A program made the position numbers and the translations under genes. Positions 1 to 64,000 of a stretch of DNA of 64,000 nt are shown here, in pieces. The DNA lies in the NCBI RefSeq assembly GCF_000485905.1, contig NC_022664.1, forward strand, positions 1,745,001 through 1,809,000, read 5' to 3'. Origin of the DNA: Spiribacter curvatus (GTDB lineage Bacteria; Pseudomonadota; Gammaproteobacteria; Nitrococcales; Nitrococcaceae). Under the pieces are notes generated by a model that made no database searches, was not told where the DNA came from, and worked only from the letters and a program-made list of their open reading frames with translations. Each line of letters starts with the position of its first letter. Position 1 is the first letter of the stretch.

Positions 1-116
1 CCGGCCTTGATGCGCAATGGCCGGCCACTGGCAAGACGCTCACGCAACTCGTCCTCGCGAATGATCTCATCGGCTCCGCGCCAGAGTGTCTCAAGTGCGG
101 CGTCCACATCGCCCAT
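1..116 (-). CDS. tyrS: Tyrosyl-tRNA synthetase, N-terminal fragment (cut by window edge)
   Basis: Reading the minus strand from an ATG at 116 gives a start MGDVDAALETLWRGADEI and, at the window edge, ...GRPLRIKAG, which matches the opening of bacterial TyrS just before its FDPTAPDLHLGH region. The enzyme charges tRNA-Tyr in the cytoplasm. Only 38 codons are present, so the call rests on this short match plus context: tyrS beside an M23 peptidase and anmK is the usual gammaproteobacterial order. A TAGAAT -10-like element on the minus strand at 154-159 could serve it. Confidence 0.75.
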   Translation of the reverse strand, partial: MGDVDAALETLWRGADEIIREDELRERLASGRPLRIKA

Positions 117-165
117 ACCGTGCTCCCGTCGTGCTCTTGGCCAAGAAAACCGGATTCTAGCCTAA

Positions 166-194
166 TTGACCCTGATACGGGCCGGGGCTATCGT
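166..194 (+). promoter_or_regulatory. Candidate sigma-70 promoter of the M23 peptidase gene
   Basis: TTGACC (166-171), a 17-base spacer and TATCGT (189-194). Transcription would begin around 200, only a few bases before the ATG at 203, so either the message is nearly leaderless or the in-frame ATG at 224 is the true start. Found by eye only. Confidence 0.35.
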
Positions 195-202
195 TCAGCG
201 AC

Positions 203-1636
203 ATGAACGCACGGATTCGAATAATGACGCGTCGGTTACGCAATGGGCTGTTATTGCTGGGGATCACACTGGTCGTTGGCGCATTGGTCTGGCCCCGGGC
301 CGATCCCCCGGAAACGCGACAGATCTCACGCCCTCTGTCACTGCCCGAGGCGCCGGGCGTTCCCGACACCACCAGCGGGGTCGCTGACCCCTCCGCGCTA
401 CCTACCGCCACCACGCTGCGCGAGCGCATCGGCTCATCCGCCGGCACAGCCGGGAACCCGCCATCGACCGGTGCCGAGCTGGACCGCCCGGTCGCAAGCA
501 GCCCGGTTGAGCCCGCCGACAGTCCCGCGCCCCAGTGGCAGGTCCAGACCGTGCGCAGCGGCGACAATCTCGCTGCGGTCTTCCAGCGCGCCGGTCTGAG
601 TGCCCGCGACGTCCATGAGGTCGTCAACGCCGGCACCCCCGCCGATCAGCTGACCCGTATTTTCCCGGGCGATGAGATCTATCTGCAGAAGGATACCGAC
701 GACCGCCTGCTGGGGCTGCGCTACGCAATGAGCCCGACCCGCACCCTGCATCTACGCCGCGACGACGACGGCGAATGGGCCCCTTATGTCGAGACCGTCG
801 AGCTCGAGCGCCGCACCGCCCAGGCCGAGGGTCAGATCGCGAGCTCGCTCTATAACGCCGGCATCGAGGCGGGACTCAATGACGCGCTGATCATGAAGCT
901 CGCCGGCATCTTTGGCTGGGATGTGGATTTCGCACTCGATCTGCGACGCAACGACTCCTTTGTCGTCATCTACGAGACCCTGTATCGCGACGGCCAGAAG
1001 GTGCGCAACGGCGATATCCTCGCCGCCGAGTTCATCAACCGTGGCGAGCGTTTCCGGGCGCTGCGCTACGAGACACCGGAAGGCCAGAGCAATTACTACA
1101 CGCCAGACGGGCGCAGCATGCGCAAGGCCTTTCTGCGCACCCCCACCGACTTCACCCGGGTGAGCTCGGAGTTCAACCCCGACCGCGTCCATCCCGTCTA
1201 TGGCACCAAACGCCCCCACCGCGGCACGGACTACGCCGCTCCGCCCGGCACGCCGATCAAGGCGGCCGGCGATGGCAGGATCATCGAGCGCGGGACCAAG
1301 GGCGGCTATGGCAACACCGTCGTACTCAAGCATGGCACGCGCTACACCACGCTCTATGCGCACATGCGCGGATTCGCCAACGGCCATTCGGTGGGCGAGC
1401 GGGTTGAGCAGGGTGAAATCATTGGCTACGTCGGCAGCACCGGTCTGTCCACCGGTCCGCACCTGCACTACGAATTCCGGGTCGATGGCACCCATCGCAA
1501 CCCGCGAACGGTGGATCTGCCAGAGGCGACACCCATCGCGGAGCGCTATCGCGATGACTTCGAGCGCGAGACCACCGATCTGCTCGCCCGCCTGAACGGA
1601 CTGACTCCGACCCGCGTCGCCCGGGCCAGCGAGTAG
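203..1636 (+). CDS. Murein DD-endopeptidase, M23 family, membrane-anchored (MepM-like)
   Basis: A 477-residue envelope protein. Residues about 12-29 form one hydrophobic segment (signal anchor), followed by a Pro/Ala-rich linker. A LysM/OapA-like stretch follows (about 112-160, starting VQTVRSGDNLAAVF), then a C-terminal LytM/M23 domain. Zinc ligands are visible: His339 and Asp343 in HRGTDYAAP, and the HLH at 420-422. Family members cut peptide cross-links in peptidoglycan to allow cell growth. It sits between tyrS and anmK, as in Pseudomonas, linking wall cleavage to recycling. The start at 203 gives the full membrane segment; 224 is an alternative. Confidence 0.9.
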   Translation: MNARIRIMTRRLRNGLLLLGITLVVGALVWPRADPPETRQISRPLSLPEAPGVPDTTSGVADPSALPTATTLRERIGSSAGTAGNPPSTGAELDRPVASSPVEPADSPAPQWQVQTVRSGDNLAAVFQRAGLSARDVHEVVNAGTPADQLTRIFPGDEIYLQKDTDDRLLGLRYAMSPTRTLHLRRDDDGEWAPYVETVELERRTAQAEGQIASSLYNAGIEAGLNDALIMKLAGIFGWDVDFALDLRRNDSFVVIYETLYRDGQKVRNGDILAAEFINRGERFRALRYETPEGQSNYYTPDGRSMRKAFLRTPTDFTRVSSEFNPDRVHPVYGTKRPHRGTDYAAPPGTPIKAAGDGRIIERGTKGGYGNTVVLKHGTRYTTLYAHMRGFANGHSVGERVEQGEIIGYVGSTGLSTGPHLHYEFRVDGTHRNPRTVDLPEATPIAERYRDDFERETTDLLARLNGLTPTRVARASE

Positions 1637-1644
1637 GCGCCCCA

Positions 1645-2733
1645 ATGCGGATGATCGGCCTGATGTCGGGCACCAGTCTGGATGGTGTCGACGCCGCGCT
1701 GGTCGACTTCGATGCCGACGGCCAGCCAGCACTGGCCGGGCACATCCACCACGCCTATCCCAGCGGACTCGCAGACCAGCTGCGGGCCGTTCATGGCGAC
1801 AGCCCACTGCGAACGGTGCTGATGCTGGATGCGCGGCTCGCCGAGGTCTATGCCGACACCGTCAGCGCGCTTCGATCGGCAACCGGCGCGGCGCGGGGGA
1901 GCGTTGATGGGATCGCGCTGCATGGCCAGACCCTCTGGCACGCGCCCGCTGCCGATCCGCCGGTCACCTGTCAGATCGGCGATCCCAGCCGCCTGGCCGA
2001 GGCCACCGGCATCCGCGTCATCGCCGACTTCCGCCAGCGCGATCTGGCCGCGGGGGGCGAAGGCGCCCCCCTGGCGCCGCTATTCCATGCCGCCCTGTTT
2101 GGCTGTGACCACCGACGCTGCGTGGTCAACATCGGTGGTGTCGCCAATGTCTCGGTGCTGGCCGCCGGTGGACAGGCACTGGGTGGCTTCGATACCGGAC
2201 CGGGCAACACGCTGATGGATGCCTGGACGCGGCGCCACCTCGGCGCGGCGTTTGATCAGGATGGCCGTTGGGCCGCATCGGGCAGCGTCGATCAGGGGTT
2301 GCTCGAAGCGCTTCTCGCCGACCCGTATTTCCGCCGCCCGCCGCCCAAGAGTATCGACGTGCGATCCTTCGATCTGGCCTGGCTGGCGCGCTATCGGGGC
2401 ACGTCTGAGCGGCCGGCGGATATACAGGCCACACTGCTCGCGCTGACCGCCGAGAGCCTCTGTGCCGCGATCGATGAATGGGGCGGAGCGCCGGAGGATG
2501 TCGTGGTGACCGGCGGCGGTGCGTTGAATGCCGGGCTGCGTCGGGCGATTGCCGGGCGGCTGGCACCCTGCCCCCTGCGCACCGGCGATGAGCTGGGTGT
2601 TCCAGCCTCACTGGTGGAAGCGATTGGATTCGCTTGGCTGGGCCGGGCCGCGCTGCGCCGTGACCGGCTGGATCTGGCATCGATCACCGGCGCCCGGCGA
2701 CCGGTGCCCCTGGGCGGGATCTACCCGGCCTGA
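1645..2733 (+). CDS. anmK: Anhydro-N-acetylmuramic acid kinase
   Basis: 362 residues, the usual AnmK length. It opens with MIGLMSGTSLDGVDAALVDF, the family's signature phosphate-binding segment, and has GGVANVSVL and GFDTGPGN motifs in the middle. AnmK cleaves the 1,6-anhydro ring of anhMurNAc and phosphorylates it to MurNAc-6-P, returning wall sugar to metabolism. It starts 8 bases after the M23 peptidase stop, so the two are probably co-transcribed: one enzyme releases muropeptides and the other recycles the sugar. It converges with erpA, with only 6 bases between the stops. Confidence 0.95.
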   Translation: MRMIGLMSGTSLDGVDAALVDFDADGQPALAGHIHHAYPSGLADQLRAVHGDSPLRTVLMLDARLAEVYADTVSALRSATGAARGSVDGIALHGQTLWHAPAADPPVTCQIGDPSRLAEATGIRVIADFRQRDLAAGGEGAPLAPLFHAALFGCDHRRCVVNIGGVANVSVLAAGGQALGGFDTGPGNTLMDAWTRRHLGAAFDQDGRWAASGSVDQGLLEALLADPYFRRPPPKSIDVRSFDLAWLARYRGTSERPADIQATLLALTAESLCAAIDEWGGAPEDVVVTGGGALNAGLRRAIAGRLAPCPLRTGDELGVPASLVEAIGFAWLGRAALRRDRLDLASITGARRPVPLGGIYPA

Positions 2734-2739
2734 GCCTGG

Positions 2740-3090
2740 TCAGACGCCGAACGACGACCCGCAGCCGCAGGTGGTGCTGGCGTTGGGATTGCGGATCACG
2801 AACTGGGCACCCTCGATCCCCTCGACATAGTCGATCTCCGCGCCTTCGAGATAGGCGCTGCTCATCGGGTCCACCAGCAGTTTGACCCCGGCATTCTCCA
2901 CCGTTGCGTCACCGGCCTCTTCGCTTTCGTCGAACATGAACCCGTACTGAAAGCCCGAGCAGCCGCCACCGGTGATGTAGACGCGGAGCTTGAGTGCCTC
3001 GTTCTGCTCCTCGTCGAGGAGCTGGCGCACCTTCGTCGCCGCATTGTCGGTAAAAACAAGCAGGTCTTCCTGCTCCGCCACTTCACTCAT
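2740..3090 (-). CDS. erpA: Iron-sulfur cluster insertion protein ErpA (A-type carrier)
   Basis: Taking the ATG at 3090 gives 116 residues, close to the E. coli protein (114). A GGAG lies about 9 bases upstream; a longer frame to 3120 lacks a site. Conserved cluster-binding cysteines are Cys44 ([10 protein letters not shown]), Cys108 and Cys110 (TCGCGSSF). ErpA delivers 4Fe-4S clusters to apoproteins, including the isoprenoid enzymes IspG and IspH. It is downstream of argC on the same strand but separated by about 67 bases holding its own promoter-like sequence. Confidence 0.95.
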
Positions 3091-3122
3091 TGCCTTGTCT
3101 CCGACTGATCGATTGTCCAATG

Positions 3123-3151
3123 ATTCTCCTGCCCGCCCGCAGCAACGTCAA
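3123..3151 (-). promoter_or_regulatory. Candidate promoter of erpA
   Basis: On the minus strand TTGACG (3146-3151), a 17-base spacer and GAGAAT (3123-3128) lie in the argC-erpA gap, about 33 bases upstream of the erpA ATG. This would let erpA be expressed apart from argC. I did not find a convincing IscR site. Confidence 0.4.
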
Positions 3152-3157
3152 TCGCTG

Positions 3158-4192
3158 TCAGGGCAACACCGCTATGCCCTGCAGGCCCAGCGTCTCGGGC
3201 AGACCGAACATCAGGTTGAGATTCTGCAGCGCCTGGCCCGCCGCGCCTTTGACGAGATTGTCCTCCACCGCCAGCACCAGCGCCATGTCACCGCCTTCGG
3301 GCCGGTGCACGGCGATGCGGACCATGTTGCTGCCGCGCACGCTGCGCGTCTCGGGGTGACTGCCCGGCGGCAGGACATCGACGAACGGCTCGTCGGCGAA
3401 GCGCGCCGCATAGACCGCCTGCAGATCCACTGATGGATCGAGCAGACGCCCGTACAACGTCGCGTGAATACCGCGGATCATGGGGATCAGATGCGGCACG
3501 AAGGTCAGCCCCACCGGGTGACCCGCCGCGGCCTCCAGCCCCTGGCGGATCTCGGGCAGGTGACGATGCCCGGAGGCGCCGTAGGCGTGGAAGTTCTCAC
3601 CGGCCTCGCACAGCAGCGTGTGCTGACGGGGCTGACGGCCAGCGCCACTGGCCCCCGATTTGGCATCGGCCACCAACTGGCCGGTATCGACCAGTCCCGC
3701 CTCCAGCAGCGGCAGGAACCCGAGCTGTACGGCGGTGGGATAGCAGCCCGGATTGGCCACCAGTCGCGCCCGGCGAATGGCGTCGCGGCCCTGCTCCGGC
3801 AATCCATAGACCGCTTCCGCGGCCAGTGCCGGGCAGCTGTGGGCCATGCCATACCAGTCCGACCACACCGACAGATCACGGATCCGGAAGTCGGCCCCCA
3901 GGTCGATGACACGGACACCCCGATCGATCAGTGCCGGTGCCATCTCCATGGCCGTGCCATTGGGCGTGGCGAAAAACACCACATCACAGGCGGCCAGCGC
4001 CTCGGTGTCAGGCTCGGAGAAGGCGAGATCGATATGACCGCGCAGGTTCGGGTAGATCGTACTGACCGGCACCCCCGCCTGGGCGCGGGAGGTAATGACC
4101 TGCAGGGCAACCTGTGGGTGCCCCGCCAGCAGGCGTAACAGCTCGACACCGGTGTAGCCCGTGCCGCCCACGATCCCGGCCGTTATCGTCAT
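3158..4192 (-). CDS. argC: N-acetyl-gamma-glutamyl-phosphate reductase
   Basis: 344 residues, normal for the short bacterial ArgC type. An NADP-binding [17 protein letters not shown] lies at the N-terminus. The active-site cysteine is Cys150 in [11 protein letters not shown], and HRHLPEI contains the conserved histidine region. It reduces N-acetylglutamyl phosphate to the semialdehyde in arginine synthesis. The ATG at 4192 is preceded by AGGAGA. Transcription is divergent from the ClC gene, with the two 5' regions sharing fewer than 70 bases. Confidence 0.96.
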
Positions 4193-4255
4193 AATCCGTC
4201 TCCTGAGCTGATGGCGTTCACCCTGTATGATGCCAGAGACGCCAACCGGGCGCCG

Positions 4256-5974
4256 ATGGTGAACCCGATCGTGAGAATGACCCCCAGTCAGTCACAGCAG
4301 CAGCGCCTGTCCATTGGCCGGGCACCGGTCCTGATGGCCGGGCTTGGCGTGATCGTCGGCGCCCTGACGGCGCTGGTCGTGATCGGCTTCCGGCTGCTCT
4401 ACGAGTCCGGTCAGTCGGCACTGCTACCCGGCGGTATGCTCGGCAACTACGAGGCACTGCCCGCCTGGCAGCGGCTGTTGCTGCCGATTGCGGGCGCCGG
4501 GCTGATCGGCCTGTACATGCGCCACGCCGCGCGGAGCGATCCGCGCACCGGCATCGGCTTTGTGATCGAGCGCACGACCTATCACGAGGCACTGCTGCCA
4601 CTGCGCAACGCCATCCACCAGCTGGTCGTCGCCACCATCGCCATCGTCAGCGGTCACTCGGTGGGGCGCGAGGGCCCCAGCGTCCATCTCGGCGCCACCG
4701 CCGGCAGTCAGGTCGGTCAGTGGCTGGGACTCCCCCACAACAGCCTGCGCACGCTGGTGGCCTGCGGGACGGCGGCCGCCATCGGTGCCTCGTTCAATAC
4801 CCCCCTCGCCGGCGTCGCCTTCGCCATGGAGGTGGTGGTCATGGAATACACCATCGCCGGCTTCCTCCCGGTCATCATCGCCGGTGTGACCGCCACCGCC
4901 CTCGCCCGCCTGGTATTCGGGACCGGCATCGTGTTCTCCGTCCCGGTGCTGACCATCGAAGGGCTCCATGAACTGCCGCTGGTCCTCGTCCTCGGTCTGC
5001 TGCTGGGGGGCCTGGCGGCGGTATTCATTCGTCTGCTCCGCATCGTTGGCCAGGCCCTCACCCACTGGCCGCCCCTGCGACGGACGCTGACCGGCGGGCT
5101 GATCGTCGGCCTCATCGGCCTGGTCGTCCCCCAGGTGATGGGGATCGGTTATGACACCATCGCCGCCACCCTCGCCGGCGAACTGGGCATCGCGCTACTG
5201 ATCGCCATCGTCGCTGCCAAGCTAGTGGCGACGACAGCCGTCATCGGCCTGGGCGTGCCCGGCGGGATCATTGGCCCGACGCTGGTCATGGGGGCCGCGG
5301 CCGGGGGCGCGGTGGGACTGGTTGCGGAGTCGATGATCGCCGCGCCGCTCGGCGGACCGGCGCTCTATGCGCTGCTGGGCATGGGCGCGATGATGGGGGC
5401 GACCCTGCGCGCGCCGCTGGCGGCGCTGACCGCCATGCTCGAGCTCACCGCCAACCCCGGCATCATCATGCCGGGCATGCTGACCATCGCCGCCGCCACG
5501 CTCAGCGCCCGCGAGATCTTTCAGACCGACTCGATCCATCACCTGGCGCTGGGCGAGCGCGGGCTCGATCCACGCCGCAACCCATTACTGCAGGCCGCGA
5601 GCCGGCTGGGGATCCTCCAGCTCATCGACCCGCACTGCCGGCAGCTGGCGGCATCAACGCCGGCCGATGGGATCGATGCGGCGCTCGCGGCCCCCCCCAG
5701 CTGGCTCCTCCACGATGCGGGGCAGGACGGGCTGCCGACACGGCTGAGCGATCCCGCCACCCTGCGCGATAACCGTCACGCGGGCCGGGCGGCATTCGCC
5801 GGATCGATCCCGCTGCTGGCCATCGATGAGAAGGCGAGCCTGCGCGAGGCCATCGAGCAGCTCCGCGAGGCGGGCGACGCGGCGCTACTCGCCACCCGCC
5901 CGGTCGGTCACGGGACGGTCGAGTGGCAGGGGATCGTGACCCGCACGGCGATCTATCGGGCGTATCTCAGCTGA
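4256..5974 (+). CDS. ClC-family chloride channel/transporter with C-terminal CBS-like region
   Basis: About 572 residues from the ATG at 4256. An upstream ATG at 4211 is open, but a TATGAT -10-like element at 4226-4231 falls inside that extension, so I prefer 4256. About ten or more hydrophobic segments are followed by a soluble tail of roughly 130 residues resembling CBS domains. The gating-glutamate motif is present as [11 protein letters not shown] and the third filter region as GVPGGIIGP. The first filter motif, GSGIP in E. coli ClC, is replaced by RTGIGF. Family members carry chloride or other anions, often with proton antiport, which fits a halophile. The ion cannot be assigned from sequence. 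Confidence 0.88.
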
Positions 5975-5992
5975 GTCAGCACGGCGGACAGT

Positions 5993-6001
5993 TGGTATAA
6001 T
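5993..6001 (+). promoter_or_regulatory. Extended -10 promoter element upstream of the TlpA-like gene
   Basis: TGGTATAAT is a perfect TATAAT with the TGn extension, about 30 bases upstream of the GTG start at 6032. No good -35 is visible 17 bases upstream (GAGTCA), which fits extended -10 promoters that do not need one. Confidence 0.5.
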
Positions 6002-6031
6002 CAGCCAACGGATCAATAGAGGGACTCTGCC

Positions 6032-6544
6032 GTGCGGAAAGAATGGTTGGCTGGTGTCCTGGCCCTGGTGATCGTGGCGGTCGTTGGCTATGTCTGGTTC
6101 GCGCCACCGGCGCGCGAGCCCGCCCCGAACGTCGAGCTCGATATGCTGGATGGCGCCCAGGCCGAACTCGGTCAGTATCAGGGCGAGCCGGTGATGCTGG
6201 TGTTCTGGGCGACGACCTGTCCGACCTGCGTCGCCGAAATGCCCGAGGTGGTGGAGCTGCATCATGACCTCGCCGACAGGGGGCTGAACATCGTCGGCGT
6301 CGCCATGGACTACGACCCCCGGGCGCAGGTTGAGGCGCTGGTGGCCCAGCGCGGGCTGCCCTACAGCATCGTGCTGGATGACGGCGGCCGTATCGCCAAT
6401 GCCTTCAACCAGGTCCGGGTGACACCGACCACGGTCCTGATCGACCCCGAGGGCGGCGTGGTCTGGCAGCGCATCGGCCCGATCGACTTCGAGTCCCTGC
6501 GCCGCCAGCTCGGGCCCATGCTCGCGGAGCGGCAGTCGGCATGA
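6032..6544 (+). CDS. TlpA/ResA-like thioredoxin-fold protein, membrane-anchored
   Basis: 170 residues from a GTG. Residues 6-24 are a single hydrophobic anchor, so the redox domain faces the periplasm. The catalytic pair is Cys63-Pro-Thr-Cys66 in WATTCPTCVAEMPE, and RVTPTTVLID holds the cis-proline region. Relatives reduce disulfides, notably in cytochrome c maturation or copper-site assembly. Its stop overlaps the hemJ start (ATGA), so the two are translationally coupled, which suggests a role near heme or cytochrome assembly. The exact partner is unknown. Confidence 0.85.
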   Translation: MRKEWLAGVLALVIVAVVGYVWFAPPAREPAPNVELDMLDGAQAELGQYQGEPVMLVFWATTCPTCVAEMPEVVELHHDLADRGLNIVGVAMDYDPRAQVEALVAQRGLPYSIVLDDGGRIANAFNQVRVTPTTVLIDPEGGVVWQRIGPIDFESLRRQLGPMLAERQSA

Positions 6545-6975
6545 CCGCCCTGTGGATCAAGTCATTCCACATCATCAGCGTGATCACCTGGTTCGCGGCG
6601 ATCTTCTATCTGCCACGGCTGTTCGTCTATCACGCAATGGCCGAGGACGAGATCGGGCGCGAGCGCTTCAAGGTCATGGAGCGCAAGCTCTACCGCGGCA
6701 TCATGAACCCCAGCGCCATCGTCGCGGTGGGCCTGGGCGTGGTGCTGGTCGTCATCCAGCCGTACTGGCTCGAGCAGGGCTGGCTGCACATGAAGACCCT
6801 GCTGGTGATTGGTCTGGTCGGTTACCACCTGTACTGTGGGCGTCTGCTCCGGGCCTTCGCCCAGGACCGGAACACGCGGAGCCATCGATGGTACCGGGTT
6901 TTCAATGAATTACCGGTGCTGGTATTGATCGCCGTTGTGCTGCTGGTCGAACTCAAACCCGGTTTTCCGTGGTAA
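6541..6975 (+). CDS. hemJ: Protoporphyrinogen IX oxidase HemJ
   Basis: 144 residues with four membrane segments. It matches the HemJ (former UPF0093) family: the N-terminal KSFHIISVITWFAAIFYLPR contains the conserved histidine that binds heme, and KTLLVIGLVGYHLYCGRLL holds another conserved block. HemJ oxidises protoporphyrinogen IX to protoporphyrin IX in the inner membrane and replaces HemG or HemY. It overlaps the preceding thioredoxin gene by four bases and is followed after 40 bases by an Irr-like Fur regulator. Confidence 0.93.
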   Translation: MTALWIKSFHIISVITWFAAIFYLPRLFVYHAMAEDEIGRERFKVMERKLYRGIMNPSAIVAVGLGVVLVVIQPYWLEQGWLHMKTLLVIGLVGYHLYCGRLLRAFAQDRNTRSHRWYRVFNELPVLVLIAVVLLVELKPGFPW

Positions 6976-7015
6976 TCTGATACCGTACTCATTAAGTCCA
7001 CAATGGTTCATCGAC

Positions 7016-7447
7016 ATGACGTCTGTGCTTTTCTCCCGCCAACATGATGACTACGTCCGCCAGCTGCTGCAGGGCGCCGGACTGCGCGCGACCCGCCAGC
7101 GTATGGGGCTCGCCGGGCTGATCTTCGGGCAGGGCGAGCGCCATATCACCGCCGAGGAGCTCTACGCCGAGGCCATTGATACGGGTATGCGGCTGTCACA
7201 GACGACGGTCTACAACACCCTCCACCAGTTCACCGAGGCCGGCCTGCTGCGGGAGATCCTCGCCGATCCGCGGCGGATCTATTTCGATACCAAGGTCGAT
7301 CCGCATCATCACTTCCTCGATGAGGAAACCGGTGAGATGGAGGACATCCCGCATAATGGCGTCGCCGTGGACGGTCTGCCGACACCGCCGCCGGGCAAGA
7401 CCATTGAGGGTGTCGACGTCATCGTGCGCGTCCGCCGCCCGGGCTGA
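7016..7447 (+). CDS. Fur-superfamily regulator, Irr-like
   Basis: 143 residues from the ATG at 7016 (MTSVLFSRQHDDYVRQLL); the frame is open further upstream but enters hemJ. The N-terminal winged helix is clear (GLRATRQRMGLAGLIF, ITAEELYAEA, SQTTVYNTLHQFTEAGLLREI). The metal-site segment reads DPHHHFLDEETGEMEDI. The CxxC pairs of classic Fur and Zur are absent, which is typical of the Irr branch, where iron status is sensed through heme. The neighbouring hemJ supports a link to heme supply, but the DNA targets are not shown here. Confidence 0.83.
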   Translation: MTSVLFSRQHDDYVRQLLQGAGLRATRQRMGLAGLIFGQGERHITAEELYAEAIDTGMRLSQTTVYNTLHQFTEAGLLREILADPRRIYFDTKVDPHHHFLDEETGEMEDIPHNGVAVDGLPTPPPGKTIEGVDVIVRVRRPG

Positions 7448-7453
7448 GTATCG

Positions 7454-9718
7454 TCAGCGGCCGGCGCGGATCAGACCGCCCAATCCGTAGCGGTCCATTT
7501 CGGCGTTGATCAACCGGCGGACCTCACCCGGTGTCTCGCAGACCAGGACCGCGTCGAGCATTGAGCGGGCGGTCGAATAGGGGATGGTGCGCAGCACGCG
7601 CTTGACGCGTAACAGCCGGCCGCTGCTCATCGACAGCCCCTCCATCCCCATCGCCAGCAGCAGCGGCGCCACCGCCGGTTCACCGGCCATGCTCCCGCAG
7701 ATGGTCACCGGCGTATCCAGCCGCCGGCCGGCCGCTGCGACTTCCGCCACTGCCCGTAGCACCGCCGGGTGCAGCTCGTCATAGATCGACGCGACGCGAC
7801 TGTTATTGCGGTCCACCGCCAACAGATACTGCGCCAGATCATTGCTGCCGATGGACAGGAAATCCAGCCGACGCGCGAGGCTCTCCGCCTGATACACCGC
7901 CGCGGGCACCTCGACCATCGCCCCCACGGCCGGCGCGGCCGTCTCCACCCCCTCTTCGGTCAGCTCGTCGCGGGCGCGGCGGACCAGGGCCGCGGCCTGA
8001 TCGGCCTCTTCGACCCGGGTGATCATGGGAAACATCACCCGCAGATTGTCCAGTCCGGCGGAGGCCCGCAGCATGGCACGCAGCTGGGTCAGAAAGATCT
8101 CCGGGTGATCCAGCGTCATGCGCACGCCGCGCCAGCCCAGGAACGGGTTGTCGTCGTGGGTGGGGAAGTACGGCAGCGGTTTGTCACCGCCGATATCGAG
8201 GGTCCGGAGCGTGACCGGCAGCGGCGCGAAGGCCTGGAGCACCGCGCGATAGTCCTCGACCTGCTCGCTCTCGCCGGGAAAGCGGGTGCTGATCATGAAC
8301 GGAAACTCGGTGCGATGCAGACCGACGCCGGCGCAGCCGATCTCCAGGGCGCGTTCGATCTCTGCCGCCAACCCCGTGTTGACGTAGAGATTGATGCAAT
8401 GGCCATCAGGGGTCTGCGCCGGTTCGCCGGCGATCTCGGCCAGCTCGGCGGTCAGCGCCGCCTCCTCCTCGACCAGGCGCTGATACTCATCCCGCAGCGC
8501 CGGCGCCGGGTCCACCTCCACCCGACCACGATAGCCATCGACGATCAGCGCCCGGCCGTGGAGGCCATGGACGGGCAGTTCCCGCACCCCCATCACCGCC
8601 GGCACTCCCAGCGCCCGGGCGAGGATGGCGATATGCGAGTTCGCCGATCCACCGGCACTGACCACGCCGGCGAGCCTGTCGGTGGGGATTTCCACCAGCT
8701 GCGAGGCGCTCACTTCCTCGCCCACCAGGATCGTCTGCTCGGGGAGCGTTTGATCCTGTTCCTCGAGCGCCAGCAGCCGGGTCAGCAGCCGCCGGCCGAC
8801 ATCGCGCAGGTCGCTGGCCCGTTCACGCAGATAGGCATCATCCATCGCCTCGAACCGCCGGCTGTGCTCGGCGATCGTCAACCGTACGGCGAACGGCGCC
8901 CAGTGGCCGTCGCGGATGTGCGCATGCACCCGCTCGCGGAGGCTGTCCCCATCGAGCATCTGCAGATAGACATCGAAGAGCTGCTGTTCGGCCGCCGGGA
9001 CCTGGCCCTCCATCCTCGCCGCCAGTGCGCGGATATCCTCTCGGGCCGCCGTCAGCGCCGCGGCGAAGGCGGCGGCCTCGGCGTCCGCATCGCGGACCCG
9101 GCGATCGGGGATGCTCTCGAGGTTGGCGGCACCGGTCATGACGTGCCCCTCGCCGATCGCGAGGCCGCTGGCCCCCCCGATACCATCCAGCCCCAGTGGT
9201 CCACCCCGCGCCACCTCGGCGCCATCGGTCAGTTCACCCCGGACACGGGCATGCGCCATCACGCCGGCCAGCTGCGCGGCCATGGTCACCAGAAACGCGA
9301 CTTCGGCATCGGTGAAGCGCTCGCGCGCCTGGCGCTGGACCACCAGCACGCCCAGCCGTGATTGGTAGTGAATGACCGGCACCCCGAGGAATGAGTGAAA
9401 GCGCTCCTCACCGGTCTCGGGGAAATAACGGAAGCGGGGGTGGCGATCGGCGTCGTTGAGGTTGATGGATTCCTCGCGCTGCGCCACCAGGCCGACCAGT
9501 CCCTCCGTGAGCGGCAGCCGCACCTGACCCACCGCATCGACGTTCAGCCCGCGCGTCGCCATGAGCCGCAGGTGTTCGCCGTCGCCCTCGAGCAGATAGA
9601 CCGAACAGACATCGCCCTCTGTGGCCTCGGCCACCCGCTCGACGATGATCTCCAGCGCCTCGCGGAAATCGCTCGCGGCATTGACCGACTGGACAATGCG
9701 ATGGAGCGTTTCCAGCAC
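7454..9718 (-). CDS. ptsP: Phosphoenolpyruvate-protein phosphotransferase PtsP (EI-Ntr) with GAF domain
   Basis: 754 residues, full family length. A GAF domain occupies residues 1-155, followed by the HPr-like-binding region. The phosphohistidine is His362 in GGSANSHIAILARALGVPAVMG. A C-terminal PEP-binding TIM barrel follows, with RTLDIGGDKPLPYF, GSNDLAQYLLAVDRN and the cysteine motif VTICGSMAGEPA. It starts the nitrogen PTS by passing phosphate from PEP to NPr. No NPr or EIIA-Ntr gene is in the window. Its ATG is 5 bases after the rppH stop, the conserved rppH-ptsP operon. Confidence 0.96.
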   Translation of the reverse strand: MLETLHRIVQSVNAASDFREALEIIVERVAEATEGDVCSVYLLEGDGEHLRLMATRGLNVDAVGQVRLPLTEGLVGLVAQREESINLNDADRHPRFRYFPETGEERFHSFLGVPVIHYQSRLGVLVVQRQARERFTDAEVAFLVTMAAQLAGVMAHARVRGELTDGAEVARGGPLGLDGIGGASGLAIGEGHVMTGAANLESIPDRRVRDADAEAAAFAAALTAAREDIRALAARMEGQVPAAEQQLFDVYLQMLDGDSLRERVHAHIRDGHWAPFAVRLTIAEHSRRFEAMDDAYLRERASDLRDVGRRLLTRLLALEEQDQTLPEQTILVGEEVSASQLVEIPTDRLAGVVSAGGSANSHIAILARALGVPAVMGVRELPVHGLHGRALIVDGYRGRVEVDPAPALRDEYQRLVEEEAALTAELAEIAGEPAQTPDGHCINLYVNTGLAAEIERALEIGCAGVGLHRTEFPFMISTRFPGESEQVEDYRAVLQAFAPLPVTLRTLDIGGDKPLPYFPTHDDNPFLGWRGVRMTLDHPEIFLTQLRAMLRASAGLDNLRVMFPMITRVEEADQAAALVRRARDELTEEGVETAAPAVGAMVEVPAAVYQAESLARRLDFLSIGSNDLAQYLLAVDRNNSRVASIYDELHPAVLRAVAEVAAAGRRLDTPVTICGSMAGEPAVAPLLLAMGMEGLSMSSGRLLRVKRVLRTIPYSTARSMLDAVLVCETPGEVRRLINAEMDRYGLGGLIRAGR

Positions 9719-9723
9719 CGCCG

Positions 9724-10272
9724 CTACCGCCCCTGGCCGGGCTGCGGGATGGCGGGCGGCCGCCCGGTCCCCGGATTCACGGGCCGTCGCGGCGGCCCCT
9801 CGGGGAAGAGCACCGGCGCGAGCTCGTCCAGCGCCTGGGCGTACACCTCGCGCTTGAATGAGACGATCTCCTCGAGCGGATACCAGTACGGCACCCAGCT
9901 CCAGGTATCGAACTCCGGCGCCGGTGTCGCATCGAGGCGGACCCGCGTGTCGGCCGTCCGCAGCCGGAGCAGAAACCAGACCTGCTTCTGACCGATGCAG
10001 GTGGGGCGTTGCCGGCGACGGATCAGATGCCGCGGCAGGCGGTAGTGGAGCCAGCCCCGCGTGGCGCCCAGCACCGCCACGTCCGAGGGCGCCAGCCCCA
10101 CCTCTTCATTGAGCTCGCGGTAGAGCGCTGCCTCCGGGCTTTCGTTGCGCTGGATCCCGCCCTGAGGGAACTGCCAGGCATCCTGACCCACGCGGCGCGC
10201 CCACAGCAGCTCGCCGGCGGCATTGGCCAGAATCATCCCAACATTTGGACGAAACCCTTTTTTATCAATCAC
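9724..10272 (-). CDS. rppH: RNA pyrophosphohydrolase RppH (Nudix)
   Basis: 182 residues from a GTG start ([18 protein letters not shown]). The Nudix box is complete: [23 protein letters not shown]. RppH removes pyrophosphate from the 5' end of mRNAs and so opens them to RNase E. A C-terminal tail rich in Pro, Gly and Arg extends beyond the E. coli protein. It leads a two-gene operon with ptsP and is divergent from the HAD phosphatase. No strong ribosome site is seen before the GTG, and a TAGAAT at 10292-10297 gives a very short leader. Confidence 0.95.
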
Positions 10273-10286
10273 TTACTGCACCAAAA

Positions 10287-10326
10287 GAAGAATTCTATTG
10301 CGGGTTATTCTTCCACATAGGAGAAT
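10287..10326. promoter_or_regulatory. Divergent promoter region between rppH and the HAD gene, with inverted repeat
   Basis: An AT-rich island in GC-rich sequence. On the plus strand TTGCGG (10298-10303), a 17-base spacer and GAGAAT (10321-10326) form a promoter for the HAD gene. On the minus strand TAGAAT (10292-10297) could serve rppH. A perfect 7-base inverted repeat, GAAGAAT (10287-10293) and ATTCTTC (10307-10313), brackets both. No regulator is known to me for this site. Confidence 0.4.
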
Positions 10327-10356
10327 CAGGCGGCAATGCGAAAGCGGGAATGATGC

Positions 10357-11037
10357 GTGCAGCTGGCGATTTTCGACCTCGACAACACCCTCCTGGACGG
10401 CGACAGCGACTACCTCTGGGGACAGCACCTGATGGAACAGGGTGCCGTGCCGCGGGCCCGGTTCGAGCGGGACAACCAGCGTTTCATGCGCGACTACGAG
10501 GCCGGTCGGCTCGACATTGATGCCTTCCTGCGCTTTGCCCTCCAGCCACTGGCCGAGACACCCGAGCCGACACTGCGTGAGTGGCGGCGCGCCTTCATCG
10601 ATCGGCATATCCGGCCGCGCATCCTCCCGGCCGCTCAGGCGCTGGTCGAGCATCACCGCCGGCGCGGCCATGCCTTGATGATCATCACCGCCACCAACCG
10701 CTTTGTCACCGAGCCCATTGCCGAGCTGTTCGATATCCCGATCCTCCTCGCCACCGAGCCCGAGCGGGGCGCGTCAGGGTTCACCGGTCGCCATCGCGGC
10801 ATTCCCACCTTCCGTGAGGGCAAGATCAAAGCGCTGCAGACCTGGCTCGACGCTCAGGAAGCCGCTTTCGAGACGGTCCATTTCTACAGCGACTCGCGCA
10901 ACGACCTGCCCTTGCTCGAGCATGTCGACCGGCCCGTCGCCATCGATCCGGACGCCATCCTTGAAGCGGCCGCTCACGAGCGCCACTGGCCGGTGCTCAC
11001 GCTCCGCGCGGGTGATACCCCGCAGCCACTCAGTTGA
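10357..11037 (+). CDS. HAD-IB family phosphatase (SerB-like)
   Basis: 226 residues from a GTG. HAD motif I is FDLDNTLLDGDSD, motif II is MIITATNRFVTEPI, and motif III with the acidic pair is FYSDSRNDLPLLEHVD. The GATN-type cap insert is typical of subfamily IB. This gene beside rppH is common in gammaproteobacteria. The substrate is unknown; phosphoserine, phosphoglycolate or histidinol-phosphate-like compounds are all possible. Confidence 0.87.
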   Translation: MQLAIFDLDNTLLDGDSDYLWGQHLMEQGAVPRARFERDNQRFMRDYEAGRLDIDAFLRFALQPLAETPEPTLREWRRAFIDRHIRPRILPAAQALVEHHRRRGHALMIITATNRFVTEPIAELFDIPILLATEPERGASGFTGRHRGIPTFREGKIKALQTWLDAQEAAFETVHFYSDSRNDLPLLEHVDRPVAIDPDAILEAAAHERHWPVLTLRAGDTPQPLS

Positions 11038-11053
11038 CGAGGAGATCCACAGG

Positions 11054-11512
11054 ATGCATCGCCACTGCCTCTCTGCCGGCCGTCGGATCATCGCCGGCCT
11101 CCTGTTCGCCGGCCTGGCCGGTGCCGCCCACGCGGACATCGTGATCGAGGATGCCTGGGCCCGTGCCACACCACCCGGTTTCGACAAGGGCGCCGTCTAT
11201 TTCGAGCTCCGCAACGATGGCCCGCGCAGCGATGCGCTCGTCGGGGTGAGCACCGACCGGGCCAGCCGCGCCGAGCTGCACCGGACCCTCGAGGACGGCG
11301 GCAACAGCCGCATGGTGCACACCCCCCGGGTATCAATCCCGGCAGCGGGCCAGGTCCTATTCGAACCCGGCGGCCGTCATGTCATGATGATGGGCATCGA
11401 ATCGGCCCTCACCGAGGGCGAGACGTTCGTCATCGAGCTCGAGACCGAGGACGCCGGCCCGCTGGCCGTGACGGTCGATGTCCTGGCACCCACGGCGATG
11501 GCCGCCGACTAG
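11054..11512 (+). CDS. Periplasmic copper chaperone, PCuAC family
   Basis: 152 residues from ATG 11054, preceded by GGAG. Residues 1-26 form a signal peptide ending AHA. The cupredoxin-like domain has DAWARATPPGFDKGAVYFEL and the copper-ligand set ELH, RM, then HVMMMG. The spacing resembles the published H(M)x10Mx21HxM signature. Such proteins deliver Cu(I) to the CuA centre of cytochrome c oxidase. It overlaps the end of hemN by four bases, tail to tail. It may work with the copA-csoR copper system located elsewhere in the window. Confidence 0.88.
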   Translation: MHRHCLSAGRRIIAGLLFAGLAGAAHADIVIEDAWARATPPGFDKGAVYFELRNDGPRSDALVGVSTDRASRAELHRTLEDGGNSRMVHTPRVSIPAAGQVLFEPGGRHVMMMGIESALTEGETFVIELETEDAGPLAVTVDVLAPTAMAAD

Positions 11513-12900
11513 ATGACCCGCGAGAACCGCCGTTCGGCACGACCCGCTGTCAGATAGGCATCGAACGGCATCGCGACATTGCGCAGGAACAACCGCCCCC
11601 GCTCGGTGACCTGCAGCGAGGCATGATCCATGGTCAACAGGCCATCGACCGCCAACGGCTCGAGCTCGACCAGCGCGTCCCGGAAATAGTCGGTGAACTC
11701 GATCGGGTGACGCGCCTCGATGGCCGCATAGTCGACCCGCCCCCGGCACATCACCGCCTGGATGACATCCCGGCGCAGACAATCATCCGCCGTGAGCGCC
11801 ACACCCCGCCAGATCGGTAGCTCGCCGGCACTCACGGCGGCATCATGGCCCGCCGGATCGCGGACATTCTGGCTGAATGCATCCCCGATCTGGCCGATCG
11901 ACGAGGCGCCCAGCCCGATCAGGTCAAGATCGGGCCGTGTGGCATAGCCCTGGAAGTTGCGGTGCAATGTGCCCTCATCGGCGGCCGCCGCGAGCGCATC
12001 GCCCGGCAGTGCGAAATGATCCATACCGATGTAGTGATAGCCCTCGCGCGAGAGGCGCTGCATGGCCTCGATCAGCAGCGTCAGCTTCATCTCCGCCGCG
12101 GGCAGACTGGCATCCGGGATCTGGCGCTGGATGCGGAACATCTGCGGCATATGCGCATAGTTATAGAGCGCGATCCGGTCCGGCCGCATGGTCATCACCG
12201 CATCCAGGGTCTGCGACAGGCGCTCGGGGGTCTGTAGCGGCAGCCCGTACATCAGATCAAGATTGATCGAGTGGAAGCCTTGATGCCGCGCCTCCTCGAC
12301 AATATCCGCGGTCGCCTGAACGCCCTGGACGCGGTTGATCGCCTTCTGCACATCGGCGTCGAAATCCTGCACCCCCAGACTCAGGCGGTTGAAGCCCAGG
12401 GCGGCGAGATTGCGGATGCGCTCACGGTCGACCGTGCGCGGATCGACCTCAATGGAGAATTCGCGCCGGGCCGGCGCCGCCATCGGAAAACGCTGGGCGA
12501 TGGCATCGATCAGTGTCGCCAGATCCCCATCGGAGAGATAGGTCGGCGTGCCACCGCCCAGGTGCAGCTGCTCCACCGGCCGGTCGTCCGCGAACAGCGC
12601 CGCCTGCAGGTCGAGCTCGTCGATCAGGCGGGCGAGATAATCGCTCGCCCGGCGGTAGTTGGCGGTGATCACCTTGTTACAGGCGCAGTAGAAACACACC
12701 GTCCGGCAGAACGGCACATGCACATAGAGTGACAGCGGCCGCGGGATCGGATCGTCGTTACTCCAGGCGACGCGTTCCCGATAGCGCCCGGCATCAAACG
12801 CCTCGGTGAACTGGGCGGCCGTGGGATAGGAGGTGTAACGCGGGCCCGTGACGTCGTAACGGCGCAGCAGGGTCCGATCGAGAAGTAGACGGTCGGCCAT
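11509..12900 (-). CDS. hemN: Oxygen-independent coproporphyrinogen III dehydrogenase
   Basis: 463 residues from ATG 12900 (MADRLLLDRTLLRRYDVTGPRYTSYPTA), the normal HemN start; a longer open frame to 13167 is not supported. The radical-SAM cysteines are Cys65, Cys69 and Cys72, with the extra Cys74 of the HemN branch. LGGGTPTYLS and the C-terminal HemN domain (RPDLDLIGLGASSIGQIGDAFSQN) are present. It converts coproporphyrinogen III to protoporphyrinogen IX without oxygen. With HemJ and HemL nearby this covers three steps of heme synthesis. Oxygen-dependent HemF is not in the window. Confidence 0.96.
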   Translation of the reverse strand: MADRLLLDRTLLRRYDVTGPRYTSYPTAAQFTEAFDAGRYRERVAWSNDDPIPRPLSLYVHVPFCRTVCFYCACNKVITANYRRASDYLARLIDELDLQAALFADDRPVEQLHLGGGTPTYLSDGDLATLIDAIAQRFPMAAPARREFSIEVDPRTVDRERIRNLAALGFNRLSLGVQDFDADVQKAINRVQGVQATADIVEEARHQGFHSINLDLMYGLPLQTPERLSQTLDAVMTMRPDRIALYNYAHMPQMFRIQRQIPDASLPAAEMKLTLLIEAMQRLSREGYHYIGMDHFALPGDALAAAADEGTLHRNFQGYATRPDLDLIGLGASSIGQIGDAFSQNVRDPAGHDAAVSAGELPIWRGVALTADDCLRRDVIQAVMCRGRVDYAAIEARHPIEFTDYFRDALVELEPLAVDGLLTMDHASLQVTERGRLFLRNVAMPFDAYLTAGRAERRFSRVI

Positions 12901-12961
12901 CAGCGTGTCGCTCCAATGGTGATCATTCGTGGCATCATAGGCGCTCAGGCGCCGCGACGGA

Positions 12962-12975
12962 TTGATCTGGGTCAG
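12962..12975. promoter_or_regulatory. Weak FNR/Anr-like box upstream of hemN
   Basis: TTGATCTGGGTCAG has the TTGAT-N4-ATCAA architecture with two mismatches in the right half, centred about 68 bases upstream of the hemN ATG. FNR or Anr control of hemN is established in several gammaproteobacteria. By sequence alone this site is marginal. Confidence 0.25.
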
Positions 12976-13003
12976 TCCGATGCACAGTCGGCGGAGGATT
13001 GCG

Positions 13004-13423
13004 TTGAGGCACGATGATGAACAGAAGACACCGGCGCCCACCGGCCTGCGGGCACGGCTGATACGGCGTGCCTGGCTGGCACTGGCGCTGTTTTTTATCG
13101 GCCTGGGCAGCGTCGGTGCGATCCTGCCACTGCTGCCAACCACGCCCTTTCTGCTGCTCGCCGCCATGTGCGCGTCGCGCAGCTCACCGGCGCTGCATGC
13201 CTGGCTCTACAGCCATCCCCGCTTCGGCCCCCTGCTACGCGACTGGCGCGATCACCGGGCCATCCGCCCACGCGCCAAGGTCACGGCGCTGGTACTGGTG
13301 GCGCTCAGCTGGGGATGGATGTGGATCAGTGTGGAACCGCTCTACGCCCGCCTGTCGGCGAGTGCGGTGATGGCCGGGGTGGTCACCTTTCTGGCGACCC
13401 GGCCCCATGGCCCTAGGCCGTAG
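13004..13423 (+). CDS. YbaN-like (DUF454) inner-membrane protein
   Basis: About 139 residues if read from the TTG at 13004, which has GGAGG seven bases upstream; an ATG at 12980 is the alternative. The family signature GLGSVGAILPLLPTTPFLLLAA is clear, followed by SRSSPALHAWLYSHPRFGPLLRDW. There are about three membrane segments. DUF454 proteins have no established function. It is divergent from hemN and its 3' end overlaps the MAPEG gene by 11 bases on the opposite strand. Confidence 0.78.
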   Translation: MRHDDEQKTPAPTGLRARLIRRAWLALALFFIGLGSVGAILPLLPTTPFLLLAAMCASRSSPALHAWLYSHPRFGPLLRDWRDHRAIRPRAKVTALVLVALSWGWMWISVEPLYARLSASAVMAGVVTFLATRPHGPRP

Positions 13424-13796
13424 TCGACGCGGCCACGACGAACAGCCCCACCACGCAGGCGAAGGCAGTGGTCCAGAGGAGACTGCGCAGGGTCGGCCGA
13501 TCGCCGATATAGGCGGCGCCATAACCGAGCCGCAACACGACGAACGCCACTGCCAGGGCGTCGATCCAGCCCTGGGCGCCGCCGACCTGATGGGCAATGA
13601 GGACCGCCGCCGCGAACGGCGGGAACGCCTCGAAGGTATTGAGCTGTGCCCAGTGGGCGCGCTGACGCCAGCCGCTGAGGCCGGCCAGCCATTCCCGTGG
13701 CCGGGCGTTGTCGAACCGCCCCTGTGACTTCGCCAGTCCGGCGAATACGAACGGCATCACCATCGCCGCCAGAACGGCCCAGTAAGCGATCGTCAT
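13413..13796 (-). CDS. MAPEG-family membrane protein
   Basis: 127 residues with four hydrophobic segments, beginning [23 protein letters not shown]. The motif AQLNTFEAFPPFAAAVLIAHQVG is typical of bacterial MAPEG proteins, relatives of membrane glutathione transferases. The function of this bacterial branch is not established. The start codon overlaps the purD stop (ATGA at 13793-13796), so it is translationally coupled to purD. Many gammaproteobacteria have an unrelated gene there. Confidence 0.8.
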   Translation of the reverse strand: MTIAYWAVLAAMVMPFVFAGLAKSQGRFDNARPREWLAGLSGWRQRAHWAQLNTFEAFPPFAAAVLIAHQVGGAQGWIDALAVAFVVLRLGYGAAYIGDRPTLRSLLWTTAFACVVGLFVVAASTTA

Positions 13797-15091
13797 CCAT
13801 CCCCTCCGCGCCGTTGCAGATCCACGGCTCGATAGCCGATATCGGTGCGCATGAACCGTCCCGGCCAATGCACGTCATTGGCCAGCTCGTAGGCGGCTGT
13901 CTGCGCGGCGACGATGTCGCGGCCGAGGGCACAGGCGCAGAGCACCCGGCCGCCCGCGGTCACCGGCCGCCCCTGTGGGTCGGTCGCGGTACCGGCATGG
14001 AAGAGCTTGCGGTCATCGCGGTCGGCCCCGGTCAGGCCCTCGATGACATCGCCGCGCTCGTAACCCGCCGGGTAGCCTGCCGCCGCCAGCACCACGCCCA
14101 GACAGGGGCGTGGATCCCAGGCCACCGTCTGCGCGTCAAGGGTGCCCGTCAGGGCGGCCTCGAACAGCGTGACCGGGTCACTCGCCAGTCGCATGAGAAT
14201 GGGCTGGGTCTCGGGATCACCGAGACGGACGTTGAACTCGAGCACCCGCGGCTCGCCCCCGGCATCGATCATCAGCCCGGCGTAGAGGAATCCCTTGAAG
14301 CCACGACCCTCGGCCACCAGACCTTCCACCGTGGGCCGGATCACCGACTCGAGGATGCGCGCATGCACCGCATCGGTGACCACCGGTGCCGGTGAATAGG
14401 CCCCCATGCCACCGGTATTGGGCCCCTGATCACCGGCGTCACGGGCCTTGTGGTCCTGCGAACTGGCGAGCGGCAGCACGGTTTCGCCATCCACCAGGGC
14501 GATGAAACTCGCCTCCTCGCCGGTGAGGAAGTCCTCCACCACGATCCGCTCGCCGGCCGCCCCGAACGCCCCATCGAGCATATCCGCCGCCGCGGCCAGC
14601 GCCTCGTCGACGCTCCGGGCGATGGTCACGCCCTTGCCCGCCGCAAGGCCATCGGCCTTGATCACCAGCGGTGCGCCGCGCTCGCGGATATAGGCCTGTG
14701 CCGGTGCCAGCGCCTCGAAGGTCTGGTAATCGGCGCTGGGAATGTGGTGGCGGGCGAAGAACGCCTTGGCGAACGCCTTCGAGGCCTCCAGCTCCGCCGC
14801 CGCCTGATGCGGCCCCAGACAGGCCAGACCGGCGGCCTCGAAGGCATCGACGACCCCCGCGGCCAGCGGCGCCTCGGGGCCGATGACCGTCATGTCCACC
14901 GCCAGCGCCCGGGCGCGCTCGATCAGCCCGGGGATGTCATCGACGCCGACGTCGACGTTGCTCACCCCGTCCTCAAGCGCGGTACCGGCGTTCCCCGGGG
15001 CGACATAGACATGCCCGCTGCGCGGCGACTGCGCCAGCCGCCAGGCCATGGCATGCTCGCGGCCGCCGTTTCCCACCACCAGGATCCTCAT
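13793..15091 (-). CDS. purD: Phosphoribosylamine-glycine ligase
   Basis: 432 residues from ATG 15091 ([23 protein letters not shown]), the standard GARS length. The ATP-grasp region includes [13 protein letters not shown] and [13 protein letters not shown], and [13 protein letters not shown] is diagnostic. It joins glycine to phosphoribosylamine in purine synthesis. It lies 22 bases downstream of purH on the same strand, the conserved purHD pair. A longer open frame to 15154 overlaps purH and lacks the family start. Confidence 0.97.
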
Positions 15092-15113
15092 CTCGCCTGC
15101 CCCCATCGCTCGC

Positions 15114-16691
15114 TCAGTGCCGGAAGTGGCGCATGCCGGTGAACAGCATGGCAATGCCGTGCTCGTCCGCCGCCGCGATCACCTCGTCGTCGCGCCGTGA
15201 GCCGCCGGGCTGGATGATCGCCCGCACACCGGCGGCCGCCGCCTGATCGATACCATCGCGGAACGGAAAGAACGCATCCGAGGCAAGGACCGAGCCGGTC
15301 AGGTCGAGGCCGGCGGCCTCTGCCTTGCCCACGCCGATTCGGGCGCTGTCGACCCGGCTCATCTGACCGGCGCCGACGCCCAGCGTCCGACCGTCGCGGC
15401 CGTAGACGATGGCATTGGATTTGACGAATTTCGCCACCCGCCAGACGAAATCCAGGTCCGCCCGCAGGGCATCGGTCACCGGCTCACGGGTCACGCAGTG
15501 CAGCCCCGCATCGCCGGTCAGCGGGATATCCTGATCCTGCACCAGCAGTCCGCCGCCCAGCGGCTGCAGCCGCCACCCCGTCGGCGTCACCGGCCCGTCA
15601 GCGATCGTCAGCACGCGGACATTGGCCTTGGCCGCAGTGACCGCCAGGGCCTCCTCGCTGACCGCCGGCGCGAGGATCACCTCAACGAACTGCCGCTCGA
15701 CGATGGCGCGGGCGGTATCGGCATCCAGCGGCCGGTTGAAGGCGATGATCCCGCCGAACGCGGAGGCGGGATCGGTGGCGAAGGCGGCGTCATAGGCCGC
15801 CGGCAGGCCGTCGGCCACGGCGACGCCACAGGGGTTGGCATGCTTGACGATGACACAGGCCGGGGCATCGAACGCGCCGGCGCAGGCCCAGGCGGCGTCG
15901 GCATCGGCGAGGTTGTTATAGGAAAGCGCCTTACCCTGGCGCTGGTCATAATGGGCGAAGCTGCCGGGCGCGGCCTGCGGGTCGCGATAGAATGCCGCCG
16001 CCTGATGCGGGTTCTCGCCATAGCGAAGCTCGGCGGCCTTCCGCCAGTGACGGTTGAGTTGACCGGGAAACGCCGAGACCGTGCCATCGGCCCCCCGGGC
16101 CGAGAGGTAGTCGCTGATCGCCGCGTCATACCGGGCGACGTGGTTGAACGCCGCCACCGCCAGCTCAAACCGCTGACCGGCATCAAGGCCCCCGTGACGC
16201 TCGAGCGCATCGATCACCGCCGGGTACTGATCGGGCGCGGTCACCACCCCGACCCCGTCAAGGTTCTTCGCCGCCGCGCGCAGCATCGCCGGCCCACCGA
16301 TATCGATATGCTCGATGGCGTCGGCAAGCGTGCAGTCCGGCCGCGCCACCGCCTGCTCGAAGGGATAGAGATTGACCACCAGCAGATCGATGGGCGGGAT
16401 CGCCTGCTCGGCCATCACGGCGTCATCCTCGCCGCGCCGGCCCAGCAGTCCGCCATGGATACGTGGATGAAGGGTCTTGACGCGTCCGGCCATGATCTCG
16501 GGGAAACCGGTGTGCTCGCTGACCTCGATCACCGGGATACCGGCTTCATCGAGCAGCCGGGCGGTGCCACCGGTGGAGAGGATCTCGACCCCCCGGTCGG
16601 CCAGCGCGCGTGCAAGGGCCTCGACCCCGGTCTTGTCTGAAACACTGATCAGGGCCCGCCGCAGTGGCGGGATTGTGGGGGCAGCCGTCAT
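15114..16691 (-). CDS. purH: Bifunctional AICAR formyltransferase / IMP cyclohydrolase
   Basis: 525 residues, the usual length. The N-terminal IMP cyclohydrolase domain starts [18 protein letters not shown] and includes [12 protein letters not shown] and HPRIHGGLL. The C-terminal AICAR transformylase domain has the Lys-His pair in [12 protein letters not shown] and ends [22 protein letters not shown]. It performs the last two steps of IMP synthesis. It begins 18 bases after the fis stop on the same strand, so fis, purH and purD are probably one transcript. Confidence 0.97.
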
Positions 16692-16709
16692 GAATGGACT
16701 CCGTCGCGT

Positions 16710-16973
16710 TCAGTCTTCGAGGCCGTACTGGCGTAGTTTCTTGCGCAGTGTCCCGCGATTGATCCCCAGGGCCGCCGCCGCCCGGGTCTGATTGCCGGCG
16801 CACTCGCGCATGACCACCTCCAGCAACGGTGCCTCGGCCTGCTCAATCACCATCCGGTGGAGGTCATGGCTCGCCTGCCCGTCGAGGTGCTGGAAATAGG
16901 CGGTCACCGTATCGTGCACACAGGCACGGATAGGGCCGACGCTGGCGCGCTCCGGCGCGGACTCATCTTCCAT
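16710..16973 (-). CDS. fis: DNA-binding protein Fis
   Basis: 87 residues from ATG 16973 (MEDESAPERA). The C-terminal helix-turn-helix NQTRAAAALGINRGTLRKKLRQYGL is nearly identical to E. coli Fis. The N-terminal region, which activates Hin-type recombination in E. coli, is short. Fis bends DNA and regulates rRNA and growth-phase genes. In most gammaproteobacteria fis follows dusB; here the upstream neighbour is prmA with no dusB between them. Confidence 0.95.
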   Translation of the reverse strand: MEDESAPERASVGPIRACVHDTVTAYFQHLDGQASHDLHRMVIEQAEAPLLEVVMRECAGNQTRAAAALGINRGTLRKKLRQYGLED

Positions 16974-17025
16974 GGGGTGATTCCTTCGCGGGAAAGCCGA
17001 AATCATAAACGCAACACCCGGCCCG

Positions 17026-17907
17026 TTAAAGCGGCGCGCGTCGACCATCGAGCCGGACCCACTCGCCGGACGCCACCGGCGCGGCGAACTGGCAGGCGGG
17101 TTCATAGGCCGCCCGTACCGAATCGGCCTGACCCGCCAGGAGCCCGGCCAGGGTCAGCCGGCCGCCGGACGCCAGCGCCGGCGTGAGTCGTGGCGCCAGA
17201 TCCTGCAGGATGCCGGCGAGGATATTGGCCAGCACACGATCGGCCACCGGCAGCACGGCCTCGGCATCCGCCACCTCGAGTCGGTCCGCGACTCCGTTGC
17301 GCTCGGCATTGTCACGGCTCGCGACCAGCGCCTGCGGATCGTTGTCCACTGCCAGCACGCGGGCCGCTCCCAGACGCAGCGCGGCGATCGCCAGCAGCCC
17401 CGAGCCGCAGCCGTAGTCGATCACCGTCTCCCCCAGCGGCGGATCCGCGGCCAGCGCCGCGAGGCAGAGCGTGGTACTGGGATGGGTGCCGGTGCCAAAG
17501 GCAAGCCCCGGGTCGAGGCGGATATTCACCGCATCGGGCTCGGGGGCATCCATGCCCCAGGGCACCACCCAGAGCGATCCGCCGAAGCACTGCGGCTGGA
17601 AATGCTCGAGCCAGGCCCGCTCCCAGGGCTGATCCGCGATCTCGGTGGCGTGCCAGTCCGGTGGCTCGCCACCGAGGGCCTCCGCCACCGCCGCGCGGAT
17701 CGCGGCGCGATCACAATCCGCCGGGAACAGCGCCTCGACCCGCAGCTGGTCCCAGAGCCGGGTCTCGCCGGGTGGCGGCTCGAGGACCGCGGTGCTGCCG
17801 GGCGCCTCGGCCCAGGTGATCGCCTCGGCCCCGGCCGCTTCGAGGACGGCCTCCAGGGTGTCCGCCCGGGCCGCCTCGACCGCGAATGCGACCTGGTGGG
17901 CGGGCAT
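17026..17907 (-). CDS. prmA: Ribosomal protein L11 methyltransferase
   Basis: 293 residues from ATG 17907 (MPAHQVAFAVEAARADTLEAVLEAAGA), the normal PrmA length; the frame is open well upstream but that part has no PrmA similarity. The SAM site is VIDYGCGSGLLAIAALRLGA, with LDPGLAFGTGTHPSTTLCL just before. PrmA trimethylates L11 at several positions. The start is 2 bases after the cobalamin adenosyltransferase stop, suggesting coupling. Confidence 0.95.
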   Translation of the reverse strand: MPAHQVAFAVEAARADTLEAVLEAAGAEAITWAEAPGSTAVLEPPPGETRLWDQLRVEALFPADCDRAAIRAAVAEALGGEPPDWHATEIADQPWERAWLEHFQPQCFGGSLWVVPWGMDAPEPDAVNIRLDPGLAFGTGTHPSTTLCLAALAADPPLGETVIDYGCGSGLLAIAALRLGAARVLAVDNDPQALVASRDNAERNGVADRLEVADAEAVLPVADRVLANILAGILQDLAPRLTPALASGGRLTLAGLLAGQADSVRAAYEPACQFAAPVASGEWVRLDGRRAPL

Positions 17908-17909
17908 GG

Positions 17910-18473
17910 TCAGCGGTTTTCGCCGGGCTGCCAGAGGACGTCGCCACCGGCGTCGCGGTTGGCATCGCGGGCGAGGACGAAGAGATAGTCCGAGAGCCGG
18001 TTGAGATAACCCAGCACATGCTCGTTGATGGGCGTTGTCACCGCCAGCGCCGCGGTATCCCGCTCGGCCCGACGGGCCACCGTCCGGGCATGGTGCAGGT
18101 GGGCGGCCGCCGGGCTGCCGGCCGGCAGCACGAACGAGCGCAGGGTGTCGAGGTTGGCGTTGACGCGATCGATCTCCGCCTCCAGCCATTCGGTCTGGGC
18201 CGCCACCACGCGCAGTGGCTCGAACGGCGGATCGTCCTGCTCCGGCGTACACAGATCGGCGCCGACATCGAACAGATCATTCTGGATGCGCGTCAGCGCC
18301 GCCTCCAGGTCACCGCCGGCATGCAGCCGGCAGATCCCCAGCAGGGCATTGAGCTCGTCAACGGTGCCATAGGCGGTGACCCGCGGATCGGTCTTCGCGA
18401 CCCGGCTGCCATCGCCGAGGCCGGTCTGACCGGTATCACCGGTGCGTGTGTAGATGCGCGTGAGCTTGACCAT
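17910..18473 (-). CDS. Cob(I)alamin adenosyltransferase, PduO type
   Basis: 187 residues. The ATP-binding N-terminus reads LTRIYTRTGDTGQTGLGDG and the C-terminal signature is RTVARRAERDTAAL. The enzyme adenosylates cob(I)alamin to make coenzyme B12. No B12 synthesis or B12-dependent enzyme is encoded nearby, so it probably serves salvage. It is 5 bases downstream of the pyrophosphatase gene. That pairing may be chance packing, although the reaction releases triphosphate. Confidence 0.92.
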   Translation of the reverse strand: MVKLTRIYTRTGDTGQTGLGDGSRVAKTDPRVTAYGTVDELNALLGICRLHAGGDLEAALTRIQNDLFDVGADLCTPEQDDPPFEPLRVVAAQTEWLEAEIDRVNANLDTLRSFVLPAGSPAAAHLHHARTVARRAERDTAALAVTTPINEHVLGYLNRLSDYLFVLARDANRDAGGDVLWQPGENR

Positions 18474-18478
18474 GCCGC

Positions 18479-19006
18479 TCAGCCGCCGAAACGCTTGATC
18501 GAGTCATTGATCTCGGCCACAGCGGCGTCATAGCCCTTCCAGCCGTTCACCCTGACCCACTTGCCGGGCTCGAGGTCCTTGTAGCGCTCGAAGAAGTGAC
18601 CGATCTGCTCGAGCAGCAGCGGCGGCAGGTCATCGGGACCATTGACCCGATCATAGATGGGCGTGAGCTTGCTGATCGGCACACACAGGAGCTTGGCATC
18701 CTCACCGCCCTCGTCGGCCATCTCGAGCACACCCACGGGGCGGCAGCGGATCACCGAGCCGACCGCGAGGGGAAACGGGGTGACCACCAGCGCATCGAGT
18801 GGATCACCATCGCCGCAGAGGGTGTCGGGGATATAGCCGTAGTTGGCCGGATAGCGCATCGACGTGCCCATGAAGCGGTCGACCATGATGGCGCCGGAGT
18901 CCTTGTCCACCTCGTATTTGATGGGATCGGCGTTGGCCGGGATCTCGATGATGATGTTGATGTCGTCCGGCAGATTCTTGCCGGCGTCGATGCCCTCGTA
19001 GGCCAT
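18479..19006 (-). CDS. ppa: Inorganic pyrophosphatase (family I)
   Basis: 175 residues from ATG 19006 with GGAGG at good spacing; a longer frame to 19138 enters the pfp gene. Diagnostic parts are [33 protein letters not shown] and the metal-binding [11 protein letters not shown]. It hydrolyses PPi to phosphate, pulling biosynthesis forward. It lies directly after a PPi-type phosphofructokinase gene that would use the same PPi, and it has its own promoter-like sequence in the gap. Confidence 0.97.
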
Positions 19007-19042
19007 GGAAACCTCCTGATGTCGATGTGCTGAATGGCGGGG

Positions 19043-19071
19043 AGTATACGCGGCGGTCCGGCTCGGGTCAG
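19043..19071 (-). promoter_or_regulatory. Candidate promoter of ppa
   Basis: On the minus strand CTGACC (19066-19071), a 17-base spacer and TATACT (19043-19048), overlapping the pfp stop codon. The distance to the ppa ATG is about 37 bases. It would allow pyrophosphatase to be made independently of pfp. Confidence 0.45.
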
Positions 19072-20327
19072 TCCCTGAACGGCGGGCACCGGGGCGCCAC
19101 GCGCTCACCCCGCAGACGCGCGTATTCGGGCAGGCCATCGCGATAGGGCGGGTAGTCCTCGCCGGCGATCAGCGGGCGTAGGTAGCGCAGCGCCGCCTCG
19201 GTGACGAACAGTCCCTCGGCATCGATGTACGACGCCGGCATCTTCGCCTCGCGGTTGGCCACCGCCTCCAGTGGCACCTGACCGACATGCCAGCGATAGG
19301 GCGATCCGGACTCGCGCACGACCGTCGGCATCACCGCGTTGTGCCCGGCGAGCGCGAGCTCCACGGCGGCGCGCCCGAGGGCATGGGCCTGTTCCACATC
19401 CGTGGCCGAGGCGATATGGCGGGCGGCCCGCTGCAGATAATCGGCGATCGCGTAGTGATACTTGTAACCCAGGCGATCCCGCACCATCGAGGCGACCGCC
19501 GGCGCGACGCCGCCAAGCTGGGCGTGGCCGAAGGCATCGCGCGTGCCCTGGTCGGCGACGAACTGGCCATCGGCGGTCCGCAGCCCCTCGGAGACCACGA
19601 CGACGCAGTAGCCGATCCGCTCGACACAGGCCTGTACCCGATCCAGAAAGCGCTGTTCATCCAGCGCCACCTCGGGCAGCAGGATGACATGGGGCGGGGC
19701 GTCCTCCCGGTCCTGCGCCAGGGCCGAGGCGGCGGCGATCCAGCCGGCATGCCGGCCCATGGTCTCGAGGATGAACACCCGGGTGGAGGTCTCGGCCATG
19801 GAGGCGACGTCCAGCCCGGCCTCGCGGGTCGCCACCGCGATGTACTTCGCCACCGAGCCAAAGCCCGGGCAGGTGTCCGTCACCGGCAGGTCATTATCAA
19901 CGGTCTTGGGCACCCCGATGCAGGTGATCGGATAGCCCATCGCCTCGCCGAGCTGCGAGACCTTCTGGGCGGTGTCCTGGGAATCGCCGCCGCCGTTGTA
20001 GAAGAAATAACCGATGTCATGGGCCCGGAACACCTCGATCAGGCGCTCGTACTCGGCACGGTTTTCCTCCAGCCCCTTGAGCTTGTAGCGCGCGGAGCCG
20101 AATGCCCCGGCAGGCGTGTAGCGCAGCGCGGCGATGGTCTGCGCCGACTCGTGGGCGGTGTCAATGAGCTGTTCGTGGAGCGCGCCGAGAATGCCGTTGA
20201 CCCCGGCATAGACGGTCCCGATGGCCTCGGGATGCTCGCGGGCGGCCTCGATGACGCCGGCGGCACTGGCATTGATCACCGCCGTCACCCCCCCGGACTG
20301 GGCGTAAAAGGCATTTCTCGCAGGCAT
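19068..20327 (-). CDS. pfp: Pyrophosphate-dependent 6-phosphofructokinase
   Basis: 419 residues from ATG 20327. Substrate motifs are [36 protein letters not shown] and the sugar-phosphate binding [18 protein letters not shown]. Lysine in the PKTVDND motif, where ATP enzymes have glycine, and Asp-Ser-Gln-Asp after the glycines mark the PPi-using class. The reaction, fructose-6-P plus PPi to fructose-1,6-bisP plus Pi, is reversible, so it can serve glycolysis or gluconeogenesis from glycerol. The GTG at 20333 is a less likely start because GGGGGAG lies at the right distance from 20327. Confidence 0.9.
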
Positions 20328-20331
20328 GTGC

Positions 20332-20363
20332 ACTCCCCCTGTGTCCTGATCAGCGGGGGGAGT
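20332..20363 (-). promoter_or_regulatory. Hairpin that would cover the pfp ribosome binding site
   Basis: ACTCCCCC and GGGGGAGT form perfect 8-base arms (20332-20339 and 20356-20363) around a 16-base loop that contains the palindrome CTGATCAG. In the minus-strand transcript the 3' arm is the pfp Shine-Dalgarno sequence itself, a few bases before the ATG. It could be a cfa terminator without a U tract, or a structure limiting pfp translation. Confidence 0.45.
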
Positions 20364-20366
20364 CTA

Positions 20367-21551
20367 TCAACTCCGCGCCTTCTCAGCCTCCAGCAGATAG
20401 TCGCGGGTGAGCGGCACCGCCGTCGGATCACGCGCGAGCTGTAAGTGGAAGACCGCCAGGCCGCGATAGTGGAAGGCCATTTCGCTGACCGCCAGATAGA
20501 ACTCCCACAGACGGCAGAATCGCTCGCCCTTCTCCGCGGCGATATCCCCACGCACCGCCTGGAAGCGCTGGAACCACTCGGCGAGGGTCAGCGCATAGTG
20601 CTGGCGGAGCACTTCGATATCGGTGGTCGCAAGCCCCTGACGCTCAATGGCCGGTGTCACTTCGGACAACGATGGGATATAGCCACCCGGGAAGATGTAG
20701 CGCCTGATCCAGGGATTGGTGACGGCCGGCCGACCCAGCCGGCCGATGGTATGAATGAGCGCCACGCCGTCGGGGGTCAGATGATCACGGACGGCGCGGT
20801 AATACTGATCGTAGTAGGCGGCACCGACATGCTCGAACATGCCCACGCTCACGATACGATCAAAGCGCTCGGGCACGTCGCGATAGTCCTGCAGGCGGAT
20901 GCTGACCCGATCCTCAAGGCCATGCTCGCGCACGCGTGCCCTCGCCACCCGCGCCTGTTCGCTGGAGAGTGTCAGCCCGACCACACGGGCATCGGTCTGC
21001 TCGGCGAGCTCGATCGCCAGCCCACCCCAACCGCAGCCGATATCGAGCACGGACTGACCGGGTGTCAGGCACAGCTTGCGACGGACAAGGGCGCGCTTCT
21101 GCGCCTGCGCGGACTCGAGATCATCGGTGCCCGCCGGCCAGTAGCCGCAGGAGTACTGCAGATCCCGATCGAGGAAGCGCCGGAATAGCTGCTCGTCGAT
21201 GTCGTAGTGGTGGGCGACATTGCGTCGGCTCGCCGATCGGCGGTTCCACTGCTGGAGCGGGCGGAGCAGCCAGTCCGCGGCGCGCCGGGCACCACCGCGC
21301 TGCTCCCGCGCGAAGTTGCTCATCAGCACTGTCAGCAGGGCACGCAGGTCAGGCGTGCTCCAGTGACCGTCCATATAGGCCTGGCCCAGCATGAACTCGG
21401 GATCCGCCAGTATCCGCCGAGCCACCCGGGCCTCGTGCAACAGCAGCGTACCGGCCGGTTCACCGTCGCCAAACAGGCAGTGACGACCATCCGGCCACGT
21501 CAGCCGCAGCTGGCCGTATTCAACCCCCTCATCCAGCACGCGCTCAAGCAT
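20367..21551 (-). CDS. cfa: Cyclopropane-fatty-acyl-phospholipid synthase
   Basis: 394 residues. The C-terminal methyltransferase has LDIGCGWGGLAIELAEQ, SVGMFEHVGAAYYDQYYR and FPGGYIPSLSEV. The preceding HHYDIDEQLFRRFLDRDLQYSCGYW is the CFA hallmark. It adds a methylene bridge from SAM to unsaturated membrane lipids, a change linked to salt, acid and stationary-phase tolerance. The product is cytosolic and membrane-associated. It lies 39 bases upstream of pfp, separated by a strong hairpin. Confidence 0.95.
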   Translation of the reverse strand: MLERVLDEGVEYGQLRLTWPDGRHCLFGDGEPAGTLLLHEARVARRILADPEFMLGQAYMDGHWSTPDLRALLTVLMSNFAREQRGGARRAADWLLRPLQQWNRRSASRRNVAHHYDIDEQLFRRFLDRDLQYSCGYWPAGTDDLESAQAQKRALVRRKLCLTPGQSVLDIGCGWGGLAIELAEQTDARVVGLTLSSEQARVARARVREHGLEDRVSIRLQDYRDVPERFDRIVSVGMFEHVGAAYYDQYYRAVRDHLTPDGVALIHTIGRLGRPAVTNPWIRRYIFPGGYIPSLSEVTPAIERQGLATTDIEVLRQHYALTLAEWFQRFQAVRGDIAAEKGERFCRLWEFYLAVSEMAFHYRGLAVFHLQLARDPTAVPLTRDYLLEAEKARS

Positions 21552-21631
21552 AGCGCCCCCCTATCGCGACGTCGCCCGTTCTAACAGGTACCATTTCCAG
21601 CACCCTAAATCACCCGCAGGCGATTGATAAC

Positions 21632-22138
21632 ATGTCCACATCCCGCGTCATCCAGCCGGTCATTGGCCTCGTCACGCTCCGCGCTGGCCCCCAGGACCTG
21701 CCCTTTTCCACCGGGCTGATGGGCGCCGCGATCGCCCTGACGGCGGTGATCAATGTCCCGGTCATCCAGCGCTTCACCCCCGACACCAACCCGTTTTTGC
21801 AGATCGGGCTGCTCGCCGCCTATAACCTCGCCTTTCTCGCGATCGCGCTGTGGCTGCGTGGCTATGGCCCGCGGTTCGTCCAGAGCGCCACCGCGCTGTT
21901 CGCCGCCGACGCGCTCATCTCGACGGTGGGGCTGCCGATCCTGCTGCTGGTCGGTCGCCCCGACGAGGCCACGGCGCTGGGCGCACTGACCTTCCTTATA
22001 CTGCTGGTCTGGAATATCGCGGTGGTCAACCACATCCTCAAGGCCGCTCTGGCGATGACCAACCCACTGAGCCTGGGCATCACCCTCGCCTATATCTTCG
22101 GCGGCAGCGCCTTCGTGCGCATGATCTCCGGCGCATGA
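21632..22138 (+). CDS. Hypothetical multi-pass membrane protein upstream of mpl
   Basis: 168 residues with about five hydrophobic segments, starting MSTSRVIQPVIGLVTLRAGP. I do not recognise a characterised family; a distant Yip1-like small membrane protein is possible. The stop overlaps the mpl start (ATGA at 22135-22138), so translation of the two is coupled. A role near wall recycling is only a suggestion from position. Confidence 0.7.
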   Translation: MSTSRVIQPVIGLVTLRAGPQDLPFSTGLMGAAIALTAVINVPVIQRFTPDTNPFLQIGLLAAYNLAFLAIALWLRGYGPRFVQSATALFAADALISTVGLPILLLVGRPDEATALGALTFLILLVWNIAVVNHILKAALAMTNPLSLGITLAYIFGGSAFVRMISGA

Positions 22139-23478
22139 GCCATGTCCACGTCCTTGGCATCGGCGGGACGTTCATGGCCGGACTGGCGCTGCTCGCCCGG
22201 GAGGCCGGATACCGGGTCAGTGGCCAGGATGGTCCGCTCTATCCACCGATGAGCGATGTGCTCGCGGCCGCGGGGATCGAGGTTCACGAGGGCTACGGGC
22301 GACTGATCCACGCCGACAGCGCCGACCAGATCGTCATCGGCAACGCCCTGTCGCGGGGCAACCCCGCCGTCGAGGCAGTGCTCGACCGCGGCCTCGACTA
22401 TTGCTCCGGGCCGGCCTGGCTGGCGCGGTATATCCTCCATGACCGCTGGGTGATCGCCGTGGCCGGCACCCACGGCAAGACCACCACCGCCAGCCTGGTG
22501 GCCTGGCTGCTTGAGTCCGCCGGTCTCGAACCCGGCTTCCTGATCGGTGGGGTCCCCGAGAACTTCGTCACCCCTGCGCGTTTGGGACAGGCACCGTTTT
22601 TCGTCATCGAGGCGGATGAGTACGACACCGCGTTTTTCGACAAGCGCTCGAAGTTCGTGCATTTCCGGCCGCGAACGCTGGTATTGAATAATCTCGAGTA
22701 CGATCATGCCGACATCTTTCCCGATCTTGCAGCGATCGAGCGTCAGTTCCAGCACCTGGTGCGAACGGTCCCCGGTTGTGGCGGGATCGTGGTGAACACC
22801 GATGACCCGGCCCTCGCCCGGGTCCTCGAAGCCGGCTGCTGGAGCGAGCGGATCGGGTTCGGGACAGGCGCTGATGCCGCCTACCGGCTGGCGCCGGCGG
22901 GGCACGGCTGGCGCCTCGCTGACTGGCACTGGCGCCCACCCCTGCCCGGCCGGCATAACGCCATGAACACCGCCGCCGCCCTGCTCGCGGCCCGCCATGC
23001 GGGCATCGCCATGGACAGCAACCTCGCCACCGTGTCCGCATTCAAGGGCGTCCGCCGTCGGCTGCAGTGGCGCGGCGAGGCGGGCGGCGTGCGGATCCTC
23101 GATGATTTCGCCCATCACCCGACGGCGATCACCGCCACCCTCGAGGCGCTGGCCGCCGAGGGCGGCAACGGCCGGCTCCTCGCAGTCGTGGAGCCCCACT
23201 CCAACACCATGCGCGAGGGCATCCATCGTGATCGGCTGGGTCAGGCGTTAGCGGCCGCCGATCGGTCGTTCGTCCTCGCGCCCGCGGATCTTGACTGGGA
23301 TATCGCCGGTGCCCTTGCAGCGCTCGGCGGTCGGGGCCAGACCGCCGCCGACATCGACAGCCTGATCGCGGCCGTCGCCGGCGCCAGCCGGCATGGCGAT
23401 ACCGTGGTGATCATGAGCAACGGCGCCTTCGGCGGCATCCACGAGCGGTTACTGGCGCGGCTCGCCGATCCGCAGTGA
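22135..23478 (+). CDS. mpl: UDP-N-acetylmuramate:L-alanyl-gamma-D-glutamyl-meso-diaminopimelate ligase
   Basis: 447 residues from ATG 22135 (MSHVHVLGIGGTFMAGLALLAREAGY). The ATP loop is VAGTHGKTTTASLVAW. EADEYDTAFFDKRSKFVHF and LDDFAHHPTAI are Mur-ligase blocks in the Mpl version. The enzyme reattaches recycled tripeptide to UDP-MurNAc, so with AnmK and the M23 peptidase the window has three murein turnover functions. It converges with the DedA fusion gene, their 3' ends overlapping by 30 bases. Confidence 0.95.
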   Translation: MSHVHVLGIGGTFMAGLALLAREAGYRVSGQDGPLYPPMSDVLAAAGIEVHEGYGRLIHADSADQIVIGNALSRGNPAVEAVLDRGLDYCSGPAWLARYILHDRWVIAVAGTHGKTTTASLVAWLLESAGLEPGFLIGGVPENFVTPARLGQAPFFVIEADEYDTAFFDKRSKFVHFRPRTLVLNNLEYDHADIFPDLAAIERQFQHLVRTVPGCGGIVVNTDDPALARVLEAGCWSERIGFGTGADAAYRLAPAGHGWRLADWHWRPPLPGRHNAMNTAAALLAARHAGIAMDSNLATVSAFKGVRRRLQWRGEAGGVRILDDFAHHPTAITATLEALAAEGGNGRLLAVVEPHSNTMREGIHRDRLGQALAAADRSFVLAPADLDWDIAGALAALGGRGQTAADIDSLIAAVAGASRHGDTVVIMSNGAFGGIHERLLARLADPQ

Positions 23479-25317
23479 CTCAATCGCGGCCGCCCCGGGG
23501 CGATGGCGGCGCAGCCTAGGCAGCAGGACGCCCGGCCGGATCGCATCACGCTCGAGATCGATCAACCGCCGGCGGTCGCCCGCCCCGGTCGTCGCCCGCC
23601 AGATCCGCAGGACCCAGCGCTTGCGGGGATCGGGGGTCACCCGGATCAACACCTGATCGGGCAGCCGACCGGCATGCCACCGTGGCAGCACCGGCAGGCG
23701 GGCGGCGTCCGGCCGTGGGCTGATCCAGCGCAGCAGGGTTTCCCAGCGCCACTCGGGCGGTTGGCGCCACCGCTCGTCAGCGGCGACGATGCCGCGCCCG
23801 TCGGCGGCACGCACCGCGACGAACGGCGCTCCCGGTCCGGCCAGGCCAAGCCGTTCCTCGCTCGGCGCCGGCAGACCGGCCTGCTGCGGATAACGCTCGC
23901 GGGCATCCGGCCAGTCCATCCCGGCCACAGCGGCCGTCGCCGCCAGAAGTACACCGGCGGACAGACTCACCGCCGCCGGGAAGCGCATCGACCGGCGGGC
24001 ACCGCCATCCGCCAGCGCCGGCAGCGCGCCCAGCACCACCCCCAGCCCCAGACCGGCGATGATGTCCAGTGGCCAGTGCACGCCGAGCATCAGGCGTGAT
24101 GCCGTGACCATCGCCACCAGAACGCTCCCCAGGGCCAGTGTCATGCGCCGGGCAACCAGCGCCCGCCAGGGCAGCAGCGTGATCCATGTCGTGACCAGTG
24201 CCGCAATCGCCGCGCTATGGACGCTGGGGAAGGCCGGTCCCCAGTCGCCGGTCGCAGTCAGTCCCAACGGTCGCGGCAGATCGACCAGCCCCTTCAGCGC
24301 CAGCCCGGTGAGTAACGCAAGACAGACGCCCGACAGGGCGTAGCAGGCGCGTCGGCCCTCACCGCTGCGCCACAGCATGATGAACAGCGCGAGTGCCGCG
24401 GCGGTCACGGGCAGCCACCCACCCGCCTGGGTGAGCGTCCAGGCGAGCGCCTGCAGGGCATCGCCGCGCTGGGCATTGAACAGCGCCACCAGTCCCCGCT
24501 CCCAGCCCAGTGGCTGTGGCACGAGGATCGCGCGGCCGAGTGTTGCCAGCACGGCGAGCAGCGCCAGCCACCAGAGCCAGCCCTGGCGGTGGCGCAGCGC
24601 CCGGAGTGCGGCATGGAAGGGCGCCAGCCAGCGCCGCCACTGTCCCGGCGGCGGATGCCGGCCGATCGCCCGGGCGAGCCGACTGCCGGCGAGACGCAGC
24701 GGCCGATCGATGCGCGGAATGAGCCAGCGCAGCAGTAGGAAACCGCCAAAGCCCAGTACCAGCCAGGCCACCAGCCGGCCCATCACCTCCATGGCAAGGG
24801 CCAGCGAGGCACCGAAGACGATACCGGGCAGCAGATAGGCCGGTGCCCAGCCCAGCGCCGAGCCAACGTTGGCAAGCAGGAATCGCCCGGTCGGCATACC
24901 CAGCATGCCGACCACGGCGGGAATCACGGGACGGACCGGACCGATGAAGCGCCCCAGCACCACGCTCTTGCCGCCATGACGGCGGAACAGCCGTTCGGCG
25001 TTATCCAGCGCCTGGGGGTAGTGGCGGACCAGGGGTAGACCGCGCAGCCGGTCGCGGTAGTGACGCCCCAGCCAATAGCTGAGGCTGTCGCCGATAATGG
25101 CGCCGGCCATCGCCCAGAGCAGCATCGGCAGGATCGCGATGTTGCTGCCGCCCACCGCCGCGCCGGCCAGAAACATCAATACAGCGCCGGGGACGATCAG
25201 TCCGACCAGCGCCAGGGACTCGGTCAAGGCAATCAGGCCAATGATCAGCCCGGCCCAGCCCGGGTTGACCGAGAGCCACTCAAAGAGTGGCTCAAGCGCT
25301 GATTCGAGCCCGCTCAC
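23449..25317 (-). CDS. DedA / PAP2 phosphatase / LssY-C fusion membrane protein
   Basis: 622 residues in three parts. The N-terminal 200 residues are a DedA (SNARE-associated) domain with [26 protein letters not shown]-type sequence and [12 protein letters not shown]. The middle (about 250-440) is a PAP2 lipid phosphatase with LVDLPRP, PSVHSA and [16 protein letters not shown], the three catalytic motifs. The C-terminal part resembles LssY-C. DedA proteins move undecaprenyl phosphate or phospholipids across the membrane, and PAP2 enzymes dephosphorylate such lipids, so the fusion may flip and process carrier lipid. Its ATG overlaps the hemL stop. Confidence 0.85.
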
Positions 25318-26600
25318 AGATCGGCGAACACCCGCTCGGCCGCATCCAGCGTGTGCTGGAGTGCGGTTTCGTCATGCGCGGTGGACACGAATCCGGCCTC
25401 GAATGCCGACGGTGCCAGGTAGACACCGGCCTCGAGCATGCCGTGGAAGAACCGCTTGAAGCGCTCGCCATCACAGGCCGCGACGTCCTCGAAGCCGACC
25501 ACCGAATCGCTGTCGGTGAAGAACAGCCCGAACATGGTACCCGCCTGGTGGGTGAACAACGGCACACCCGCCCCCGCCGCGCGCTCGCGCAGGCCCTCGA
25601 GCAGGCGGGCGGTCCAGGCCACCGCATCGGCGTGGACCCCGGGCTGTGAGAGCGCTGCGAGCGTTGCCAGACCACTGGCCATCGCCAGCGGGTTACCCGA
25701 CAGCGTGCCAGCCTGATACACCGGCCCGGTGGGTGCGAGCCAGTCCATGACATCGGCACGCCCACCGAGCGCTGCCGTTGGCAGGCCACCACCGATGACC
25801 TTGCCCAGGCAGGTCAGATCCGGATCGATCCCATACCATGCCTGTGCGCCCCCCAGCGCCGCCCGAAAGCCGCTCATCACCTCATCAAAGACCAGCAGCG
25901 CGCCGCTCTCGTCGCAGAGCTCACGCAGCCCCCGCAGGAATGACGGCAGCGCTGGTACGCAGTTCATGTTCCCGGAGACCGGCTCAACCAGCACCGCCGC
26001 AATGGTGTCGCCATACTCGGCGAACAGCTGCCGGACGGCGTCGATATCATTGTAGGGCGCGGTCAGCGTGGTCTCGGTCACCGCCGCTGGCACACCCGGG
26101 GAACCGGGAATCCCCAGGGTCAGCACGCCAGAGCCGGCCTCGACCAGCAGAGCGTCGACGTGGCCGTGATAGTTGCCACGGAATTTCAGCACCCGATCGC
26201 GACCGGTATAGCCGCGTGCCAGGCGGACCGCGCTCATGCACGCCTCGGTCCCGGAGTTGACCATGCGCAGGCGCTCGATGCCGGGCATGATCGCCTGGAC
26301 CTTCATCGCCAGCTCGGTCTCGAGCTCGGTCGGCGCGCCAAAGCTCGTCCCGCGGGCGGCGGTATCGGTGATGGCGCGCACGACGTCGGGATGGGCATGC
26401 CCCATGGCGAGCGGGCCGTAGGAGAGCACATAGTCGACGTACTGCTTGCCGTCCACATCCTCGATCCAGGCCCCTTCGCCCCGCCGCATGAACACAGGCG
26501 TCCCTCCCACGGCGCGGAATGCCCGCACCGCGGAGTTGACGCCGCCGACGAGATACTGACTGGCCTGTTCAAAAAGCGGTTCGGATCGACTGGTCATCAT
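25314..26600 (-). CDS. hemL: Glutamate-1-semialdehyde 2,1-aminomutase
   Basis: 428 residues, the usual length. It starts [25 protein letters not shown], has [20 protein letters not shown] and the PLP-lysine region [20 protein letters not shown]. It makes 5-aminolevulinate, the first committed heme precursor by the C5 route. It sits downstream of thiE and the rubredoxin gene, a pattern also seen in pseudomonads. Its stop overlaps the start of the DedA fusion (ATGA). Confidence 0.97.
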
Positions 26601-26625
26601 TATTCTCTGCAGCGTTGGGAATGAA

Positions 26626-27261
26626 TCAGGACGCCGGGCCGAAGCCGCGGACGATCAGGTCGGCCGTGGCCGCCTCGATGTCCGCCGCGCCGGAGACGGC
26701 ATCCACGACGGCGACCGCGTCCGCGCCGGCCGCCGTCACCGCGGCGATGTTATCGGCGTTGATGCCACCAATGGCCACCAGGGGCCGGTCGGTGAACTCA
26801 CGCGCCGCGGCAAAGACGGACAGCGGCACCACGGCCGCCTCGGGCTTGGTCGGCGATGGATGGACGCTGCCAAAGGCCAGATAGTCGGCCCCGGCCTCGA
26901 CGGCCGCCCGGGCGCGGTCGAGATCCCCGTAGCAGGACACCCCCACCAGCCGCTCCGGACCCAGCGCTGCGCGGATGGCCGCCACATCGCCATCGTCCCG
27001 GCCCATGTGCACGCCGTCGGCATCCACGGCACGCGCCAGCTCGACGTCATCATTGACGATAAAACAGGCACCCGCCGCACGGCACTGCGCGGCAATACCC
27101 GCGGCCTCGCGCTGTCGGCGCCCGGCGTCTTCGGATTTGTCGCGGTACTGCACAACCCGCGCTCCGCCACGCAGCGCCGCCGCGACCGCGGTCTCCAACG
27201 CCACCGGCCGGGGCCAGCGCGCGTCGGTGATGACATACAGCCCGGCGATACGCGCGGTCAT
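26626..27261 (-). CDS. thiE: Thiamine-phosphate synthase
   Basis: 211 residues. The family features are [47 protein letters not shown] and [13 protein letters not shown]. It joins the pyrimidine and thiazole halves to give thiamine phosphate. No other thi gene is nearby. I saw no TPP riboswitch in the short upstream gap, which is occupied by the rubredoxin gene ending 2 bases before it. Confidence 0.95.
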
Positions 27262-27263
27262 GA

Positions 27264-27434
27264 TCAGATCTCGATCATCTCGAAATCAGACTTGCCGGCG
27301 CCGCACTCGGGGCAGACGAAGTCATCGGGGATATCCTCCCAGCGGGTACCCGGCTCGATCCCCTCATCGGGCAGCCCGTCTTCCTCTTCATAGATCCAGC
27401 CACAGACCACACACATCCACGAGCGATACTCCAT
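27264..27434 (-). CDS. Rubredoxin
   Basis: 56 residues from ATG 27434 with GGAGG eight bases upstream; that GGAGG lies inside a 5-codon longer frame starting at 27449, which argues against the longer start. The two iron-binding pairs are MCVVCGWIY and [12 protein letters not shown]. Rubredoxins carry single electrons, for example to alkane hydroxylases or peroxide-reducing systems. No partner reductase is in the window. The gene leads thiE and hemL with 2 and 25-base gaps. Confidence 0.95.
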
Positions 27435-27509
27435 CGCGCTAACCTCCATTACCTGTGAATTAACCCTGCAAGCCTAATGACCGCATCAGGGCCTGGAAAG
27501 TGCAACCGA

Positions 27510-28283
27510 TCACTGCATCGGTACGCGCACCACACCGCTATCGATCCCGCCGTCGGCGCGCAGATCGAGCCAGCGGAATCCCGGCGCGCTGGGATCGGTC
27601 GTAAACCGCTCGGCGCCAGCCAGAAACTGGGCGGCGGTGGCCGGCGTGGTCAGCATGCGGCGCCCGTGCCAGCGGCCATTGAACGCCGTATGCACGTGCC
27701 CGCTGATCACCCCACGCACGCGTGGATCGGCATCGATCCGGCGCAACAGCGGCTCCGGATGCTCGAGGCCGATGGCGTCGAGCCAGGCCGTCCCCACCGG
27801 GACCGGCGGGTGATGCACGGCGATCAGGCACCAGGGGGTGGTCATCGCCGCCAGCGCCGCATCCAGCGCCGCCAGCTCATCGTCGGCAAGGACACCCGGC
27901 ACCTGACCGGGCTGCAGCGAATCGAGACCGATCAGCGTCCAGTCCCCCACCACCAGCGTGCGCTCGGCGCTGACGGGATCACCGGCGAACACCGATCGCA
28001 GCGACCCGCGATCATCATGGTTGCCGGGGATCACCCGCCCGGGGCGCTCAACCGCCAGCAATGCCGAGCGCAGCCGTCGATACGCGGCGATCGAGCCATC
28101 GTGGACCAGATCACCACTGTGCAGGATCGCCTGGGCATCGGTGAGCCACGGCGACAGCGCCGCCATCACCGCCCGGAACCGCCGCTCCGGCACGACACCG
28201 GCATGGACCGACTCGGGATCGGCATACAGGTGGGTGTCGGTGATCTGCAGCAGCCGATGGCCATTGGTTGGCGCGACGCTCAT
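27510..28283 (-). CDS. cpdA: 3',5'-cyclic AMP phosphodiesterase CpdA-like
   Basis: 257 residues of the calcineurin-like metallophosphoesterase fold. The metal motifs occur in order: ITDTHLYADPE, HSGDLVHDGS, VIPGNHDDRG, AVHHPPVPVG and VISGHVHTAFNGRW. This arrangement matches CpdA, which hydrolyses cAMP and so tunes CRP-dependent genes. No crp or cyaA is in the window. Its start overlaps the stop of the polysaccharide deacetylase gene (ATGA). Confidence 0.88.
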   Translation of the reverse strand: MSVAPTNGHRLLQITDTHLYADPESVHAGVVPERRFRAVMAALSPWLTDAQAILHSGDLVHDGSIAAYRRLRSALLAVERPGRVIPGNHDDRGSLRSVFAGDPVSAERTLVVGDWTLIGLDSLQPGQVPGVLADDELAALDAALAAMTTPWCLIAVHHPPVPVGTAWLDAIGLEHPEPLLRRIDADPRVRGVISGHVHTAFNGRWHGRRMLTTPATAAQFLAGAERFTTDPSAPGFRWLDLRADGGIDSGVVRVPMQ

Positions 28284-29425
28284 GTCCCGCCGTCTCCGAC
28301 CACCCAGAGCTGGCTGAACCAGAAATAGCGGCCGTCCGCATCCGGAGCGGTGCAGTTATAGCGGCTGCGACCCATCGGGAGTCCGGCCTCGCCCTGCACC
28401 GCGAAACGTCGGTCGGCCTCAAGGCGTTGCGGCGTCAGGCGCTCGCCCTGGTAGTAACAGGCCAGCTGATCGGTCCGCAGATCGGTGGCCGGCGCCAGCG
28501 TCAGTGACAGGCGCGGCGCCTCGCGATCGTCGCGGACTGGATTGAGCGGTGACTGGTCGGTGACCGGTAGCGCCCGCGAGTGGACCTTGACCGCGAATCC
28601 GTCGACATCGCCATAGCGCTCGTTGAAGGAGAAACGCGGCAGCGCCAGGGAACTGGCATGCAGGCCGATGGCACCGGACTGCTGACCGAATGCCACGAAG
28701 CCGAGATCCGCGACCGTATCCATGAGCGCCAGGCTGTACTCGCCGTAGGGATAGGCGAGCAGCGGCGGCGACTGATGGACCGCCTCACCCAGCTCCTCGC
28801 GCAGCCGCGTCTGAGCGGCGGTCAGATCGGCCCGGATCCGGTCACGCCACTGGGGACGCGACTCACCCTCGCGGCGGAAGAACAGGGGGTTGTGGGAGCG
28901 CGAATGGTTGCCGAACCGCACCCCGTCAGCGGCCAGTTCGCGCATCCGGTCCCAGCTCATATAGCCCTTCATCCCCGCCTCCACCGGCGCGGTATTGACG
29001 AACACCGTATACGGCCAGCCGCGCTCGGTCAGGAGCGCATGGGCGGTGCGGCCGACGCTTTGATAGCCATCGTCGAAGGTGATCGCAACGGTGCGCGGCG
29101 GCAATGGCTCGCCAAGCTCCATGGCCTCGATGACCCGGGTAAGCGGCACGATCTCGAAGTCGTTCGCCTGGAGGTAATCGAGATGGGCCTTGAACTGCGC
29201 CGTGGTGACGTTGGTGGTGGGATGATCGGAATTGCCAACCCGGTGGTACATCAGCACCGATGCCACGGTCTCCGGCGCGGTCGGCGGCTGGTCGGTCCGC
29301 GCGGCGGCCGGCGCAGCGCTGGCACAGACCACCAGCGCCAGCGCCAGTGACGCGACCGCTGCCCTCACCCCGCGCCGGCGGCGGTGATCAGAACTGGAGA
29401 TTGAGGCCGGCAAAGACGCCATCAT
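28280..29425 (-). CDS. Secreted polysaccharide deacetylase (NodB fold)
   Basis: About 381 residues from ATG 29425; a GTG at 29368 would give a cleaner signal peptide (MRAAVASLALALVVCASAAPAAA). The deacetylase motifs are VLMYHRVG, AITFDDGYQSV and GNHSRSHNPLF, with LAYPYGEYS near the middle. A C-terminal domain of about 120 residues of unknown type follows. Such enzymes remove acetyl groups from periplasmic or exported sugars, as PgaB does with poly-GlcNAc. No polymer synthase is nearby, so the substrate is open. From 29425 it would overlap the YfaZ-like gene by 38 bases. Confidence 0.83.
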   Translation of the reverse strand: MMASLPASISSSDHRRRRGVRAAVASLALALVVCASAAPAAARTDQPPTAPETVASVLMYHRVGNSDHPTTNVTTAQFKAHLDYLQANDFEIVPLTRVIEAMELGEPLPPRTVAITFDDGYQSVGRTAHALLTERGWPYTVFVNTAPVEAGMKGYMSWDRMRELAADGVRFGNHSRSHNPLFFRREGESRPQWRDRIRADLTAAQTRLREELGEAVHQSPPLLAYPYGEYSLALMDTVADLGFVAFGQQSGAIGLHASSLALPRFSFNERYGDVDGFAVKVHSRALPVTDQSPLNPVRDDREAPRLSLTLAPATDLRTDQLACYYQGERLTPQRLEADRRFAVQGEAGLPMGRSRYNCTAPDADGRYFWFSQLWVVGDGGT

Positions 29426-29957
29426 CGAAATCCCGATCCGGACCGGCATCGTCATAACCCAGCTCGATGTTGCGGTAACCAAGGTAGACATTGGCGTCCT
29501 CGAGCACCTGGAATTCACCGCGCAGGGCGTATTCCTGATAGCCGTCGATGTCGCTGACCGACGTCGCGGACGGCGCGAAGTACAGCCCGCCGGCGACGGC
29601 GGCGCGATTATAGTTCGGCAGCGTCCAGCGCAGCTTGGCGCCCAGCGCCAGCGCACCACCGGTGGCGTCGCGCGGATCCTCACTGATGAATGTCGCCTTG
29701 CCGCCAACGCCCAGAACCAGTGCATCGCGGCCGGGCTGCGGGCGATCCACCAGATGCAGGTTCGCCTCGGCGATATCACCGTTATCCATGTGATGCAGCA
29801 CGGCTGCGCCGGCCTCAAGCCCCTCCGGCGGCAGGACTCGGGTATACCCGAGCTGCGCGGCATCACCGCTGACGTTCAGATCCAGTGTATCGGCGGCGGC
29901 CGGCAGGGTCAGTGCCACCCCGATCAGCACGCCCAGCGTCGCATTACGCATCATCAT
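29388..29957 (-). CDS. YfaZ-like outer-membrane beta-barrel protein
   Basis: 189 residues beginning MMMRNATLGVLIGVALTLPAAADTL, a clear signal peptide. The body alternates polar and hydrophobic residues as in barrel strands (GALALGAKLRWTLPNYNRAAVAGGLYF) and ends in phenylalanine (GLNLQF), the outer-membrane assembly signal. YfaZ proteins have no settled function. It is the first gene of a minus-strand run continuing to the deacetylase and CpdA. GAGGA lies about ten bases before the start. Confidence 0.8.
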   Translation of the reverse strand: MMMRNATLGVLIGVALTLPAAADTLDLNVSGDAAQLGYTRVLPPEGLEAGAAVLHHMDNGDIAEANLHLVDRPQPGRDALVLGVGGKATFISEDPRDATGGALALGAKLRWTLPNYNRAAVAGGLYFAPSATSVSDIDGYQEYALRGEFQVLEDANVYLGYRNIELGYDDAGPDRDFDDGVFAGLNLQF

Positions 29958-30068
29958 CGATTCCGTTTCCTCGGCATGGTTGATTTGAGTTAAATGATAC
30001 ACCGAGAACGGCCAGCCGGCATTGTCCGATGATGGCCGGCAGCCCGGCGCAGTGGGATAATCAAGGTC

Positions 30069-31499
30069 ATGGGAATCATCAGTGCCATCCAGCAGCGCCT
30101 TGGCGGGGACGCGGTCATCACCCCGGGACCCGCCATGGATCCCTATCTGAGCGAGCGCCGCGGCCTGTTCGCCGGTCGCCCGGCCCGGGCAGTGGTCCGA
30201 CCCGCCGACACCGGGGCGGTCGCCGCGGTGATGGAGCTCGCCGCCGCGCACGGCGTCGGGGTGGTGCCCCGGGGCGGCAACACCGGCCTTTGCGGCGGTG
30301 CCGCGGCGGCCGATCATTCCGATGTCGTGATCCTCTCGCTGGAGCGGCTCAATCGCATCCGCCGCGTCGATGCCGATAATTTCACCCTGACCGCCGAGGC
30401 CGGCTGCCTGCTGAGCGACCTTCAGGCCGCCGCCGCCGAGTCGGGGCGGCTGTTCCCGCTGAGCTATGCCGCTGAAAACGATTGCCAGATCGGCGGCAAC
30501 CTCGCCACCAACGCGGGCGGGATGAATGTGCTTCGCTATGGCAACGCCCGTGACCTGGCCCTGGGGCTGGAGGTGGTGCTGGCCGATGGTCGGATCTGGG
30601 ACGGGCTGCGCAGCCTGCGCAAGGATAACAGCGGTTATGATCTCAAGGATCTGTTCATCGGCGCCGAGGGCACCTTGGGGATCATCACCGCCGTGACCCT
30701 CAAGCTGTTCCCGCCGGTCCGTGAGCGGGCCACCGCCATCGTCGGTCTCGACAGCGCCGAGGCAGCCGTCTCGCTGTTCGGCCGGCTGCGCGCGGACAGT
30801 GGGGACACCATCACCAGTTGCGAGCTCATGGGGCGCGAGCCGCTCTCGCTCGCGATCACCCATACGCCGGACTGCCATGAGCCGCTGGCGGCGTCCTATC
30901 CCTGGTATCTGCTGGTCGATCTCACCAGTAGCGCCACTGGCGCGGGCCTGGCGCAGCGCCTCGAGCAGGCCCTGTCGGGGGCGATGCGGGGCATGGGTGA
31001 CTACCGCATTGCCGCTGACCCGGCGATGGCGGCGGACTTCTGGCGGCTGCGCAACAGCATCCCCGGCGCGCAGAAGGGGGCCGGCGCCAGCATCAAGAAC
31101 GATGTCTCGGTACCGGTCGCGGACATACCGGCGTTCATCGACGCCGCGAGCAGCGCCGTGATCGATGCCTGCCCCGGGGTCCGTCCCTGTCCGTTCGGCC
31201 ATATCGGGGATGGCAACATCCACTTCAACCTGACCCGCCCGACGGCGATGACCGATGCGGCCTTCCTGGCGCAATGGGCACCATTGACCCGCCGCGTCCA
31301 CGACATCGCGATGGCTTACGCAGGATCGTTCGCTGCCGAGCACGGCGTCGGACAGCTCAAGCCGCAGGAGGTGGCGCGGCTGAAATCACCGGTAGAGCAG
31401 GATCTGATGCGCCGGCTCAAGACCGCCCTCGATCCCGACGACCGGCTCAACCCGGGTAAGGTCGTGCCGCCCGCCGACGGACCGCCGTCAGCTGGATGA
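30069..31499 (+). CDS. FAD-linked oxidase/dehydrogenase (GlcD/D2HGDH-like)
   Basis: 476 residues. The FAD domain has VVPRGGNTGLCGGA, GGNLATNAGGMNVLRYGNARD and DLKDLFIGAEGTLGIITAVTLKLFPP. The C-terminal domain has PFGHIGDGNIHFNLT and ends NPGKVVPP, all typical of D-2-hydroxyacid dehydrogenases such as D-2-hydroxyglutarate, D-lactate or glycolate oxidase subunits. No partner GlcE or GlcF genes are adjacent, which favours a stand-alone D-2-hydroxyglutarate or D-lactate dehydrogenase. It is divergent from the YfaZ-like gene. Confidence 0.88.
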   Translation: MGIISAIQQRLGGDAVITPGPAMDPYLSERRGLFAGRPARAVVRPADTGAVAAVMELAAAHGVGVVPRGGNTGLCGGAAAADHSDVVILSLERLNRIRRVDADNFTLTAEAGCLLSDLQAAAAESGRLFPLSYAAENDCQIGGNLATNAGGMNVLRYGNARDLALGLEVVLADGRIWDGLRSLRKDNSGYDLKDLFIGAEGTLGIITAVTLKLFPPVRERATAIVGLDSAEAAVSLFGRLRADSGDTITSCELMGREPLSLAITHTPDCHEPLAASYPWYLLVDLTSSATGAGLAQRLEQALSGAMRGMGDYRIAADPAMAADFWRLRNSIPGAQKGAGASIKNDVSVPVADIPAFIDAASSAVIDACPGVRPCPFGHIGDGNIHFNLTRPTAMTDAAFLAQWAPLTRRVHDIAMAYAGSFAAEHGVGQLKPQEVARLKSPVEQDLMRRLKTALDPDDRLNPGKVVPPADGPPSAG

Positions 31500-31724
31500 C
31501 TGCCGGCGGCGCATCAGGCGCGCGGCATAGAAACTGCCCACCGCCGGGGCGAAGGTCAGCGCGGTGGTCAGCCAGATAACGGCATTGGCGGGGTCGAGGA
31601 GCAGATCGATGGCCGCCGGGCCGATCTTCATCCACAGCGCGCCGACGCCGATCAATACGATGTTCAAGGCAACGGCCAGGAATACCCAGCCCACGGTCCG
31701 AAGCAGTCGCGGCAGATCGCTCAT
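31488..31724 (-). CDS. Small hypothetical membrane protein (two segments)
   Basis: 78 residues from ATG 31724, starting MSDLPRLLRTVGWVFLAVAL. Two hydrophobic stretches are followed by a basic tail, ARLMRRRQSSS. The start overlaps the MOSC gene stop (TCATGA region at 31721-31724) and the 3' end overlaps the FAD oxidase gene by 12 bases on the other strand. I do not recognise the family. Its link to the MOSC and MTHFR-like genes is positional. Confidence 0.6.
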   Translation of the reverse strand: MSDLPRLLRTVGWVFLAVALNIVLIGVGALWMKIGPAAIDLLLDPANAVIWLTTALTFAPAVGSFYAARLMRRRQSSS

Positions 31725-32215
31725 GAGGTCGCATCCTCCAGTTCCGCGACCACCGGGTCGCCGATGTTCATCCATCCCGGCTCAAGCACCTGCGCGATGA
31801 TGCCACCATGACCGCGCATGGCGTTATAGCCGCCGATGCCCAGCGACTGCTCCATGAACGAGCAGGGGTCACAGGTGCCCGTGCCCTCGAGCAGGACGTC
31901 CCCGACCCGGAAGCGCTCACCGCGCAGGGCGTAGAGATTGATGCCACTGACCACCAGATTGCGCCGGGTGATGGCCGGATCGATGCGGGGATGCCCCATC
32001 AACGCCGCGATCACGGGCAGGTGCTCGGCCTGAATGAGTGTCACCGCGCGCTTGCCGCTGCGGCCGGCATAGCGATCGCCCACCAGACCGGTGGCATTCA
32101 CCGCCGCCGCCGTGGGCTTGTCGATGGGTGCATGGCGCGCCGGCCGCAGCCCGATCCAGTCGAGCCGGCCAGACCGTGGGTATTGACTCAGCAGCAGGCG
32201 CATCGGCGTTTTCAT
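31721..32215 (-). CDS. MOSC-domain protein
   Basis: 164 residues from ATG 32215. MOSC features are GLVGDRYAGRSGKRAVTLIQAEHL, ARRN-type ITRRNLVVSGINLYALRGERF, and the conserved cysteine in GTCDPCSFMEQSLG. MOSC domains bind molybdenum cofactor or act in Moco sulfuration and N-hydroxylated-base detoxification (YiiM-like). It lies 7 bases downstream of the MTHFR-like gene and is coupled to the small membrane protein. The activity is not known. Confidence 0.85.
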   Translation of the reverse strand: MKTPMRLLLSQYPRSGRLDWIGLRPARHAPIDKPTAAAVNATGLVGDRYAGRSGKRAVTLIQAEHLPVIAALMGHPRIDPAITRRNLVVSGINLYALRGERFRVGDVLLEGTGTCDPCSFMEQSLGIGGYNAMRGHGGIIAQVLEPGWMNIGDPVVAELEDATS

Positions 32216-32222
32216 GGTGCGA

Positions 32223-33125
32223 CTATAACCCGTTGGCGGGGGCGTCGTGGAGCGTCGCCAGCTCGTCTGCAAGCCCCACCGTCACCGTCGGCGGGATCGG
32301 ACCAATGGGCGCGAGATTGACATCCAGCGCCGGCCAATCCCGGCCCTGCGCACGCTGATGGGTGATGATCCGCGCCCAGGCCCGACGGATCTGCGCCAGC
32401 GAGCGGTCCAGCACCACGGCGTCGTCCTCGATCAGCCAGTCGTAGAGCGCATCCGAGACACTCACCCCCAGCCACAGCAGAAAGCGCAGATTGCGGGCGT
32501 TACGGATCGGGCAGAAGGCCAGCAGGATCTCCCGCGGCAGCCGATCGCGCTGCGCAAGCGCATCCAGCATCCCGATGAACGCGTCGGGCTCGTAGAGGAT
32601 CTGGCTGGTGAAGAAATCCGCACCGGCACTCACCTTCCCGGCAATCCGGTCGGCCTCGCCCGCCCGCGAGGGGATACAGATGTTGCCGATGCGCAGCGCG
32701 TCGATGGCGGTGCGCTCACGTAGCAATCGATTCGCCCGGGTGACGCTGGGGCCCGGGTAGCGCACTGAATGACGGCCGCCGCCGACCAGCACGAAGCGGC
32801 GGATGCCATAGACCTCCCAGGTCTCATTGGCCCAGTCGATCAGCGCCTGTTCGCTTGGATGATGCACCACGACGTGATTGATCATGCACTCGACGCCCAG
32901 CCGGTCGTGGAGGATGCGCGCCAGATCACGCGGCGCGAGGCGCGGCGCGAAGGGCTGCCGGCGCTCGCCCTGATCACTGCGTGAGGGCTCTTCGTGGATC
33001 TCGGGGATATTCACACTATCGAGGGGGCGGGCGGCCTGCACACGGGCCACCTTCTCGACCACCGCCTCGACGGCGGCCTGGCCACGGTGGAGCTCAGGCG
33101 GAACGGCCTCCAGAACGGTTTTCAC
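32223..33125 (-). CDS. Divergent methylenetetrahydrofolate-reductase-like protein
   Basis: 300 residues from a GTG. The length and the order of segments match the MetF TIM barrel: CMINHVVVHH, GIRRFVLVGGGRHSVRYPGPSV, KVSAGADFFTSQILYEPDAF, and LLAFCPIRNARNLRFLLWLGV. Key E. coli motifs differ: the FEFFPP entry is SVNIPEIHEEP, and the ALRGD segment with the flavin-contacting aspartate is VLVGGG. FAD binding is likely, but it may reduce another C1 or pterin compound. Canonical metF is not in the window. It leads the MOSC and small membrane genes. Confidence 0.75.
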   Translation of the reverse strand: MKTVLEAVPPELHRGQAAVEAVVEKVARVQAARPLDSVNIPEIHEEPSRSDQGERRQPFAPRLAPRDLARILHDRLGVECMINHVVVHHPSEQALIDWANETWEVYGIRRFVLVGGGRHSVRYPGPSVTRANRLLRERTAIDALRIGNICIPSRAGEADRIAGKVSAGADFFTSQILYEPDAFIGMLDALAQRDRLPREILLAFCPIRNARNLRFLLWLGVSVSDALYDWLIEDDAVVLDRSLAQIRRAWARIITHQRAQGRDWPALDVNLAPIGPIPPTVTVGLADELATLHDAPANGL

Positions 33126-33260
33126 GGATCACTTCCCTGGCTAATTCGATGGCTGAACAGCGCTGCAGTCTCGTGCGCCCCCCGGTCGCCGTCAAGTCGG
33201 GGCCGCTCACCCCGGCGGCGGGAATGTTAATCTCTACGCCTCACTTGCGAGGACCGAGTC

Positions 33261-33842
33261 ATGAAGCAAACCCTGCGTATCGTTCTGCTGATCACCGCGA
33301 CCGCCCTGCTCGCCGCCTGCAGTCAGGGCACCCAGAATCTGCGTCTGTCACCGGCGCCACCGGCGACCGAGGGGATCGCCGGCGGCGACCAGGATGTCGG
33401 CCTGCAGGTAGTGGACCGCCGCAGTCAGTCGGATCTGGGTGTTCTGGAGAACCCGAACCGCAGCATCGTCCGGCTGGTCGCCGCTCAGGATCTGGCCTAC
33501 AGCGTCCAGCTGGCCGCCGCTGAAGGGCTGCGCGGCTATGGCTTCACACCGCGGCTCTGGGATGACGGCCGGCAGCCGCGCATCGAGATCGGCATCGAGA
33601 CCCTCCGCCACGATGTCGCGGTGGGCATCCCCTACGACCTCACCACCCGGGTGAAGCTGAGTGCGGTTGCTTATGCCAATGGCGAGCGTTTCACCAGCCA
33701 GGCTCAGACCACCAGGACCGCGCAGCGCGCCCTGCCCCCCAATGCCGAGGCGAATGCCGAGGTGGTCGATGCGGCGATCAGCGAGGCGCTGGATCGCCTG
33801 CTGAACCAGGAACTCGCCGCGTTCCTGACCGGCCGTGGCTGA
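33261..33842 (+). CDS. YajG-like lipoprotein
   Basis: 193 residues. The signal peptide ends in the lipobox LLAAC, so the protein should be lipid-anchored. SQGTQNLRLSP follows, then a YajG-like body (LQVVDRRSQSDLG, LGVLENPNRSIVRL). YajG has no known biochemical role. It starts the unit that continues through otsB, GH15, otsA and dinB: the otsB GTG at 33835 overlaps its stop. Whether it shares their function is unclear. Confidence 0.82.
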   Translation: MKQTLRIVLLITATALLAACSQGTQNLRLSPAPPATEGIAGGDQDVGLQVVDRRSQSDLGVLENPNRSIVRLVAAQDLAYSVQLAAAEGLRGYGFTPRLWDDGRQPRIEIGIETLRHDVAVGIPYDLTTRVKLSAVAYANGERFTSQAQTTRTAQRALPPNAEANAEVVDAAISEALDRLLNQELAAFLTGRG

Positions 33843-34596
33843 TCCCGTGCTCCCCGAACCGCAGACCGACTGGGCGCTGTTCCTCGACTTCGACGGTACG
33901 CTGGTGGAAATCGCCGAGCGACCCGACCACGTCGTCGTCCCGGCCCAGCTCCATCGGCTGCTCGGCGCGCTCACCGGGGCGCTGGGCGGTGCCGTCGCCA
34001 TCGTCTCGGGTCGGCATCTGGACGGACTCGACGAGCTGCTGGGATCGACCCTGCCGGCCCTGGCCGGCCTGCACGGGCTCGAGCGGCGTACCCACGACGG
34101 GCGCATCCACCGCCCGGCAGACCGCCGCGATCAGCTCGACGGCCTGCGCGAAGCGCTGCAGGCGTTCGCCCACGAGCATCCAGGCGCGCGGGTCGAGGAC
34201 AAGGGCAATGCCCTCGCCCTCCACTATCGAAGTGATCCGACCCTCGAGCGTCCCGCCCGGGCGCTGGTCGAGCACCACTGCGAGTCGCTCGGCGAATCGT
34301 TCCGGATGCAGTCAGGCAAACAGGTGCTCGAGGTCCGGCCCGCCGGCCACGACAAGGGCACCGTGATCGAGGCCTTCATGGCCGAACCGCCGTTCCTGGG
34401 CCGGACGCCGGTCTGTCTCGGGGACGATGTAACCGACGAGGATGCCTTCGCGGCCGTCAACCGGCTTGGCGGTCACGCCATCCGCGTCGGCACCGACCGA
34501 CCCACCGCGGCCGGCTACGAACTGGCATCCGTTAATGAGGCATACCAATGGCTGACTCGGCTGGCACGGCAGCTCCAACCCCAACCCCTCGCCTGA
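33835..34596 (+). CDS. otsB: Trehalose-6-phosphate phosphatase
   Basis: 253 residues from a GTG overlapping the previous stop; a second GTG lies at 33847. HAD motifs are ALFLDFDGTLVEIAERPD, AIVSGRHLDGLDELLG and PVCLGDDVTDEDAFAAVN. It removes phosphate from trehalose-6-P to give trehalose, a compatible solute and stress protectant in the cytoplasm. The 3' end overlaps the GH15 gene by 49 bases, and otsA comes after it, so the two synthesis genes are split by a hydrolase gene. Confidence 0.96.
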   Translation: MADPVLPEPQTDWALFLDFDGTLVEIAERPDHVVVPAQLHRLLGALTGALGGAVAIVSGRHLDGLDELLGSTLPALAGLHGLERRTHDGRIHRPADRRDQLDGLREALQAFAHEHPGARVEDKGNALALHYRSDPTLERPARALVEHHCESLGESFRMQSGKQVLEVRPAGHDKGTVIEAFMAEPPFLGRTPVCLGDDVTDEDAFAAVNRLGGHAIRVGTDRPTAAGYELASVNEAYQWLTRLARQLQPQPLA

Positions 34597-36361
34597 ACCT
34601 CGAACTGGGCCTGATCGGCAATGGCCAGCTCGCGGGGCTGATCGATCCGCAGGGCCGGCTGGTCTGGTCCTGCCTGCCGCGGTTCGATGCCGAACCCGCC
34701 TTCACGCGGCTGATCGACGATACCGACCGCGGCCACTTCAGCATCGAGCTCTGTGATCAGTGCGACGTCACCCAGTTCTATCGCCATAACACGGCCGTGC
34801 TGTGTACTGAGCTCACCGACCGCTACGGTGCCGTGCTGCGCATCACCGACTTCTGTCCACGGTTTCGCCAGTACGAGCGCACCTACCGGCCGGTCATGAT
34901 CCTCCGCCGCCTGGAGGTGATCCGCGGCCACCCGGTCGTCCGCACCCGCCTGCGACCGGTGACGGGCTGGGATGGAGCCGCGCCCGCCACCACGCGCGGC
35001 AGCAATCACGTGCGCTTCATCCGCAACGAGCAGGTCCTGCGCGTCACCACCGATGCGCCGCTCACCCATGTCGTTGATGAGACGCCGTTCGTGGTCGATA
35101 CAACGATGACCTTCATCCTCGGCCCCGACGAGAGCGTCAAGGAGTCGGTGGCGGCGATGAGTCGGCGGTTTCTCGAGTGCACCGAGGCCTACTGGCAGGA
35201 CTGGACGCGCTCCCTCGCCATCCCGTTCGAATGGCAGCGGGCGGTGATCCGGGCCGCGATCACCCTCAAGCTCTCCGCCTACGAGGACACCGGTGCCGTG
35301 ATCGCCGCCATCACCACCTCCATCCCCGAGGCGGCGGATAGTGGCCGCAACTGGGACTATCGATACTGCTGGCTGCGGGATGCCTATTTCACCGTCCATG
35401 CGCTGAACCGGCTGGGCGCGACCCGCACCATGGAGGGGTTTCTGCGCTACATCATCAATCTCGTCGCCGGCAGCGACGATCACCGCCTCCAGCCCCTCTA
35501 CGGGATCGGCGGCGAGCGCCGTATCGATGAGACCACCGCCGATGCGCTGAGCGGGTATCACGGCATGGGCCCGGTGCGCGTCGGCAATGCCGCCTATCAT
35601 CAAATCCAGCACGACGTATACGGCACCGTCATCCTCGCCGCCACCCAGGCGTTTTTCGACGAGCGCCTCGAGCGGCCTGGCGATCGATCGCTCTACCAGC
35701 GGCTCTGCGCGCTCGGCGAAGAGGCCGTTGAGCGCTACGACCAGCCCGATGCCGGGATATGGGAATACCGCGGCCGGGCCCGCGTCCACACCTACTCGGC
35801 CATGATGTGCTGGGCGGCCTGCGACCGGTTGCGCCGCATCGCCGGACAGCTCGGGCTGGATGCCGATGCCGCGCACTGGGCCGATCATGCCGCCACCATC
35901 CACGCCCGCATCTGCCGCGAGGCATGGAGCGAGACGCATACCGCGTTTGTCGAGAGCTTCGGTGGCGACAGCCTTGACGCCAGTCTGCTGCTGATGCACG
36001 AGCTGGGTTTCCTGGCCGCCGACGACCCGCGGTTCATCAGCACGGTGGAGGCCATTGAGCACCAGCTGCGACGGGGCGATCACCTGTTCCGCTACGCCGC
36101 GGCGGATGATTTCGGCCGCCCGGAGAACGCCTTCAACATCTGTACGTTCTGGTTCATCGACGCCCTCCAGGCGATCGGTCGGGGCGACGAGGCGCGGCGA
36201 CTGTTCGAGAATATGCTCGGCCATCGCACGCAGCTCGGTCTGCTCTCGGAAGACCTGGATCCGGCGCATGGCGAGCTGTGGGGGAATTTCCCGCAGACCT
36301 ACAGTATGGTGGGGTTGATCAACTCAGCGATGCATCTGAGCCGCAGCTGGGAGGAGAGCCT

Positions 36362-36365
<4 letters not shown>
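34548..36365 (+). CDS. Glycoside hydrolase family 15 protein (trehalase or glucoamylase type)
   Basis: 605 residues, full GH15 length. After an N-terminal beta domain (about 15-250) comes the alpha/alpha barrel. It has DSGRNWDYRYCWLRDAYFT, the likely general acid in DAGIWEYRGRARVHTYSAMM, and ENAFNICTFWFIDALQ near the C-terminus holding a second conserved acid. GH15 enzymes cut alpha-glucosidic bonds. A bacterial branch, characterised in mycobacteria, hydrolyses trehalose. Its place inside an otsB-otsA unit makes trehalose the best guess, but maltooligosaccharides cannot be excluded. No signal peptide, so cytoplasmic. Confidence 0.88.
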
Positions 36366-37712
<1,347 letters not shown>

Positions 37713-37738
<26 letters not shown>

Positions 37739-38813
37739 GCCCGGCCCCACCGAAGCGGCCCGCATCATCATGCATGTGGACATGGATGCGTTCTTTGCCT
37801 CGGTGGAGCTCAAGCGCCAGCCAGCGCTCCGCGGCCAGCCGGTGATCGTTGGCGGGCGCGGCGATCCGAGCCGACGCGGCGTCGTCTCCACGGCGACCTA
37901 CGAGGCGCGGGTGTTCGGCATCCACTCGGGCATGCCGCTGCGCACCGCCGCGCGGCTCTGCCCCGATGCGGTGTTCCTGCCGGTGGATTTCCCCGCCTAT
38001 CACGCAGCCTCGGCCCAGGTCTTCGACTGTCTGGCCGCGGTCAGTGAACGCCTCCAGCCGGTGGGCCTCGATGAGGCCTATCTCGACATCAGCGCGCGGA
38101 CGGATGATCCGCTGGCCGTCGGCCGGCAGCTGAAGGCAACCATCCACGCCACCACCGATCTGGTGGCCTCGGTGGGTATCGGCCCCAATCGGTTGCTGGC
38201 GAAAATCGCCTCGGATCTGGAAAAGCCCGACGGCCTGACCTGGCTGCGCCGCGCCGACATGCGCGAACGGGTCTGGCCGCTGCCGGTACGGACCCTGCAT
38301 GGTGTCGGCCCGCGAACCGCGGAACGCCTGGCCGGCCTGGGGGTGGAATGCGTCGGAGATCTCGCCGCGCTGCCCCTCGAACAGCTGACCGCCGAATTCA
38401 GTCCGCGCCATGCGCAGTCGCTGATGGCGTCGGCGCAGGGGATCGACGAGCGGCCGGTACAGACCGAGCGTATCCGCAAGTCCATCGGCCGCGAGCGGAC
38501 CTTTCAGGCGGACTGCCGGAGTAGCGGACGGCTCGATCACGAGGCCCGGCTGATGCTGGAGCGGGTCTGCGAGCAGCTGCGGGAGCGCCGGCTCGGCGCC
38601 CGAACGGTGACCGTCAAGCTACGCTATCGCGATTTCACCACGCATACCCGGTCGCGGAGCCTGACCGAACCCACTGACGGGATGGAGACACTGGCGGCGC
38701 TCGTCCACCAGTGTCTGTTCGCGCACCGGCTGCATCGCGCGGTGCGCCTGCTCGGCGTTCAGCTGTCAGGGCTCGTGGCGAGCGACAGCGACGGACGCCC
38801 GACGGGGGATTAA
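37713..38813 (+). CDS. dinB: DNA polymerase IV (Y family)
   Basis: 366 residues from ATG 37713. Starting there keeps ARIIMHVDMDAFFASVELK, matching the E. coli RKIIHVDMD start, while the ATG at 37770 would remove the first residues. DEAYLDISAR holds the catalytic acids, and VASVGIGPNRLLAKIASDLEKPDGL is a family block. The little-finger domain is present. The protein copies damaged DNA with low fidelity. It overlaps otsA by 26 bases, an unusual partner that ties it to the trehalose unit. No LexA box was noticed. Confidence 0.93.
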
Positions 38814-39760
38814 AGCCCCAGGTCCTCGCGGATCACCTCAACCGCGTCACCTTCACCCGAGGCGGTCGTGACGCCATCGAGCCAGCGATCGAGCATTTCC
38901 GGCTTGTCGGCGACCAGCGACTGCGCGGCGGCCAGTGGGGACTGGTCATCGTTGATGACATAACCGCCCGCCTCGCTCTGCTCCTCCACCGAATAGGCGT
39001 ACTGCTCGAGCAGCCGGCCGACGTTACTGCAGCGATCCGTGTAGCCGGCGGTGGCGATGCTGTAGACCGTCGCGCCACCCTGGTTGGGACCGAAATACTC
39101 AGCGCCGCCGGTGAGGTAGCGCATATCGATGTTGATGTTCATCGGGTGCGGGGCCCAGCCGAGGAACGTGACCCACTCATCCCGGGGGACCGAGCGCTGC
39201 ACCTGGGTGAGCATGCCGGCCTCGGAGGATTCCATGAGCTCCCAGTCGCCCAGCCCGAAAGCATCGTCGTCGATCATCGACTGAATGGCGGCATTGCCGT
39301 CGTTGCCCGCCTCGATGCCATAGATCCGGCCCTCGAAGCGCTCCTTGTACTCGTCGAGATCAGAGAAGTCGCGGACGCCGGCCTCCCAGACATACTCCGG
39401 GACCGCGAGGGTGTACTTGGCGCCCTCGAGGTTCGCGCTCAGCTGCTCGATCTCACCGTCCTCGAGATAGGGGGTGATCATGCTCTCCTGGGTCGGCAGC
39501 CAGAGGCCGAGGAAGGCGTCACGCTGGCCGTCAGCCACCGACTGGAAGGCGATCGGGACAGAGGCGGTGGTCAGGTCGGTCTCATAGCCCAGCGTGTCGA
39601 GGAGGTAGTCCATCATCTCCGATTTGATGGTCACGCCGGTCCAGTTGACATTGGCCAGGCCCACCGTCTGGCAGCTCTCCGGCTCGCTCGCATTGGCATT
39701 CATGGCGGTCAGAGAGACCAGTGCGGCCCCGGCCAGGGTCGCGATCATTGGGGTTTTCAT
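38810..39760 (-). CDS. Choline/betaine ABC transporter substrate-binding protein (ChoX-like)
   Basis: 316 residues from ATG 39760. The signal peptide ends in NANA/SEPES. The OpuAC-type fold shows CQTVGLANVNWTGVTIKSEMM, DAFLGLWLPTQESM and EWVTFLGWAPHPMN, as in choline-binding ChoX. It would bind choline or a related quaternary amine in the periplasm for import. No permease or ATPase gene lies next to it. It is divergent from betIBA across a region with the BetI palindrome, so it is probably co-regulated. Its stop overlaps the dinB stop region by 4 bases, tail to tail. Confidence 0.88.
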   Translation of the reverse strand: MKTPMIATLAGAALVSLTAMNANASEPESCQTVGLANVNWTGVTIKSEMMDYLLDTLGYETDLTTASVPIAFQSVADGQRDAFLGLWLPTQESMITPYLEDGEIEQLSANLEGAKYTLAVPEYVWEAGVRDFSDLDEYKERFEGRIYGIEAGNDGNAAIQSMIDDDAFGLGDWELMESSEAGMLTQVQRSVPRDEWVTFLGWAPHPMNINIDMRYLTGGAEYFGPNQGGATVYSIATAGYTDRCSNVGRLLEQYAYSVEEQSEAGGYVINDDQSPLAAAQSLVADKPEMLDRWLDGVTTASGEGDAVEVIREDLGL

Positions 39761-39814
39761 ACAATCTCCAGACAATTTCAGACTCGAATTGAGCACCATC
39801 AAGCTCACCACAAT

Positions 39815-39836
39815 ATTGATTGAGCGGTCAATCAAT
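39815..39836. promoter_or_regulatory. BetI operator, perfect palindrome
   Basis: ATTGATTGA (39815-39823), GCGG, TCAATCAAT (39828-39836): 9-base arms that are exact reverse complements. Known BetI sites are TTGA...TCAA palindromes, so this fits well. It lies between divergent choX and betI, over the betI -35 and spacer, and could control both directions. Confidence 0.85.
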
Positions 39837-39848
39837 GAAGCATAGAAT
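39820..39848 (+). promoter_or_regulatory. Promoter of betIBA
   Basis: TTGAGC (39820-39825), a 17-base spacer and TAGAAT (39843-39848). Transcription from about 39855 leaves a 20-base leader to the betI ATG at 39877. The palindrome covers the -35, so BetI binding would block RNA polymerase. This also rules out starts upstream of 39855. Confidence 0.6.
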
Positions 39849-39876
39849 GGTCGGCATCAACGAAAGGGAACGACGC

Positions 39877-40485
39877 ATGGCGCGGAAAGGAATGGAGGCG
39901 GTGCGCCGGCAGCAGCTCATCGAGGCGACACTGCATGTGATCCACGATCAGGGGCTGCAGGCGACCACACTCGGTCGGGTCGGCCAGCAGGCGGGCATAT
40001 CGCCCGGGCTGGTGGCGCACTACTTCGGTGACAAACGCCAGTTGCTCGCCGCGACCTACCTGTCGCTGGTCCGCTCGCTGGGGCGCGAATACCGCGCCGC
40101 CCGCGCCGGCACCGCGGCCGGCCTGCCCCGGGTCAGGGCCATCATTGACGCCAATTTCGCCGCCAGCCAGTCCGGCGAGGTGATCGTCAGCTCGTGGCTA
40201 TCGTTCTGGGCGCAGGTCAACCATGTGCCCAGCCTCGCCCGCATCCAGAACGTCGTCACCCGCCGGCTGGAGAGCAACCTCACGCATGCCCTGTCCGCCT
40301 TCCTGCCCCGCCCGGAGGCGGTGCGGCTCGCCGAGGGCCTGGGTGTGATGATCGATGGTCTGTGGCTGCGGGCGAGCCTGCGCACCGGCGGACTGGATGT
40401 CGACGCCGCCCGCGCCCTGGCCCACCGCTACCTCGATTCCGAACTCCATGCACTGACCGGAGGCCCGCATGCCGAATCCGCCTGA
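39877..40485 (+). CDS. betI: TetR-family repressor BetI
   Basis: 202 residues from ATG 39877 (MARKGMEAVRRQQLIEATLHVI), which aligns with the E. coli BetI start; a longer frame from 39820 would begin above the likely transcription start. The TetR helix-turn-helix is TTLGRVGQQAGISPGLVAHYFGDKRQLL. In the known system BetI represses bet genes and choline relieves it. It overlaps betB by 17 bases and lies directly downstream of its probable operator. Confidence 0.94.
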   Translation: MARKGMEAVRRQQLIEATLHVIHDQGLQATTLGRVGQQAGISPGLVAHYFGDKRQLLAATYLSLVRSLGREYRAARAGTAAGLPRVRAIIDANFAASQSGEVIVSSWLSFWAQVNHVPSLARIQNVVTRRLESNLTHALSAFLPRPEAVRLAEGLGVMIDGLWLRASLRTGGLDVDAARALAHRYLDSELHALTGGPHAESA

Positions 40486-41932
40486 TCAGCTGCTGTGGAT
40501 CGACAATACCGCCGTCGACAGCCACCGCCAGCAACGCTTCGAGACCCGCAACCCGGCCACCGGCGCCCTCCTGGCAAGGGTCGCTGAGGCCGATGCCGGC
40601 GACGTCGATGCCGCCGTGCGCAGCGCCCGGGCCGCACAGGTCGACTGGGCGGCCCGTTCCGGCGTCGAGCGCGGGCGCATTCTGGCGGCGGCCGCCGCGG
40701 CGGTGCGCGCACACCGTGACGAGCTCGCCCGGCTGGAATGCCTCGACGGCGGCAAGCCCATCGCCGAGACACCCGAGGCGGATGTCGATTCGGCGGCGGA
40801 CTGCCTCGAGTACTTCGCCGGTCAGGCGGCCAGTCTGCAGGGTGAATACCAGACGGTGGACGGTGGCTTTTTCTATACCCGCCCCGAGCCGCTCGGCGTC
40901 TGCGGCGGCATCGGTGCCTGGAACTATCCCCTCCAGATCGCCGCCTGGAAGACCGCGCCCGCGCTGGCCGCCGGTAACGCGATGGTCTTCAAGCCCGCCG
41001 AGCTGACGCCGCTGTCAGCGCTGCGGTTCGCAGAGATCCTCGCCGAGGCAGGGCTGCCGCCGGGACTCTTCAACGTCGTCCAGGGCGCGGCGGAGACCGG
41101 TCAGGCACTGACCCGGCATGCGGATATCGACAAGATCTCGCTCACCGGCGAGGTCGGCACCGGTAAGGCGGTGATGCGCGATGCCGCCGACACCCTCAAG
41201 GCGGTCACCATGGAGCTGGGCGGCAAATCGCCACTGATCGTATTCGACGATGCCTCGCTGGATGACGCGGTCTCGGGCGCGCTGCTGGGCAACTTCTACA
41301 CCCAGGGCGAGATCTGCACCAACGGCACCCGGGTCTATGTCCATGAAGCGGTGATCGATGACTTTATCGAGCGGGTAGTGGCTCGCACGCGGCAGCTGCG
41401 GATCGGTGATCCGGCCGATCCCGACACCGACATCGGGGCACTCATCTCGCCCGCGCACCGCGACCATGTCCTCGATTTCATCCACCGCGGCGAGGCGCAG
41501 GGCGCCCGGCGCCTGATCGGCGGCGAGGCGGTGACAGTCGAGGGCTGCCCGGATGGCGCCTTCGTCTCGCCGGCCGTCTTCCGGGTCGACGACGATGACT
41601 GCGTCATCGCCCGCGAGGAGATCTTCGGCCCGGTGATGACCATCCTGCCGTTCCGCGACGAGACCGAGGTCATCCGCCGCGCCAACGACACCCCCTATGG
41701 CCTCGCCGGCGGCGTGTTCACCACCGATCTGCAGCGCGCCCATCGGGTGGCGGCGGCGGTGAAGGCGGGGGTCATCTGGATCAACCACTACAACCTCACG
41801 CCCATCGAGATGCCATTCGGCGGCATGCGCCAGTCAGGGATCGGCCGCGAGAACAGCCGCCACGCCCTCGAGCACTACAGCCAGCTGAAAAGCGTGTTCG
41901 TCGCCACCACCGGCGTCGATGCGCCCTACTGA
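40469..41932 (+). CDS. betB: Betaine aldehyde dehydrogenase
   Basis: 487 residues. Aldehyde dehydrogenase motifs are GGIGAWNYPLQIAAWKTAPAL, the general base in VTMELGGKSPLIVFDDA, and the catalytic cysteine in GEICTNGTRVYVHE. NHYNLTPIEMPFGGMRQSG is typical of BetB. It oxidises betaine aldehyde to glycine betaine with NAD+, giving the main osmoprotectant. Its start is inside the betI 3' end and betA follows after 15 bases, so one betIBA transcript is expected. Confidence 0.96.
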   Translation: MPNPPDQLLWIDNTAVDSHRQQRFETRNPATGALLARVAEADAGDVDAAVRSARAAQVDWAARSGVERGRILAAAAAAVRAHRDELARLECLDGGKPIAETPEADVDSAADCLEYFAGQAASLQGEYQTVDGGFFYTRPEPLGVCGGIGAWNYPLQIAAWKTAPALAAGNAMVFKPAELTPLSALRFAEILAEAGLPPGLFNVVQGAAETGQALTRHADIDKISLTGEVGTGKAVMRDAADTLKAVTMELGGKSPLIVFDDASLDDAVSGALLGNFYTQGEICTNGTRVYVHEAVIDDFIERVVARTRQLRIGDPADPDTDIGALISPAHRDHVLDFIHRGEAQGARRLIGGEAVTVEGCPDGAFVSPAVFRVDDDDCVIAREEIFGPVMTILPFRDETEVIRRANDTPYGLAGGVFTTDLQRAHRVAAAVKAGVIWINHYNLTPIEMPFGGMRQSGIGRENSRHALEHYSQLKSVFVATTGVDAPY

Positions 41933-41947
41933 GAACGGGACCCGCGT

Positions 41948-43609
41948 ATGCAGACCGAAACCTTCGACTACGTCATCATCGGTGCCGGATCGGCCGGCGC
42001 CGTGCTCGCCAGCCGGCTCACGGAGGATCCGGACTGCCGGGTCCTGCTGCTCGAGGCCGGCCCCATGGATTACAGCCTCTGGATCCATATGCCCTCGGCC
42101 TTTGATAAGCCCATGGGCAGCAAGCGCTACAACTGGGGCTATGCCACCGAGCCCGAGCCGAGCATGGACAACCGCCGCATGGACTGCCCCCGCGGCCATG
42201 TCCTGGGGGGCTCGTCGTCCATCAACGGCATGGCCTATGTCCGCGGCAATGCCCTGGACTATGAGGGCTGGGCCGATGATTTCGGTCTCGAGGCATGGCG
42301 CTACGACAAGGTGCTGCCCTATTTCCGCCGCGCCGAGGATTTCGATCAGGGCAGCAATGCCTATCACGGCAGTGACGGGCCGCTGCATGTCACCACCGGG
42401 TCCATGCGCAATCCGCTCTACCGGGCCTTCGTCGATGCCGGCGTCGCGGCGGGCTATCCCGAGACCGAGGACATGAACGGCTACCAGCAGGAAGGCTTCG
42501 GGCCGATGTTCATGACCACCCGCAACGGTGTGCGCTGGTCGACGGCCAATGCCTATCTGCGCCCCATCATGCGCCGGCCCAACCTGACCCTGCGGACCCG
42601 GGCGCTGACCGAGACCCTGTCATTCGACGGTGATCGCGCCACCGGCGTGCGCTACCGCTATCGCAACGAGACCCGCGAGGCGCGTACCGATCAGGAGGTA
42701 CTGCTCTGCGCCGGTGCGATCAACTCACCCCAGATCCTGATGCGCTCGGGCATCGGTCCCGCGGCGGCACTGCAGGGCCACGGCATCGACGTCCAGCAGG
42801 ATCTGCCCGGCGTCGGCGAGAACCTCCAGGACCACCTCGAGGTGTATGTGCAGTACGCCTGTCGCGAGCCGATCACCCTGTTCAGTGCCCTCAAGCCCTG
42901 GAACCAGGCGCGCATCGGGATCCAGTGGCTGACCACCCGCGGCGGACTGGGCGCCACCAACCACTTCGAGTCGGGTGGCTTCATCCGCAGCGAGGCGGGC
43001 GTGCCCTATCCCAACCTGCAGTATCACTTCATGCCCATCGCGCTCAGCTATGACGGCAGCGTGTCGGCTGACTGCCACGGCTTTCAGGCCCATGTCGGTC
43101 CGATGCGCCCGGAAAGCCGTGGCCGTGTGACCCTCGAGAGCAGCGACCCCACCGCCGCTCCCTGGATCGTGTTCAACTACATGGCCACCGAGCGGGACCG
43201 CCGCGAGATGCGCGATGCGGTGCGACTCACCCGCGAGGTCATCGAACAGTCGCCCATGGACCGGTTCCGTGACCGGCCCCTGTCGCCCGGCCCCGAGGTG
43301 CAGAGCGATGCCGATATCGATGCCTGGGTCCGCGCCCATGGCGAGAGCGCCTATCACCCCAGCGGGACCTGTCGGATGGGGACGGCCGGCGACCCGGCGG
43401 CGGTGGTCGATGGCGACGGCCGGGTGCACGGCGTCGCGGGCCTGCGGGTCATCGACGCCTCGATCATGCCGCGGATCACCACCGGCAACCTCAACGCGCC
43501 AACGATCATGATCGCCGAGAAGCTTGCCGACCGCGTCCGTGGCCGGGAGACCGAGTCCGATCCCCAGCCCTGGTACGCCGCCGCGGACTGGCAGGATCGA
43601 CAGCGCTGA
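41948..43609 (+). CDS. betA: Choline dehydrogenase
   Basis: 553 residues of the GMC flavoprotein family. The N-terminal FAD site is [39 protein letters not shown] is the GMC signature, and the active-site histidine region is [12 protein letters not shown]. It oxidises choline to betaine aldehyde at the inner membrane and can also oxidise the aldehyde. It is the last gene of betIBA and is followed by a strong hairpin. No betT or other choline transporter is in the window. Confidence 0.96.
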
Positions 43610-43621
43610 CCGGGTGCCCGG

Positions 43622-43646
43622 GTGGCCGGCGATGCCGGCCGGCCAC
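43622..43646 (+). terminator. Hairpin after betA, possible terminator
   Basis: GTGGCCGGC (43622-43630), a 7-base loop and GCCGGCCAC (43638-43646) are perfect 9-base arms just after the betA stop. No run of T follows, so intrinsic termination is uncertain; it may protect the 3' end of the bet mRNA or pause polymerase. Confidence 0.45.
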
Positions 43647-43689
43647 ATCGGGTTGTCCATTCACTCACAACCAACCCGCCGTCCTGCGT

Positions 43690-43721
43690 TACAATGCTGC
43701 TATGCAACATAGCTGTAGCAG
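43690..43721 (+). promoter_or_regulatory. -10 element and inverted repeats before the Pat gene
   Basis: TACAAT (43690-43695) is a good -10, but its -35 (ACAACC) is poor. Just after it GCTATG-CAA-CATAGC (43699-43713) is a perfect short palindrome. CTGCTA/TAGCAG (43697-43702, 43716-43721) forms a second nested pair reaching the AGGAG ribosome site. An activator or repressor site is possible. Confidence 0.3.
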
Positions 43722-43733
43722 GAGTATTCCCCG

Positions 43734-46439
43734 ATGACCGTCCGCAACCTCGACGCCCTTTTCAAACCCCGCTCCATTGCCATTGTCGGCGCCAGCCGGC
43801 GGCCCGGATCGGTTGGCGCGGTGCTGGCGCGCAATCTGTTCAACGGGGGATTCGACGGGCCGATCATGCCGGTCAATCCCAAGCACCAGTCCATTGAGGG
43901 CGTGCTGAGCTATACCTCCATCGACGAGCTGCCAGTGACACCGGATCTGGCCGTCGTCTGCACGCCGCCCAAAACGGTGCCGGATGTGGTCCGCCAGCTC
44001 GCCGAGCGCGGCACCCGCGGCGTGGTGGTCATCACCGCCGGATTCGGCGAGGGCGATGACGCCGAGGGCATGGCGCTGCGACAGCAGGCGCTGGATGCCG
44101 CCCGACCGTACCTGACCCGCATCATCGGTCCCAACTGCCTGGGCATCCTCGTGCCCGGCTTCGGCCTGAATGCGAGTTTCGCCCATCTGGCACCGCCGCA
44201 GGGACGGATCGCCTTCGTCACCCAGTCCGGCGCCATCGTCACTTCCGTGCTCGATTGGGCCGAGCGCCGCGGGATCGGCTTCTCTCACATGATCTCGCTC
44301 GGCGACATGGCCGACGTCGACTTCGGCGATACCATCGACTATCTCGCCAACGATCCCGACACCAAGGCCATCCTGCTCTACGCCGAGGCCATTACCGATG
44401 CCCGCAAGTTCATGTCGGCGGCCCGGGCGGCGGCGCGCATGAAACCGGTGATCGTGGTCAAATCCGGCCGCCACGCCGCCAGTGCCCAGGCGGCAGCCTC
44501 CCATACCGGCGCCCTGGCGGGTTCGGACAAGGTCTACGACGCCGCCTTCCGGCGCGCCGGCATGCTGCGGGTCGACACCCTCGGTGAGCTGTTCGCCGCG
44601 GTGGAGACACTCGCCACCACCGGCACGCCCAACGGCGACCGGCTGGCGATCCTCACGAACGGCGGCGGGATCGGCGTGCTCGCCACCGACGCCCTGATCG
44701 GTCATGGCGGCGATCTCTCAACCCTGCCGGACGAGACGGTGCAGGCCCTCAACGAGGTGCTGCCACCGACCTGGTCGCACGGCAATCCGGTGGACATCAT
44801 CGGGGATGCCCCCGGCAAGCGCTATGCCGATTCGCTGTCGATCATGGCGGACAGCGACGCGGCCGATGCCATCCTGGTCCTGAACTGCCCCACCGCCGTT
44901 GCCGACAGCATGGACGCGGCCGAGGCGGTCATTGCCGAGCAGGGCCGGCAGCAGACGCGCAAGGGCAACCGGGACAAGCAGCCGAAGCTGCTCACCTGCT
45001 GGGTCGGCGAGCACACCGCGCAGCACGCCCGGCGGCGCTTTTCGGAGGCGAACATCCCCAGCTATAACACCCCCGAGGCGGCGGTCCGCGCGTTCATGCA
45101 CATGGTCGAGTACCGGCATAACCAGGAACAGCTGCTCCAGACACCGCCATCGGTGCCGGCGCTTTTCACGCCGGACTACGACACCGCCCATCAGCTGGTG
45201 GAACAGGCGGCGGCGGAAGACCGCGAGATCCTCAGCGAGCCGGAGGCCAAGCAGCTGCTCGCCGCATTCGGCGTCGAGGTGGTCTCCACCGAGGTCGCGG
45301 AGTCGCCAGAGGCGGCGGCAGCGGCCGCCGATCGGCTCGGTTATCCGGCCGCGATCAAGATCCTCTCCAAGGACATCACGCATAAAAGCGATGTCGGCGG
45401 TGTCGCCCTCGACCTCGAGGATGCCGATCAGGTCCATCATGCCGCCGAGGCCATGCGCCGTCGGGTGGCGGAGACCTATCCCAACGCTGATCTACAGGGC
45501 TTCAGCGTCCAGCCGATGGTCAAACGTGCCGGGGCGTGGGAGTTGATCGCCGGATTCACCGAGGACGCCCAGTTCGGCCCTGTGATCCTGTTCGGTCAGG
45601 GCGGCACGGCGGTGGAGGTGATCAAGGACCAGTCCCTTGCCCTGCCGCCGCTCAACATGAAACTCGCCGGCGACATGATCAGCCGCACCCGCGTCTATCG
45701 CCAGCTCCAGGGCTATCGTGACCGGCGCCCGGCGGACATGGAGGCCATCGCGCTGACCCTGACCCGCATCGCCCAGATCGCGGCGGATATCTCGCGGGTC
45801 AAGGAGCTTGATATCAATCCGCTGCTCGCCTCCGCCGATGGCGTCGTGGCCCTCGATGCGCGGGTGCGGATCGGCGAGAACGGCACCGGTACCAAGCGCC
45901 TGGCGATCCGGCCCTATCCGCGCAAGCTCGAGAAGACGGTCGTGGCCGACGATGGCGTCGAGTACCTGCTGCGGCCGATCGTTCCCGAGGATGAGCCGGC
46001 GCTGCATCGGGCGTTCGCCCATCTGACGCCGGAGCAGATCCGGCTGCGCTTCTTCGCCCCGATGAAGCAGATGAGCCACATGGCCGCGGCGCGATTCACG
46101 CAGATCGACTACAACCGCGAGATGGCGCTGATCATCACCGATGCCGACAAGGTACCCGGCGAGGCCGAGCTGTATGGCGCGGTGCATATTCACGCCGATC
46201 CGGACGACGAGAAGGCGGAGTACTCGATCATCGTCCGCCATGACCTGACCCGCCAGGGGCTCGGGCGGCTGTTGATGGAGCATGTCATCGACTACGCCCG
46301 CGAGCGCGGGATTGGCGAGATCGAGGGCGATGTGCTGCGCGAGAACCAGCCCATGCTCACGCTCTGCAACCACCTGGGGTTCAGCCAGCACACGGATGCC
46401 GAGGACCGTGACATCATGCGCGTGACGCTGCCGCTCTGA
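43734..46439 (+). CDS. Protein lysine acetyltransferase, Pat/PatZ type (acyl-CoA synthetase + GNAT)
   Basis: 901 residues. The N-terminal two thirds are an NDP-forming acyl-CoA synthetase: RSIAIVGASRRPGSVGAVLA, IIGPNCLGILVPG, KSGRHAASAQAAASHTGALAGS, and an ATP-grasp part around KILSKDITHKSDVGGVAL. The last 160 residues are a GNAT domain with IVRHDLTRQGLGRLLMEHV. Such proteins acetylate lysines of acetyl-CoA synthetase and other enzymes to switch carbon use. His257 in the SHTG motif, the phosphohistidine of active synthetases, is present here. It may therefore have kept ligase activity. Confidence 0.88.
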   Translation: MTVRNLDALFKPRSIAIVGASRRPGSVGAVLARNLFNGGFDGPIMPVNPKHQSIEGVLSYTSIDELPVTPDLAVVCTPPKTVPDVVRQLAERGTRGVVVITAGFGEGDDAEGMALRQQALDAARPYLTRIIGPNCLGILVPGFGLNASFAHLAPPQGRIAFVTQSGAIVTSVLDWAERRGIGFSHMISLGDMADVDFGDTIDYLANDPDTKAILLYAEAITDARKFMSAARAAARMKPVIVVKSGRHAASAQAAASHTGALAGSDKVYDAAFRRAGMLRVDTLGELFAAVETLATTGTPNGDRLAILTNGGGIGVLATDALIGHGGDLSTLPDETVQALNEVLPPTWSHGNPVDIIGDAPGKRYADSLSIMADSDAADAILVLNCPTAVADSMDAAEAVIAEQGRQQTRKGNRDKQPKLLTCWVGEHTAQHARRRFSEANIPSYNTPEAAVRAFMHMVEYRHNQEQLLQTPPSVPALFTPDYDTAHQLVEQAAAEDREILSEPEAKQLLAAFGVEVVSTEVAESPEAAAAAADRLGYPAAIKILSKDITHKSDVGGVALDLEDADQVHHAAEAMRRRVAETYPNADLQGFSVQPMVKRAGAWELIAGFTEDAQFGPVILFGQGGTAVEVIKDQSLALPPLNMKLAGDMISRTRVYRQLQGYRDRRPADMEAIALTLTRIAQIAADISRVKELDINPLLASADGVVALDARVRIGENGTGTKRLAIRPYPRKLEKTVVADDGVEYLLRPIVPEDEPALHRAFAHLTPEQIRLRFFAPMKQMSHMAAARFTQIDYNREMALIITDADKVPGEAELYGAVHIHADPDDEKAEYSIIVRHDLTRQGLGRLLMEHVIDYARERGIGEIEGDVLRENQPMLTLCNHLGFSQHTDAEDRDIMRVTLPL

Positions 46440-46449
46440 GGCGGCGGCG

Positions 46450-46746
46450 CTAGCGGTATTTCATGATCTCCATGAGCTCGTCGACGATCAAATCGGCATC
46501 CCCGCGCTCGCGGGCACTGGTGACGTGATGGTGGAGGTGGCTGCGCAGCACCGTATCGCCCACCTTCTCCAGCGCGCCGTCGACGGCTTTGAGCTGCCGG
46601 AGCACATCCACGCAGTAGACATCGTCGCGCTCGAGCATGCGCACGATCCCCTCGACATGGCCCCGGATCGAGGCCAGCCGCTGGCGGGCCGTGTCGCGGA
46701 CCGTGGGGTCGAGGGCGAGATGGCAGTGATCGCTTGGATCCGTCAT
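46450..46746 (-). CDS. csoR: CsoR/RcnR-family metal-sensing repressor
   Basis: 98 residues of an all-helical repressor. RQRLASIRGHVEGIVRMLERD is the DNA-binding helix region. The copper-type ligands appear as Cys in DDVYCVDVLRQL, then His and further His in RSHLHHHV. The pattern C-H-C or C-H-H separates copper, nickel and formaldehyde sensors; the final cysteine of classic CsoR is replaced by histidine here, so metal choice is not certain. It begins 2 bases after the copA stop, making a copA-csoR operon with probable autoregulation. Confidence 0.85.
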   Translation of the reverse strand: MTDPSDHCHLALDPTVRDTARQRLASIRGHVEGIVRMLERDDVYCVDVLRQLKAVDGALEKVGDTVLRSHLHHHVTSARERGDADLIVDELMEIMKYR

Positions 46747-46748
46747 GG

Positions 46749-49226
46749 TCAGGCCTCCGTGACCGCCGGCGACGGACGGAACCGCCGCAGGCGCAGTGAA
46801 TTGGTCAGCACAAACAGGCTCGACAGGCTCATCGCCCCGGCTGCCGCCATGGGATTGAGCAGCCAGCCGGTCAGCGGGAACAATAATCCCGCCGCCACCG
46901 GGATCAGCAGGACGTTATAGCCATAGGCCCAGATGAAGTTGCCCTTGATCGTGCGATAGGTCCGGCGCGCCAGCGCCACCGCATCGATCAGGCCGTTGAG
47001 ATCGGCGCGCATCAGCACCGCATCGCCGGCCTCGATGGCCACGTCGGTCCCGGTACCGATGGCCATGCCGACATCGGCCTGGGCGAGCGCCGGTGCATCA
47101 TTGATGCCATCGCCAACGAACGCGACCCGACGCCCCTCGCCCTGTAGACGCTGGACCTCACGGGCCTTGCCATCCGGCAGCACACCGGCCATCACCTCAT
47201 CGATCCCCAGCCGCTCGGCCAGTGCATTGGCCGTCGCGGCCTCGTCACCGGTGACCATGGCGATCCGCAGCCCCCGCTCACGAAGGGCAGCGATCACGCC
47301 CTCACTCTCCGGACGCGGCGGATCGGCGACCGCCGCAACGCCCAGGAGCTGGCCATCCACGGCGGCAAAGACCGGTGTCTTCGCCGCTCGCATCAGCGCC
47401 TGCGCCTCGGTCTGGACAGCGGCGATATCGACACCCAGCCATTCCATGTAATGGGCGGCTCCGATATGCACATACCGCCCCGCCACCGTGGCCTGGACGC
47501 CGTAGCCGGTGACCGCCTCGAACTCGGTGGCCGTGGGCACGGCCAGATCACGCGCCGCGGCGGCCGACACCAGCGCCTGACCCAGCGGATGCTCGCTGTG
47601 CGTTTCCACCGCGGCCATCAGCGCGAGCGCCTCGTCTTCGCTGCCGGTGGGCACCACCAGATCGGTGAGCTGTGGGCGACCGAGGGTCAGCGTCCCGGTC
47701 TTGTCCAGCACCATCGTGTCGGCCTGGGCCAGCGACTCGAGCGCGGCCCCGCGGCGCAGCAGCAGGCCGTTCTCGGCGCCCTTGCCGGTCGCGACCATCA
47801 CCGCCGTCGGGGTTGCGAGCCCCATGGCGCAGGGGCAGGCGATGAGCAGGACGCTCACGGTGGCGACAAAGGCATAAGAGAGCACCGGCTCGGGGCCGAT
47901 GGTCAGCCAGATGGCGGCGGTGAGCAGGGCGATGACCAGTACCACCGGGACAAATACGCCGGCGATGCGGTCCGCCATCTGCTGGATCGGGGGCTTCTCG
48001 GCCTGCGCCTTTTCGACCATGCCGATGATCTGGGCGAGCACCGTATCACCGCCGACCTCGGTCACGCGGGCGGTCAACGAGCCCTGACCATTGACGGTCC
48101 CGGCCACGAGGCGATCCCCCGCCGCCTTGGCGACGGGGACCGGCTCGCCGGTGATCATCGACTCGTCCACCCGGGATTGGCCCTCGGTGAGGGTCGCGTC
48201 CACTGGAATACGCTCACCGGGGCGGATCATCACCGCCTCACCACGCTCGACGCTGTCGATATCCACCTCGATCGCACCCGCTTCGCGGAGCACGCGGGCG
48301 GTGCGTGCCTGCATGCCGAGCAGGCGTTTGATGGCCATCGACGTGCGGCCACGGGCGATCTGCTCGAGATAGCGGCCAAGCAGTATCAGGGTAACGATCA
48401 CGCCCGACGCCTCGAAGTAGCTGCCCGCCGTGCCCGCCGGGAAGATGCCCGGCACCCATAACGCGAGCAGTGAGTAGCCATAGGCCGAACCCGCGCCGAT
48501 CATGACCAGACTGCTCATCGCCGGGGCACGATGGCGCATTTCCTTGACACCCTTGCGAAAGAAATCCAGCCCGGCCCAGAACACAATGGGGGTGGCGAGC
48601 AGCCACTCGACGGCGATCCAGGCGCGCTCCGGCAGCCACTGGCCGAACCAGGCCGTGCCCCCAGGCACATGCCGGCCCATGGCGATGACCACCAACGGCA
48701 CCGCGAACGCCGCGGCGATGCCCATCCGCCGGCGCAGCTGCGCCTGCTCGCGGGCGGCGGCATCATCGCCATCGCGCCCCGCCTGCGCACTGTCATCCAC
48801 CGTCTCGGCGCCATAACCCACCGCCTCGACCGCGGCGATCATATCGTTCGTGGTGACGGCCCCCGGCAGATAGTCGACCTGCGCTGTGCCCATGCTCAGA
48901 TTCGCCGCGGCCTCGCGCACGCCCGGCAGTGCATTGAGCGCGTTTTCGATCGTGCGGATGCAGCCACCGCAGGTCACTCCACTGAGTGCCAGGGTGAGCG
49001 ATTCGTGGCGCGGCGGATAGCCTGCATCATCCAGCTGGCTGCCGACCTGCGCCAGCCCGGTGGCCGGATCGCTGCCCGCGTCGAAAGCGACATGGGCCTT
49101 CGCCGTGGACAGGCTGACCGTTGCGGTCTGCACGCCGGACACGGACTGAATGGCACGTTCGGCCCGATTGACGCAGCCCCCGCAGTTCAGACCGGTGACC
49201 TCGAAATCGAATGCCTGTGCGCTCAT
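46749..49226 (-). CDS. copA: Copper-exporting P1B-type ATPase with two heavy-metal domains
   Basis: 825 residues. Two N-terminal HMA domains carry [12 protein letters not shown] and [12 protein letters not shown]. After them come the eight membrane helices with the CPC metal site in [17 protein letters not shown]. The actuator has [15 protein letters not shown], and the phosphorylation site is [34 protein letters not shown] and HP in [12 protein letters not shown] are present. It pumps Cu(I) out of the cytoplasm. It is co-transcribed with csoR and has a G-C tract palindrome in its promoter. Confidence 0.96.
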
Positions 49227-49258
49227 GGCTACCTCGGATCGTTCACTTCAGTCCGGAC

Positions 49259-49289
49259 AGCCTACCCCTCCCCCCGGGGGGCCGGTCAA
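49259..49289 (-). promoter_or_regulatory. copA promoter with 19-base spacer and G-C tract palindrome
   Basis: On the minus strand TTGACC (49284-49289) and TAGGCT (49259-49264) are 19 bases apart. The spacer contains CCCCCCGGGGGG (49270-49281), a perfect palindrome like the C/G-tract sites of CsoR-type repressors. The stretched spacer resembles MerR-type copper promoters. The next bases also form GGCCGGT-CAA-ACCGGCC (49280-49296). Confidence 0.5.
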
Positions 49290-49312
49290 ACCGGCCAGCC
49301 GCTGTCGCCGGA

Positions 49313-49342
49313 CAAAAAAAAGGGGGCCCGAAGGCCCCCTTT
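49313..49342 (-). terminator. Rho-independent terminator of the glycerol transporter operon
   Basis: Read on the minus strand, GGGGGCC-TTCG-GGCCCCC is followed by TTTTTTTT. It is located 28 bases after the stop of the glycerol-binding protein gene. A UUCG tetraloop and a long U tract make it a classic strong terminator, separating the glp unit from copA. Confidence 0.9.
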
Positions 49343-49370
49343 GGTTCATCCAGGCAATGAATGCGCTGGA

Positions 49371-51116
<1,746 letters not shown>

Positions 51117-51230
51117 GCTTTTCTCCTCCTGGAAGGGGATGATTCCCCCATTACTCAAGGACAGTGGCACTGGCCCATCCAATGCTTGCCCACTTCGTGC
51201 TCTACGGCTGCCGCAGCAGCCGTAAATCTT

Positions 51231-51530
51231 TCAGCCCCAGCGTAGCATCACCGCTGCATAGACAACGGCAATGCCTGAGGCGAACAAAAGGCTCGCGTCC
51301 GAAAACGCCAGCCAGATGAGATGGATATAGGCGGAACCCAGCAGGCTCATGAACAGCCGGTCGCCGCGGGTGGTCGGCACCGGCAGGAAGCCGCGCCGCT
51401 CGTAGGTCGGCATCACGACCTGCAGCACGCCGAACACCACCAGCATCAATGCAATGGCGATGAAGAAAATGGCGACCGGCTGTGTCCAGGCCATCCACGC
51501 CAGACTGAATCCTGATCCTTCGTTCATCAT
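51231..51530 (-). CDS. glpU: Small DUF2160 membrane protein of the glycerol importer
   Basis: 99 residues from ATG 51530 (MMNEGSGFSLAWMAWTQPVAIFF) with three hydrophobic segments. DUF2160 proteins occur only between the permease and binding-protein genes of GlpSTPQUV systems, and this one is in that place. Its exact role is not known; an accessory part of the transporter complex is likely. Upstream GGAG is about eleven bases from the ATG. Confidence 0.83.
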   Translation of the reverse strand: MMNEGSGFSLAWMAWTQPVAIFFIAIALMLVVFGVLQVVMPTYERRGFLPVPTTRGDRLFMSLLGSAYIHLIWLAFSDASLLFASGIAVVYAAVMLRWG

Positions 51531-51546
51531 ATCGTCGTCACTCCAA

Positions 51547-52350
51547 CTAGACGCGGCCGAGCGCGAATCCACGCGCGATGTGCTTGCGGACGAACCAGAT
51601 CACCAGCGCACCCGGCACCAGCGTCAGGACGCCGGCGGTGGCCAGCAGGCCCCAGTCGAGGCCGGAAGCGCTGGTCGTCCGCGTCATGGTGACCACGATC
51701 GGCTTGGCATCGGTGGACGTCAGTGTCCGCGCGAAGAGCAGCTCAACCCACGAGAACATGAAGCAGAAGAACGCCGTGACACCCACCCCGGAGCGGATCA
51801 GCGGCAGGAAGATCGTGATGAAGAACCGCGGCCAGCTGTAGCCGTCCAGATAGGCGGTCTCATCGATCTCCTTGGGCACGCCGGACATGAACCCCTCAAG
51901 GATCCAGACCGCGAGCGGCACCGTGAACAATGTATGCGCCAGTGCCACGGCGATGTGCGTGTCATAGAGCCCGGCACTCTGATAAAGCTCGAAGAACGGC
52001 AGCAGGAATACCGCCGGCGGCGCCATGATGTTGGTGAGCAGCCAGAAGAACAGATGCTTGTCGCCCAGGAAGTTATAACGGCTGAAGGCATAGGCCGCCG
52101 GCAGCGCCACGGTGAGCGAGATCACCACGTTCATCGCTACATAGAGCGTGGAGTTGATGTAGCCCGGATACCAGGTCGGATCGGTGAAGATCTTGACGTA
52201 GTTGGCGATCGTCAGGTCCTTCGGCCACAGCGTGAAGCTGGAGAGGATCTCCTGGTTGGTCTTCAGCGACATCATGAGCAGCCAGTAGATCGGCAGCATG
52301 AGGAAGACCAGCCAGGCGGCCAGGAAGATATAGCGTCGTTTGGAACCCAC
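51547..52350 (-). CDS. glpQ: Glycerol ABC transporter permease
   Basis: 267 residues from a GTG with six membrane segments. The EAA loop that docks the ATPase reads GVPKEIDETAYLDGYSWPRFFITIFLPL. It is the second permease of the pair, of the MalG type. It starts 3 bases after the glpP stop. It partners GlpP to form the membrane channel for glycerol. The symbol follows the rhizobial naming and is not the periplasmic phosphodiesterase GlpQ of E. coli. Confidence 0.9.
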   Translation of the reverse strand: MGSKRRYIFLAAWLVFLMLPIYWLLMMSLKTNQEILSSFTLWPKDLTIANYVKIFTDPTWYPGYINSTLYVAMNVVISLTVALPAAYAFSRYNFLGDKHLFFWLLTNIMAPPAVFLLPFFELYQSAGLYDTHIAVALAHTLFTVPLAVWILEGFMSGVPKEIDETAYLDGYSWPRFFITIFLPLIRSGVGVTAFFCFMFSWVELLFARTLTSTDAKPIVVTMTRTTSASGLDWGLLATAGVLTLVPGALVIWFVRKHIARGFALGRV

Positions 52351-52353
52351 GGC

Positions 52354-53220
52354 TTAGCCCTCCCGGTCCATGTTGAGAATGGTCAGATAGAACACATAGC
52401 TGAACAGCAGAATGATCAGGAAGTAGATCAACGAGAACGCTGCCGCCGGTCCCAGATCGAACTGACCCACCGCCATTGTGGCGAGGCTCTGGCTCAGGAA
52501 TGTCGTGGAGTTGCCGGGCCCGCCGCCGGTCAGCACGAAGGGCTCGGCGTAGATCCGGAAACTGAAGATGAAGCGCAGCAGCACGGCGATCAGGAGCACA
52601 CCCTTGAGCTTGGGCAGCTCAATGTAGCGGAACACCGCCCAGCGCGACGCGCCGTCAATGCGTGCGGCCTGGTAGAACGGATCGGGAATCGCCTGCAGAC
52701 CCGCATAGCAGAGCAGGATGACCAGTGAGGTCCAGTGCCAGACGTCCATGACCAGAACCGTCAACCAGGCATCCAGCGAGTCACCGGTGTAGTTGTAGTC
52801 AAAGCCAATGCTGTTGAGGATCACTCCGGCAAAACCGACATCCGGGCGCGAGAACACCTGCCAGATGGTACCGACCACGTTCCACGGCACCAGCAGCGGC
52901 AGCGCGAGCAGCACCAGCGACACCGAGACCCAGGGGCCCTTTTTAGGCATGCACAAGGCCAGGCCGACTCCCAGCGGGATCTGGATCAGCAGCACCGCGC
53001 TCGAGAAGATCAGCTGCCGGATCAACGCCCCGTGCAGCGCCGGATCGCGCAGCACTTCGGTAAACCAGTCCGTGCCCACGAAGAAGCGGGAGTTCGGACC
53101 GAAGATATCCTGCAGCGAGTAGTTGACGACGGTCATCAGCGGCAGGATGGCGCTGAACGACACCACCAGCACCACTGGCAGCACCATCAACCATGCCCAT
53201 TGGTATTCACGCTTTTCCAC
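52354..53220 (-). CDS. glpP: Glycerol ABC transporter permease
   Basis: 288 residues from a GTG preceded by GGGGGAGG. Six membrane segments are present, with the EAA loop AIPDPFYQAARIDGASRWAVFRYIELP. It is MalF-like in type and forms the channel with GlpQ. It follows the ATPase gene glpT by 12 bases. In this importer family two different ATPases, GlpS and GlpT, drive the two permeases. Confidence 0.9.
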   Translation of the reverse strand: MEKREYQWAWLMVLPVVLVVSFSAILPLMTVVNYSLQDIFGPNSRFFVGTDWFTEVLRDPALHGALIRQLIFSSAVLLIQIPLGVGLALCMPKKGPWVSVSLVLLALPLLVPWNVVGTIWQVFSRPDVGFAGVILNSIGFDYNYTGDSLDAWLTVLVMDVWHWTSLVILLCYAGLQAIPDPFYQAARIDGASRWAVFRYIELPKLKGVLLIAVLLRFIFSFRIYAEPFVLTGGGPGNSTTFLSQSLATMAVGQFDLGPAAAFSLIYFLIILLFSYVFYLTILNMDREG

Positions 53221-53232
53221 GTTTCCTCCCCC

Positions 53233-54303
53233 TTAACCGACGAGCTTGTCGTCGGCATACAGCAGCGCGTTATCGACGGGGAACACCACCCGTAGACCGT
53301 CGCTGTCGATTGTCCCGGATTCATCCAGCCGGACATGGACCTCATGGCCACCGAGCTGGCCTGTCACCAGCAGGTAGTCGCCCAGATCCTCGACCTTGTC
53401 GACCTTGATGAGATGCGCGGCCTCGTCCGCGCCAGCCGGGCGGATGAGCTCCGGCCGGATCCCGAGCTGCAGCCGGCCACCGGCATTCCGGGCGGCCTCG
53501 GCCATGGCCGGATCGACCGGCACGCGGATGTCACCCACCACGGCCTCGCTGCCATCCACTTCGCAGTCGAAGAAGTTCATGCCCGGGCTGCCGATGAAAT
53601 AGCCCACGAAGGTGTGCGCGGGCCGCTCGAAGAGCGCCTGTGGCGTGCCCACCTGCAGCACCTGGCCAGCCAGCATGACCACCACTTTGTCGGCGAAGGT
53701 CAGTGCTTCGGTCTGGTCGTGGGTGACATAGACCAGCGTCAGGTTGAGCTGCTCGTGTATTTCGCGCAGTTTCCGACGCAGCTGCCATTTCAGATGCGGA
53801 TCGATGACCGTCAGCGGCTCGTCGAACAGCACCGCGGCGACGTCCTCGCGGACCAGTCCCCGACCCAGCGAGATTTTCTGCTTCGCATCGGCGGTGAGGT
53901 TGTTCGCGCGTCGCTTGAGCACGTCCTCCAGGCTCAGCATCCCGGCGATGTGGTTCACGCGCCGGGTGATGTAGCCCTCGTCCATGCCCCGGTTGCGCAG
54001 CGGGAAGGCCAGATTGTCGAACACGGTCATCGTGTCGTAGATCACCGGGAACTGGAAAACCTGGCCGATGTTGCGGCGCTCGGGTGACAGGGTCGTCACA
54101 TCCTGCTCGCCGAACATCACCTTGCCCTCGGAGGGCTCGACCAGTCCGGAGATGATATTCAGCAGCGTCGTCTTGCCGCAGCCCGATGGACCGAGCAGCG
54201 CATAGGCACCCCCGTCCTCCCAGACATGCTGCATGGGCTGCAGGGCGTAGTCTCCCCCGGGGGCGTATTGATGCGCCAGATGATTGAGTTCTATTCGCGC
54301 CAT
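53233..54303 (-). CDS. glpT: Glycerol ABC transporter ATPase
   Basis: 356 residues. Walker A is LLGPSGCGKTTLLNII. Walker B is AVLFDEPLTVID, and the family signature that should be LSGGQ reads LTADAKQKISLGRGL, a strongly changed form. A TOBE domain lies at the C-terminus (LGIRPELIRPA). It hydrolyses ATP for glycerol import as a heterodimer with GlpS. The two ATPases are adjacent, separated by 14 bases, and the variant signature is compatible with an asymmetric pair. Confidence 0.9.
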   Translation of the reverse strand: MARIELNHLAHQYAPGGDYALQPMQHVWEDGGAYALLGPSGCGKTTLLNIISGLVEPSEGKVMFGEQDVTTLSPERRNIGQVFQFPVIYDTMTVFDNLAFPLRNRGMDEGYITRRVNHIAGMLSLEDVLKRRANNLTADAKQKISLGRGLVREDVAAVLFDEPLTVIDPHLKWQLRRKLREIHEQLNLTLVYVTHDQTEALTFADKVVVMLAGQVLQVGTPQALFERPAHTFVGYFIGSPGMNFFDCEVDGSEAVVGDIRVPVDPAMAEAARNAGGRLQLGIRPELIRPAGADEAAHLIKVDKVEDLGDYLLVTGQLGGHEVHVRLDESGTIDSDGLRVVFPVDNALLYADDKLVG

Positions 54304-54317
54304 TGTTCTTTTCCGCG

Positions 54318-55391
54318 TTATTGCTGCGGCGCGGCCACCAACTGGTCCGCGCTGTCGAATACGTAGGCCCGGTTAAGGTCGGCGTGCACGTCGAAGCGAT
54401 CCCCCGGATGCACCACATGCACCCCGCGCTCCTCCACGACCCAGTCATGGCCGTTGACCTCGAGATGGACATAAGTCACCGAACCGGCCACTTCCGCCAC
54501 TTCCACCGTGCCGTGCACGACAACGCGGTCATCAGCAGGCGTGACGAACAGGTGATGCGGACGGATGCCCATGGTGTAGCGCCCGGGAACGAGATCTTTC
54601 ATCTGCTCCGGCAGCGGCTGGTCGAACAGTCCCTCGACCTTGACCCGTCCGTCGTCGACCTGGATCGGCATAAGGTTCATCGGTGGGTCAGCGAATACCT
54701 GCGTCACGGTGGTATTGGCGGGATGGCGATAGCACTCCGCGGTCACACCGTGCTGGATCACCTGCCCTTCGTGGAGCACGGTGGTCTTGCCACCCAGCAC
54801 CAGGGCCTCTTCGGGCTCGGTGGTCGCATAGACCACCACCGTGTCACGGTCGGCGAACAGGTTGCGCAGCTCTGAGCGCAGCCCCTCGCGGAGCTTGTAG
54901 TCGAGATTGACCAGCGGCTCGTCGAGCAGCACCAGCTTGGCGTCGCGCACCAGCGCCCGCGCCATGGCACAGCGCTGCTGCTGCCCGCCGGACAGCTCGG
55001 CCGGCAACCGGTCGATCAGGTGATCGATCCCCAGCCGTTCGGCCTCGGTGCGCACGCGCCGGTCAATCTCGTCATCGGAGATCTTGGCCAGCTTCAGCGG
55101 CGAGGCAATATTGTCGTAGACCGACAGCGATGGATAGTTGATGAACTGCTGATAGACCATCCCCACGGAGCGCTTGCGCACCGGCACGCGGGTCATGTCC
55201 TGGCCATCCTCCATGACACGGCCGGTATTGGGCCGCTCGAGCCCCGCCATGATCCGCATCATGCTGGTCTTACCGGCCTCGGTCAGGCCCAGCAGCACAT
55301 TGAATTCGCCGCGCTGGAAGGTGAGGTTCACATCGCGCAGATGCGCCTCACCGTCAACAGTGCGATTCACCCCCTCCAGGACGAGACTCAT
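54318..55391 (-). CDS. glpS: Glycerol ABC transporter ATPase
   Basis: 357 residues. Walker A departs from the norm, LLGLTEAGKTSMMRIM, with Thr-Glu-Ala in place of Ser-Gly-Cys. The signature is regular, LSGGQQQRCAMARAL, and Walker B is LVLLDEPLVNLD. The TOBE region includes GIRPHHLFVTPAD. With GlpT it makes a heterodimer in which each partner contributes one degenerate motif. Its ATG overlaps the glpD stop by one base (TAATG). Confidence 0.9.
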   Translation of the reverse strand: MSLVLEGVNRTVDGEAHLRDVNLTFQRGEFNVLLGLTEAGKTSMMRIMAGLERPNTGRVMEDGQDMTRVPVRKRSVGMVYQQFINYPSLSVYDNIASPLKLAKISDDEIDRRVRTEAERLGIDHLIDRLPAELSGGQQQRCAMARALVRDAKLVLLDEPLVNLDYKLREGLRSELRNLFADRDTVVVYATTEPEEALVLGGKTTVLHEGQVIQHGVTAECYRHPANTTVTQVFADPPMNLMPIQVDDGRVKVEGLFDQPLPEQMKDLVPGRYTMGIRPHHLFVTPADDRVVVHGTVEVAEVAGSVTYVHLEVNGHDWVVEERGVHVVHPGDRFDVHADLNRAYVFDSADQLVAAPQQ

Positions 55392-56920
55392 TATGCAGTT
55401 GCCCTCTTTTTCTCCTGTCCCGTATACCAGGCGCTCACCCGCTCGCGCTGATCGCTATCCAACATCAGGCCCAGCTTACTGCGCCGCCAGATGGCGTCCT
55501 CGGCGGTCATCGCCCACTCATGCTCCGCCAGATAGCGGAGCTCCGCTTCGTAGCAGTCGGATCCGAAATGCTCGCCCAGGTCATCAAGCGACTGAGCGTC
55601 CCCCAGCATGGTCTCGATCCGCGTGCCGTAATTGCGCACCAGCCGCCAGGCCATCGTCTCCGGCAGCCACGGCCGCCCGCGGCGCAGCTGCGCCAGATAG
55701 GCCTCGAAGTCGCCATCGGGGATGTCGCCACCCGGCAGGGCCTCATCGCCCGTCCAGTCGGCGATGCTGGCGCCCACCAGCGGCGCGATCTGATCGACCG
55801 CCTGGCGCGCGAGGGTCCGGTACGTGGTGATCTTGCCACCGAAAACCGACAGCAGCGGCGCGCCCTTATCATCAAGATCGAGGCTGTAGTCGCGGCTGAC
55901 CGCTGAGACGTCGGACTCCTCGGACTCGTCGTAGAGCGCCCGCACCCCGGAGTAGGTCCAGACCACATCCTTCGGCGCGATCTCTTCCTTGAAATAGCGA
56001 TTCACGGCATCACAGAGATACTGGATCTCGTCGTCACTCGCGGTCGCCTCGGCGGGGTTGCCCTCGTAGGCGACATCGGTGGTGCCGATCAGGGTGAAGT
56101 CCTGCTCGTAGGGGATGGCGAAAATGACGCGGCCGTCGGAATTCTGGAAGAGGTAGGAGTCCTCGTGATCGAACATCTTTGGCACGACGATGTGGCTGCC
56201 CTTGACCAGATGCACGTCCTTGCTGTTGCTGACGGCCATCTCGCTGCCCAGGAACTTCGCCACCCAGGGGCCGGCTGCATTCACAACCGAACGCGAATGA
56301 ACATTTCGAACATCGCCCGTCACGGCATCGGTGAGCTCTACGCTCCACTCATCGTCGCCGCGCTCGGCACCCGTGCATCGGGTCCGCGGCAGCACCGTGC
56401 CACCCCGCTGTTCGACGTCCATGCAGTTGAGGACCACCAGACGCGAGTCCTGCACCCAGCAGTCGGAGTACATGAACCCCTTGGTCACGCCATCCTTGAG
56501 CGGCGCGCCGGCATAGTGGGTCTGCAGGTTGAGGCCCTTGGAGCCGGGCAGCTTGTTGCGTCCACCCAGATGGTCGTAGAGGAACAGCCCCATGCGGATC
56601 ATCCACGCGGGCCGCAGCTCTTTGACGTGCGGCATGACGAACCGCAGCGGCCAGATGATGTGCGGGGCGATGCCCATGAGCACTTCACGCTCCTTGAGCG
56701 CCTTCTGAACCAGCCGGAATTCGTAGTATTCGAGATAGCGGAGACCGCCGTGCACGAGTTTGGTGCTGGCGGAGGATGTGTAATTGGCGAGATCGCCCTG
56801 CTCGACAAGCAGCGTGCGGAGGCCGCGACCTGCCGCGTCACGTGCGATCCCTGCGCCGTTGATACCACCGCCGACGACCACCAGGTCGTAGCGGTCAGTC
56901 TGCTGACCTTCGGAAGCCAC
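55391..56920 (-). CDS. glpD: Aerobic glycerol-3-phosphate dehydrogenase
   Basis: 509 residues. The FAD dinucleotide site is DLVVVGGGINGAGIARDAAGRG, SSASTKLVHGGLRYLEYYEFRLV is the GlpD signature, and TDVAYEGNPAEATASDDEI lies in the substrate region. It oxidises glycerol-3-P to dihydroxyacetone phosphate and passes electrons to quinone at the inner membrane. It is the first gene of the minus-strand transporter operon, so uptake and oxidation are made together. A GlpR-like site is upstream. Confidence 0.97.
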   Translation of the reverse strand: MASEGQQTDRYDLVVVGGGINGAGIARDAAGRGLRTLLVEQGDLANYTSSASTKLVHGGLRYLEYYEFRLVQKALKEREVLMGIAPHIIWPLRFVMPHVKELRPAWMIRMGLFLYDHLGGRNKLPGSKGLNLQTHYAGAPLKDGVTKGFMYSDCWVQDSRLVVLNCMDVEQRGGTVLPRTRCTGAERGDDEWSVELTDAVTGDVRNVHSRSVVNAAGPWVAKFLGSEMAVSNSKDVHLVKGSHIVVPKMFDHEDSYLFQNSDGRVIFAIPYEQDFTLIGTTDVAYEGNPAEATASDDEIQYLCDAVNRYFKEEIAPKDVVWTYSGVRALYDESEESDVSAVSRDYSLDLDDKGAPLLSVFGGKITTYRTLARQAVDQIAPLVGASIADWTGDEALPGGDIPDGDFEAYLAQLRRGRPWLPETMAWRLVRNYGTRIETMLGDAQSLDDLGEHFGSDCYEAELRYLAEHEWAMTAEDAIWRRSKLGLMLDSDQRERVSAWYTGQEKKRATA

Positions 56921-56952
56921 AGGTGCCTCTCCTCCGTTTCCAATGTTGGCGA

Positions 56953-56987
56953 CTATACTGCCGCCTTTTAATGTTCGTTTTCAAACA
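56953..56987 (-). promoter_or_regulatory. glpD promoter with GlpR-like operator
   Basis: TATAGT on the minus strand (56953-56958) is the likely -10; its -35 is poor. Upstream, AATGTTCGT then TTTCAAACA (56970-56987) matches the E. coli GlpR consensus at 14 of 18 positions, with a perfect left half. The site overlaps the glpR stop codon. Confidence 0.5.
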
Positions 56988-57819
56988 TACCACCCCGCTG
57001 GTGGGCGTCAAGTGAATCCGCAGGTCCGTCATCGCTGTCGGTCACGACCAGCCGTCCGCCGTTCTCCGCCATGGCGCGGCGCACGAACGCCGGCGGTTCG
57101 GCATCGGTGTAGAGTTCATCGATCGCGCTGATATCCGCCACGCGCACCATCGCATTGCGGCCGAACTTGCTGTGATCGGCGCCGAGCAGCGTCGAGCGCG
57201 CATTGCGCAGAATCGCCTGTATCACTCGAACCTCGTGGTAATCGAAATCGAGCAATGTGCCATCGGCCTCAATGCCAGAAATACCCAGAACCGCATAGTC
57301 GACCTTGAATTGATTGACAAAATCGATGGTCGCCTCGCCGGTGATGCCCCGATCGCGCCGGCGCACCACCCCGCCGGCCACGATCACCTCGCAGCCGGGG
57401 CTATCGGCCAGCACCGTCGCCACATTGAGGTTGTTGGTGATGACGCGCAGCCCATCATGCTCGCGCAGCGCCATCGCCACTGCCTCGGTGGTCGTCCCCA
57501 GGGTGATGAACACCGAGGCCTTGTCCGGGATGCGCGCGGCGATCGCGCGACCGATCCGGGCCTTGGCCTCGGGCAGAAGGATGCGCCGCGCCTGATAATT
57601 GACGTTCTCGACACTGGAGGGCAATCCGGCACCGCCATGGTAGCGGCGCAGCAGACCGCCGCTGCACAGGGCGTTGATGTCGCGTCGGATGGTCTGGGCG
57701 GTGACGGCGAAGTGCTGCGCCAGCGCCTCGACCGAGACGAACCCCTGCTCCTGGACGAGATCGAGCATCGCCTGCTGCCGACGATTGAGCCCGACCGGTC
57801 GATCCGCTGCCCCGATCAA
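56968..57819 (-). CDS. glpR: DeoR-family repressor GlpR
   Basis: 283 residues from a TTG start with a near-perfect AGGAGGTG four bases upstream. The DeoR helix-turn-helix is FVSVEALAQHFAVTAQTIRRDINAL, followed by the sugar-phosphate-binding domain (TLGTTTEAVAMALRE). GlpR represses glp genes and is released by glycerol-3-phosphate. It lies between glpD (same direction) and glpK (divergent), and similar operators are found before all three genes. This location and the sites support local control. Confidence 0.93.
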   Translation of the reverse strand: MIGAADRPVGLNRRQQAMLDLVQEQGFVSVEALAQHFAVTAQTIRRDINALCSGGLLRRYHGGAGLPSSVENVNYQARRILLPEAKARIGRAIAARIPDKASVFITLGTTTEAVAMALREHDGLRVITNNLNVATVLADSPGCEVIVAGGVVRRRDRGITGEATIDFVNQFKVDYAVLGISGIEADGTLLDFDYHEVRVIQAILRNARSTLLGADHSKFGRNAMVRVADISAIDELYTDAEPPAFVRRAMAENGGRLVVTDSDDGPADSLDAHQRGGMFENEH

Positions 57820-57855
57820 AGCGCACCTCCTTGGGTTCGGTTGTGAGCACCGAAC

Positions 57856-57906
57856 TTGACATTTTTCGTTTGCGTTCGATCATACCGGCTTAGCACAAGG
57901 GCGCAA
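57856..57906. promoter_or_regulatory. Overlapping divergent glpK and glpR promoters with GlpR-like operator
   Basis: For glpK: TTGACA (57856-57861), 16 bases, GATCAT (57878-57883). For glpR, minus strand: TTGCGC (57901-57906), 16 bases, TATGAT (57879-57884). The two -10 elements nearly coincide. A site matching the E. coli GlpR consensus at 15 of 18 positions (57867-57884, perfect right half TCGATCATA) covers both, so one bound repressor could shut off both genes. Confidence 0.65.
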
Positions 57907-57929
57907 TCACACCGGAGGAGAGCAGCGGC

Positions 57930-59423
57930 ATGGCGGATAACAAAGGCATCCTGGCCATCGATCAGGGGACGACGAGCTCACGCGCGATTGTCTTCGATCT
58001 CGAGGGCAATATCGTGGCCACCGCGCAGGAGGAATTCCCGCAGCATTATCCGCACAGCGGCTGGGTGGAGCATGAGCCGCAGGACCTCTTCCACACCACG
58101 GTCGACACCAGCCGACGCGCGATCAAGGCGGCCAAGGCGGCGGGTGTCCACGCCCGCACCATCGGCATCACCAACCAGCGCGAGACCACGATCGTCTGGG
58201 ACCGGCGCACGGGCGAGCCCGTCCACAACGCCATCGTCTGGCAGGATCGGCGCACGGCCGAGCGCTGCGCGGCACTCAAGGCCGCCGGCCACGAGGCAAT
58301 GGTGGCGGAGCGCACCGGGCTGCTGCTCGACCCCTATTTCGCCGCCACCAAGATCGCCTGGATCCTCGACAATGTCCGCGGCGCCCGCGAGCGCGCCCGG
58401 AAGGGCGAACTCGCCTTTGGCACCGTCGACACCTGGCTGCTGTGGAACCTCACCCGGGGTCGCAGTCATGCCACTGACGCGACCAACGCCAGTCGCACCC
58501 TGCTCTTCAACATCCATCGCCAGGCCTGGGATGACGACCTCCTGCAGCTGTTCGACATCCCTGCCTCGATCCTCCCCGAGGTCCTCGACAGTGCCGATGA
58601 GTTCGGCGCCACCGAGGCCGACATCCTTGGCACCGCGCTGCCCATCGAGGGCATCGCCGGTGACCAGCACGCCGCCGTTGTCGGCCAGTGCTGCTTTCGG
58701 CCGGGCATGATCAAGAGCACCTACGGCACCGGCTGTTTCGCGCTGATGAACACCGGCACCGAGGCGGTCCCCTCCGAGAACCGCATGCTCACCACCACGG
58801 CCTACCGGATCAACGGTCAGCCCACCTATGCGCTGGAGGGGGCGATCTTCATCGCCGGCGCGGCCATTCAGTGGCTGCGCGACGAGCTCGGCATCATCGC
58901 CCACGCCTCGCAGAGCGAAGGCCTGGCCAATGATGCCGAGGCCGAGGGCCTGTATATGGTGCCGGCGTTCACCGGCCTGGGCGCGCCGTGGTGGGATCCG
59001 AACGCGCGGGGCGCGATTTTCGGGCTGACCCGCAACACCGGGGTGGCCGAGTTCGTCCATGCGGCGCTGGATTCGGTCTGCCTGCAGACCGGTGACCTGC
59101 TCGAGGCCATGGCCGATGACTCCCACACCCAGCAGGCGACGCTGCGCGTCGACGGCGGCATGGTGGCCAATAGCTGGCTGCTCCAGCGGCTCGCCGATCT
59201 GACCGGGCTGGATGTCGAGCGGCCCCGGATCATCGAGACCACCGCGCTGGGCGCGGCCTATCTGGCCGGACTGCAGCACGGACTGTATGAATCGCTGGAG
59301 AGCCTCGAGTCGCAGTGGTCGCTGGATGCCCGCTTCAAGCCGGCCATCTCCCACCAGACCCGGGAGCATATCGTCGAGGGCTGGCATGATGCCGTGCGAC
59401 GGACCCTGACCACCGGGCGCTGA
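57930..59423 (+). CDS. glpK: Glycerol kinase
   Basis: 497 residues, the usual length. The FGGY signatures are [19 protein letters not shown] at the N-terminus, [19 protein letters not shown] and [19 protein letters not shown] in the middle, with [20 protein letters not shown] near the end. It traps imported glycerol as glycerol-3-P, which is both the GlpD substrate and the GlpR inducer. GGAGGA lies before the ATG. It is alone on the plus strand, divergent from glpR. Confidence 0.97.
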
Positions 59424-59466
59424 AAACGCTATCATGGTCGCTATTGATCACGACGCCGGAGGCTCA

Positions 59467-59910
59467 ATGCAGTACCTGCACACGATGGTCCGCATCAGCG
59501 ATATCGATGACTCCCTGCGCTTTTACCGCGATCTGCTGGGCATGGAGGAGATCAACCGCCACGACAGCGAGAAGGGGCGGTTCACGCTGATCTTTCTCGC
59601 CGCGCCAGCGGATGGTGACCGGGCCCGCTCGAGTGATCGCGCCCCCATGCTCGAGCTCACCTACAACTGGGATCCGGAGACCTATAGTGGCGGCCGCAAC
59701 TTCGGCCACCTCGCCTATCGCGTCGACGATATCTATGGCCTCTGCCAGCATCTGATGGATCATGGCGTCACCATCAACCGCCCCCCACGGGACGGTCACA
59801 TGGCGTTCGTCAAATCCCCGGACGGTATCTCGGTGGAGCTGCTGCAGAGCGGCGATGCGCTGCCCGCGCGGGAACCCTGGGCATCCATGGCCAACACGGG
59901 GAGCTGGTAA
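59467..59910 (+). CDS. gloA: Lactoylglutathione lyase (glyoxalase I)
   Basis: 147 residues from ATG 59467 with GGAGG upstream; the frame is open to 59434 but lacks a site. It begins MQYLHTMVRISDIDDSLRFYRDLLGM with the metal histidine, and has LELTYNWDPETYSGGRNFGHLAYRVDD. Metal-binding Glu is in DGISVELLQ. It removes methylglyoxal, a toxic by-product of triose metabolism, which is relevant beside the glycerol genes whose product is dihydroxyacetone phosphate. Its stop overlaps the tspO start. Confidence 0.95.
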   Translation: MQYLHTMVRISDIDDSLRFYRDLLGMEEINRHDSEKGRFTLIFLAAPADGDRARSSDRAPMLELTYNWDPETYSGGRNFGHLAYRVDDIYGLCQHLMDHGVTINRPPRDGHMAFVKSPDGISVELLQSGDALPAREPWASMANTGSW

Positions 59911-60422
59911 TGCCCGCGGCCGGCGCACGGCCCATGGATGACCGGCGCCGTGACCGGTGGGGGCTGGCCGGCTGGACGCTACTGGTTGTGATCGCCGCCA
60001 TGGGCGGCATCCTCAGCCCACCCGGCGACTGGTACGCGGCGCTGGAAAAGCCGCCCCTGACGCCGCCGGACCTGCTCTTCCCGATTGCCTGGACTGCACT
60101 CTACGGCCTGATGATCGCCGCGGCGTGGCAGGTCTGGCGGCGTACGGGCCTGGTGGGCGGACTCGCGGTGCTGGTGCCGTTCATCGCCCAGCTCGGCGCC
60201 AACGGGCTGTGGAGCATCCTGTTCTTCCAGTGGCACCGCCCCGATCTGGCGCTGGTGGATCTGGTGGTGCTCTGGGCGCTCATCGCGCTCACCATGCTGC
60301 GATTCCGCCGCGTCCACCCGCCGGCCGCCTGGCTGCTCGCCCCCTACCTGGTCTGGGTGAGCTATGCCGGTTACCTGAACATCGCCATCATCCTGCTCAA
60401 CGGGCCGGCGCCACCGGCCTGA
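59910..60422 (+). CDS. tspO: TspO/MBR family protein
   Basis: 170 residues with five membrane segments. Family motifs are WYAALEKPPLTPPDLLFPIAWTALYGLMI, NGLWSILFFQWHRPDLAL and PYLVWVSYAGYLNI. TspO proteins bind porphyrins and respond to oxygen or stress in photosynthetic and other bacteria. Here the only visible link is the presence of several heme genes in the window, none adjacent. The start overlaps gloA by one base; an internal ATG at 59934 is also possible. Confidence 0.92.
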   Translation: MPAAGARPMDDRRRDRWGLAGWTLLVVIAAMGGILSPPGDWYAALEKPPLTPPDLLFPIAWTALYGLMIAAAWQVWRRTGLVGGLAVLVPFIAQLGANGLWSILFFQWHRPDLALVDLVVLWALIALTMLRFRRVHPPAAWLLAPYLVWVSYAGYLNIAIILLNGPAPPA

Positions 60423-61385
60423 TCAGCCGCGCTCGATCCGCTCCCGCCACTCGGCCTCGGTGAACTCGATCCCCTCCCGCTCCCAGGGCGGGACCGGGGT
60501 GAACACCTCGACGAGGAAGTCCACGAACGCGCGGACCTTGCGGGATAGATGCCGGCGATGGGGATAGAGCAGGAAATACGCCGAGCGCTCGTGGGGATAC
60601 TGCGGCAGCACCGGTACCAGATCGCCGCGCCGGATCGCTGGCATCACCAGCCAGGTGGACAGCCGCGCCAGCCCCACGCCCGCCAGTGCCGCCTCATACA
60701 GGGCATCGGCGGTATTGGCGCGGAAGTTGCCTTTGACATGCAGCGTGCGATGGCCCTGGACCGGGTCCTCGAAGGCCCAGTCGTTGAGCTGCGAGACCTC
60801 GTAGAGCGTCAGGCAATTGTGCGAGAGCAGCGCCTCGGGACTCTCAGGCGCACCATGCCGGGCGATGTAGTCGGGTGAGGCGCAGATGATGCGGCGATTG
60901 ACGCACAGCCGCCGGGCGATGAGCGAGGGATCATCCATCTGCTCGCGCCACTGGATGGCCACGTCGATCCCTTCCTCGATCAGATCGACCTGCCGGTCGG
61001 TGAGCTCGAACTCGATATTGAGCTCGGGATAGCGGGCCAGGAATTCCTGGATCCGTGGCAGCACCTCGACCCGGCCGAACGCCACGGTCGCCGCCACCCG
61101 AAGCGTCCCGCGCGGGTTTTCATTGAGCGCCGTGACCGCCTCCTCGGCCTCCTCGATCTCCTGGATGATCCGTGAGCAGCGCTCGTAGTAGGCATGCCCG
61201 ACCTCGGTCAGGCTCACGCGCCGGGTCGTGCGGTTGAAAAGCCGCACGCCGAGGCGATCCTCGAGGCGGCGGATCTGCTTGCTCACCGCCGAGGGTGTGA
61301 GGTCGAGATCGCGGGCGGCCGAGGAAAAGCTCCCACGGTCCACCGCCCGGACGAACATATGCATTTCCGCCGCCTGATCCATCAC
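60423..61385 (-). CDS. LysR-family transcriptional regulator
   Basis: 320 residues. The winged helix is GSFSSAARDLDLTPSAVSKQIRRLEDRLGVRLFNRTTRRVSLTEVG. The effector domain has the usual LRVAATVAFGRVEVLPRI start. The branch is the CrgA or DmlR-like type with FLARYPELNIEFELTDRQVDLIEEGIDVAI. The target is not known: tspO converges with its 3' end and azlD lies upstream with 55 bases between, transcribed in the same direction. LysR proteins usually regulate divergent genes, and there is none here. Confidence 0.9.
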   Translation of the reverse strand: MMDQAAEMHMFVRAVDRGSFSSAARDLDLTPSAVSKQIRRLEDRLGVRLFNRTTRRVSLTEVGHAYYERCSRIIQEIEEAEEAVTALNENPRGTLRVAATVAFGRVEVLPRIQEFLARYPELNIEFELTDRQVDLIEEGIDVAIQWREQMDDPSLIARRLCVNRRIICASPDYIARHGAPESPEALLSHNCLTLYEVSQLNDWAFEDPVQGHRTLHVKGNFRANTADALYEAALAGVGLARLSTWLVMPAIRRGDLVPVLPQYPHERSAYFLLYPHRRHLSRKVRAFVDFLVEVFTPVPPWEREGIEFTEAEWRERIERG

Positions 61386-61440
61386 TCCACCTATTCGTTG
61401 CTGTCCCCATCGTATGCCATTGCCGCCGGCCGTGTGCCCA

Positions 61441-61761
61441 TCAGGCCGGCAACAGGGCCCGTAGGGCCCAGAGCGCGATCATCCCGATGATCAGCGTCGG
61501 CAGCGTCGCCCGGGTACGCCAGGCCACCCATGCCGCCACCGCGCCGGCCAGCAGCCGGGCCGCATCCATCGTCCCGTCCGTCTGCCACTGAACGAGCCCG
61601 GGGAGCACCAGTGCCGCGAACACCGCCGGCGGGACGTAGTTGAGGCCGCGGCGCACCAGATCGGGCATCCGCAGGCCATGACCGAACACCAGAAACGCCC
61701 CGCGCCAGGCGAACGTGCCCGCCCCGATCACCGCGATCACCCCCCAGAGCGGATCAATCAC
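61441..61761 (-). CDS. azlD: AzlD-family branched-chain amino acid exporter subunit
   Basis: 106 residues from a GTG with three or four hydrophobic segments. It starts MIDPLWGVIAVIGAGTFAWRGAFL and contains LNYVPPAVFAALVLPGLVQW, typical of AzlD. AzlC and AzlD together export valine-like amino acids (as BrnFE does). The GTG overlaps the azlC stop by 8 bases (GTGATTGA). The gene is in one minus-strand unit with azlC, the GST and the RND gene. Confidence 0.88.
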   Translation of the reverse strand: MIDPLWGVIAVIGAGTFAWRGAFLVFGHGLRMPDLVRRGLNYVPPAVFAALVLPGLVQWQTDGTMDAARLLAGAVAAWVAWRTRATLPTLIIGMIALWALRALLPA

Positions 61762-62446
61762 GCCGCCATCCCTCCGCGATCACGCCGGCGGCGATCCCCG
61801 CCAGCGAGGCCAGCGTCAGACCGAGCCCAGCGGGCAGATCACGGCCCAGCACCGACAGCGATCCGGCCACCAGCGCCGCGATGACACCCGGGCGGCTGTT
61901 GATCGACATCATCAGTAGTGCCAGGAAGATCAGCGGCACGATGAACCCCAGCTCCCAGGCCGGCGGCATCGCCGTCCCGGCCCAGTAGCCGAACGCCGTC
62001 GCCAGCTGCCAGACGCCCCACAGCGGCAGCGCCACGCCGAGGTAGAACCAGTGACTGCAGCGGTCACCGCCCTCGGTCATCACCCGCGAGATGGTCAGGG
62101 CATAGGCCTGATCGGTGAGGATATAGGCCATCAGCGAGCGCCAGCCCGCCGTCAGGTGCTGGAAATGCGGCGCCAGATGGGCACTGTACATGAGCATGCG
62201 CAGGTTGATGATCAGCGCCGTGATCACCACCAGAGGGGCTGCCGCGCCGGCATCGATGAGCTGGATGCTCGCGAGCTGCGAGGCACCGGCGAAGACGATC
62301 ACCGACATCCCCATCGTCAGCGCCGCCCCCAGCCCCGCGTCGAGCCCCGCAACACCGGCCGTGACACCAAACGGCACAATGGCGGCGACCATGGGCGCAA
62401 CGGCTCTCAGGCCATCGGCGAACGCCTGTCGACGGGGGGATGTCAT
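61754..62446 (-). CDS. azlC: AzlC-family branched-chain amino acid exporter
   Basis: 230 residues with about five to six membrane segments. Diagnostic stretches are VPFGVTAGVAGLDAGLGAALTMG, FAGASQLASIQLIDAGA and NLRMLMYSAHLAPHFQ. It is the larger part of the AzlCD pair. The ATG is 12 bases after the GST stop. Export of amino acids would relieve excess, but the exact substrate here is inferred only from the family. Confidence 0.9.
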   Translation of the reverse strand: MTSPRRQAFADGLRAVAPMVAAIVPFGVTAGVAGLDAGLGAALTMGMSVIVFAGASQLASIQLIDAGAAAPLVVITALIINLRMLMYSAHLAPHFQHLTAGWRSLMAYILTDQAYALTISRVMTEGGDRCSHWFYLGVALPLWGVWQLATAFGYWAGTAMPPAWELGFIVPLIFLALLMMSINSRPGVIAALVAGSLSVLGRDLPAGLGLTLASLAGIAAGVIAEGWRRD

Positions 62447-62458
62447 GGGCTGGCGCGG

Positions 62459-63061
62459 TCAGCCCTCGGGCGGTGCGGTCGCCACAAACGACGGCCGCCC
62501 GAGCAGTTGATCCAGCCAGTCGCCCACCGCCGGCTGCCCATCGCGCCACGGCACCTCCGCGCCGAAGCGGAACCGCACCCAGTCAAGGGCCAGCACCGCG
62601 GCCAGATCACCCAGATCCGGATCCTGCGCCGAGGCACCGGGGTCGACCGCATCGGCGACGCTCTCGGTGGCACGCTGGAGACCCTCGAAGCGCCGGCGGG
62701 CGAGCGGTGTATTGGGATCGCCATAGCGGCGCTCGGTCAGCACGCCGACGCCGGCATCGATACAGCCGATGGCCTGACCCAACCGGGCATGGACCCGCTC
62801 GACGGTATCCCGCGGCATCAGCCGTGGCTCCGGATAGCGCCGCTCCAGGAACAGCACGATGACACCGGCCTCGGTCAGCACCTGACCACTGGGCATGACC
62901 AGCGTCGGCACCCGCGAGTGGGTGTTCACCGCGAGCAGTTCCGCCGGCGACGCCCAGGGATCGACGAAGCGGTAATCGACCCGATCCTGGAGATGCTTTT
63001 CGATCAGCGCGACCCGGACCAACCGCGCGTATGGCGATGTTGGCGATGTGAAGAGTCTCAT
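62459..63061 (-). CDS. Glutathione S-transferase-like protein
   Basis: 200 residues. The thioredoxin-like N-terminal domain starts MRLFTSPTSPYARLVRVALIEK and has VNTHSRVPTLVMPSGQVLTEAGVIVLFLE, with the GSH-binding Pro and Glu-Ala in place. The C-terminal helical domain ends DWLDQLLGRPSF. The likely active residue is Ser in the SPTSPYAR loop. The substrate is unknown. The start overlaps the stop of the RND gene (ATGA), which puts it in one operon with a drug or metal efflux pump. Confidence 0.88.
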   Translation of the reverse strand: MRLFTSPTSPYARLVRVALIEKHLQDRVDYRFVDPWASPAELLAVNTHSRVPTLVMPSGQVLTEAGVIVLFLERRYPEPRLMPRDTVERVHARLGQAIGCIDAGVGVLTERRYGDPNTPLARRRFEGLQRATESVADAVDPGASAQDPDLGDLAAVLALDWVRFRFGAEVPWRDGQPAVGDWLDQLLGRPSFVATAPPEG

Positions 63062-64000
63062 GCCGGTGTCCCCCCCGTTTTTCGGCGCGCCAGCGCCTGA
63101 TGCGTATTATGCCCCAGCATCAGCAGACAGGGCGTGAGCACGAGCGTGAGCAGCGTCGCGAAAGTCAGGCCACCGGCGATGGTGGCCGATAGCTGCGCCC
63201 ACCACTGGGTGGAGGGTGCGTTGAACTCGATACTCCGGCCCAGCAGATCGACGTTCAGCTTGAGCACCATGGGCATCAGCCCCAGCACCGTCGTCACCGA
63301 GGTGAGCAGCACCGGACGCAGGCGCTGGGCGGCGGTCCGCTGGATCGCCTCGGCGACCGGCTGCCCCTGGGCGCGCAGGGCATTATAGGTATCGATCAGC
63401 ACGATGTTGTTGTTCACCACGATCCCCGCCAGCGCGATCATCCCGACACCGCCCATGACGATACCGAACGGCCGCTGGGTGATCATCAGACCAAGCAGTA
63501 CGCCGGCGGTGGACAGCACGATGGCGGAGAGCACCAGCACGGTCTGGTAGACGCTGTTGAACTGCGTCAGCAGGATGATGCACATCAGTGCGACCGCCAC
63601 CCCGAACGCCACACTCAGGAACGACTGCGCCTCGCGTTGATCCTCGTCCTCGCCCTTGAACCGCACGCTGACCCCCTCGGGCAGCGGCTCATCGGCGATC
63701 GACCCGCGCAGTGCCTGGACCCGCTCGTCCACCAGCCGCCCCGCGGCAACATCGGCGTTCACGGTCAGGACCCGCTGGCCGTTGATCCGCTCCAGCGTCC
63801 CGGTCTTGGGTGACGGCTCGAAGTCGACGAAGTGACTCACCGGCACCTGCCCATGACGGGTCGGCACCCGCAGTTGGCCAAGGCTCTCGAGGCTGCGGTC
63901 GGCCACCGGATAGCGCACCCGGATGTCGAGCTCGTCGTCGGCGTTATCCGGCCGGTAATCGGCGATCAGCACACCATTGGTCACCAGCTGGACGGCATTA
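63058..64000 (-). CDS. RND efflux pump, inner-membrane subunit, C-terminal part (cut by window edge)
   Basis: The reading frame runs off the right edge without a stop, so only about 314 C-terminal residues are seen. The last membrane bundle shows ALMCIILLTQFNSVYQTVLVLSAIVLSTAGVLLGLM, GMIALAGIVVNNNIVLIDTYNALR and TAAQRLRPVLLTSVTTVLGLMPM, all typical of AcrB/MexB-like hydrophobe pumps rather than metal pumps. The protein exports compounds using the proton gradient. The adaptor and TolC-type partner would lie beyond 64000. The ATG at 63984 in the frame is internal. Confidence 0.9.
   Translation of the reverse strand, partial: NAVQLVTNGVLIADYRPDNADDELDIRVRYPVADRSLESLGQLRVPTRHGQVPVSHFVDFEPSPKTGTLERINGQRVLTVNADVAAGRLVDERVQALRGSIADEPLPEGVSVRFKGEDEDQREAQSFLSVAFGVAVALMCIILLTQFNSVYQTVLVLSAIVLSTAGVLLGLMITQRPFGIVMGGVGMIALAGIVVNNNIVLIDTYNALRAQGQPVAEAIQRTAAQRLRPVLLTSVTTVLGLMPMVLKLNVDLLGRSIEFNAPSTQWWAQLSATIAGGLTFATLLTLVLTPCLLMLGHNTHQALARRKTGGTPA

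Follow-up and report, generated by a model that had tools for sequence, protein, structure and literature searches.

It is probable that the gene examined here, which lies in a 64,000-nucleotide stretch of Spiribacter curvatus DNA (the whole stretch that was analysed, hereafter the window), encodes the methylenetetrahydrofolate reductase that serves the methionine synthase MetH of its host, and that this enzyme, a relative of Mfr that is most likely flavin-free, replaces the canonical FAD-dependent MetF in the host's family. That is, Spiribacter and most of its known family relatives seem to make the methyl group of methionine with an Mfr-like protein instead of MetF. The basis for this is homology, the predicted fold, the retention of a Glu and a Gln, the fact that no canonical metF was found, and co-occurrence with MetH; from these we infer reductase activity, its direction, its independence of flavin and NAD(P)H as the donor. 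The sequences do not point to a flavoenzyme–molybdenum pair; they point to a divergent, flavin-free type of methylene-THF reductase that takes the place of MetF throughout the family.

The putative reductase gene, its motifs and its predicted fold

The substitution pattern marks the reductase gene (Table 1) as a real gene under purifying selection, since its nucleotide differences from an 82%-identical relative (L003) are split 28/31/111 over codon positions 1, 2 and 3. A Shine-Dalgarno-like AGGGAAG sits just 5′ of the GTG, within the intergenic stretch. The product is about equally close to two Pfam models, PF02219 (30.6 bits, cut-off 24) and the mycobacterial MTHFR model PF19345 (29.8 bits, cut-off 27), both matches being weak but above the cut-offs, and it fails the NCBI MetF equivalog TIGR00676 (fadh2), scoring 19.9 bits where 293.7 are required. 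The host genome, 99.7% complete, consists of one 1.93-Mb contig. As the preliminary description of this locus had stated, a MOSC gene and then a small membrane protein gene follow the reductase; the MOSC product matches PF03473 at 58 bits, and for the small hydrophobic protein a longer frame opens at 31775.

Table 1. Features of the window discussed in the text, numbered from its first nucleotide
Feature	Position	Strand	Details
Putative Mfr-like methylenetetrahydrofolate reductase gene	32223..33125	(-)	300 aa, GTG start
Key residues of the reductase			E6, E45/E46, V114-G115-G116-G117, I151-P152-S153-R154, Q175, W218-L219
MOSC-domain protein gene	31721..32215	(-)	164 aa, ATG start 7 bases past reductase stop
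Small hydrophobic protein gene	31488..31724	(-)	probable start 31724, overlapping MOSC stop
Intergenic stretch	33126..33260		shared by reductase gene and divergent gene 33261-33842 (+)

An AlphaFold2 model built with 21 sequences (pLDDT 93.1, pTM 0.90) has eight predicted strands, at residues 3-6, 37-41, 80-85, 110-114, 145-150, 171-174, 199-204 and 266-271. The first view of the protein, as a divergent barrel of the MetF type that is without the Asp120 loop, is right. The counterpart of the MetF motif FEFFPP is LEAVPPE (residues 5-11) on strand 1, and all 21 family members compared have its E6, P9 and P10; the segment SVNIPEIHEEP, previously taken for this block, is strand 2. Likewise, E6 and Q175 are kept in all 27 family rows. 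In a HMMER alignment E6 pairs with Glu9 of the Mycobacterium hassiacum Mfr and E45/E46 with Glu55/Glu56; passages of PMC11094777 give Glu9 as the catalytic acid of Mfr and Glu55 as its position-D residue. By alignment, E6 would therefore be the catalytic Glu of the reductase, and the statement that the protein lacks core MetF motifs is only partly true because this Glu is present: the loss of the ALRGD Asp stands, the loss of FEFFPP does not. The position-D acid depends on the method, as HMMER pairs Glu55 with E45 and MAFFT has E46 as the shared invariant Glu; Glu55 is itself not strictly conserved in Mfr.

The replacement of the ALRGD loop by VLVGGG, noted at the outset, is plain in the sequence, where the counterpart reads F111-V-L-V-G-G-G117 and Asp120 is gone. 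The Asp120 column holds Asp in 31 of 31 MetF rows (a set picked with RGD), Pro in Mfr, Gly in all 13 Spiribacter rows and Glu in the other 14 of the 27 rows, which come from eight non-Spiribacter family members (so that the family rows divide into 13/21 Gly and 8/21 Glu), five Halomonadaceae and one Cellvibrionales sequence; all 14 have this Glu as E117. With Gly or Glu where Mfr has Pro, the pterin-binding acid may differ from that of both known classes.

Class membership among Mfr, Cthe_2304 and MetF

The predicted fold agrees with a grouping with Mfr. Mycobacterial Mfr chains take all ten top places among the Foldseek matches in the PDB (E 3.6e-17 to 1.3e-13), and E. coli MetF comes next (E 1.4e-12). 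The VIA-align Z scores are 27.6 for 3ijd, 27.6 for 7wmz, 26.8 for 7wmx, 26.1 for 8bgr and 25.5 for E. coli MetF, with rows within Z 1 counted as tied; this spread is so small that fold alone cannot settle the class. Entry 3ijd, as its title states, is the structure of Cthe_2304 with two 5-methyl-THF molecules.

Sequence profiles separate the classes better than fold does. The profile of the present family matches that of Mfr at E 4e-18, that of the Cthe-like proteins at 8e-20 and that of canonical MetF at 2e-5, and the Mfr profile matches the Cthe-like profile at 3.5e-7 and MetF at 3e-5, so that, by profile, Mfr and the Cthe_2304 proteins are each closer to the lineage than to one another. A maximum-likelihood tree was built from 53 rows; it took 10 of the 31 MetF rows and, of C16 (a separate set of MTHFR-like proteins, discussed below), just the rows with YELIP (4 of 8 loci). 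The tree splits the family together with Mfr and the Cthe-like proteins from MetF, C16 and MET2 at 100/99. Within it the Cthe-like proteins stand apart (100/99), and the clade of our family with Mfr has a support of 94/78, with long-branch warnings.

The diagnostic residues follow the same division. P41, E46, G115, I151, R154, E157, R160, W218 and L219 occur in 27/27 family rows, in 4/4 Mfr rows and in 0/31 MetF rows, the last being picked by pattern (F/Y-E-..-P, RGD, TQ) from 36 loci, so that their constancy at the pattern columns, including the RGD Arg (column 115), is by construction. The Mfr reference consists of four sequences, the fragments 8bgr 6-221 and 7wmw 6-218 and the uncharacterised gammaproteobacterial L022 and L132, and Q175, by sequence alignment, is likewise present in all 27 and all four rows. 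MetF has Thr, Arg and Tyr at the P41, G115 and I151 columns; these correspond to Thr59, Arg118 and Tyr152 of E. coli MetF, which we take to be flavin contacts. Three counter-columns, G116, P206 and F215, agree with MetF and disagree with Mfr. At the E6 column, Glu is found in three of the four Mfr rows (L132 is without it) and Gly in four gammaproteobacterial Cthe-like rows, the column lying outside the 3ijd fragment used (residues 20-305). Judged by profiles, tree and diagnostic residues, the reductase groups with mycobacterial Mfr and Cthe_2304, away from canonical MetF.

That the columns of the ALRGD Arg, the YPE Tyr and the strand-2 Thr hold Gly, Ile and Pro, as in Mfr, also weighs against a reading in which the protein is a methionine-serving methylenetetrahydrofolate reductase that still binds FAD, through different contacts. 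We consider this rather unlikely, even though the fold is common to FAD-dependent MTHFR (Z about 25 for the E. coli enzyme), the scores against PF02219 and PF19345 are about equal, and Glu stands at the Asp120 column in about half of the family rows (14/27). The earlier term “flavoenzyme” is probably wrong, because the MetF-motif columns have the same residues as the mycobacterial enzymes that work without flavin.

If the flavin-free reading is right, 5,10-methylene-THF would enter the barrel and be bound there together with NAD(P)H, with no bound flavin. Glu6 would protonate the pterin to yield the 5-iminium cation, hydride would pass directly from NAD(P)H sitting where FAD sits in MetF, and 5-methyl-THF would leave for the B12-dependent MetH. 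These proposed steps follow the Mfr mechanism as given in parts of PMC11094777 and PMC13001107.

The resemblance to each known class has its limits. Mfr (MSMEG_6649, M. hassiacum Mfr, Rv2172c; PF19345; PDB 7wmw-7wmz, 8bgr, 8qpj) is a TIM barrel of the same length, and by sequence alignment E6 corresponds to its Glu9 (strand 1), Q175 to Gln177 (strand 6, position C) and L219 to Leu221 (position B), with E45/E46 around Glu55 on strand 2; both have an IP-x-R motif and no ALRGD. Nonetheless, identity is only about 20-26%, the reductase has F215, P206 and a strand-4 G-G-G/E where Mfr has G-V-P, all 14 non-Spiribacter rows differ from it in their acid at the Asp120 column, and the lineage is gammaproteobacterial. 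With Cthe_2304 (3ijd; relatives L128-L131) the reductase has its best profile–sequence match (2e-19), a joint top Z score and E46, R55, R154, E157, R160, F215 and W218-L219-G220 in common, although the Gly at the E6 column of the four gammaproteobacterial relatives sets these apart. Canonical MetF (PF02219; E. coli, T. thermophilus) shares the barrel, the Glu and P-P of FEFFPP, the Gln of TQ and the proposed reaction; the reductase is without its ALRGD, its Y-P-E motif and its strand-2 Thr.

It is a tentative possibility that the family makes up a class of methylene-THF reductase of its own, the third and so far undescribed, which is flavin-free and lies between Mfr and the Cthe_2304 lineage. 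It would have ousted MetF from an entire family of gammaproteobacteria and would hold the pterin with an acid at a position that neither known class uses. If so, it would supply the missing links that the structural literature says the flavin-free branch may lack: in the passages of PMC11094777 (2024) that bear on this, flavin-free Mfr is identified only in mycobacteria, with no candidate outside Mycobacteriales investigated, and missing links are named as a possible reason for the gap that separates the Mfr cluster from the MTHFR cluster. A literature search of open-licence PMC papers found no paper on the subfamily.

Two other sets of gammaproteobacterial proteins may be mentioned here. L022:1258-2247 (-) and L132:1003-1956 (+) group with mycobacterial Mfr (100/100), and G048, the home of L022, also carries a canonical metF. 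L128-L131, L162 and L163 are Cthe_2304-like, and L162 and L163, which score ~106 bits against the family profile and keep a VLVGS strand-4 motif, look intermediate.

MetF, MetH and the MOSC gene within the host family

The genome search for a canonical metF that had been suggested as a check has been run, and the reductase is the sole PF02219 match in the host genome; this is one of the two findings that, taken together, would in that description have made it simply the normal enzyme. PF02219 was searched in 59 genomes including the host (23 of the family and 36 relatives outside it), with the 23 searched again, and no canonical MetF appeared in any of the 23 (best match 52.8 bits, the rest at most 42 bits); on these searches, a missed canonical metF was rejected. 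Outside the family, 33 of the 36 relatives have a PF02219 match of at least 246 bits, and the remaining ones hold fragments (G046, G051) or no match (G057). The reductase itself is present in 20 of the 23 family genomes; it is missing from G001 (100% complete), G002 (87% complete, 140 contigs) and G021 (660 contigs). MetH is found in 22 of the 23 (in pieces in G021), only G001 being without it. No MetE-type synthase match (PF01717) occurs in the 14 Spiribacter genomes (5 are <90% complete); 7 of the 9 non-Spiribacter family genomes have one. On the best reading, methionine synthesis draws on this protein as its working methylene-THF reductase, probably a flavin-free one. Stand-alone homocysteine methyltransferase matches (PF02574) are present in the host genome and in G001, so methyl-THF need not be the sole methyl source for methionine.

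In G016, a 551-aa frame (L170, G016:C101:27244-27951) has an N-terminal PF02219 match of 52.8 bits; its third-position G+C is lower (0.56), and it was possibly acquired. A family that we call C16 (L077:6516-7415, L079 and L080, with L086 outside the host family) comprises separate MTHFR-like genes on the MetF side. The L077 gene adjoins, by Pfam, a DAO-type oxidoreductase and a sarcosine-oxidase-alpha/GCV_T protein, and L079 and L080 have the same neighbour clusters; C16 may handle the methyl groups that the breakdown of glycine betaine releases. It has a distant PF02219 match in common with the reductase family and differs from it in joining MetF in the tree (94/89) and in keeping G-D at the ALRGD column; the family profile does not report it at E 10, and the profile–profile comparison gives E 0.002. 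As a hidden methionine MTHFR, C16 was rejected, for it is found in only part of the family and the host has no second PF02219 match; its place beside sarcosine-oxidase-type genes, where examined, also disfavours this.

Genome G001, the one complete Spiribacter genome in which the reductase is missing, offers a natural deletion. Its neighbourhood is intact, and the reductase is missing from between the divergent upstream gene and the MOSC gene. A scar of the last nine codons and the stop remains (LHDAPGNGL-stop, against LHDAPANGL-stop in the window), followed by a 7-base gap and the MOSC ATG, as in the window. The deleted stretch aligns to about window positions 33225 to 32249, with its upstream edge near 33225; the alignment also puts five bases at 32437-32433, which we take as chance. 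On its own the tblastn remnant (13 aa, E 0.16) is weak; what gives it weight is that the nine codons share with the window their stop, the 7-base gap and the MOSC ATG. G001 is without the reductase and also without MetH and MetE-type synthases, and it carries two stand-alone PF02574 matches, so that it may be able to methylate homocysteine by a folate-independent route. As a single event, the joint loss of reductase and MetH is suggestive and no proof.

The same genome bears on the MOSC gene, which the preliminary description had paired with the reductase. The MOSC gene lies 7 bases past the reductase stop in six genomes (G000, G005, G008, G010 with two copies, G012 and G013) and about touches the reductase in G007 and G011; in G017 it is >500 bases away, with the membrane gene also distant. 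The membrane gene, looked for within the neighbourhoods around these loci, follows in all nine. Four genomes (G003, G004, G006 and G009, of which only G004 is >90% complete) have reductase and membrane gene with no MOSC relative found in the genome; seven (G014, G015, G016, G018, G019, G020 and G022) have the reductase with neither gene nearby; and G001 keeps MOSC and membrane gene. Conservation of the three-gene unit is accordingly partial, with a tight reductase–MOSC pair in 8 of the 20 reductase-bearing family genomes and the others without it.

Co-transcription of reductase and MOSC is likely in Spiribacter. Since the two are separable both ways among the family genomes, there is no necessary partnership between them, a necessary unit was rejected, and the MOSC gene looks like an operon neighbour whose role is not a necessary one. 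A reading in which the protein is a molybdenum- or pterin-related enzyme partnered with the MOSC protein, and no folate reductase, would draw on the close spacing in those eight Spiribacter genomes; we find it hardly credible. The search for MOSC relatives came up empty in 11 of the 20 reductase-bearing genomes, the MOSC gene outlasted the reductase in G001, MOSC relatives with 50-56% identity occur in five order-level genomes with no or weak reductase match, and the protein is homologous to folate reductases, its relative 3ijd having been solved with 5-methyl-THF. This separability already largely refutes it.

Distribution and gene context outside the host family

The reductase is not broadly distributed. 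In a class sample of 370 genomes, scores >400 bits occur only in the host and in G015 (Arhodomonas); the matches of 61-79 bits in G187, G394, G108 and G399 are the Cthe-like L128-L131, and G001, which is within this sample, has no match. A scan that took one genome for each of 84,980 species, and was limited by two peptide patterns, returned 21 loci, including five from Halomonadaceae and one from a Cellvibrionales bin. Among 151 genomes sampled from the family to which the genome of L102 belongs, 4 score >400 bits; the occurrence there is sporadic, and such rarity suggests horizontal transfer. The 370- and 151-genome samples together speak against a broad distribution.

It is informative to consider what the homologue sits beside. 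Neighbours were tested with Pfam in L102, L077 and for one gene of L101. In L102, L104 and L108 (Halomonadaceae) the order is metK, ahcY, homologue, and in L101 the homologue follows metK. At L106:5808-5888, a 27-residue ahcY match (67%) directly precedes the homologue and may be what is left of an ahcY gene since lost. An SAH riboswitch precedes ahcY in L102 and L108; it was not found in L101, L104 or L106, even at E 1, so that the riboswitch link rests on two of the five Halomonadaceae loci, and none was found in the window at gathering score. In the Proteobacteria, passages of PMC4239095 place the SAH riboswitch upstream of ahcY in seven lineages, with metF in the riboswitch ahcY operon in all of them but Xanthomonadales. 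Taken with this operon habit, the metK–ahcY context suggests that the Halomonadaceae homologue occupies the metF slot. A canonical MetF is also present in 6/6 Halomonadaceae and Cellvibrionales genomes with the homologue, which may thus be accessory there. In Nitrococcus, the reductase comes after a gene run that reads, by eye and from N-termini, as trp genes.

The metK/ahcY context argues as well against a reductase that runs mainly in reverse, oxidising methyl-THF from the demethylation of methylated osmolytes to methylene-THF. Such a role would suit hosts that are halophiles, a reverse-running MTHFR is described for Sphingobium SYK-6 in part of PMC13001107, and the separate C16 family does lie beside sarcosine-oxidase-type genes in some relatives. 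Nevertheless, we hold it to be quite improbable, although a demethylase may lie near members other than those whose neighbours were tested with Pfam: the catabolic context belongs to C16 and not to the reductase, the reductase was lost together with MetH in G001, and the host genome has no other PF02219 candidate for making methyl-THF.

On the preferred reading, that of a flavin-free reductase serving MetH, the lineage offers flavin-free candidates in halophiles and marine bacteria (Spiribacter, Arhodomonas, Nitrococcus, Halomonas), together with a natural case of gene loss. It also carries a warning for annotation, in that genomes apparently without metF, or that only weakly pass PF02219, may still make methyl-THF.

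Elsewhere in the window, G+C falls to 0.62-0.64 at positions 50001-58000, where the frames, by eye, include sugar/glycerol ABC transporter genes beside a glycerol kinase and look ordinary.
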